This document shows positions 1 to 36,277 of a stretch of DNA of 36,277 nucleotides, piece after piece. This DNA comes from Actinomycetes bacterium. GTDB lineage: Bacteria; Actinomycetota; Actinomycetes; Jiangellales; Jiangellaceae. The stretch is taken from contig JAJYTA010000026.1 of the NCBI GenBank assembly GCA_021793295.1, forward strand, positions 1 through 36,277, given 5' to 3'. The position numbers were made by a program, and so were the translations under genes. A model generated the notes under the pieces. That model saw only the letters and a program-made list of their open reading frames with translations. It had not been told where the DNA came from and ran no database searches. The number at the start of each line of letters is the position of its first letter. The stretch's first letter is position 1.

Positions 1-900
1 CGATCGGTGCCGATGGCGACCACGCTGGACGGGATCGAGCAGGTGCTCGACGCCGAACGGGACTCCGGCCGGGTCTACATGATGATGGAGACGATGGTGT
101 TCGGCCGCGCGTTCTTCTACGTCAAAGACCTGATCGACATCGGGCGGCTCGGGCCGTTGACCCTGATGCGCGGCGACCACATCCAGAACCTGGACGGCTA
201 TCCCAGCTACTGGCGCGGGTTCCCGCCGCTGAACTACGCCACGCACATCGTCTCCCCGCTGCTGGCGCTGGCTGACGCGCGGGTGGAGAAGGTCGCCGCA
301 CGGGGGAGCGGCATCCTCACCGAGGAGCGTCGTGGCGACTTCTCCAATCCGTTCCCGGCTGAGACCGGGCTGTTCGCCCTGGACCGGGACGGGCTCACCG
401 CCGAGGTCACGGTGTCGTTCTTCCAGACCGCGCGGTCGTACTACGAAGGGTTCTCCGTGTTCGGACACGACATGGGGGTGGAATGGCCGATGCTCGACGA
501 GGAGGACGGGCTCACCGTCTACTCCCTCGAGCCCGTCCAGGCGAACTGGAGCCGGCCGGCGCGGGCGCAGACGGTGCACCCGCCGGATCGAACACAGGTG
601 CTGCCGGCAGAGCTGCGCAGGTTCACCCGGCCGAGTGAGTACGATCCCGGCGACGGTCGGCCGGTGGTGCGCGTGGGCGCGGCTCACGGGGGCTCGCATC
701 CCCACTTGGCCCACGAGTTCGTCAGCGCTGCGGTGGCGGACCGGCCCGCGCTGGTCGACGGCGTGACGGCGGCGACGTGGACGGCCCCGGGCATCTGCGG
801 GCACGCCTCGGCCATGGCGGACGGCGCGTGGACGTCGGTGCCTGGATTCGGCACACCGCATCGGTTGCTCGACTCGCCGCCAGGCGCTGCCGCCCGATGA
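1..900 (+). CDS. Gfo/Idh/MocA-family oxidoreductase, C-terminal part (5' end cut by window)
   Basis: The reading frame is open from the first base, so the gene begins outside the window. What remains (about 300 codons) starts near the conserved 'P-MATT' strand that follows the NAD(P)-binding Rossmann fold in this family; the catalytic EKP-type lysine position would lie at or just before the edge, where the visible residues read SVPMATT. The rest looks like the alpha/beta C-terminal domain: a G-x-L-G-P-L-T strand, then a YWRGFPPLNYATHIVSP segment holding the family's usual C-terminal histidine region. Family members oxidise or reduce sugars, inositols and related polyols; the substrate cannot be read here. 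The stop overlaps the thiolase start (ATGA), so the two are probably co-transcribed. The family call is from sequence resemblance; the function is only general. Confidence 0.8.
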   Translation, partial: RSVPMATTLDGIEQVLDAERDSGRVYMMMETMVFGRAFFYVKDLIDIGRLGPLTLMRGDHIQNLDGYPSYWRGFPPLNYATHIVSPLLALADARVEKVAARGSGILTEERRGDFSNPFPAETGLFALDRDGLTAEVTVSFFQTARSYYEGFSVFGHDMGVEWPMLDEEDGLTVYSLEPVQANWSRPARAQTVHPPDRTQVLPAELRRFTRPSEYDPGDGRPVVRVGAAHGGSHPHLAHEFVSAAVADRPALVDGVTAATWTAPGICGHASAMADGAWTSVPGFGTPHRLLDSPPGAAAR

Positions 901-2048
901 CCGTCCCGGTCCTGCTCGATGCCGCCCGGACGCCGTTCGGCCGCTTCGGCGGCAGCCTTCGGCAGTGGTCCACCCGTGAGCTGCTGGCTCGCCCGATCCG
1001 GGCCTTGCTCGAGCGGCACGCGCGACTGCCGACACCGGACGGCGTGCTGCTCGGCCAGGTGTTGCAGGCCGGGCACGGCCAGAACCCCGCACGGCTGGCC
1101 GCAGCGGCCGGTGGGCTGTCCTGGACGGTGCCGGCGGTCACCGTGAACAACGTCTGCCTGGCCGGGTTGGCGACCGTGGCCGAGGCGAGCCGGCGGATCC
1201 GGCTCGGTGAGGGCGAGGTCTACGTGGTCGGCGGTGGCGATTCGATGACGCGGGCCGCTCACGCGGGGCTGCTCCGCGGTGATCACGGCGCATCGGTGGG
1301 ACTGGTCGACACGCTCGTCGTCGACGGTCTCCGGTGTGGGCTGACCGGACAGGGGATGGGCGAGCTCTCCGAGGAAGCCAACGCCGGGCTCGGTGTGAGC
1401 CGGGCGGTGCAGGACGAGATCGCCGCGCGCAGCCAGCAGCGTGCCGCAGCGGCCAGTCGCAGCGGATGGTTCGCTGACGAGATCGTCGCCTTCGACGCGT
1501 TGCGCTGCGATGAGGGGATCCGGCCCGAGACCAGCATCGACGCCCTGGCTCAGCTGCGTCCGGCCTTCAGCCCCGACGGCACGATCACCGCCGGGAACGC
1601 CTCGCAGCTGAGCGACGGAGCCTCGGTGGGGATCCTCACCTCGTCGAACGTGGCCGACCGCCTCGGCGTGACTCCGCTGGCCCGGGTGGTGGCTTGCGCC
1701 GAAGTGGCGGGGCCGGACCACACGCTGCATCTCAAACCGGCCGCGGCCGTGCGGGCCGGGTGCGAACACGCTGGACTCGCTGTCAGCGACATCGACCTGT
1801 TCGAGATCAACGAGGCTTTCGCCGGTGTGGTCGCCGCCAGCATCGACGAGCTGAGTCTGCCCATGGACGTGGTCAACGTGAACGGTGGCGCCATCGCCCT
1901 GGGGCATCCGCTCGCCGGGACCGGGCTGCGGCTCGTGCACACACTGGCCCGCGAACTCCGCCGCCGGGGGCAGCGTCATGGTGTGGCCGCGTTGTGCGGT
2001 GGCGGTGGACAGGGAATGGCCGTGGTCATCGAGGTCACGCCCGGGTAG
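897..2048 (+). CDS. Thiolase family protein (acetyl-CoA acetyltransferase-like)
   Basis: A 383-residue protein of usual thiolase length. The start is the ATG overlapping the upstream stop (ATGA), giving [19 protein letters not shown], a normal thiolase N-terminus; a longer frame upstream lacks family features. The nucleophilic cysteine is C87 in VNNVCLAG, the N-E-A-F-A motif is present, the GHP histidine is H337 (GHPLAGTG) and the second active-site cysteine is C367 in CGGGGQG. All catalytic residues are therefore in place. Thiolases condense two acyl-CoA molecules or cleave 3-ketoacyl-CoA in the cytosol. GHPLAGTG departs slightly from the commoner GHPxGxSG, so substrate preference is open. 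Pairing with an oxidoreductase of the Gfo/Idh/MocA family is unusual and hints at a catabolic operon that ends here, just before the shikimate genes. Confidence 0.88.
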
Positions 2049-2107
2049 CGACCGGGTACGGCGGAGGGATGTCAACGCCGCGGTGCGGTCGTGGGAGGAT
2101 TCGTGAC

Positions 2108-3303
2108 ATGCTCAGATGGCTCACGGCGGGGGAGTCGCACGGCCCCGCGCTCGTCGCGATTCTCGAGGGACTGCCGGCTGACGTCCAGGTCACCACGGCC
2201 GACGTCGCCGCTGCGTTGGCACGGCGCCGCCTCGGATACGGCCGCGGCGCCCGCATGAAGTTCGAGGCCGACGAGGTCACGTTCGTCGGTGGCGTCCGCC
2301 ACGGCCGGACCATGGGCGGGCCGGTGGCGGTACAGGTCGCCAACACCGAATGGCCCAAGTGGGAGCAGGTCATGGCGGCGGACCCGGTCGACCCGGGTGA
2401 GCTGGAGGGGCTTGCGCGCAACGCGCCGCTCACCCGGCCCCGTCCCGGGCACGCGGACCTGGCCGGTATGCAGAAGTACGGCTTCGACGAAGCCCGGCCC
2501 GTGCTCGAGCGGGCCAGCGCCCGAGAGACCGCCGCACGCGTGGCGTTGGGCTGCGTCGCCGCGGCCTTCCTGCAGCAGGCCTACGGGGTGCGCCTGGTCA
2601 GCCACACGGTGGAACTGGGCACGGTGGCGGTTCCGGCCGGCTCGCCAGTGCCCGGCCCTGACGACGTCGAATACCTCGATGCCGACCCGCTGCGCTGCTT
2701 CGACGCCGATACCAGCGCGGCGATGGTCGCCGAGGTCGATGCCGCCCGCCGCGACGGCGACACCCTCGGTGGCGTCGTGGAGGTCGTCGTGCACGGCCTG
2801 CCTCCGGGCATCGGCAGCTACGTGCACGGCGATCGCAAGCTGGATGCGCGCCTGGCCGGTGCGTTGATGGGCATTCAGGCGATCAAAGCTGTGGCGGTCG
2901 GCGACGGCTTCGAGCTGGCGCGTTCCCGGGGTTCTGCGGCGCAGGACGAGATCGAACCGGCCGACGACGGCGGCGTACGGCGCACGTCGGGGCGCTCCGG
3001 TGGCATCGAGGGCGGCATGTCCACGGGCGAGACCCTGCGCGTGCGTGCCGCGATGAAACCGATCTCGACCGTTCCCCGGGCGTTGCGCACCATCGACACC
3101 AGCACCGGTGAGCCGGCCCGGGCACACCACCAACGCTCGGACGTGTGTGCCGTTCCCGCGGCGGGAGTCGTCGCCGAGGCGATGACGGCACTCGTGGTGG
3201 CCGAACTGGCGCTGGAGAAGTTCGGCGGCGACTCGGTGACCGAGACCGCGCGCAACGCCCAGGCGTACGTGGACTCGATCCCGTCGCATCTGGCGGTGCG
3301 CTG

Positions 3304-3304
<1 letters not shown>
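2108..3304 (+). CDS. aroC: Chorismate synthase
   Basis: Converts 5-enolpyruvylshikimate-3-phosphate to chorismate, using reduced FMN, as the last shikimate-pathway step. The protein has 398 residues, normal for the family. The start [15 protein letters not shown] carries the GESHG signature at residues 8-12; it is preceded by GGGAGG at 2093-2098 with a 9-nt spacer. Further family marks are the RPGHAD segment near residue 115, the RASARETA segment and the long conserved [14 protein letters not shown] loop near residue 300, which binds FMN and substrate. The stop overlaps the aroK start (TGATG), so aroC-aroK-aroB are translationally coupled. No gene for shikimate dehydrogenase is in the window. 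Confidence 0.97.
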
Positions 3305-4918
<1,614 letters not shown>

Positions 4919-4927
4919 GGTCACGTC

Positions 4928-5362
4928 GTGACGAAGCAGGTGCTGGTGGTCAACGGGCCGAATCTGGGCCGGCTGGGCTCGCGAGAACCCGATGTGTACG
5001 GCGACACGTCCTACGAGGCGCTCGCGCAGCGATGCCGGGCGACCGGCGCGGAGCTGGGCCTGGAGGTCGACGTACGCCAGAGCGACGACGAGGCCGAACT
5101 GGTGGCCTGGTTGCACGACGCCGCCGACGCCGCCGAGCCGGTGATCCTCAACCCAGCGGCGTTCACGCACTACTCGTATGCGCTGCGGGACGCGTGCGCG
5201 CAGCTGCGGGCGCCACTGATCGAGGTGCACATCTCCAATCCCGCGGCCCGTGAGACGTTCCGGCACACGAGCGTCGTGGCCGGCGTCGCCACGGGAACCA
5301 TCGCGGGGTTCGGCCTGAACTCGTACGACCTCGCCCTACGCGCGGTCGCTGCCCTGGTGTGA
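4928..5362 (+). CDS. aroQ: Type II 3-dehydroquinate dehydratase
   Basis: Dehydrates 3-dehydroquinate to 3-dehydroshikimate by the anti-type (type II) mechanism; these enzymes are dodecamers. It has 144 residues, as is usual. The N-terminus carries [17 protein letters not shown] with the catalytic tyrosine at Y24 and the mobile-loop arginine at R19. The second signature, [11 protein letters not shown], places the catalytic histidine at H101. The GTG start is 9 nt after the aroB stop and has no Shine-Dalgarno, so translation may be coupled or leaderless. With aroC, aroK and aroB it makes a partial shikimate cluster. Confidence 0.95.
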
Positions 5363-5397
5363 ATGCCCGCGGCCGTCAGCCGGCGTGGCCTGGTGCC

Positions 5398-5880
5398 TCA
5401 CAAGGCGTCGAGGAAGCGTCGCGCATCGCGGTTGTTCATGCCGGTGCGCTCCCTCAGCAGCCTGATGGCGGCCGTACGGCGCAACCGGTCCTGCACGACG
5501 AGCCGGCGCAGCGTGGTCAACAGCTCGGCGTCGACCGGTGCCCGGCGGGTCGGCTCGGCTGTCGCTGCGGTGCTGGTGGGTTCTGGCTCGGGGAAGACTT
5601 GCCCCGTCTGGAGCGCATACACGACGGCGGTAGCCTGCGTGGTGGGCAGACCGGCTTCCTTGTGCAAACGCTTGGCAGCCTGTTCGGGGTTGCCCCGCGA
5701 GGCGGTGTCACGCACCGCCTCTTGGAGTTCACGGCTGATCCGGACGCCGGCGGGGGGCGTCGGGGGAGAGGAAAAGGTGGGCACATTCCGGCTTGACGGG
5801 CCGCTACGAATGACCACGTAGCTCATGACGAGGGCCAGGATGACGGTGACGATCAGGCCGAATATGAGCATGATCAACAT
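5398..5880 (-). CDS. Membrane-anchored protein with two L7/L12 C-terminal-like modules
   Basis: A 160-residue protein of unknown function. Residues 2-25 are one hydrophobic segment (MLIMLIFGLIVTVILALV) with no charge before it, so the bulk is either cytosolic or external; its orientation cannot be settled. A proline/serine-rich linker follows. Residues 50-92 and 118-160 look like two copies of one small helical unit: L-x-x-x-V-R, about 15 residues, A-(A/I)-(K/R)-x-L-(H/R), then G-(L/M) and a short helix. The second resembles the C-terminal domain of ribosomal protein L7/L12 (AIRLLRERTGMNNRDARRFLDAL region, compare the AIKxVRexTGLgLkEAK pattern). It runs opposite to the aro and pepQ genes. The L7/L12 likeness is my inference from pattern. 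Confidence 0.65.
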   Translation of the reverse strand: MLIMLIFGLIVTVILALVMSYVVIRSGPSSRNVPTFSSPPTPPAGVRISRELQEAVRDTASRGNPEQAAKRLHKEAGLPTTQATAVVYALQTGQVFPEPEPTSTAATAEPTRRAPVDAELLTTLRRLVVQDRLRRTAAIRLLRERTGMNNRDARRFLDAL

Positions 5881-5971
5881 GCTAAAGGCCCAGTGAAAAC
5901 CTGCGAAGTGGCAGTCTCAGTTAATGGAATGGGCCGGTGATTTAGCTGGTCACAGCAATAGGAGGCCGAAG

Positions 5972-7081
5972 TTGCCCGAGATTCACGTCGACCGTCGCGC
6001 TCGACTAGCGGAACTTCTGACTTATGACAAGTTGGATGCTGCGTTAGTCACTAACCTTACTAATGTACATTACTTGACCGGGCTCGCCAGTAGTAACGCC
6101 GCATTGCTTCTCACCGCTGACGGCGCAGCCACGCTGGCGACCGACGGCCGGTACGCCACCGCTGCCGCCGATGTCGCAGCAGACGTGGAACTCGTCATCG
6201 AGCGGCATGTGGCGCCCGCGCTGGCCGTGCGAGCCGCCGTCGGCACGACGGCCGCGCGCCTGGGCGTCGAGGAGCACCACCTCACCCTCGAATCATGGAA
6301 GTCGATCCGTCGAGCGCTGGACGAGGCGGACGGCTCGACCGAACTCGTCGACCTCGGCCGCGCCGTAGAGAAGCTGCGCACCACGAAGGACGACACCGAG
6401 ATCGAGGCGCTGACCGAGGCGTGTGCCATCTCCTGCCGTGCGCTCGAAGACCTCTACGCCGCAGGCCGGTTCGTCGGCCGGACCGAGAAGGAGGTTGCGC
6501 TCGACCTCGAGCGGCGAATGTACGCGCACGGCGCCGACGGCATCGCCTTCGAGACCATCGTCGCTGCCGGCGAGAACAGTGCGATTCCGCATCACCGCCC
6601 GGTGGACCGGCAGATCGCCAAGGGCGATCTGCTGAAGATCGACTTCGGGGCGATCTACCGCGGTTACCACGCCGACTGCACCCGTACGTCCGTGGTGGCC
6701 GCCGAGCCGGCCGACTGGCAGCGCGAGATCTACGACATCGTGCAGGCCGCTCAGCGGGCGGGGAGACAGGCGCTGGTCGTGGGCGAAGACTGCCTTGGCG
6801 TGGACACCGCGAGCAGGTCGGTCATCGACGCTGGCGGCTACGCTGACCAGTTCGGTCACGGCACCGGCCACGGTGTAGGGTTGCAGGTGCACGAAGCGCC
6901 GACGCTCGGGTACTCGGCGACGGGTACACTGGCCGACCGCATGACCGTGACCGTCGAACCCGGTATCTACCTACCAGGGCGTGGCGGAGTCCGGATCGAG
7001 GACACCCTGGTGGTCCGTGCCGCTGGAGTGCCCGACCTGCTCACACCGACAACCAAGGACCTGCTCGTCCTGGACGCGTGA
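5972..7081 (+). CDS. Xaa-Pro peptidase, M24B family
   Basis: A cytosolic dinuclear-metal aminopeptidase or dipeptidase acting on peptides with proline in second position. The TTG at 5972 is preferred because AGGAGG ends 6 nt before it (5960-5965); an ATG at 5924 would add 16 unconserved residues. Length is then 369. The N-terminal creatinase-like domain covers about residues 1-125. The pita-bread domain supplies the metal ligands D224, D235, H300 (GHGTGHGVG), E329 (VEPGIYLPG) and E343. It sits just before efp, a common actinobacterial order. The first ~50 codons and the upstream 90 bp are much richer in A and T than the rest, with several rare codons including TTA at codon 25 (6044-6046). Confidence 0.93.
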   Translation: MPEIHVDRRARLAELLTYDKLDAALVTNLTNVHYLTGLASSNAALLLTADGAATLATDGRYATAAADVAADVELVIERHVAPALAVRAAVGTTAARLGVEEHHLTLESWKSIRRALDEADGSTELVDLGRAVEKLRTTKDDTEIEALTEACAISCRALEDLYAAGRFVGRTEKEVALDLERRMYAHGADGIAFETIVAAGENSAIPHHRPVDRQIAKGDLLKIDFGAIYRGYHADCTRTSVVAAEPADWQREIYDIVQAAQRAGRQALVVGEDCLGVDTASRSVIDAGGYADQFGHGTGHGVGLQVHEAPTLGYSATGTLADRMTVTVEPGIYLPGRGGVRIEDTLVVRAAGVPDLLTPTTKDLLVLDA

Positions 7082-7159
7082 CGTCGGCACGCGGGCTCGT
7101 CAGCCCGGGTGTGCTGCACGCGATCAGGCGGCACCGACGAGGAAAAGGCAACTCACGAC

Positions 7160-7720
7160 GTGGCGACGACGAACGACCTGAAGAACGGCATGGTGCTCAA
7201 CCTTGACGGCCAGCTCTGGAGCGTCGTGGAGTTCCAGCACGTCAAGCCCGGTAAGGGCGGCGCGTTCGTACGCACGAAGCTGAAGAACGTCGTCTCGGGC
7301 AAGGTCGTGGACAAGACGTTCAACGCCGGCGTCAAGGTCGACACGGCCAATGTCGACCGGCGCGAGATGACGTACCTGTACCGCGACGGCGACGAGTTCG
7401 TGTTCATGGACACCGAGACCTTCGACCAGATCAACGTGTCCGCCGCGACCGTCGGCGACGCCGCGAACTTCATGCTCGAGAACCAGACCGCCACGGTGGG
7501 CATGCACGAGGGGACTCCTCTGTTCGTCGAGCTTCCCGCCTCGGTCGTCCTGGCCATCGAATACACCGAGCCCGGCCTGCAGGGCGACCGCTCCACCGGT
7601 GGCAGCAAGCCGGCCACGCTCGAGACCGGGCACGTGGTGCAGGTCCCGCTGTTCATCACCACGGGCGAGAAGGTCAAGGTCGACACCCGCGACGGGTCCT
7701 ACCTCGGTCGCGCCGGCTGA
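7160..7720 (+). CDS. efp: Elongation factor P
   Basis: Helps the ribosome through polyproline stretches by binding between the P and E sites. The protein has 186 residues, three beta-barrel domains expected. The start [18 protein letters not shown] is typical of actinobacterial EF-P; it is a GTG with a purine-rich GGAAAAGG about 11 nt upstream. The domain I loop [12 protein letters not shown] has the functional lysine at K32; in actinobacteria this lysine is known to work without the beta-lysyl modification of E. coli, and no modification genes are seen here. It lies between pepQ and nusB, a conserved arrangement. Confidence 0.97.
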
Positions 7721-7734
7721 CGGGCCGGAAGACC

Positions 7735-8145
7735 ATGCCTGCTCGTACCCGTGCCCGTAAGCGAGCTCTGGACATCCTGTACGAGTCCGACCTGCGCGGC
7801 CTCGGCCGCGGGGCCACGCTCGCCCATCGGATGACCACGGCCGATCCACCGCTGAACGAGTACACCGTGACGCTGGTCGAAGGGGTCATCGCGCACGGCG
7901 AGCGCATCGACGAGCTGATCTCGACCTACGCCGAAGGCTGGACGCTCGAGCGGATGCCCGCGATCGACCGCAACATCCTGCGTCTCGGCGTCTACGAAGT
8001 TCTCTATCGCGACGACGTCCCCGATCCGGTCGCGCTCGACGAGGCGGTCTCGCTCGCGCGCGAGCTGTCCACCGAGCAGTCGCCCACGTTCGTCAACGGG
8101 TTGCTCGGGCGGATCGTGAAACTCAAGCCCAGTCTCAGCGGCTGA
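7735..8145 (+). CDS. nusB: Transcription antitermination factor NusB
   Basis: An RNA-binding all-helical protein that joins NusE (S10) on boxA RNA to allow antitermination in rRNA operons. It is 136 residues. The N-terminal arginine-rich helix (MPARTRARKRALDILYESD) contacts RNA; the C-terminal half has IDRNILRLGVYEVLYR and the VNGLLGRI end, both NusB signatures. The gene begins 14 nt after efp, so the two probably share a transcript. The next gene converges from the other strand. Confidence 0.95.
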   Translation: MPARTRARKRALDILYESDLRGLGRGATLAHRMTTADPPLNEYTVTLVEGVIAHGERIDELISTYAEGWTLERMPAIDRNILRLGVYEVLYRDDVPDPVALDEAVSLARELSTEQSPTFVNGLLGRIVKLKPSLSG

Positions 8146-8172
8146 AGCTGGGCGTGTTGGTAGTCGGGCCGG

Positions 8173-9192
8173 TCACGATCGGCGGGCCCGGTTGGCGATG
8201 TTGTCGAAGATCTTGCCGCCGGTCTCGGCGACGCTGTTCGCGACGTCGCGCAGCGTGCTGATCAGGGGGTCGGCGGTTCGGCTCCACGATTCCTGATACG
8301 ACTTCGCGGCGTTGCGGACCTCGTCGGAGATCGAGGCGTCGCGGTCGTCGGAGCGCCGAGGGTAGTCGCCGGCGAGAATGCGGCTGTACTCGCCGGAACC
8401 CGCCCAGCGATCGAGTTCGTCCAAGCGGATGACGGCGTGCGGGTGGGTGCGACCCATGAGGCTGAGCAGCTTGATCACCCCGTCGCGGGCATCCTCGGCC
8501 GCATCGTAGTCGCGCGCCTGCTCCTTGAACGCCGCCACGCTCATCTCGCCCAGGCGGGAGCCGCCGGCCAGCTTCATCAGCGCTCGCTTGGATGCCTCCG
8601 GATCCTGGGAGGCCAACAGCCCGGCGCGGTCACACGACAACTCCGACTTGCGGTGCCATTCCTCCAGCGCCAGGACGATGGCACGCAGGCCCATGTAGCC
8701 CAGCGGAATCCACGCCACCCGCAGGGCCAGACTGGTGAGCGCGAGGAGCAGGGTCCGGTAGACGGCATGACCGGACAGAATGTGCCCGACCTCGTGGCCG
8801 ATGGTGAACCGGCGTTCCTCGGCGTCGAGAAGGTCGAAGAGCCCGGTACTGATGACGATGAACGGCCGGTCGGAGCCGATCGCCATCGCTCGCGGGTAGG
8901 GGTCGGCGACCACGTAGAGCTCCGGCGTCTCGGGCAAGTCCAGGATGTGCGCGGCGTCGACGACGTCCTGGTGCACGTCGCGGAACTGCTGCTCGCCCAC
9001 GCGGACCGAGCCTGCGAGGAAGTGCAGGCGCAGACTGCGTTCGTTGAACAGCCCGGACATCTTCTTCAGCACCGTGTCGAACCCGCGCAGCGACCGCAGC
9101 GCCACCAGGGCGCCGCGGTCGGCTGGGTGTTCGTACGCCCGGGCGCTGATGCCGGGGAATCGGGTACGGCTGCGGTCGGGCTCGGTCGTCAT
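8173..9192 (-). CDS. M48-family metalloprotease (HtpX/Ste24-like)
   Basis: A 339-residue zinc metallopeptidase. The HEVGH motif (residues 133-137) supplies two zinc histidines and the catalytic glutamate, and E184 in SELSCDRAG is the third ligand. Hydrophobic stretches at about residues 145-178 could form one or two membrane helices between the motifs, as in other M48 proteins. The C-terminal 100 residues are polar and charged and lack recognisable features. M48 enzymes often degrade misfolded membrane proteins; that role is plausible here but not shown. The gene is a single unit convergent with nusB. A TACGAT hexamer lies 6 nt before its ATG, suggesting leaderless transcription, and there is no Shine-Dalgarno. 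Confidence 0.88.
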   Translation of the reverse strand: MTTEPDRSRTRFPGISARAYEHPADRGALVALRSLRGFDTVLKKMSGLFNERSLRLHFLAGSVRVGEQQFRDVHQDVVDAAHILDLPETPELYVVADPYPRAMAIGSDRPFIVISTGLFDLLDAEERRFTIGHEVGHILSGHAVYRTLLLALTSLALRVAWIPLGYMGLRAIVLALEEWHRKSELSCDRAGLLASQDPEASKRALMKLAGGSRLGEMSVAAFKEQARDYDAAEDARDGVIKLLSLMGRTHPHAVIRLDELDRWAGSGEYSRILAGDYPRRSDDRDASISDEVRNAAKSYQESWSRTADPLISTLRDVANSVAETGGKIFDNIANRARRS

Positions 9193-9198
9193 GGCGTC

Positions 9199-9204
9199 AT
9201 CGTA
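9199..9204 (-). promoter_or_regulatory. Candidate leaderless -10 box for the M48 protease
   Basis: On the minus strand TACGAT is followed by six bases (gacgcc) and the ATG. This matches the TANNNT-N6-start pattern of leaderless actinobacterial genes. The -35 region is weak (TTCGAG-like at best). Confidence 0.4.
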
Positions 9205-9250
9205 GGCGCGAGCCGCCGGTCAGCTCGAACGTCGAGGCGACCGGTTTCAC

Positions 9251-9330
9251 GCACCACCAGGCGTTGTGCTGCACCACCAGGCGTGTACGGGTGGTGCAGC
9301 AGGCAATCGCCAAGTGAACATGATCATTTG
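9251..9330. repeat. Intergenic repeat copy A with tandem GCACCACCAGGCGT and TGAACATGATCATTTG
   Basis: GCACCACCAGGCGT occurs twice in tandem at a 20-bp interval (from 9251 and from 9271). At 9315-9330 stands TGAACATGATCATTTG, which is repeated base for base at 35350-35365, where GCACCACCAG is also found nearby (35286). The 18-base blocks running from GGCA into TGAAC match at 12 of 18 positions without gaps in the two places. This looks like two decayed copies of one dispersed intergenic element. Confidence 0.65.
9268..9300 (-). terminator. Perfect 11-bp hairpin downstream of the subtilase gene
   Basis: GCTGCACCACC (9268-9278) and GGTGGTGCAGC (9290-9300) are exact inverted repeats around an 11-nt loop. 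The hairpin lies 44 bp past the subtilase stop and before the M48 promoter, so it could end subtilase transcripts. No T-run follows on the minus strand, so it may work as a 3'-end stabiliser or simply be part of the repeat element. Confidence 0.4.
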
Positions 9331-9343
9331 GAAGCTGTTCGGG

Positions 9344-12300
9344 CTAGTTGATCGCGACGGTGGTGTGGGTCGAACTGCCCTCGTAGGTGACCGTGCCCAG
9401 GTAGGGGAGGCTGTCGTCGAGGCCCTCGTAGGTGACGGTCACGGTTTCGGGTGTGCCACGGGTGCCCTGGATCGGATCCGGGGCGACGGTGGCGTTGCCG
9501 GCGGCCTCGGCGCCCACAGCGAAGTTGCGCAGGCTGAAATCGACCGGCGCACCGTCGGCGCTGGAGAACAGGTGCACCACGATGGCGTAGGTGCCCGCGG
9601 CCGGCTCGGTCAGATCCACTCGCTCGCTCGAGGCTCCGGTGGCGCCGTTCACCGCGAGTTGTTCGCCGTCCGGCCCGTACACGTACATGTCGTAGTCGGC
9701 GCCGTCGGAGCCTGAGACGAGATCGAACCGGGCGAGATCGGTGCCCTCGGGGACCTCGAACTCGACCGTCTGCGAGGACGTGTTCCCCTCGGGATCGGAC
9801 GGCTCGCCCGGGGTGAGCGTGCCATCGGTGACCACGCCGGGCACGAGCCCGGTCAACGCGACGTCGATGTCGCCGTCGGAGCCGGGCACCACGTCGTAGG
9901 TCAGTTCACCTGCGCTGCCGGTTCCGGTGACCTCGTCGGGCACCGCCACGGCCACGGGCTGCGCGACGATCGGACTGCGGACGGTCGTCCCACCACCGCT
10001 CCAGGTCAGCGTGCCCTGCGCGTACTCGTCGAGGGGTGCCGTGGTGCGGGTGAGCGTGACCTCGAATCGCTTCGTCTGCCCGGGCCGGCCGAGGTAGAGC
10101 ACGGACGGCGTGACCTCGGCATCGAAGCCGGGAACGTCGATGTCGGCCCGGTAGAGCCCCGGCGTCACCGCGGTGACCTCGCGAGTGATGACCTGTCGGC
10201 CCGCCAAGGCGCCCACGGCGATGGAGGCCTGGTTCAGGTCGGACGGGTCGATCGGCTCCACGCCGGGGATACCGGTTTCCTCACCGATGCCTTCGATGAA
10301 CGACAGCCAGTCGTCCGGTCCGGACTCGTAGACCAGGCCCGGGTCGAGGAACCTGGTCGGGTCGACGTGCCCGGCGCCGGAGTTGAAGCGGTCGGTGTCG
10401 GCGGACACGTCGACGCCGTCTGTGCTCTTGAGGTCGTATGCGGTGGTCATGAGCGCAGACTTGACCGCCATCGCCGACCAGCCCGGTTCGGCGCCGCGGA
10501 TCAGGGCAGCCAGGCCGGCCACGTGCGGCGAGGCCATCGACGTGCCGGAGAGGAAGCCGAAGTCGTTGTCGCCGCTCGGGCCCGGTGCCACACCGGCGAG
10601 TACGTCCACCCCCGGGGCGGCGACGTCGGGCTTGAGCACGTCGCCGCCGTTGGCCAACGCGGGCCCACGTGAGGAGAACCCGGCGATGACCGGCGTCGGC
10701 GTCGGCGGCAGGTCGGTCTGGTCGCCAGGCAGCAGCGCGGCGGTCGCCGCGCCGTCACCGGTGACGTAGTCGCGGATCACGTCGCCGTCGTCGGCTCCGA
10801 CGTGCGTGGTCGCGATGACGTGCAGGTCGGCATTGAGTCCTTCGGCCGGGTCGGTGTTGGCCAGGATCGATCCCGCGCCGCCGGCCCGGGCCACTTCGGC
10901 TGACTTGTCCACCCGCGCATGCACGCCCCGGTCACACAGGACGATCGCGCCGGCCGCCGCGGCGTCGTCGAGCGTGTCCGGGCCGCACAGTGCGGCCTCG
11001 GCCGGGTCGACGCCGTCGGCCGCGATGTCGCCGGCGTAGACCAGCGGGGTCTGCTCGGGCACGCCGGCGTCGTCGATCATCGAGCCGCGGAACCGCTGCC
11101 CGTCACCGAGCTCGACGGTGCCCTCGTAGACGGCGTGGGTGCTCGCACCGACCGAGGTGAGCCACGGGCTGTTGTGGGCCACGGTCGACGAGCCGGGCCC
11201 GCTGTTCCCCGCCGACGCGGCGACGAAGACGTTGGCCGAGGCCGCGGAGAGGAACGCCAGCTCCACCGGGTCCACCACCGTGTCGACAGCTCCGGAGATC
11301 GAGTAGTTGATGACGTCGACGCCGTCGAGCACCGCCTGATCGATGGCGGCGACCGAATCGGACGGGTAGCAACCGCCGGTGCTGGCGTCGTCGTCGTTCC
11401 AGCACACCTTGTACGCGGCGATCTTCGCGCCCGGCGCCATGCCGGAGCCGGTGCCGAACTCGCGGTCGTCGACCGACATCGCCACGTCGTGGTTGCCAGC
11501 AGCCGTGCTGGCCGTGTGGGTACCGTGCCCGTCGCCGTCACGGGTGGAGATCCGCTCGAACTCGTCCCGGTGCTCCGGTGGCACGTTGCTCACGAAGCCG
11601 TCCGGGAAGTAGCGCGCCGAGATCAGTTTGTCGTTACACAGATCGGCGGTCCACTCCTCGCCCGGCTCGCACTCGCCGGTGAACGTGTCGCCGTTCGCCT
11701 TGAGCATCGCGGTGCCGGTCTCGGACGTGCTGTACGGCTCGCCGACTTCGCCGGTGGGCTCGCTGGGCAGCTGCTCGCCGGCGAACGACGGGTTCTCGGG
11801 CCAGATCCCGGTGTCGATGACGCCCACGACCACGCCGTGTCCGGCCTCGGGGGCGCCACCGAGCTCCTGCCATACCCCGTCCGCACCGGACAGCCCGAGG
11901 AACTCCGGCGAGCTCACTGTGTCGACGTGGCGCGGCGTGTCCTTCACCACGGCCCGCACCCCTGGCGTGCGCTGCAGCGTCTGAGCCTGCTCGGCCGACA
12001 GCCGGGCGGAGAAGCCGTTGAGAGCCACCGTGTAGTGGTGGACCGGGTCGGCGCCGACGGCGTCGGCTACCTCCTCCTGCTGCTCGCGCAGGTGAGAGCG
12101 GTACGTGCGTACGGCTGCGGAGTCCGCGCGCAGGGTCTCGCCCGCAGCGGGTGCCGTGCGGCGCAACCCGCTCGTCGTGCCGTCGTAGGTCGCGGCCGGC
12201 TGCTCGCCGAGGATGACGATGTAGCCGCCGGCTGACAGCTCGTGTTCGACGGCGAGGCCGGCGCCGTCGATGACGGGCTCGGCGGCCGGCGCCGCACTAC

Positions 12301-12394
12301 CCGTGGCCAGGGCCGTGGCGAGGGCGAGCCCCACCGCGGCTGTGGCCGCGGTGAGCCGGGTGCGGTGGCGCGATCTGATCATCGGCAGCGACAC
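9344..12394 (-). CDS. Secreted subtilisin-like serine protease (S8) with PA and pre-peptidase C-terminal domains
   Basis: A 1016-residue exported protease. The GTG start is chosen because GGAGGAG lies 5 nt before it; an ATG four codons later is possible. A signal peptide (MIRSRHRTRLTAATAA then an alanine-rich core to about residue 38) is followed by an I9-type propeptide (near 55-155). The catalytic triad is D194 (VIDTGIWP), H290 (GDGHGTHTA) and S619 (GTSMASPHVAG), with oxyanion N397 (SAGNSGPG). The 220 residues between N397 and S619 contain a protease-associated domain, as in plant-type subtilases. After the catalytic part come a fibronectin-III-like region (about 720-820) and a pre-peptidase C-terminal-type beta-sandwich (about 870-970, with YDMYVYGPDG). 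The enzyme probably digests extracellular protein. Confidence 0.93.
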   Translation of the reverse strand: MSLPMIRSRHRTRLTAATAAVGLALATALATGSAAPAAEPVIDGAGLAVEHELSAGGYIVILGEQPAATYDGTTSGLRRTAPAAGETLRADSAAVRTYRSHLREQQEEVADAVGADPVHHYTVALNGFSARLSAEQAQTLQRTPGVRAVVKDTPRHVDTVSSPEFLGLSGADGVWQELGGAPEAGHGVVVGVIDTGIWPENPSFAGEQLPSEPTGEVGEPYSTSETGTAMLKANGDTFTGECEPGEEWTADLCNDKLISARYFPDGFVSNVPPEHRDEFERISTRDGDGHGTHTASTAAGNHDVAMSVDDREFGTGSGMAPGAKIAAYKVCWNDDDASTGGCYPSDSVAAIDQAVLDGVDVINYSISGAVDTVVDPVELAFLSAASANVFVAASAGNSGPGSSTVAHNSPWLTSVGASTHAVYEGTVELGDGQRFRGSMIDDAGVPEQTPLVYAGDIAADGVDPAEAALCGPDTLDDAAAAGAIVLCDRGVHARVDKSAEVARAGGAGSILANTDPAEGLNADLHVIATTHVGADDGDVIRDYVTGDGAATAALLPGDQTDLPPTPTPVIAGFSSRGPALANGGDVLKPDVAAPGVDVLAGVAPGPSGDNDFGFLSGTSMASPHVAGLAALIRGAEPGWSAMAVKSALMTTAYDLKSTDGVDVSADTDRFNSGAGHVDPTRFLDPGLVYESGPDDWLSFIEGIGEETGIPGVEPIDPSDLNQASIAVGALAGRQVITREVTAVTPGLYRADIDVPGFDAEVTPSVLYLGRPGQTKRFEVTLTRTTAPLDEYAQGTLTWSGGGTTVRSPIVAQPVAVAVPDEVTGTGSAGELTYDVVPGSDGDIDVALTGLVPGVVTDGTLTPGEPSDPEGNTSSQTVEFEVPEGTDLARFDLVSGSDGADYDMYVYGPDGEQLAVNGATGASSERVDLTEPAAGTYAIVVHLFSSADGAPVDFSLRNFAVGAEAAGNATVAPDPIQGTRGTPETVTVTYEGLDDSLPYLGTVTYEGSSTHTTVAIN

Positions 12395-12528
12395 GTGCGC
12401 TCCTCCAGGAGGGGTGAGAGCCGGACGATTTCCGGCGCACCGGGGCGGATGCTGTGGAAGATGCTGATCTGTCGCGAACCTGTCGTCAAGTCGCACCGCT
12501 GGTTTCCAGCCGTTCGGTCGACTGGCCC

Positions 12529-12577
12529 ATGACATCTGTCATGTCCTCCGCCTGAATCAGTCATATGAGGTGATGAC
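12529..12577. promoter_or_regulatory. Candidate operator: four ATGAC half-sites between the subtilase and ABC exporter genes
   Basis: CATGACATCTGTCATG (12528-12543) is a perfect 16-bp palindrome apart from its 2-bp centre. A second inverted pair, GTCAT (12560-12564) and ATGAC (12573-12577), follows. The centres lie about 33 bp apart, near three helical turns. The gap between the divergent genes is 266 bp. A dimeric regulator, perhaps the LuxR-type protein encoded at 15764, could bind both sites; the assignment is inference. Confidence 0.45.
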
Positions 12578-12660
12578 GCTGTTCACGGCCATGAAGCGCG
12601 ACAGCGATCGAGGATGGTCTCCAGGAAATCGACATGTGACCGACGACTGGAGAACGTGCG

Positions 12661-13599
12661 ATGCCAGATGTCATCGAAGTGACCGACCTCCGCCGCAGTT
12701 ACACCGGCGGATTCGAGGCGGTCAGCGGCGTCACCTTCACCGTGCGCCGCGGCGAGTTGTTCGCGCTGCTCGGCACCAACGGCGCCGGCAAGACCTCCAC
12801 ACTCGAGGTGATCGAGGGGCTCACCGTGCCGTCCGGCGGGACCGTACGCGTGCTCGGTCATGATCCGTACGTGGACCGGGCGGCGGTTCGCCCGCGGACC
12901 GGAGTCATGCTTCAAGCCGGTGGATTCCCGAGTGATCTGACGGTCGGTGAGACGGCGGCCATGTGGGCCGGGACGTTGTCGGCACCGCGGCCGGTGGACG
13001 AAGCGCTGGACATGGTGGGTCTGGCCGGGCGTGGCGACGTGACGGTCAAGCAGCTGTCCGGGGGAGAGCGGCGTCGTCTCGATCTTGCGCTGGCGTTGCT
13101 GGGCCGCCCGGAGGTGTTGTTCCTCGACGAGCCCACGACCGGCCTGGACCCGGAGAGTCGCCGCGACACGTGGCGCTTGGTGCGTGACCTCCTCCGGGAC
13201 GGCACCACCGTCTTGCTCACCACCCACTATCTGGACGAAGCCGAGGAGCTCGCCGATCGCCTGGCGATCATGCATCGTGGGCGGATCGTGCGGACCGGCA
13301 CGGTCGCCGACATCGTCGCGACCCAGCCGTCGACCATCACGTTCGACCGTCCCGACCCGACGTCCAGCCCGCCGCTGCCCGAGCTGCCCGGAGCGCTCGT
13401 CGTCGACGACAGCCAGGACGTCGTCATCCACACCGACATGCTCCAGCGCAGCCTCACCGAGCTCCTGGAGTGGGCCCGCGACCACGGAGTCGAACTGCAC
13501 GGGTTGTCGGCCCGGTCGGCCTCGCTGGAGCAGGCGTTCCTGGCCGTGGCCGCCGAACACGAACCCCGCACGCCGCAGACCGAGGAGGTACCGGCATGA
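12661..13599 (+). CDS. ABC transporter ATP-binding protein (ABC-2 exporter type)
   Basis: The 312-residue nucleotide-binding subunit of an exporter. It has Walker A GTNGAGKT (38-45), the Q-loop in MLQAGGFP, the signature LSGGERRRLDLA, Walker B VLFLDEPTTGLDPE and the H-loop TTHYLDEA. After about residue 215 comes the extra C-terminal domain usual in drug-type and antibiotic-resistance ABC-2 ATPases. The ATG has GGAGA 7 nt upstream. Its stop overlaps the permease start (ATGA). With the kinase and regulator downstream it forms a four-gene unit of the DesK/DesR-linked exporter type; the cargo is unknown. Confidence 0.93.
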   Translation: MPDVIEVTDLRRSYTGGFEAVSGVTFTVRRGELFALLGTNGAGKTSTLEVIEGLTVPSGGTVRVLGHDPYVDRAAVRPRTGVMLQAGGFPSDLTVGETAAMWAGTLSAPRPVDEALDMVGLAGRGDVTVKQLSGGERRRLDLALALLGRPEVLFLDEPTTGLDPESRRDTWRLVRDLLRDGTTVLLTTHYLDEAEELADRLAIMHRGRIVRTGTVADIVATQPSTITFDRPDPTSSPPLPELPGALVVDDSQDVVIHTDMLQRSLTELLEWARDHGVELHGLSARSASLEQAFLAVAAEHEPRTPQTEEVPA

Positions 13600-14438
13600 C
13601 CACGCTCACCGCGACCCGGCGGCGCCCGAAGCGCCCCCAGCGCCCACGCCGAGCCAAGGGAGGCGCTCGCCGAGTCGCCGCCCTCGCGCGAGCCGAGCTG
13701 CGCCTCCTGGTGCGCAACCGAACCGCCATGTTCACCGCGCTGGCGCTGCCCATCGCGATGGTGGGACTGCTGCGGATGTCGGGTACCGGCGACGACGCTG
13801 CCGCAGGTGTGGGCGCCACGATGACCGCGATGATGATCGGGTTCGTCCTGCTGTTCGTCGTCTACTACAACCTGGTGTCGGCCTACGTCGGACGCCGCGA
13901 GGAACTGGTGCTCAAGCGCCTGCGGGTCGGCGAGGCCAGCGACGCGGAGATCCTCACCGGCACGGCGCTGCCCTCACTGATCCTGGCGCTGGTCCAAACC
14001 GTGCTCATGACGCTCGGCGTAGCGATGACCATCGGCTTCGACTCCCCGGTGAACCTGCTGCTGGTCTTCGTCGCCCTGGTCGGCGGCTCGATCGTGTTCG
14101 TCCTGCTCGCGGCGGCGTCCACCGCGTTCACGAAGAACGTCGAGACAGCGCAGGTGAGCACGTTGCCGGTGCTGATGGTGTGCATGCCGCTGTCCGGGAT
14201 GATGTTCCCGCTGAGCCAGTGGCCCGACGCCGTGGCCGACGTCGCGCGTTTCCTGCCGCTCACCCCGGTGGTCGATCTGGTCAACCTCGGGCTGTCCGGC
14301 GTGTCGGTTGATGGCAGCGTGGTGGATTTCGCCGCCAGCTTCGAAGCGGCGATGATGCCGGTCGCCGTCCTCGTCGCGTGGATCGGTGTCGGGGTCTGGG
14401 CGCAGCGGCGCTGGTTCCGCTGGGAGCCGCGAGGCTGA
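13596..14438 (+). CDS. ABC-2 type transporter permease
   Basis: A 280-residue integral membrane subunit. The ATG overlaps the ATPase stop and follows GAGGAGGT (13581-13588). The first ~28 residues are strongly basic (RRRPKRPQRPRRAKGG) and cytosolic; then about six hydrophobic segments follow, the first at roughly residues 45-57 and the last near 255-275 (PVAVLVAWIGVGVWA). The REELVLKRLR motif after the second helix and the MCMPLSGMMFPLSQWP segment near residue 195 are typical of ABC-2 permeases in drug export. It should dimerise and pair with the adjacent ATPase. Confidence 0.9.
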   Translation: MTTLTATRRRPKRPQRPRRAKGGARRVAALARAELRLLVRNRTAMFTALALPIAMVGLLRMSGTGDDAAAGVGATMTAMMIGFVLLFVVYYNLVSAYVGRREELVLKRLRVGEASDAEILTGTALPSLILALVQTVLMTLGVAMTIGFDSPVNLLLVFVALVGGSIVFVLLAAASTAFTKNVETAQVSTLPVLMVCMPLSGMMFPLSQWPDAVADVARFLPLTPVVDLVNLGLSGVSVDGSVVDFAASFEAAMMPVAVLVAWIGVGVWAQRRWFRWEPRG

Positions 14439-14525
14439 TCGGCTGTGCATTCGTCGATGACCGGTGCCGAGTCGAGGGCGGCCGGTGCCGCTGGGGCGCA
14501 CCGTGCTCATGAGAGGGTCATTCCC

Positions 14526-15767
14526 GTGTCGATGGTGAACCGCTGGTGGAGCGAACGCAGCGCGGCGCAGCGGTTCGACCTCTACACCCGCGGTTCACTG
14601 TACGGGCTGGCCGCCGGTGAGGTGGTCCTGGCGGCGATGCTCGTCCTCAGCCTGTCCGAGCAGGACGTCCGCCCGGCCGGCGTCGCGGTCTTCCTCGCCC
14701 TGGCCGTGGTGCACACGGTGGTGACCATCTGGATCTTGCGCGCCGGGATGAAGTGGTACCTCGGGCAGGGGCCGTGGCCGCGGTGGGCCGTGGTCGTGCT
14801 CGCCGTGGTGACCGCGCTGGGCGCGGTGACCGCGGTGTGGGCGTTCCACGGCTCGACCGTCGACGTACCCCCGGAGGGGTCAGGGGCCAGCGCCGCCGGT
14901 GTGCTGCTGTTCGCCGGGTTCTTCGTCCTGGCCTTGACGCCGCGGCTGACCTCGTCGTGGTTGTTGTTCGCCACGGTCGTCGTGACCGGATGCGTCGCCG
15001 GGGCGATACACCTGCTCGGCTGGCCGGGCGCGCGGACGGTCGCCTTCGGCATCTCCACCGGCTTGGCGCTGCTCGGCGGCGTGTTCGCCTTCCGGGCATC
15101 GGTGTGGATGCTCGGCGTCATGTGGGAGCTCGAAGGGTCGCGCCGGACCCAGGCGCAGCTGGCCGTGGCCGAGGAGCGGCTGCGCTTCGCGCGCGACCTG
15201 CACGACGTGCTGGGCCGCAATCTGTCGGTGATGGCGTTGAAAAGCGAGCTCGCGGCCCAGCTGAGCCGCCGGGGCCGGGCCGAGGCGGAGGCGGAGATGA
15301 TGGCTGTTCGCGACATCGCGCAGGAATCGTTGCGTGAGGTCCGCGAGGTCGTGCACGGCTACCGGGCGGCCGATCTGACCAGCGAGCTGGCCGGTGCCCG
15401 ATCGGTGTTGCGTTCGGCTGGTGTCGACACGCGCGTGGTGGGTGACGGCGCGCAGTTGCCCGGCGACGTGCAATCCGTGCTCGGCTGGGTGGTCCGGGAA
15501 GCGACGACGAACGTGCTGCGGCACAGCCAGGCGCGCAGCTGCGTGATCACCGTGGCTCGAGACGGCGGACAGGTGCGGCTGACCATGCGTAACGACGGTG
15601 TCGGTGCCGCGCCGCTGGAGCAGGGCGATGCCGGCTCCGGCCTGTCCGGGCTCGAGGAACGGCTCCGGGCGATGGGCGGCACCTTGGCGGTGGAGCGCCC
15701 GCAGCCAGGGTCGTTCCAGCTGGTGGCGAGCGTGCCGGTGCAGACGGTCAGGGAAGGTGCGAGATGA
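14526..15767 (+). CDS. Sensor histidine kinase, DesK/NarL-partner type (HisKA_3)
   Basis: A 413-residue membrane kinase. The GTG at 14526 has GAGAGGG 8 nt upstream; a GTG at 14445, only 6 nt past the permease, would add 27 residues and cannot be excluded. Five or six hydrophobic segments occupy about residues 25-200, with no obvious large external sensor domain. The HisKA_3 phosphoacceptor is H226 in ARDLHDVLGRNLSVMALKSE. The HATPase domain has the N-box VREATTNVLRHSQA and G boxes NDGVG and GLSGLEERLRAMGG. It probably responds to the membrane or a compound in it, and signals to the overlapping regulator. Confidence 0.92.
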   Translation: MSMVNRWWSERSAAQRFDLYTRGSLYGLAAGEVVLAAMLVLSLSEQDVRPAGVAVFLALAVVHTVVTIWILRAGMKWYLGQGPWPRWAVVVLAVVTALGAVTAVWAFHGSTVDVPPEGSGASAAGVLLFAGFFVLALTPRLTSSWLLFATVVVTGCVAGAIHLLGWPGARTVAFGISTGLALLGGVFAFRASVWMLGVMWELEGSRRTQAQLAVAEERLRFARDLHDVLGRNLSVMALKSELAAQLSRRGRAEAEAEMMAVRDIAQESLREVREVVHGYRAADLTSELAGARSVLRSAGVDTRVVGDGAQLPGDVQSVLGWVVREATTNVLRHSQARSCVITVARDGGQVRLTMRNDGVGAAPLEQGDAGSGLSGLEERLRAMGGTLAVERPQPGSFQLVASVPVQTVREGAR

Positions 15768-16378
15768 CCGAGACGATCAGGGTGATGCTCGCCGAGGACG
15801 AGCACCTCATCCGTTCGGCGCTGCGGGCACTGCTCTCGCTCGAAGACGCTGTCGACGTGGTCGCCGAGGCCGCGACGGGCGACGAGGCTTTGGCCATGGC
15901 TCGCGCGCACACTCCTGACGTGGCGGTGCTGGACCTGCAACTGCCCGACATGGACGGCATCGCCGTAGCCGCGGCGATCCACGCCGACGTTCCCGGCTGC
16001 CGGACCATGATCGTCACCAGTCACGGCCGGCCGGGATATCTCAAGCGCGCCCTCGAGGCCGGAGTCGGCGGGTTCCTGCCGAAGACGGTGTCCGCGCAGG
16101 TGTTGGGCGACGTGGTGCGCACGGTGCACGCGGGCGGGCGCTACGTCGACCCGGAACTGGCCGCTGAGGCCATCAGCGCCGGGGACAGCCCGCTCACCGC
16201 CCGCGAGGCGGACGTGCTCGAACTGGCCGCCGAGGGTGCGCCGGTCGACGAGATCGCCCAACGCGCCGCGCTCACTCCGGGGACCGTCCGCAACTACCTG
16301 TCGTCGGCGGCGGCCAAGCTCGGTGCGGCCAATCGGCACGAAGCCGTCCACGTCGCCCGGCGGCACGGCTGGATCTGA
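15764..16378 (+). CDS. Response regulator, NarL/LuxR family
   Basis: A 204-residue regulator whose ATG overlaps the kinase stop (ATGA). The receiver domain covers about residues 5-120: acidic pocket E11/D12, phosphoacceptor D57 in VAVLDLQLPDMDG, switch T/S near 85 (IVTSHG) and lysine in FLPKT. The LuxR-type helix-turn-helix is at about 140-204 (LTAREADVLELAAEG then GTVRNYLSSAAAKLGAANRHEA). The last gene of the exporter operon, it most likely controls that exporter, possibly through the ATGAC half-sites at 12529-12577. Confidence 0.93.
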   Translation: MTETIRVMLAEDEHLIRSALRALLSLEDAVDVVAEAATGDEALAMARAHTPDVAVLDLQLPDMDGIAVAAAIHADVPGCRTMIVTSHGRPGYLKRALEAGVGGFLPKTVSAQVLGDVVRTVHAGGRYVDPELAAEAISAGDSPLTAREADVLELAAEGAPVDEIAQRAALTPGTVRNYLSSAAAKLGAANRHEAVHVARRHGWI

Positions 16379-16463
16379 CTTCGCTGGTCGTGTCGGTCGC
16401 CGTGATGGCGCTGTGTGACCGGGCCGACAACGCCACTCGCGCAGAACGGGCCGGTGTGCTTGA

Positions 16464-16469
16464 TAGGGT
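16464..16469 (+). promoter_or_regulatory. Candidate -10 box of the pyr operon
   Basis: TAGGGT about 67 nt before pyrR would place the transcript start near 16475, giving a leader of roughly 55 nt that starts just ahead of the PyrR-binding hairpin. The -35 region is not convincing. Confidence 0.4.
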
Positions 16470-16490
16470 CGTGGCGACCGACGTCCTTTA

Positions 16491-16520
16491 AGTCCCGTCC
16501 CGTGAGGCGGGGAAGGAGGT
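16491..16520 (+). promoter_or_regulatory. PyrR-binding leader hairpin overlapping the Shine-Dalgarno
   Basis: A CCCG/CGGG stem (16494-16497 with 16508-16511) presents the loop TCCCGTGAGG (16498-16507), which matches the known PyrR-recognised consensus TCCNGNGAGG. GGAAGGAGGT (16511-16520), the ribosome site of pyrR, follows directly and begins within the stem. No terminator or antiterminator is visible. This agrees with the PyrR translational repression described in mycobacteria: PyrR with UMP would stabilise the hairpin and block initiation. Confidence 0.8.
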
Positions 16521-16530
16521 CCAACCTCGC

Positions 16531-17103
16531 ATGTCTCGCGATCTGCACAGCTCGCGGGCAGTGCTCGATGACGACGATGTCGCCCGAGCGCTGACCCGCA
16601 TCGCCCACGAAGTGGTGGAACGCAACAAGGGCGCCACCGATCTCGTGCTTCTCGGCATCCACAAACGAGGCGTGCCTCTCGCGCGGCGGCTGGCCGAGCG
16701 CATCGCCGCCGTCGAAGGCGTCGACGTCCCCGTGGGTGCTCTCGACGTCACCATGTACCGCGACGATCTGCGGATGCGTCCGGCGCGTGCGCTCGAACCC
16801 ACTGACATCCCACCTGGGGGAGTGGACGACAAGATCGTGGTGCTCGTCGATGACGTGCTGTTCTCCGGGCGCACCATTCGCGCCGCCCTGACCGCGCTCG
16901 ATGACATCGGACGCCCTCGCGCGGTCCGGCTGGTCGCGCTGGTCGATCGCGGCCATCGGCAGCTGCCGATCCGCGCCGACCACGTCGGCAAGAACATCCC
17001 GACCTCCATGGCCGAGTCCGTCAAGGTCCTGCTGTCCGAGGTGGACGGCCACGACGCCGTGCTGATCGGCCGGCGAGGCGAGGCGTCGGAGGTGGTCTCG
17101 TGA
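16531..17103 (+). CDS. pyrR: Bifunctional pyr operon regulator / uracil phosphoribosyltransferase
   Basis: Binds pyr leader RNA when UMP is high and also makes UMP from uracil and PRPP. The 190-residue protein has the usual length. The PRPP loop is [18 protein letters not shown]; the N-terminal part has [16 protein letters not shown] and the flexible RDD loop, both PyrR features. A strong GGAAGGAGGT lies 10 nt before the ATG. The stop overlaps the pyrB GTG. As first gene after its own target site it would regulate itself and the six genes downstream. Confidence 0.96.
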
Positions 17104-18152
17104 TCCGCCACCTGCTCTCGGCCGCCGACCTGTCGCTCGAGGACGCCACCCTGGTGCTCGACACCGCCGAGGAGATGTCCCGGCTCACCGAGGGCCGCTC
17201 GGTGAAGAAGCTGCCGGCGCTGCGCGGGCGGACCGTCGTCAACCTGTTCTTCGAGGATTCCACTCGCACCCGCACGTCGTTCGAGATCGCCGCGAAGCGG
17301 TTGTCCGCTGACGTCATCAACTTCTCCGCCAAGGGGTCGAGCCTGTCGAAGGGCGAGAGCCTGAAGGACACGGCGTTGACCCTGGAGGCCATGGGCGCCG
17401 ACGGCGTCGTGGTCCGACACGCCGCCAGCGGGGCGCCGTACCGGCTGGCCAGCTCCGGCTGGATCAGTGCGAACGTGCTCAATGCCGGCGACGGCACGCA
17501 CGAGCACCCCACCCAGGCCCTGCTCGATGCGTTCACGCTGCGTAAACGCCTCGGCGAGCTCGCCGGCCGGCACATCGTGATCGTCGGCGACGTGCTGCAC
17601 AGCCGGGTCGCGCGCAGCAACGTCCTGCTCCTCGCGACGCTGGGCGCCCGGGTCACGCTGGTGGCGCCGCCGACGCTGCTGCCCACGGGCGTCGATCAGT
17701 GGCCGTGCGCGGTCTCGTACACCCTGGACGACGTGCTGCCCAGCGCCGATGCCGTCATGATGCTGCGGGTGCAGCGCGAGCGGATGAACGACGCGTTCTT
17801 CCCGTCGGCCCGCGAATACAGCCGCCGGTACGGTCTCGACCTGCGGCGATTCTCGCTGCTGCCGGCTGAGGCCCTGGTCCTGCACCCGGGGCCGATGAAC
17901 CGGGGGATGGAGATCACCGCCGACGTCGCCGACGACGAGCGCTCGGTCATCGTCGAGCAGGTCTCCAACGGCGTTCATGTGCGGATGGCCGTGCTGTACC
18001 TCATGCTCGCCGGAGCGGCGAGCGACGGAGCGAGGGACGAGCGTAGGAGCGAGCGCGACCAGGTAAATGGAGCGGTGAGCGACGGAGCGAGGGGCGAGCG
18101 CGACCAGGCTGCCGGAGCAAGTGATGCAGCGACGAACGAGGGGGCCGAGTGA
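17100..18152 (+). CDS. pyrB: Aspartate carbamoyltransferase, with repeat-encoded C-terminal tail
   Basis: Joins carbamoyl phosphate to aspartate, the committed step of pyrimidine synthesis. The enzyme is complete: carbamoyl-phosphate motif STRTR at 54-58, HPTQALLD and HPGPMNRG. The GTG overlaps the pyrR stop. The core ends near residue 304 ([12 protein letters not shown]), about where other catalytic subunits end. The remaining ~46 residues are hydrophilic and come from a direct DNA repeat ([17 protein letters not shown] then [13 protein letters not shown]). They carry no domain I recognise and are probably a disordered tail. There is no regulatory subunit gene (pyrI), as expected for the group. 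Confidence 0.95.
18012..18108 (+). repeat. Imperfect direct repeat inside the 3' end of pyrB
   Basis: Two units, 18012-18063 and 18069-18108, both begin GGAGCGGYGAGCGACGGAGC and end GAGCGCGACCAGG; the first has 12 extra bases near its end. Unit plus spacer is 57 nt, so the frame is kept and the tail of PyrB is repetitive. GAGCGACGGAGCGAG-like low-complexity DNA is known from GC-rich actinobacterial genomes; the origin here is not known. Confidence 0.75.
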
Positions 18153-18187
18153 AGCCCGACGGCCTGCGGAACCAACAGGGGACTGGC

Positions 18188-19561
18188 ATGAGTAGCGAAT
18201 CGATCTTGATCACCGGTGCCCGGGTGCTCGGCCAGGAGCCGTCGGATCTGCTCCTGCGCGACGGCGTGATCGCCGAGACGGGGTCGGGGCTGGAGGCGGC
18301 CGGGGCGCGGGTCCTCGACGCGGACGGCTTGATCGCCTTGCCCGGGCTGGTCGACCTGCACACCCACCTGCGCGAGCCGGGGCGCGAGGACGCCGAGACC
18401 GTCGAGTCGGGGACCCTGGCCGCCGCCCGCGGCGGTTTCACCGCGGTGCACGCGATGGCCAACACCGAGCCGGTCGCCGATACCGCGGGGGTCGTCGAAC
18501 AGGTCTGGCGGCTCGGCAGCGAGGCGGGGCACGCCGACGTCCGCCCGGTCGGGGCCGTCACTGTCGGGCGCGAAGGCCGCCGGCTGGCTGAGCTGGGCGC
18601 GATGGCCGACTCGGCGGCGGGGGTCCGAGTGTTTTCCGACGACGGCACCTGCGTGTCCGACGCGGTGCTGATGCGCCGGGCACTGGAGTACGTCAAGGCT
18701 TTCGACGGCGTGATCGCCCAGCACGCCCAGGAGCCACGGTTGACCGAAGGCGCCCAGATGAACGAGGGCGAGCTGTCGGGACGGCTGGGCCTGCGCGGGT
18801 GGCCGTCGGTGGCCGAGGAGGCGATCATCGCCCGTGACGTGCTGCTCGCCGCGCACGTCGGGTCGCGGGTGCACATCTGTCACCTGTCCACGCGCGGGTC
18901 GGTCGAGATCGTCCGGCTGGCCAAGCAGCGAGGGTTGCCGGTGACCGCCGAGGTGACGCCGCATCATCTGCTGCTCACCGAGGACCTGGTGGCCACCTAC
19001 GATCCGCGGTACAAGGTCAATCCGCCGCTGCGCACGGCCGACGACGTCGCCGCCGTACGCGAGGGGCTCGCCGATGGCACCATCGACATCGTGGCCACCG
19101 ACCACGCGCCGCACCCGGTCGAGGACAAGGACTGCGAGTGGGACGCCGCCGCGTTCGGCATGCTCGGGCTGGAAACGGCGCTGTCGGTCGTGCAGCACAC
19201 GATGGTCGACACCGGGATGTTGGACTGGGCCGGGGTGGCCGATCGAATGTCTTACGCACCGGCGCGGATCGGGCGCTGTGACACGGCCGCGGTCGGCGGG
19301 CAGGTGCACGGTCGGCCGTTGGCGGCCGGCGAGCCGGCCAACATCGTGCTGGTCGACCCTGCGGCCTCCGGCATCGTCGATCCGCGGGCGTCGTCGTCGT
19401 TGTCTCGCAACACGCCGTACGCGGGGATGAAGCTGCCCGGCGAGGTCGTCGCGACGTTCCTGCGTGGGCGCGTGACCCACAGCTTCGGTGATCGTTGGCG
19501 AGATTCGGCGGCCATGACGACCAATTCACGCCAACGATCACCGAAGGGGGGTACCCCATGA
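18188..19561 (+). CDS. pyrC: Dihydroorotase, C-terminus encoded by a palindromic element
   Basis: Cyclises carbamoyl aspartate to dihydroorotate. The ATG at 18188 has AGGGG 6 nt upstream and gives [16 protein letters not shown], a normal family start; a GTG at 18149 that overlaps the pyrB stop would add 13 residues. Length is 457, against about 430 in relatives. Zinc ligands lie in [10 protein letters not shown] (H58, H60), and in the HICHLSTRG and TDHAPH (D305) blocks. The family-like sequence ends near residue 431 (TFLRGRVTH); the last ~26 residues are translated from the inverted-repeat element at 19483-19546. The stop overlaps the carA ATG. Confidence 0.95.
19483..19546. repeat. 64-bp palindromic element at the pyrC-carA junction
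   Basis: CTTCGGTGATCGTTGGCG (19483-19500) and its exact reverse complement (19529-19546) flank 28 bases. The centre is also partly self-complementary: 8 of 14 positions pair, and 3 of the other 6 are C-A in plus RNA but would be G-U in minus RNA. Both strands are open and spell FGDRWR near one end and SRQRSPK near the other. The element forms the end of the pyrC gene, and its right arm runs into the carA ribosome site (AAGGGGGG, 19544-19551). In structure it resembles Rickettsia palindromic elements, which also insert in frame; common origin is not implied. Confidence 0.85.
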
Positions 19562-20706
19562 CCGCCGGCAGCGCAGTCCTGGTGCTCGAGGACGGGCGGA
19601 CGTTTCGGGGCGAGGCGTACGGCGCCACCGGCGAGACGTTCGGCGAGGCCGTGTTCACCACCGGCATGACCGGCTACCAGGAGACTCTGACCGACCCCTC
19701 GTACCACCGGCAGGTGGTGGTGCAGACGGCGCCGCACATCGGCAACACCGGCATCAACGACGACGACCCGGAGTCCGGGCGGATCTGGGTGGCCGGCTAC
19801 GTCGTGCGCGAACCGGCCCGCATCCCGTCGTCGTGGCGCTCGAAACGGCCGCTGACCGACGAGCTCCGAGACCAGGGCGTGGTCGGCATCAGCGGTGTGG
19901 ACACCCGGGCGCTCACTCGGCACCTGCGTGAACGCGGCGCGATGCGCGTCGGCATCTCCAGCGTGAGCACCGACACCGACGCTCTGCTCGAGCGGGTGCT
20001 GGCCAGCCCGGCCATGCTCGGCGCCGATCTCGCCGGTGAAGTCAGCACGGCCGAGCCGTACGTCGTCCCGGCCCAGGGCGAGCGCCGGTTCACCGTCGCC
20101 GCGCTCGATCTCGGTATCAAGCGGATGACGGCGATGCGCCTGGCCGAGCGCGGCATCGAGGTGCACGTCGTGCCGGCGTCGTCGTCGCTGGACGACGTGG
20201 TGGCACTGCAGCCCGACGGGTTGTTCCTGTCGAACGGTCCCGGCGACCCCGCCACCGCCGACGGGCCGGTCGCCGTGGTGCGCGGCGCACTGGAGCGCAG
20301 GCTGCCGGTCTTCGGCATCTGCTTCGGCAACCAGATCTTCGGCCGGGCGCTGGGTTTCGGGACGTACAAGCTCGGTTACGGCCATCGGGGCAGCAACCTG
20401 CCGGTGCAGGACCGCAGTACCGGCAAGGTCGAGATCACCACGCACAACCACGGGTTCGCCGTCGACGCCCCGCTCGATCACCCCGTGCAGACGCCCTACG
20501 GCCAGGCGCAGGTGAGCCATGTCTGCCTCAACGACGACGTCGTCGAAGGACTCGCCCTGACCGGGCCGGATGGAAAGCTCAGCGCGTTCTCGGTGCAGTA
20601 TCACCCCGAGGCGGCCGCGGGTCCGCACGACGCCGCGTACCTGTTCGACCGGTTCGCCGACGTCCTGTCGACGGCAAACGGAAACGGAGCACGCGCGCAT
20701 GCCTAG
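19558..20706 (+). CDS. carA: Carbamoyl-phosphate synthase small (glutaminase) subunit
   Basis: Releases ammonia from glutamine and channels it to CarB. The 382-residue protein starts at the ATG that overlaps the pyrC stop; the Shine-Dalgarno AAGGGGGG is 6-7 nt upstream and touches the arm of the palindromic element. The N-terminal domain begins [20 protein letters not shown]. The class I glutaminase has nucleophile C255 in FGICFGNQI, and H and E of the triad in [20 protein letters not shown] is the usual actinobacterial form. The gene overlaps carB by 8 nt. Confidence 0.97.
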
Positions 20707-23700
20707 GCGTACCGACATCAACAGCGTCCTGGTCATCGGCTCCGGCCCGATCGTCATCGGGCAGGCGTGCGAGTTCGATTACTCCGGCACGCAGGCCTGC
20801 CGAGTGCTGCGCGCCGAGGGCCTGCGCGTGATCCTGGTCAACAGCAATCCGGCCACGATCATGACCGACCCGGACATCGCCGACGCCACCTACGTCGAGC
20901 CGATCACCCCCGAGTTCGTCGAGCAGGTCATCGCCGCCGAGCGCCCGGACGCCCTGCTGGCCACTCTCGGTGGGCAGACGGCGCTGAATGCGGCCATGGC
21001 GCTGCACGAGCGCGGTGTGCTGGAACGATACGGCGTCGAGCTGATCGGTGCCTCCATCGAGGCGATCGAGCGTGGTGAGAACCGAGAGTCGTTCAAGAAG
21101 ATCGTCGACGAGATCGGCGGCTCGACGGCCACCTCGGTGATCTGCCACTCGATGGACGAGTGCCTGGCCGCCGTCGAACAGCTGGGCTATCCGGTGGTCG
21201 TCCGGCCGTCGTTCACCATGGGCGGCGCCGGCTCCGGGATGGCCTTCGACGAGGACGATCTGTACCGCATCGCGGGCAGCGGGCTCGACGCGTCGCCGAC
21301 CACCGAGGTGCTGCTCGAAGAGTCGATCCTCGGCTGGAAAGAGTACGAGCTCGAGGTGATGCGCGACAGCGCCGACAACGTCGTCATCGTCTGCTCGATC
21401 GAGAACATCGACCCGATGGGCGTGCACACCGGCGACTCCATCACCGTCGCGCCGGCGATGACCTTGACCGATCGCGAATACCAGGCCATGCGCGATCAGG
21501 CGATCGCCGTGATCCGCGCGGTCGGCGTGGACACCGGCGGGTGCAACATCCAGTTCGCCGTCGAGCCTTCGACCGGGCGGATGATCATCATCGAGATGAA
21601 CCCGCGCGTCTCCCGCTCGTCGGCGCTGGCGTCCAAGGCCACCGGCTTCCCGATCGCGAAGATCGCGGCCAAGGTCGCGCTCGGGTACACCCTGGACGAG
21701 ATTCCGAACGACATCACCGGCCAGACGCCGGCGTCGTTCGAACCGACCCTCGACTACGTCGTGGTCAAGGCGCCGAGGTTCGCCTTCGAGAAGTTCCCAG
21801 CCGCCGACACGACGCTGACCACGCACATGAAGAGCGTGGGCGAGGCCATGGCCATCGGGCGCAACTTCACTGAGGCGTTGCAGAAGGCGCTGCGCTCGCT
21901 GGAGAACGCGAGCGCTCCGCTCGACTTCGTTTCGCCGCCCGGCGATGCCGCCGAGCTCGCCGGGAAGGTCGGGCGTGCCTACGACGGCCGGCTGCGTGAC
22001 GTCGTCGATGCGCTGCGCGCCGGGGTGTCGGTGCAGGAGCTGTACCGGGTGACCGGAATCGACCCGTGGTTCCTCGACCAGCTGGTGCTGCTGACCGAGC
22101 TCGCCGCGAAGGTGCGCGACTCGGCCGAGCTGTCCGCGCAGCTGCTGCAGACGGCCAAACGGCACGGATTCTCCGACGCGCAGATCGCCGCGCTGCGGGC
22201 CACCTCCGCAGACGTCATCAGGGGCGTACGGCACGCGCTGGGTGTGCGCCCGGTGTACAAGACCGTCGACACCTGCGCCGCGGAGTTCGCCGCGCGCACG
22301 CCGTATCACTACTCGTCCTACGACGAAGAGACCGAGGTGCTTCCGCGCGACAAGCCGGCGGTGATCATCCTCGGCAGTGGGCCGAACCGGATCGGGCAGG
22401 GCATCGAGTTCGACTACTCCTGTGTCCATGCCGCCATGGCGCTGCACGATGCCGGCTACGAGACCGTGATGGTCAACTGCAACCCCGAGACGGTCTCCAC
22501 CGACTACGACACCTCCGACCGGCTCTACTTCGAGCCGCTCACCCTCGAGGACGTTCTGGAGATCGTGCACGCCGAGCAGCAGGCCGGCCCGGTCGCCGGG
22601 GTGATCGTGCAGCTCGGCGGGCAGACCCCACTCGGGCTGGCCAAGGCGCTGGAGGAGGCCGGGGTGCCCATCGTGGGGACGACGCCCGCGGCGATCGACC
22701 TCGCCGAGGAGCGCGGCGCCTTCGGCCGGGTGTTGCAGGCCGCCGGGCTGCCGGCGCCGAAGCACGGCACGGCCAGCTCGTTCGCCGAGGCCAAGGTCAT
22801 CGCGGCCGACATCGGATACCCGGTGTTGGTGCGTCCGTCGTACGTGCTGGGCGGGCGCGGCATGGAGATCGTGTACGACGAGGCGACCCTCGCCGACTAC
22901 ATCGGGCGGGCCACCGATGCCAGTCCGGAGCATCCGGTCCTGGTCGACCGGTTCCTCGACGATGCGGTGGAGCTCGACGTCGACGCGCTGTTCGACGGCG
23001 AGGAGCTGTACCTCGGTGGCGTCATGGAGCACATCGAGGAGGCGGGGATCCACTCCGGTGACTCCGCGTGCGCGCTGCCGCCGATCACCTTCGGGCGCGA
23101 CGAGCTCGAACAGATCCGCGCCTCCACCGAGGCGATCGCCCGCGGCGTTGGCGTGCGGGGCTTGCTCAACGTCCAGTACGCCGTGGCCGGGGACGTCCTC
23201 TACGTCCTGGAGGCCAATCCGCGAGCCTCGCGGACGGTGCCGTTCGTCTCCAAGGCGACCGGGGTGGCGCTGGCCAAAGCCGCGGCTCGGGTCATGCTCG
23301 GGGCCACGGTGGCCGACTTGCGAGTCGAAGGCTTGTTGCCGCCCACCGGCGACAGCGTCGACCTGCCGCCCGACGCCCCGGTGGCGGTGAAAGAGGCGGT
23401 CATGCCGTTCAACCGGTTCCGGATGCCCAACGGGCGCACGGTCGACACCCTGCTCGGCCCGGAGATGCGTTCCACCGGCGAGGTCATGGGCATCGACGAG
23501 CTGTTCGGCACTGCTTTCGCCAAGTCGCAAGCTGCCGCCTTCGGCGCGCTGCCGTCGTCGGGAACGGTGTTCGTCTCGCTGGCCAACCGCGACAAACGAC
23601 ACATGATCTTCCCGGTCAAGCGCCTGGCCGACCTGGGCTTCCGGATCATCGCCACGGCCGGCACGGCCGACGTGCTGCGTCGTAACGGCGTGGACTCCGA

Positions 23701-24004
23701 GGTGGTGCGCAAACGCTGGGTCGGCCACGAACCGGACGGCACGCCTACGATCATCGGGCGGATCCTGGCCGGCGACGTCGACCTGATCATCAACACCCCC
23801 AGCGGGACGACCACCGGGGGCAGCCCTCGCGCCGACGGCTACGAGATCCGAACCGCCGCCATTCAGGCGAACATCCCGTGCATCACCACCACGCAGGGGC
23901 TGGCTGCCGCAGTGCAGGGGATCGAGGCGATCCGGGCCAATTCGATCGGTGTCCGGTCGCTGCAAGCGTGGAGCGCGATCGTGCGGCGCGGGATGAGCGC
24001 GTGA
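20699..24004 (+). CDS. carB: Carbamoyl-phosphate synthase large subunit
   Basis: Makes carbamoyl phosphate from bicarbonate, ammonia and two ATP. The chosen ATG overlaps carA by 8 nt and gives [21 protein letters not shown], the family start; length is 1101, slightly over E. coli. Two homologous ATP-grasp halves are evident: [17 protein letters not shown] in the first and [16 protein letters not shown] in the second, with [17 protein letters not shown] and [17 protein letters not shown]. The last ~140 residues are the MGS-like allosteric domain ([22 protein letters not shown]). The stop overlaps the pyrD start. Carbamoyl phosphate also feeds arginine synthesis. Confidence 0.98.
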
Positions 24005-25071
24005 ACACGTACGCACGCCTCTTCGACAGCCTCTTGAGCAGGATGGACGCTGAAACGGCTCATCGCGCGGCGATCACCGGCATGCGCGCGGCGGCCCGGG
24101 TGCCCGCTGCCGCCGCGCAGGCCTGGCGTCGGCTCGTGCCGGAGGCCGACCGGCTCGGCGTCGAGGCGCTCGGGTTGCGGTTTCCCGGCCGGTTGGGGGC
24201 GGCGGCAGGCTTCGACAAGAACGCGGTGTGCATCGATGCGCTCGGTGCGCTGGGCTTCTCGTTCGTCGAGGTCGGCACCGTGACGGCGATGCCGCAGCCG
24301 GGGAACCCGCGGCCCCGGCTGCACCGGCTGGTCGCCGATCAGGCCATCGTCAACCGGATGGGCTTCAACAACGACGGTGCGGCCGCGGTGGCTGCCCGGC
24401 TGGCGCGCCGGCGCCGGCGACGGTCGGCGCTGCCGATCGTGGTCGGGGTGAACATCGGCAAGTCGAAGGCGGTGCCGGAGCACCACGCGATCGCCGACTA
24501 CGAGGCGTCGACCCGGCTGCTCGCACCGTACGCCGACTATCTCGTCGTCAACGTGAGCTCACCGAACACCCCCGGCCTGCGCGACCTGCAGGCCGTCGAA
24601 CGGCTACGGCCGCTGCTGGCCGCGGTACGCCGCCAAGCCGACCAGGTCACCGCGCACCACGTGCCGCTGCTGGTCAAGATCGCCCCGGACCTCAGCGACG
24701 ACGATGTGCGCGACATCGCCGCGCTGGCCCTCGAGCTGCGCCTGGACGGCATCGTGGCGACCAACACCACCACCACGCGGACCGGATTGGTCTCTTCGCC
24801 AGCTGAGGTCGCCGCGGCGGGTGAAGGCGGGTTGTCCGGGCCGCCGCTGCGCCGGCGCTCGCTCGAGGTGCTGCAGATCCTGCGGGCGGCCGCGGGCGAG
24901 CGCCTGGTGCTCGTGGCTGCCGGAGGCATCACGACGGCCGACGACGCCCGCGAGCGGATCCACGCCGGTGCGACCCTGCTGCAGGCCTACACCGGGTTCG
25001 TCTACGGCGGCCCGACCTGGCCCGCCCGGATCCAGCGTGAGCTGGCCGTACTCCACGAGGACGACACATGA
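24001..25071 (+). CDS. pyrD: Dihydroorotate dehydrogenase, class 2 (quinone)
   Basis: Oxidises dihydroorotate to orotate with FMN and passes electrons to membrane quinone. The GTG overlaps the carB stop; length is 356. The amphipathic N-terminal extension (about residues 1-45, [22 protein letters not shown]) is the class 2 membrane-association and quinone-tunnel helix pair. The [10 protein letters not shown] loop (about 66-75) binds FMN; the catalytic serine lies within [12 protein letters not shown] (184-195). C-terminal [15 protein letters not shown] and [10 protein letters not shown] bind the FMN phosphate. Its position between carB and pyrF is shared by several actinomycete groups but not mycobacteria. 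Confidence 0.96.
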
Positions 25072-25925
25072 CCATGACGTTCGGTGAACGGCTGCGTACG
25101 GCGATGCGAACTCGGGGCCCGTTGTGCGTGGGCATCGACCCGCACCCGGCTCTGCTGCACGCTTGGGGCTTCGACGACGACCCCGCCGGCCTCGAACGCT
25201 TCGGGCGGGCCGTCGTGCAGGCGCTGGGCGGTGACGTGGCCGTGCTCAAACCGCAGTCGGCCTTCTTCGAGCGGCACGGCTCCAAGGGCATCGCGGTGCT
25301 CGAGCGCGTGGTGGCCGGGGCTCGCGAGGCCGGTTCTCTGGTGCTCATGGATGCCAAGCGAGGCGACATCGGCTCGACGGCCCAGGCCTACGCCGAGGCC
25401 TACCTCGACCCGTCGTCGCCGTTGTGCTCCGACGCCGTCACCGCGTCGCCGTACCTGGGCTTCGGTTCGCTGCGGCCCCTGATCGACATGGCGCTCACCC
25501 ACGGCAACGGCGTGTTCGTGCTGGCACTGACGTCCAATCCGGAGGGCGCTGAAGTGCAATCGGCGATGGGTGCCACCCGGCGCACGGTGGCCGGAACCGT
25601 CCTCGACCACGTTCGCGAGACCAACCGCCAGGGCGAAGGGTGGGGGAGCGTGGGCTGTGTCGTGGGCGCGACTCTCGGTGTGACCACCGAGAACCTCGAC
25701 GTCGGCGGACCGCTGCTGGCCCCCGGCCTGGGCGCGCAAGGCGCCACCCCGCACGACCTACCGCGCGTGTTCGGCGCCGCGCTGACCTCGGTACTTCCGG
25801 CCTTCTCACGCAGCGTGCTGACCGCCGGACCGGACCCCGATGACCTTCGTGCGGCCGCCGCTTCGGCCCGTGATGCGGTGAAACAGGTGCTCGTTGGGGG
25901 TTCACCAAGCCGTGAACAGGGCTAA
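25068..25925 (+). CDS. pyrF: Orotidine 5'-phosphate decarboxylase (long, type 2 subfamily)
   Basis: Decarboxylates OMP to UMP, the final step of the operon. The ATG overlaps the pyrD stop (ATGA). At 285 residues it belongs to the longer actinobacterial and myxobacterial subfamily rather than the ~235-residue type. The active-site [11 protein letters not shown] has K97 and D100; an early substrate aspartate is D24 in VGIDPHPAL, and phosphate binding is near APGLGAQGA. The TAA stop is shared with TAATCT, a possible -10 box for what follows. Confidence 0.95.
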
Positions 25926-25928
25926 TCT
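25923..25928 (+). promoter_or_regulatory. Candidate leaderless -10 box downstream of pyrF
   Basis: TAATCT overlaps the pyrF stop and is followed after six bases (gacgac) by ATG at 25935. Hexamer and spacing match leaderless actinobacterial promoters. The promoter may serve the mihF-gmk-rpoZ-coaBC operon and/or a short ORF. No clear -35 box. Confidence 0.4.
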
Positions 25929-25934
25929 GACGAC

Positions 25935-26099
25935 ATGCGACACGACACGCGGGAGACCTTGTACCGAGGAGTGCTCGGGGCAGGTACCGTGGATCGCGTT
26001 GCTGACCTGGCGGTTCAGTCGCTAGGTTCCTCAATGGTCGCTGTGGAATTCACACAGAGACGTTGTCCGACAAAATCCCTACAGACACAACAGAGGTGA
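25935..26099 (+). CDS. Possible small leaderless ORF (54 codons) upstream of mihF
   Basis: An open frame from ATG 25935 to TGA 26097-26099, beginning MRHDTRETLYRGVLGAGTVD. The frame starts exactly 6 nt after a TAATCT box and stops 7 nt before the mihF start; its TGA lies within the mihF Shine-Dalgarno (GAGGTGA), which would couple translation. I do not recognise the product. Codon use becomes AT-rich in the last third (ACA, AAA, CTA), unlike a conserved gene, so it may be a regulatory leader or chance. Without it, this stretch is a 180-bp leader of mihF that also holds TTGTC-C-GACAA (26063-26073). Confidence 0.3.
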   Translation: MRHDTRETLYRGVLGAGTVDRVADLAVQSLGSSMVAVEFTQRRCPTKSLQTQQR

Positions 26100-26106
26100 C
26101 CCGCTC

Positions 26107-26421
26107 GTGGCGCTCCCCAACTTGACTCCCGAACAGCGTGCGGCTGCGCTTGAGAAGGCCGCTGAAGCTCGCCGGGAGCGTGCGGAGGTCAAGAACCGCC
26201 TGAAGAACGCCGGCGCACGGCTCGGCGACGTGCTCAAAGAAGGCGAGACCAATGAGGTCATCGGCAAGATGAAGGTCTCCGCCCTGCTCGAGTCGATGCC
26301 AGGTGTGGGCAAAGTCCGCGCCAAGCAGATCATGGAAGAGATCGGCATCGCCGAGACCCGCCGAGTGCGTGGCCTGGGTGCGAACCAGTCCGCGGCTCTC
26401 ATCGAGCGTTTCGGCGGTTGA
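26107..26421 (+). CDS. mihF: Integration host factor, actinobacterial type (mIHF)
   Basis: A nucleoid protein that bends DNA, unrelated in fold to enteric IHF. The 104-residue product begins [27 protein letters not shown], a long basic helix, and carries the helix-two-turn-helix [22 protein letters not shown] ending in [10 protein letters not shown], all hallmarks of the family. The GTG has GAGGTGA 7 nt upstream. The stop overlaps the gmk TTG. Its place before gmk is conserved in actinobacteria. Confidence 0.96.
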
Positions 26422-27044
26422 GCCTGCACACGTCGAATCCGCGGTCGGCCCCACGGGCGATCGTCCTATCGGGGCCGACCGCTGTCGGTAAGACCACCGT
26501 CGTCAAGAAGCTGCGGGCGGCACACCCGGAGTTGTGGATCTCGGTGTCCTGGACGACGCGACCGCCGCGTCCGCGCGAGGTCGACGGCGAGCACTACCAT
26601 TTCGTCGACGACGAGACGTTCGACCGCATGGTCGAGCGGGGCGAGTTCCTCGAGTGGGCCGTGGTGCACGGTCGCGCCAAGTACGGCACGCCGCGCGCAC
26701 CGGTCGAGGCCGCCCTGGCGCAGGGCCGTTCGGTGCTGCTCGAGATCGACCTGCAGGGTGCACGCCAGGTCCGCAAGTCCTTACCGAACGCGTTGTACGT
26801 GTTCCTGGCTCCGCCGAGCTGGGACGAGCTGGTCCGCCGGCTCGTGGGCCGTGGAACCGAGTCCGAAGCCGAGCGAGAACGCCGGCTGCGCACCGCTCGT
26901 GAGGAGCTGGCCGCGGAGTCCGAGTTCGACATCACCTTGGTCAACACCGACGTCGAACAGGTCTGCCGGAAATTGGTAGACTTGATGAATTCAGCGCACC
27001 TCACTCATACGAGTGGTTCCCCATCTACCCGCCCGGAGGCATGA
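26418..27044 (+). CDS. gmk: Guanylate kinase
   Basis: Phosphorylates GMP to GDP with ATP. The likely start is TTG 26418, overlapping the mihF stop (TTGA); no better start lies before the P-loop [10 protein letters not shown] (residues 18-27). Length is 208. GMP-binding features are [20 protein letters not shown] and the RxxYGTP block (RAKYGTP); DLQGARQV and the R-rich lid [17 protein letters not shown] follow. No Shine-Dalgarno is evident, so translation should be coupled to mihF. Codon 122 is TTA (26781-26783). Confidence 0.95.
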
Positions 27045-27048
27045 GAGC

Positions 27049-27423
27049 GTGTCCGGAACCCAAGGCGTTGCCGAGGGCATCACTTACCCGCCGATCGACG
27101 ATCTGCTCGCCAAGACCGACTCCAAGTACAGCCTGGTGATCTACGCCGCCAAGCGCGCGCGCCAGATCAACGCGTACTACTCGCAGCTGGGCGAGGGGCT
27201 GCTCGAGTACGTCGGCCCGTTGGTCGAGACGCACGTCCAAGAGAAGCCGCTGTCGATCGCCCTGCGCGAGATCGACGCCGGTCTGCTCACTGCCGAGCAG
27301 GTCGACCCGGCTGAGCCCGCGCCTGAGGTGCGGCCCGGTACTCCGGCCACCGCGGTGGCCGTCGAAGCCATCGACGACGAGTCCGACGACACCGAATCCG
27401 ATTCCGATTCCGAGCAGGAGTGA
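27049..27423 (+). CDS. rpoZ: RNA polymerase omega subunit
   Basis: Small subunit that wraps the beta' C-terminus and aids RNA polymerase assembly. The GTG at 27049 follows GGAGG by 9 nt and gives 124 residues, starting [20 protein letters not shown]. Core marks are [22 protein letters not shown] and [10 protein letters not shown]. After about residue 90 comes a proline and acid-rich tail ending in a run of D, S and E, common in actinobacterial omega. It lies between gmk and coaBC and its stop overlaps coaBC. Confidence 0.95.
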
Positions 27424-28634
27424 GCGCACCGTCTGAGGTCGTGCTCGGCGTCGCGGGCGGTATCGCCGCCTACAAGGTCGCCGACGTGCTCAGACGGCTC
27501 ACTGAGGCCGGCCACCGCGTCACCGTCGTGCCTACCGAGGCCGCGTTGCGGTTCGTGGGTGCGCCGACGTGGGCTGCGCTGTCCGGGCGGCCGGTGGCCC
27601 ACGACGTGTTCGACGACGTGCACCAGGTGCCGCATGTCGCCCTCGGGCGCCAGGCCGACGCTGTGGTCGTCGCACCGGCCACGGCCGACCTGATGGCCAG
27701 GGCCGCCACGGGCCGCGCCGACGATCTGTTGACCTCGGTGCTGCTCACCGCCCGCGGGCCGGTGATCTTCGTCCCGGCGATGCACACCGAGATGTGGGAG
27801 CACCCGGCCACCGTCGCCAACGTCGCCACGTTGCGCCGGCGCGGCGCCATCGTCGTCGAGCCGGCGGTCGGGCGGCTCACCGGTGTCGACTCGGGCAAGG
27901 GCCGGCTGCCCGAACCCGACCAGATCGCCGGGCTCGTCGACGACGTGCTGACTCATGGTGCCCAGCCCGATCTGAGCGGGCGGCACGTGGTCGTCTCGGC
28001 CGGCGGCACTCGCGAGTTCCTCGACCCGGTGCGATTCCTGGGCAATCGGTCGTCGGGGCGGCAGGGCTACGCCCTGGCCCGGGCCGCAGCCGCCCGTGGA
28101 GCCCGGGTCACGGCGGTCGCGGCGAACGTCCAGCTGGACGATCCCGCCGGTGTCGACGTCGTCCGGGTCACCTCCGCGGCTGATCTGTACGAGGCGATGA
28201 TCACCGCCGCGCGCGAGGCCGATGCGGTGGTGATGGCTGCGGCGGTCGCCGACTTCCGTCCGGCGCAGTACGTCTCGGCCAAGATCAAGAAGACCGACGA
28301 CGGTTCGGCTCCGACCATCGAGCTCGAGCGCACCCGTGACGTGTTGGCCCACCTGTCCGCACACCGCGCGCGGCCCGGCCAGGTGGTGGTGGGGTTCGCA
28401 GCCGAGACCGGCGACGACACCGGCGACGTGTTGCATCATGCGCGGGCGAAGCTGGCGGCCAAGGGGTGCGATCTCCTCGTGGTCAACGAGGTCGGCGTCG
28501 ATCGCGGATTCGAGTCCGACCAGAACGAAGCGGTGATCCTGGGCGCCGACGGCACGTCGGTCCCGGTGGAACGGGGCCCGAAATCCGCCTTGGCCCACGT
28601 CGTGTGGGACCTCGTGCGCGACCGCCTGAGCTGA
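27420..28634 (+). CDS. coaBC: Bifunctional phosphopantothenoylcysteine decarboxylase / synthase
   Basis: Catalyses two coenzyme A steps: CoaB joins cysteine to 4'-phosphopantothenate using CTP, and CoaC (FMN) decarboxylates the product. The GTG overlaps the rpoZ stop; length is 404. The CoaC half (1-180) starts [13 protein letters not shown], has catalytic H72 (QVPHVAL) and reads PAMHTEMW where E. coli has PAMN; the H form is what I expect in actinobacteria. The CoaB half begins [19 protein letters not shown] and has the AAVADFRP and KIKK motifs. Confidence 0.96.
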
Positions 28635-28748
28635 CGACACCGGCCCCGGCGCGGGCGCGTGACCCGGGCATTCTTCTGCTCTGTCCTGCGCGTCGCTTAA
28701 AGTATCGTCTCGAGAGCCCGCTGCGGGTTCACATCTAGGGGGCCGGTC

Positions 28749-29939
28749 GTGTCGTTACGCCTGTTCACATCTGAATCCGTCACCGAGGGTCATCCGGACA
28801 AGATCTGCGACCAGATCAGCGACGCGGTCCTCGACGCACTGCTCAAGGACGACCCCGCCAGCCGAGTGGCCGTCGAGACCATGGTGACCACCGGGCTGGT
28901 CCACGTGGCAGGCGAGGTCACGACGGTGGCGTACGCCGACATTCCCGGCATCGTGCGCGAGACGATTCTCGGCATCGGCTACGACTCGTCGACCAAGGGG
29001 TTCGACGGCTTGTCCTGTGGTGTGTCGGTGTCGATCGACGCTCAGTCTCGCGACATCGCCCAGGGGGTCGATTCGGCCTACGAGCACCGGGTGGAGGGCG
29101 ATCAAGATCCGCTGGACCTGCAGGGCGCCGGTGACCAGGGGCTGATGTTCGGCTATGCCTGCGACGAGACGCCGGAGATGATGCCGCTGCCGATCATCGT
29201 CGCGCACCGCCTGGCCGAACAGTTGACGACGGCGCGCAAGTCCGGCGCCGTGCCGTACCTGCGGCCCGACGGCAAGACGCAGGTGACCATCGAGTACGAC
29301 GGCGACCGGCCGGTCCGTCTCGACACGGTCGTGATCTCCACGCAACACGCGAGCGATATCGACCTCGACCGGCTCCTGACTCCCGACGTGCGCGAGCAGG
29401 TGGTCGAGCCGGTGCTGCGCAGCTTCGACCTGCACGCCGACGACTACCGGCTGCTCGTCAACCCCACGGGCCGGTTCGAGATCGGCGGGCCGATGGGCGA
29501 TGCCGGTCTGACCGGCCGCAAGATCATCATCGACACCTACGGCGGCATGGCCCGCCACGGTGGGGGCGCGTTCAGCGGGAAGGACCCGTCCAAAGTCGAC
29601 CGCTCCGGGGCGTACGCCACCCGGTGGGTGGCGAAGAACGTCGTGGCCGCCGGGCTGGCGCGGCGCTGCGAGGTGCAGGTGGCTTACGCCATCGGCAAGG
29701 CCGAGCCCGTCGGGCTGTTCCTCGAATGCTTCGGCACCGAACGAGTGCCGGTGCAGCGCATCGAGGCGGCGGTCACCGAGGTGTTCGACCTGCGGCCGGC
29801 GGCCATCATCGGCATGCTCGATCTGCTGCGCCCCATCTACGCCCAGACCGCCGCGTACGGCCATTTCGGCCGCGAACTGCCGGACTTCACCTGGGAGCGC
29901 ACCGATCGTGTCGAGGCGTTGCAAGCAGCCGCCGGTTGA
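28749..29939 (+). CDS. metK: S-adenosylmethionine synthetase
   Basis: Makes SAM from methionine and ATP in the cytosol. The 396-residue protein begins [22 protein letters not shown], with the GHPDK site at 14-18, GAGDQG at 126-131 and the [19 protein letters not shown] loop near 265-285. The GTG start has AGGGGG 6 nt before it. Codon 3 is TTA (28755-28757), striking in an essential gene. A 114-bp gap separates it from coaBC; TAAAGT (28698-28703) might be its -10 box. I see no SAM riboswitch fold in that gap. Confidence 0.97.
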
Positions 29940-30012
29940 CCGCGGTCTGCGAAGTTCACGCCGCGGCCGGCTCGGCGGCAGCCTTGCCGTCCGGCGTGTC
30001 CGCGACGTGCTG

Positions 30013-30018
30013 TAGAAC
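30013..30018 (+). promoter_or_regulatory. Possible leaderless -10 box for priA
   Basis: TAGAAC stands six bases (accggt) before the priA GTG, and no Shine-Dalgarno is present. The last base departs from the TANNNT pattern, so confidence is low. Confidence 0.28.
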
Positions 30019-30024
30019 ACCGGT

Positions 30025-32040
30025 GTGAGCGAACCCGAGCCTGAGCAGCCGGCCTTGGTGGCCGCGCCTGCCGCCAAGCGCCGCCGGGCTGCCCGCCCGG
30101 CCGAGGCGGTGGCGGCCCAGCTGCCCGTGGCTCGGGTCGTGGTCGACCTCGGGCTGCCGCACCTCGACCGGCCGTTCGACTACCTCGTGCCGGAGTCGAT
30201 GGCCGACGATGCGGTGGTCGGTGCGCGGGTGTCCGTGCGTTTCGCCGGGGCCGACCACAACGGCTTCATCATCGAACGGGCGGCCGAGAGCGACCACACC
30301 GGCAAGCTCGCCCGGCTGCGCCGGGTGGTGTCCGCCGAGCCGGTGCTCACGCCCGAGGTGGCCCGGCTGGCTCGCGCCGTCGCCGATCGATACGCCGGTA
30401 CCCTCGCTGACGTGCTGCGCCTGGCGATCCCGCAGCGCCACGCCACCACCGAGCGCAAACCGTCGCCCGAGCCGCTCGCGCCCCCAGCAGCGCCGGCGCC
30501 CGGCGCCTGGGCCGATCACGTCGACGGCCCGGCGTTGTTGGCGTCGCTGGCGGCCGGGGGAACGCCCCGGGCGGTGTGGAACCCCGGCCCAGCTGCGGAC
30601 TGGCCGGATCTGATCGCCCGGATGATCGCGGCGACCTTGGCCGGCTCCCGCGGCGCGCTGGTCGTCCTGCCCGATGGCCGCGACGTGGCCCGGGTCGAGG
30701 CGGCGCTGGTGGCGCTGGTGGGCGACGGGCGACACGTCGCGCTGGAAGCCGACGCGGGCCCAGCTCGGCGCTACGCGCGCTGGCTGGCGGTGCGGCGCGG
30801 GTCGGTGGGAGCGGTCGTGGGCACGCGGGCAGCAGCGTTCGCCCCCGTCCATCGGCTGGGTCTGGTGTGCATCTGGGACGACGGTGACGACTTGCACGCA
30901 GAACCGCGCGCGCCGTACCCGCACGCCCGCGAGGTCCTGCTCCTGCGGGCGCACCAGACCGGAGCCGCCGCCGTCGTCGGCGGGTTCGCCCGCACCGCCG
31001 AAGCCGAGCTCCTGCTGAGCACCGGGTGGGCCCGGCCACTGACGCCGGATCGAGCAACGGTGCGCAAGCTGGCGCCGCTCGTCCGCACCACCGGTGACGA
31101 TCGGGAGCTGGCCCGCGACGAAGCCGCCCGCAGTGCCCGGTTGCCGTCGCTGGCCTGGCGGGCAGCGCGCGACGGGCTCAGCCGCGGTCCGGTCCTGGTG
31201 CAGGTGCCGCGCGCGGGCTACCTGCCGTCCGTGGCGTGCGGGCGGTGCCGCTCACCGGCCCGCTGCCGGGCGTGTGCCGGACCGTTACGGCTGGGACAGG
31301 CCGACGAGCCGCCGCGGTGCCGGTGGTGCGGTTCGGCGTACCCGCACTGGCGCTGCGCGGAGTGCGGGTACGCCGCCTTGCGCGCGATGGCGGTGGGTGT
31401 GGGCCGCACGGCCGAGGAGCTCGGCCGGGCCTTCGCCGGGGCCACCGTACTGATGTCGCGCGGCGAGGCCGTGCGCTCGTCCGTGGGGTCCGAGCCCGCG
31501 CTCGTCGTGGCCACGCCGGGTGCGGAGCCGCTGGCCGACGGCGGGTACGCCGCGGCGGTGCTGCTCGACGGTACGGCCCTGCTGACCCGCCCGAGCCTGC
31601 GCGCCGGTGAGGAGGCGCTGCGACGCTGGCTGCGCGCTGCTGCGCTGGTGCGGCCGGGGCCGGACGGCGGGAGCATCGTCGTGGTGGCCGAGCCGTCCGC
31701 GCCGGCCGTTCAAGCCTTTGTTCGCTGGGATCCGGCCGGATTCGCCACGCGTGAGCTGGACGAGCGAGCCGCCCTGCATCTGCCGCCGGCGGCTCGAGTC
31801 GCCGAGATCACTGGAGCCGACGCCGACGTCGATGACCTGTTGGCGCAGGCCCGCCTGCCCGATGCCGCCGAGGTCCTGGGCCCCGCGCCGGTCGACGACG
31901 GCGTCCGGGTGGTCGTGCGGGCGCCTCGAGCCTCCGGAACCGCCCTGGCCGCGGCGTTGCGGGCGGCTGCCGGGGTGCGTTCGGCCCGCCGCAGCGGCGG
32001 ATCGGTGCGGGTCCGCATCGACCCGGTCGACCTCGGCTGA
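30025..32040 (+). CDS. priA: Replication restart protein PriA, helicase motifs degenerate
   Basis: Recognises stalled forks and loads replication proteins. The 671-residue protein keeps the N-terminal DNA-binding domain (LPHLDRPFDYLVPESM, VGARVSVRF) and the zinc-binding insert with eight cysteines (four CxxC pairs, residues 405-447). The helicase ATP site is lost: where GxxGSGKT is expected the text reads NPGPAADWPDLIARM, and the DEXH box has become WDDGDD. Actinobacterial PriA proteins are known to be degenerate in this way, so a structural role without unwinding is likely. The gene starts 85 bp after metK and converges with an ATPase gene 3 nt beyond its stop. Confidence 0.9.
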   Translation: MSEPEPEQPALVAAPAAKRRRAARPAEAVAAQLPVARVVVDLGLPHLDRPFDYLVPESMADDAVVGARVSVRFAGADHNGFIIERAAESDHTGKLARLRRVVSAEPVLTPEVARLARAVADRYAGTLADVLRLAIPQRHATTERKPSPEPLAPPAAPAPGAWADHVDGPALLASLAAGGTPRAVWNPGPAADWPDLIARMIAATLAGSRGALVVLPDGRDVARVEAALVALVGDGRHVALEADAGPARRYARWLAVRRGSVGAVVGTRAAAFAPVHRLGLVCIWDDGDDLHAEPRAPYPHAREVLLLRAHQTGAAAVVGGFARTAEAELLLSTGWARPLTPDRATVRKLAPLVRTTGDDRELARDEAARSARLPSLAWRAARDGLSRGPVLVQVPRAGYLPSVACGRCRSPARCRACAGPLRLGQADEPPRCRWCGSAYPHWRCAECGYAALRAMAVGVGRTAEELGRAFAGATVLMSRGEAVRSSVGSEPALVVATPGAEPLADGGYAAAVLLDGTALLTRPSLRAGEEALRRWLRAAALVRPGPDGGSIVVVAEPSAPAVQAFVRWDPAGFATRELDERAALHLPPAARVAEITGADADVDDLLAQARLPDAAEVLGPAPVDDGVRVVVRAPRASGTALAAALRAAAGVRSARRSGGSVRVRIDPVDLG

Positions 32041-32043
32041 GTG

Positions 32044-32724
32044 TCACGCCGCCACGATCTGGCGATACCGGGCGACCGCCTCGGCCGGTGGGCCGTCGAA
32101 CACGATCGAGCCGGCGTCGAACACCAGCACCCGGTCCATCCGCAGTGCGGCGTCGAGGTCATGAGTAACCAGGACCACCCGCTGTGAAAGCCCGGCCAGC
32201 AGATCGAGGACATGGCGGGTGTTGCGAAGATCCAGCAGGGTGGTGGGCTCGTCGCACACCAGCACCTTGGGCTCGGTCACCAAGACCGCGCACAGCGCGA
32301 GCAACTGCTTCTGGCCCCCGGACAGCAGGTGCGCCGGATGGTCGGCATGGGCCGTCAGGCCGAAGGTGTCCAGTGCCTCGGCCACGACCCGAGCCGTCTC
32401 GGCCGGACCCAGGTGGTGCTTGCGCAGACCGAACGCGACGTCCTCGGCCACCGTCGGCATGACGATCTGCGCGTCGGGGTCGGTGAAGACGAACCCGACG
32501 CGTCGCCGGACGCCTGCTGGATCGTCGCGGGTGTCGATGCCGTCGACACGCACCGACCCGGAATCGGGCACGACGAGGCCGTTGAGCAGCCGAGCGAACG
32601 TGGACTTGCCCGACCCGTTGGCGCCGATCACGCCGACGCGTTGCTCGGTGAGCTCGACGTCGACCTCGCGCAGCACCAGACGGTTGCCGAAGCTGTGTGT
32701 GACCCCGCGTACCTCGACCGTCAT
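32044..32724 (-). CDS. Energy-coupling factor ABC ATPase (BioM/CbiO-like), orphan
   Basis: A 226-residue ATPase of vitamin or metal importers of the ECF type. Walker A is GANGSGKST (34-42), Q-loop FTDPDAQIVMPTVAEDVAFGL, signature LSGGQKQLLAL, Walker B VLVCDEPTTLLDLRN and H-loop VTHDLDAAL. The Q-loop helix with VAEDVAFG and the TLLDLRN variant are characteristic of the CbiO/BioM group. Such genes usually adjoin a T component (EcfT/BioN) and an S component (such as BioY); neither is in reach, as priA converges 3 nt downstream and an ABC-F gene diverges upstream. The substrate is therefore unknown; biotin is a guess. Confidence 0.85.
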   Translation of the reverse strand: MTVEVRGVTHSFGNRLVLREVDVELTEQRVGVIGANGSGKSTFARLLNGLVVPDSGSVRVDGIDTRDDPAGVRRRVGFVFTDPDAQIVMPTVAEDVAFGLRKHHLGPAETARVVAEALDTFGLTAHADHPAHLLSGGQKQLLALCAVLVTEPKVLVCDEPTTLLDLRNTRHVLDLLAGLSQRVVLVTHDLDAALRMDRVLVFDAGSIVFDGPPAEAVARYRQIVAA

Positions 32725-32780
32725 GTGTCGACCTTACGAGGGGCGCAGCGCAGCACCGAAATGCACTTGACCGATTCGCA

Positions 32781-32786
32781 TAGACT
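32781..32786 (+). promoter_or_regulatory. Candidate leaderless -10 box for the ABC-F leader ORF
   Basis: TAGACT is followed after seven bases by ATGATG at 32794. This spacing would begin the transcript on, or next to, the first base of a six-codon ORF. The nearby TTGACC (32767-32772) is too close to serve as its -35 box. Confidence 0.4.
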
Positions 32787-32793
32787 GGCGGGC

Positions 32794-32814
32794 ATGATGA
32801 CCGTGGCCGATTAG
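32794..32814 (+). CDS. Possible leader peptide (MMTVAD) upstream of the ABC-F gene
   Basis: A six-codon ORF (ATG ATG ACC GTG GCC GAT TAG) lies 68 nt before the ABC-F start and directly after a candidate leaderless promoter. ABC-F ribosome-protection genes are known to be controlled by short upstream ORFs through ribosome stalling and attenuation. A 9-bp stem (32816-32824 with 32854-32862) follows, ahead of the GGAGAG ribosome site. The ORF is short enough to be accidental. Confidence 0.35.
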   Translation: MMTVAD

Positions 32815-32815
32815 C

Positions 32816-32862
32816 GCGTCGTGTCCGCTGCCAGCTCGACGACCGCATCAACCACGCGACGC
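32816..32862 (+). promoter_or_regulatory. Leader hairpin between the short ORF and the ABC-F gene
   Basis: GCGTCGTGT (32816-32824) can pair with ACGCGACGC (32854-32862), nine pairs with one G-U. It starts 2 nt after the short ORF's stop and ends 4 nt before GGAGAG (32866-32871), so a stalled ribosome could alter folding near the Shine-Dalgarno. It lacks a T-run, so it is not a classical terminator. Confidence 0.35.
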
Positions 32863-32882
32863 CACGGAGAGTTTCGTTCCAC

Positions 32883-34481
32883 ATGATCACTGCACACCAG
32901 GTCGAGGTGCGCGCAGGCGCTCAGATCCTGCTCGCTGACGCCAGCTTCCGCGTCGGCCCCGGCGACAAGATCGGCCTCGTCGGCCGCAACGGCGCGGGCA
33001 AGACCACGCTGACGCGCATCCTCGCCGGCGAGGGACAGCCGGCCGCCGGCACCGTCACTCGCCTCGGCGACGTCGGTTACCTGCCGCAGGATCCACGGAC
33101 CGGCGATCCGGACGTCATCGCCCGTGACCGTATCCTCAGCGCCCGCGGGCTGGACGTCGTCGTCGCCGGCCTGCGCCGTGCCGAGAAGCAGATGGCCTCC
33201 AGCGACGCCGCTGAGCACGAGCGCGGCATGCGCCGCTATGCGCGGCTCGAGGCGGAATTCCTCGCCCTGGGCGGTTACGCCGTCGAGAGCGAAGCCGCGA
33301 CCATCGGCGCGAGCCTCGGCCTCGACGAGCGCATCCTGGGCCAGCCGCTGCGTACGCTGTCCGGCGGTCAGCGCCGTCGGGTCGAGCTCGCGCGGATCCT
33401 GTTCTCCGATTCCAGCACGCTGCTGCTGGACGAGCCGACGAACCACCTCGATGCCGACTCCGTGGCGTGGCTGCGCGAGTTCCTGCGCGCCTACAAGGGC
33501 GGGTTGGTGGTGATCAGCCACGACGTCGCGCTGCTCGATCGCACCGTCAACCGGGTCTTCCACCTCGACGCCAACCGCACCACGCTCGACGTCTACAACG
33601 TCGGCTGGAACGCCTACCTCAAGCAGCGCGAGACCGACGAGCGCAGGCGGCATCGCGAGCGGGCGAACGCGGAGAAGAAGGCTGCGGCGCTGAAGGCGCA
33701 AGCCGACCGGATGCGCTACAAGGCGACCAAGGCCACGGCGGCGCAGAACATGATCCGGCGTGCGGACCGGATGCTCGGCGAGCTGGAGGAGCAACGGCGC
33801 TCGGACAAGGTCGCCAAGCTGCGATTCCCCGACCCCGCTCCGTGCGGCAAGACGCCGCTCACCGCGCATGGCCTGTCGAAGTCCTACGGCTCGCTCGAAG
33901 TGTTCACCGACGTCGGCCTGGCCATCGACCGTGGCAGCCGGGTGGTGGTGCTGGGCCTCAACGGCGCCGGGAAGACCACTCTGCTGCGGCTGCTGGCCGG
34001 CGTGGAATCGCCCGACACCGGCGTCGTCGAGGCCGGCCACGGGCTGCGCCTCGGGTACTACGCCCAGGAACACGAGACCCTCGACACGTCGCAGACGGTG
34101 TTCGAGAATCTTCGTTCGGCCGCTCCCGACCTGCCGGCCCCCGAAGCGCGGCGGGTCCTCGGGTCGTTCCTGTTCTCCGGCGACGACGTCGACAAGCCTG
34201 CCGCCGTCCTCTCCGGTGGTGAGAAGACGCGGTTGGCATTGGCTTCGCTGGTGGTCTCGAGCGCGAACGTTCTGTTGCTCGACGAGCCCACGAACAACCT
34301 CGATCCGGCCTCCCGGGCCGAGATCCTCGGCGCTCTACGTTCTTTTGCCGGTGCGATTGTGCTGGTCACCCACGATGAGGGCGCAGTCGAGGCACTCAAT
34401 CCGGAGCGAGTCGTCCTGCTTCCCGATGGCGTCGAAGACCTATGGAACCCCGACTATGCCGAACTCGTCTCACTCGCATAG
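32883..34481 (+). CDS. ABC-F family ATPase
   Basis: A 532-residue soluble protein with two ABC domains and no membrane segments; such proteins act on the ribosome E site, some as antibiotic-resistance factors, others in translation control. Domain 1 has Walker A GRNGAGKTT (34-42), signature LSGGQRRRVELARIL and LLLDEPTNHLD; domain 2 has GLNGAGKTT (about 358-366), LSGGEKTRLALASL and LLLDEPTNNLD. Between them is a highly charged helical linker (about 255-320), the P-site-tRNA interaction motif, with ERRRHRERANAEKKAAALK and RADRMLGELEEQRRS. Its arrangement before a small HTH gene matches the mycobacterial pair Rv1473/Rv1473A. Whether it gives resistance is unknown. Confidence 0.92.
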   Translation: MITAHQVEVRAGAQILLADASFRVGPGDKIGLVGRNGAGKTTLTRILAGEGQPAAGTVTRLGDVGYLPQDPRTGDPDVIARDRILSARGLDVVVAGLRRAEKQMASSDAAEHERGMRRYARLEAEFLALGGYAVESEAATIGASLGLDERILGQPLRTLSGGQRRRVELARILFSDSSTLLLDEPTNHLDADSVAWLREFLRAYKGGLVVISHDVALLDRTVNRVFHLDANRTTLDVYNVGWNAYLKQRETDERRRHRERANAEKKAAALKAQADRMRYKATKATAAQNMIRRADRMLGELEEQRRSDKVAKLRFPDPAPCGKTPLTAHGLSKSYGSLEVFTDVGLAIDRGSRVVVLGLNGAGKTTLLRLLAGVESPDTGVVEAGHGLRLGYYAQEHETLDTSQTVFENLRSAAPDLPAPEARRVLGSFLFSGDDVDKPAAVLSGGEKTRLALASLVVSSANVLLLDEPTNNLDPASRAEILGALRSFAGAIVLVTHDEGAVEALNPERVVLLPDGVEDLWNPDYAELVSLA

Positions 34482-34527
34482 AGGTTTGTGATCCAACCCC
34501 CGTTTTGGGCACCATCCGGACATGATC

Positions 34528-34557
34528 TTGTCTTCGAGTGGCGAAAAACGGTAATGG
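34528..34557 (+). promoter_or_regulatory. Candidate promoter of the small HTH gene
   Basis: TTGTCT (34528-34533) and TAATGG (34552-34557) are 18 bp apart, 48 bp upstream of the GTG. The -35 box is good, the -10 box imperfect. The gap between the ABC-F stop and the HTH start is 124 bp, enough for an own promoter. Confidence 0.35.
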
Positions 34558-34605
34558 GGCGGATCATTGTCCTCTGTCATGCAGGACAACGAAACGGGAG
34601 GACGC

Positions 34606-34827
34606 GTGGCCGAGAAGTTGGTAAAGGGCGCGCGGATCAGTGGGGGGCAGCGTGACAAGCTCGCCTCTGACCTGAAGAAGAAGTACGAAAGCGGTCGGAG
34701 TATCCGCGAGCTCGCGGCCGAGACCGGACGTTCCTATGGGTTCGTCCACCGGGTTCTCTCCGAGTCCGGGGTCAATCTACGTGGCCGCGGAGGGGCCACA
34801 CGGGGTAAGGCGAAGAAGAAGTCCTGA
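34606..34827 (+). CDS. Small helix-turn-helix protein (Rv1473A-like)
   Basis: The GTG at 34606 is chosen because GGGAGGA (34596-34602) precedes it and the product begins MAEKLVKGARISGGQRDKL; an in-frame ATG at 34579 or TTG at 34567 would add up to 13 less conserved residues. The 73-residue protein has a clear helix-turn-helix: YESGRSIRELAAETGRSYGF then VHRVLSESG, followed by a glycine/arginine/lysine tail (LRGRGGATRGKAKKKS) that may touch the DNA backbone. It resembles mycobacterial Rv1473A by recollection of its pattern. It probably binds DNA; target genes are unknown. Confidence 0.88.
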   Translation: MAEKLVKGARISGGQRDKLASDLKKKYESGRSIRELAAETGRSYGFVHRVLSESGVNLRGRGGATRGKAKKKS

Positions 34828-34844
34828 ACCAGCGAGGCTGGGTC
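34826..34844 (+). terminator. Weak hairpin at the end of the HTH gene
   Basis: GAACCAGC (34826-34833) pairs with GCTGGGTC (34837-34844) with one mismatch and a GAG loop, overlapping the stop codon. No T-run follows. It may help end transcription but is far from certain. Confidence 0.3.
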
Positions 34845-35446
34845 GAGATGCCGGGGGAAGGGTGGCCTCCGTACTCTCGATCTCACCACCGCGAGCGAGC
34901 AATACCGGAGTGCGCGGCCCCGGACGCGCAGCCTCGCACATCTGCGTGCGAGAGGTGCTCATCGGTCCCTGTCGGACCATGAGTCGCGGGGGTGGATTTC
35001 GAGTGATCGAAACTCGATGTCCGGGGCCTCTTTGAGCGCAGATCATGATCATCGGCCAGGCGGTCCGAGCTTGGCATTCCCGGCGAATCGCCGTGATTCT
35101 CGCCGGTATGTTGATGATCTTGATTTGTGTCGGAGCCGAGTTCCGTCAGTACCTTCGCGCCGTCACGCGCATTGAGTGCGGCGTAGCAGTCGGCTGGACA
35201 GCGGCCGCAACCTCAGCCCAGGGCGAAGTGCGCCCAAAAAATGATCATGATCGGTGGCGCTATGAGATGTGACAGCGCCAATGGTGCACCACCAGCCTTT
35301 CTGTCGCGGCAACAGGCTTACGGGCATGGTGGAGGTGGCATTTCCCTGCTGAACATGATCATTTGACCGTCTGGCCGGGAAGAAAGCGACGGTCGAGGAC
35401 GTTGTCGGCTCGGAGTAGCCGTCAACTTCTGAGGAGGTCGCCGCCG
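34828..35446. other. 619-bp spacer rich in ATGATCATG-type palindromes
   Basis: No convincing gene is seen. The stretch is less GC-rich than its flanks. It contains TTTCGA-GTGA-TCGAAA (34997-35012, a 6-bp stem with a GNRA-type loop), GATCATGATCAT (35041-35052), ATGATCATGATC in reverse orientation near 35241, GGGCG-AAGTG-CGCCC followed by six A (from 35221), and TGAACATGATCATTTG (35350-35365). A 75-codon frame at 35045-35272 with a short hydrophobic run is open but lacks a ribosome site. The last 80 bp lead into GAGGAGGT, the ribosome site of the next gene. Confidence 0.6.
35237..35365. repeat. Intergenic repeat copy B, flanked by inverted AAATGATCATG
   Basis: AAATGATCATG near 35239 and its reverse complement CATGATCATTT (35354-35364) bound a ~129-bp segment. 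Within lie GCACCACCAG (35286) and, at the end, TGAACATGATCATTTG, both shared with copy A at 9251-9330. The common features and equal spacing in the last 34 bases suggest one element family. Confidence 0.55.
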
Positions 35447-36277
35447 GTGTCGATGGGCGGGGCGTGGATGGCGTCCAGGTCGTTCTCGCGCGATCGGTCC
35501 GTGACCGATCAGCGCCTGGCGGCGGGCACCACGAAGCGAGTGATCAGCTATGCGCGCCCGTACCGGTTCCAAATGGCCGTCTTCCTGGCGACGACGGTCG
35601 CCGCGGCGGCGTCGGCGGCTGCGGTCCCGCTGCTGCTGAAGGTCCTGATCGACAGCGGCGTCAGCCAGGGAGACCGCCGCGTGGTGGTCTGGGCCGCTTC
35701 GGCGGTGGCAGCACTGGCGGTGGTCGACGCCGTGCTTGGCGTCGTCGGGCGTTGGATGTCCGCGCGCGTCGGGGAGGGGCTGATCTTCGATCTGCGCCGG
35801 CAGATCTTCGATCACGTTCAACGACAACCGATCGCGTTCTTCACCCGGACCCAGACCGGGTCGCTGGTCTCGCGTCTCAACAGCGACGTCATCGGCGCCC
35901 AACAGGCGTTCACCGGGACGCTGTCCCAGGTCGTCAGCAACGTGGTGACCCTGGTGCTCGCGCTCGGCGCGATGATCGTGCTGTCGTGGCAGATCACCCT
36001 CGTCGTGCTGGTCCTGGTCCCGCTGTTCCTGCTGCCCGCGCGCGTGATCGGGCGCAAGCTTGCCGACATCACCCGGCAGTCGATGCAACTCAACGCTCAG
36101 TTGAGCCAGACCATGACGGAGCGTTTCAACGTCTCCGGCGCGCTGCTGGTCAAGATCTTCGGACGCTACGAGGCCGAGAACGACGAGTTCGGCCGGGCCG
36201 CGGGCCGGGTACGCGACATCGGCGTGATCCAGGCGCTGTACGCGCGGTACTTCTTCCTCGGCCTGACCTTCCTGGCC
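35447..36277 (+). CDS. ABC exporter, N-terminal transmembrane part (3' end cut by window)
   Basis: The frame from GTG 35447 runs open to the last base (277 codons); GAGGAGGT (35431-35438) lies 8 nt before it. After a polar start (MSMGGAWMASRSFSRDRS) come membrane helices at about residues 45-65 (MAVFLATTVAAAASAAAVPL), 80-105 and 160-190. EGLIFDLRRQIFDHVQRQP, FFTRTQTGSLVSRLNSD and LSQTMTERFNVSGALLVKIF are typical of the MsbA-like ABC type 1 exporter transmembrane domain. The fused ATPase domain should follow beyond the window. The cargo cannot be told. Confidence 0.9.
   Translation, partial: MSMGGAWMASRSFSRDRSVTDQRLAAGTTKRVISYARPYRFQMAVFLATTVAAAASAAAVPLLLKVLIDSGVSQGDRRVVVWAASAVAALAVVDAVLGVVGRWMSARVGEGLIFDLRRQIFDHVQRQPIAFFTRTQTGSLVSRLNSDVIGAQQAFTGTLSQVVSNVVTLVLALGAMIVLSWQITLVVLVLVPLFLLPARVIGRKLADITRQSMQLNAQLSQTMTERFNVSGALLVKIFGRYEAENDEFGRAAGRVRDIGVIQALYARYFFLGLTFLA

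Follow-up and report, generated by a model that had tools for sequence, protein, structure and literature searches.

We found that an actinomycete genome of the family Jiangellaceae carries about 103 copies of a palindromic intergenic element of about 80 bp, mostly oriented with one end towards gene 3' ends, together with a single gene that lies between two copies of the element and encodes a protein with an AbiEi-like N-terminal region and a nuclease-like C-terminal region. The element family has defined ends, carries words specific to each genome and co-occurs with the gene in the host family, and genes bracketed by palindromes recur in other actinomycete families. The association between the element and the gene is strong, and we consider it fairly probable that the two form a REPtron-like system, in which the element is the dispersed and non-autonomous part and one bracketed gene per genome, unrelated to the RAYT transposase of REPtrons, is the other. 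Two copies lie in the window, i.e., the whole stretch of DNA analysed here (36,277 nt, contig JAJYTA010000026.1; Table 1).

Table 1. Positions of the element copies and adjoining genes in the window
Feature	Position	Strand	Score
Copy 1, 80-bp palindromic element, best-scoring in the genome	9251..9330	+	102.8 bits, 80-nt model
62-bp quasi-palindrome of copy 1 (columns 5-66, symmetry centre i+j=71)	9255..9316	+	
14-nt tail of copy 1, AACATGATCATTTG, end facing a gene's stop codon	9317..9330	+	
Reported 16-mer in copy 1	9315..9330	+	
Subtilase-family (Peptidase_S8) gene, stop codon 13 nt beyond the tail of copy 1	9344..12535	-	
Peptidase_M48 gene, start 58 nt from the other end of copy 1	8173..9192	-	
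Copy 2 of the element	35286..35365	+	59.6 bits, 80-nt model
Reported 16-mer in copy 2	35350..35365	+	
Gene for an ABC transporter transmembrane protein, truncated at the contig end, downstream of copy 2	35447..36277	+	

A palindromic element dispersed at gene 3' ends

The sequence-only reading of the window had pointed to an exact 16-mer, TGAACATGATCATTTG, at two sites and had judged it unlikely to occur by chance. Both sites were confirmed, and the window holds four matches at up to three mismatches (one being the reverse reading of copy 1), against a mean of 0.05 and a maximum of 1 in 100 dinucleotide-preserving shuffles. The upstream sequence that the two sites were said to share, GCACCACCAG, is found 64 nt upstream in both copies (at 9251 and 35286; direct reading).

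The suggestion that the two sites belong to a dispersed intergenic element family held in the whole genome (G000). Allowing one mismatch, GAACATGATCATTTG was found at 81 sites, while the reversed-pattern control gave none, and the 20-mer CAAGTGAACATGATCATTTG occurred 12 times. Allowing up to two mismatches gave 84 rows. Once rows whose flanks were too short and the matches in L017, L066, L068 and L077, which are not elements, had been set aside, 78 remained, and 77 were aligned without a gap over 80 columns, leaving out the reverse reading of the palindromic L035 copy. This alignment gave the ends of the element, with no conserved sequence outside the 80 columns beyond a base bias on the tail side; part of the conservation seen in the last 15 columns reflects the search itself, since that pattern was used to find the copies. 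A covariance model gave 105 matches, two of them reverse readings, hence about 103 copies (a count resting on 150 of 3842 candidates scored), and all matches other than the two reverse readings were full length (1-80). Thus, the two sites in the window are not an isolated pair, because the copies far exceed two and their flanks are similar over 80 nt.

The element consists of a 62-bp quasi-palindrome and a 14-nt tail, and the 16-mer marks one end. Among the 24 symmetry centres tested, pairing was maximal at i+j=71 (65% of cells in A1 and 67% in A3), and the next-best centre paired 54% and 57% of cells, respectively. Covariation across the element centre was weak within the genome (14 of 500 shuffles reached it) and stronger across genomes, where relatedness can inflate the value, and the highest mutual information within the genome was between adjacent columns. 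By eye, the element is built of CAnnAnnC boxes and their complement. These boxes, together with the adjacent-column mutual information, suit dyad protein binding more than a constrained RNA. The dyads agree with one earlier guess, that of a protein-binding site, which holds in part. The other guess, a decayed transposable repeat, also stands in part: the element resembles a small non-autonomous repeat, but "decayed" misfits most copies, which are full length.

Neither an insertion event nor a target-site duplication was found at the elements (at best 6 of 76 copies over all offsets and lengths tried, versus 2.0 expected). GTAG is absent from either strand of the 80-column consensus, and Rfam gave no match at gathering thresholds over the window and four loci. 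An RNA hairpin was considered and rejected: RNAalifold gave three pairs, and the first register (i+j=68) had no support, its pairing being no better than in shuffles. Peptide coding was also rejected, since by eye the variable columns have no three-base period. In L253 and L268, ATGATCATG stands at both ends of the element; these two loci, both of G010, are the only clear cases of two-ended elements in genus g6. A symmetric, two-tailed copy with ATGATCATG at both ends, like those of G010, was noticed in L035 (G000:C290:1664-1753), and inverted pairs of element copies recur in the match lists.

Of the 72 copies with enough flank in the genome of the window, 48 have their tail no more than 25 nt from the stop codon of a gene that reads towards it; in G001 this holds for 24 of 45 copies. 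The non-tail end lies as close to a stop codon in 10 of 72 and 5 of 45 copies, respectively, and random intergenic points from the same loci do so in 215 of 3500 (6%) and 188 of 2250 cases; genes in this comparison were called by open frame and codon-position GC alone. The stop codon is often inside the tail of the element (-7, -3, -2). By eye, the adjoining genes are ordinary and unrelated to each other. Between stop codon and element, 6-15 nt past the tail, the gene-sense strand in the window's genome was noted to be C-rich and G-poor, and CCCCG often precedes the element in G256; an insertion preference or a Rho-type site is a possible explanation for both.

Copy 1 fits this pattern with the subtilase stop codon just past its tail, while copy 2 departs from it, with no adjoining gene 3' end found. 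Copy 2 is also the most diverged copy and, one reverse reading aside, the lowest-scoring full-length copy in the genome. Upstream of copy 2 lies a small HTH_58 helix-turn-helix gene (34606-34824), and the intergenic region of copy 2 holds two isolated TGATCATGATCA-type dyads (35041-35054 and 35236-35254), which are possibly remnants of element ends.

Distribution of the element in the host family

The first model matched 17 of 22 genomes of the host family and none of 38 genomes outside it. A family-wide model matched 17 of 20 further family genomes, eight of them with at least 150 copies; the scans scored no more than 78 or 150 candidates in each genome, and counts of 78 and 150 here and below are lower bounds. 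It found 1, 4 and 5 copies in G008, G015 and G004, respectively, and none in G017, G018 and G021, which belong to a genus that has elements. A second palindromic family of about 52-56 bp, with ends like CCATGATCATC...GATGATCATGG, was observed in other family genomes (L226 ~1163-1215, L247 ~2632-2684, L258 ~1441-1490, L274 ~2639-2691 and L271 ~967-1010), and also in G017, G018 and G021. This shorter family shares the ATGATCAT end motif with the first.

By eye, columns 39-72 hold words peculiar to each genome. Seven of 46 loci of G001 share a neighbouring gene end with one of the 78 copies of G000 that were compared, and by eye the copies at these seven shared gene ends carry the words of their own genomes. 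Simple insertion does not account for this; existing copies may have been replaced or converted. Occupancy of orthologous gene ends was followed at two loci. A copy lies at the NDH-2 gene end in G000, G001 and G005, and none was seen by eye in the approximately 150 nt examined at ten other family orthologs. Beside the DNA ligase gene, a copy is present in G007, the model matches in G019 and G020, and an element-like tail is visible by eye in G009, while the spacer examined has no copy in G000, G001, G013, G015, G016, G017, G018 and G021, and the locus of G003 has no model match.

Beyond cellular genomes, 15 stretches of viral contigs matched the pattern, none of them a relative, and seven plasmid records gave distant matches only. 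A 17-mer scan of genome contigs returned 14 records from unrelated organisms with one match each, which were taken as chance.

A gene bracketed by copies of the element

In the genome of the window, a gene for a protein of about 320 residues (G000:C200:22737-23684), on a different contig from the window, lies between two copies of the element with their tails pointing outward. The same gene is bracketed by two of the four copies in G015, and lies beside or between copies in G007, G020, G000, G001, G010 and G014. Of the 22 family genomes, 15 each have one close ortholog (53-100% identity); the remaining matches share 29-44% identity. Tail-out copies stand on both sides of the gene in 14 of the 15 orthologs and on one side in G001; G002 shows weak bracketing, and G014 a partial match on one of its two sides. 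Inverted repeats of 37-80 nt with 86-100% identity join both flanks in 14 of 15 orthologs. Among 15 paralog loci, none has an element match at E 0.01, and the longest flanking inverted repeat is 36 nt. In the loci read, the gene stands alone between its two elements. A composite transposon was considered for inverted pairs about 1 kb apart and was rejected, since L060, L163 and L169 have ordinary genes between the elements; the inverted pairs L199 and L208 enclose the AbiEi/nuclease gene.

The number of element copies is higher with the gene than without it (Mann-Whitney p=4e-4, relatedness ignored): at least 100 copies were found in 12 of 15 genomes with the gene versus none of seven without (Fisher p=7e-4, relatedness ignored), in a comparison that mixes model R1 (G000 and G001) with model R2 (other genomes). 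In G015 the gene is truncated, and the genome has only four copies. Copies also occur without the gene in G011 (87), G012 (21) and G004 (5); loss of the gene would explain those in G011 and G012, which count against strict dependence. In the four genomes compared, the bracketing copies match the dispersed copies of their own genome best over columns 39-72 (0.84-0.92, versus 0.57-0.76 for other genomes), and the bracketing copies of G007 match the dispersed copies of G003 equally (0.85, n=2).

Eight genomes share one gene locus on both sides, and at least three different flanking contexts occur overall. From the shared locus it appears that the gene itself does not hop often. Relative to the other six genomes of this locus, G007 and G013 have the gene turned around in place, though their closest relatives in the protein tree, G003 and G019, do not; the cassette thus seems to have flipped at least twice. 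Comparison of L300 and L308 with L306 showed an in-place inversion consistent with recombination between the two flanking elements.

All 29 proteins aligned match the PADLOC AbiEi model, with matches covering residues 4-206 of the protein from the window's genome, and 26 of 29 match Pfam AbiEi_4 at E up to 1. Sixteen positions are invariant in the 29 sequences, among them E207, D239, E250, D252, G253, K256, Y257, E274, R277, E278 and R290, and the motif E250-x-D-G-x-x-K256 is conserved throughout. As in PD-(D/E)XK nucleases, E207, D239, E250 and K256 would be the catalytic residues, as the conservation pattern suggests. Pfam DUF559 matched weakly (3 of 29 proteins, best E 0.033), and the alignment profile matched, over 231 columns and with 99.2% probability, a protein annotated as DUF559; that protein itself passes the DUF559 cut-off. 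DUF559 is a family that we take to belong to the PD-(D/E)XK group. The best PDB profile match had an E value of only 0.5, NCBIfam gave nothing meaningful for the protein, and PHROGs gave no match. From the conserved residues and the weak Pfam matches, we call the C-terminal region nuclease-like.

In the protein tree, which included 12 of the 15 paralogs (L324, L327 and L329 were left out), the bracketed proteins and the homologs from outside the family are separated from the 12 unbracketed paralogs (95/94). Support for a group of the 15 bracketed family proteins is weak (90/30).

Across the class (393 genomes), 48 genomes carry a homolog at E 1e-45, including 33 that do not belong to the family. 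Inverted repeats of 23-78 nt flank the gene at 10 of 15 outside loci, exceeding the 36-nt maximum of the paralog control at eight and measuring 23 and 27 nt at the other two. L342 has a 68-nt direct repeat, L343 a 19-nt repeat, and L334, L339 and L340 have no convincing flanking inverted repeats. By eye, the outer motif TGA[T/C]CACGT is common to several of the outside palindromes. A joined query of nine repeats, in which one palindrome may be counted in both readings, gave 43 matches in G048, 18 in G077, 26 in G168, 47 in G133, 58 in G256, 28 in G053, 3 in G265, 51 in G222 and 64 in G070, and none in five control genomes without a close homolog. Among the matches listed, each outside genome matched its own repeat. 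The palindromes are therefore dispersed in eight of the nine genomes tested (18-64 matches); the three matches in G265 comprise the flanking pair and one other. Of 39 copies from three outside genomes (chosen among the best-scoring matches; L386 of the original 40 was left out), 24 lie 3' of a gene in the gene sense (12/20, 8/13 and 4/6), with stop codons from 108 nt before to 4 nt inside the element start, 22 of them within 50 nt.

A candidate partnership and its alternatives

The MIRU of mycobacteria, likened to the present element by description only, is also an intergenic repeat of actinobacteria; it has a similar length, can provide stop codons and is not known to have a bracketed partner gene. 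A closer likeness is to REP/RAYT systems, for which the available text of PMC8049555, PMC8266576 and PMC3733652 describes many palindromes, one single-copy, vertically inherited and flanked gene, and a copy number tied to that gene; in this literature, REP repeats have a single type of partner enzyme, the RAYT transposase. Like such REPtrons, the present system has many short palindromic intergenic copies per genome, a single-copy gene flanked by inverted copies, and more repeats where the gene is present. Unlike them, its partner is AbiEi-like and PD-(D/E)XK-like, no GTAG tag stands beside the hairpin, and the repeat, at about 80 bp, is strongly oriented towards gene 3' ends. Because the defining Y1 (HUH) transposase (PF01797) was not found in any of 22 genomes (14 from the family and eight others; control genomes were positive in 5 of 14), the system is not filed as RAYT. 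The available text of PMC3733652 also describes TIRtrons, in which long inverted repeats, some belonging to moderately abundant families, surround a gene, and CGTC-tagged REPs, palindromic repeats without a known transposase. The present gene likewise lies between long inverted repeats and its palindromes have no known transposase, but the candidate partner is of another type than the tyrosine transposases that TIRtrons encode, and there is no CGTC tag. The N-terminal region of the protein recalls the AbiE type IV toxin-antitoxin system, from which the nuclease-like C-terminal region, the dispersed repeats and, in the loci read, the lone position of the gene between its elements set it apart.

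We infer that the partner protein mobilises the elements through binding, cutting and copying. The AbiEi-like part would bind the dyad half-sites of the palindrome (the CAnnAnnC boxes), the nuclease-like part would cut at the element, possibly when it forms an extruded or single-stranded hairpin, and repair or copying would then seed new copies, preferentially just downstream of stop codons and with the tail facing the gene. Since AbiEi binds inverted repeats in its own promoter, according to the available text of PMC3985639, recognition by the N-terminal part is plausible.

The same property of AbiEi, the match of all 29 proteins to the AbiEi model, the stop codons inside the tail and the strong gene-3'-end placement would also suit a repressor or nucleoid-type DNA-binding protein whose operators or regulatory 3'-end sites (for termination or mRNA stability) were spread by selection or recombination. 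We regard this as unlikely, since the C-terminal region conserves a nuclease-like set of invariant E/D/E/K, genomes have about 100 to at least 150 copies while none was found in G017, G018 and G021 of a genus with elements, the neighbouring genes are unrelated by eye, and so few gene ends are occupied in both G000 and G001. That the elements are ordinary MITEs of an unrelated transposase, with the AbiEi/nuclease gene merely inside one lucky pair, is improbable. The element is indeed palindromic and sharp-ended with no evident coding capacity, and G011 and G012 have copies although they lack the gene; against this, all 15 orthologs have an element on at least one side in at least three flanking contexts, bracketing recurs with different palindromes in other families, the 22 genomes have no Y1 transposase (the sole transposase family searched), and, unlike in a MITE of a DDE transposon, target-site duplications are lacking.

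A structured RNA or transcription terminator in 3' UTRs seems very improbable. A quasi-palindrome can form a hairpin, and the gene-sense placement close to stop codons is what such a role would call for, but the window and four loci have no Rfam match, the first register pairs no better than shuffles, covariation in the better register is only slightly above shuffles within one genome, mutual information is strongest between adjacent columns, and the bracketed gene is left unexplained.

We therefore prefer the REPtron-like partnership, and the pairing of a repeat with an AbiEi/nuclease gene was not described in the open-access titles and abstract starts searched (preprints and most subscription journals lay outside this scope). 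For the class as a whole, we tentatively propose that a domesticated AbiEi-like PD-(D/E)XK nuclease, and no transposase, may place copies of the palindrome it recognises at gene 3' ends. Transcription termination may guide this copying, and the palindrome would have evolved separately in each lineage. A REPtron-like architecture built on an unrelated nuclease-like protein would mean that such partnerships evolved more than once, and would name a source of intergenic repeats in actinobacteria. The protein itself would be a new enzyme that recognises and perhaps copies DNA and inherently prefers gene ends, and some of the proteins now annotated as AbiEi antitoxins could be recast.
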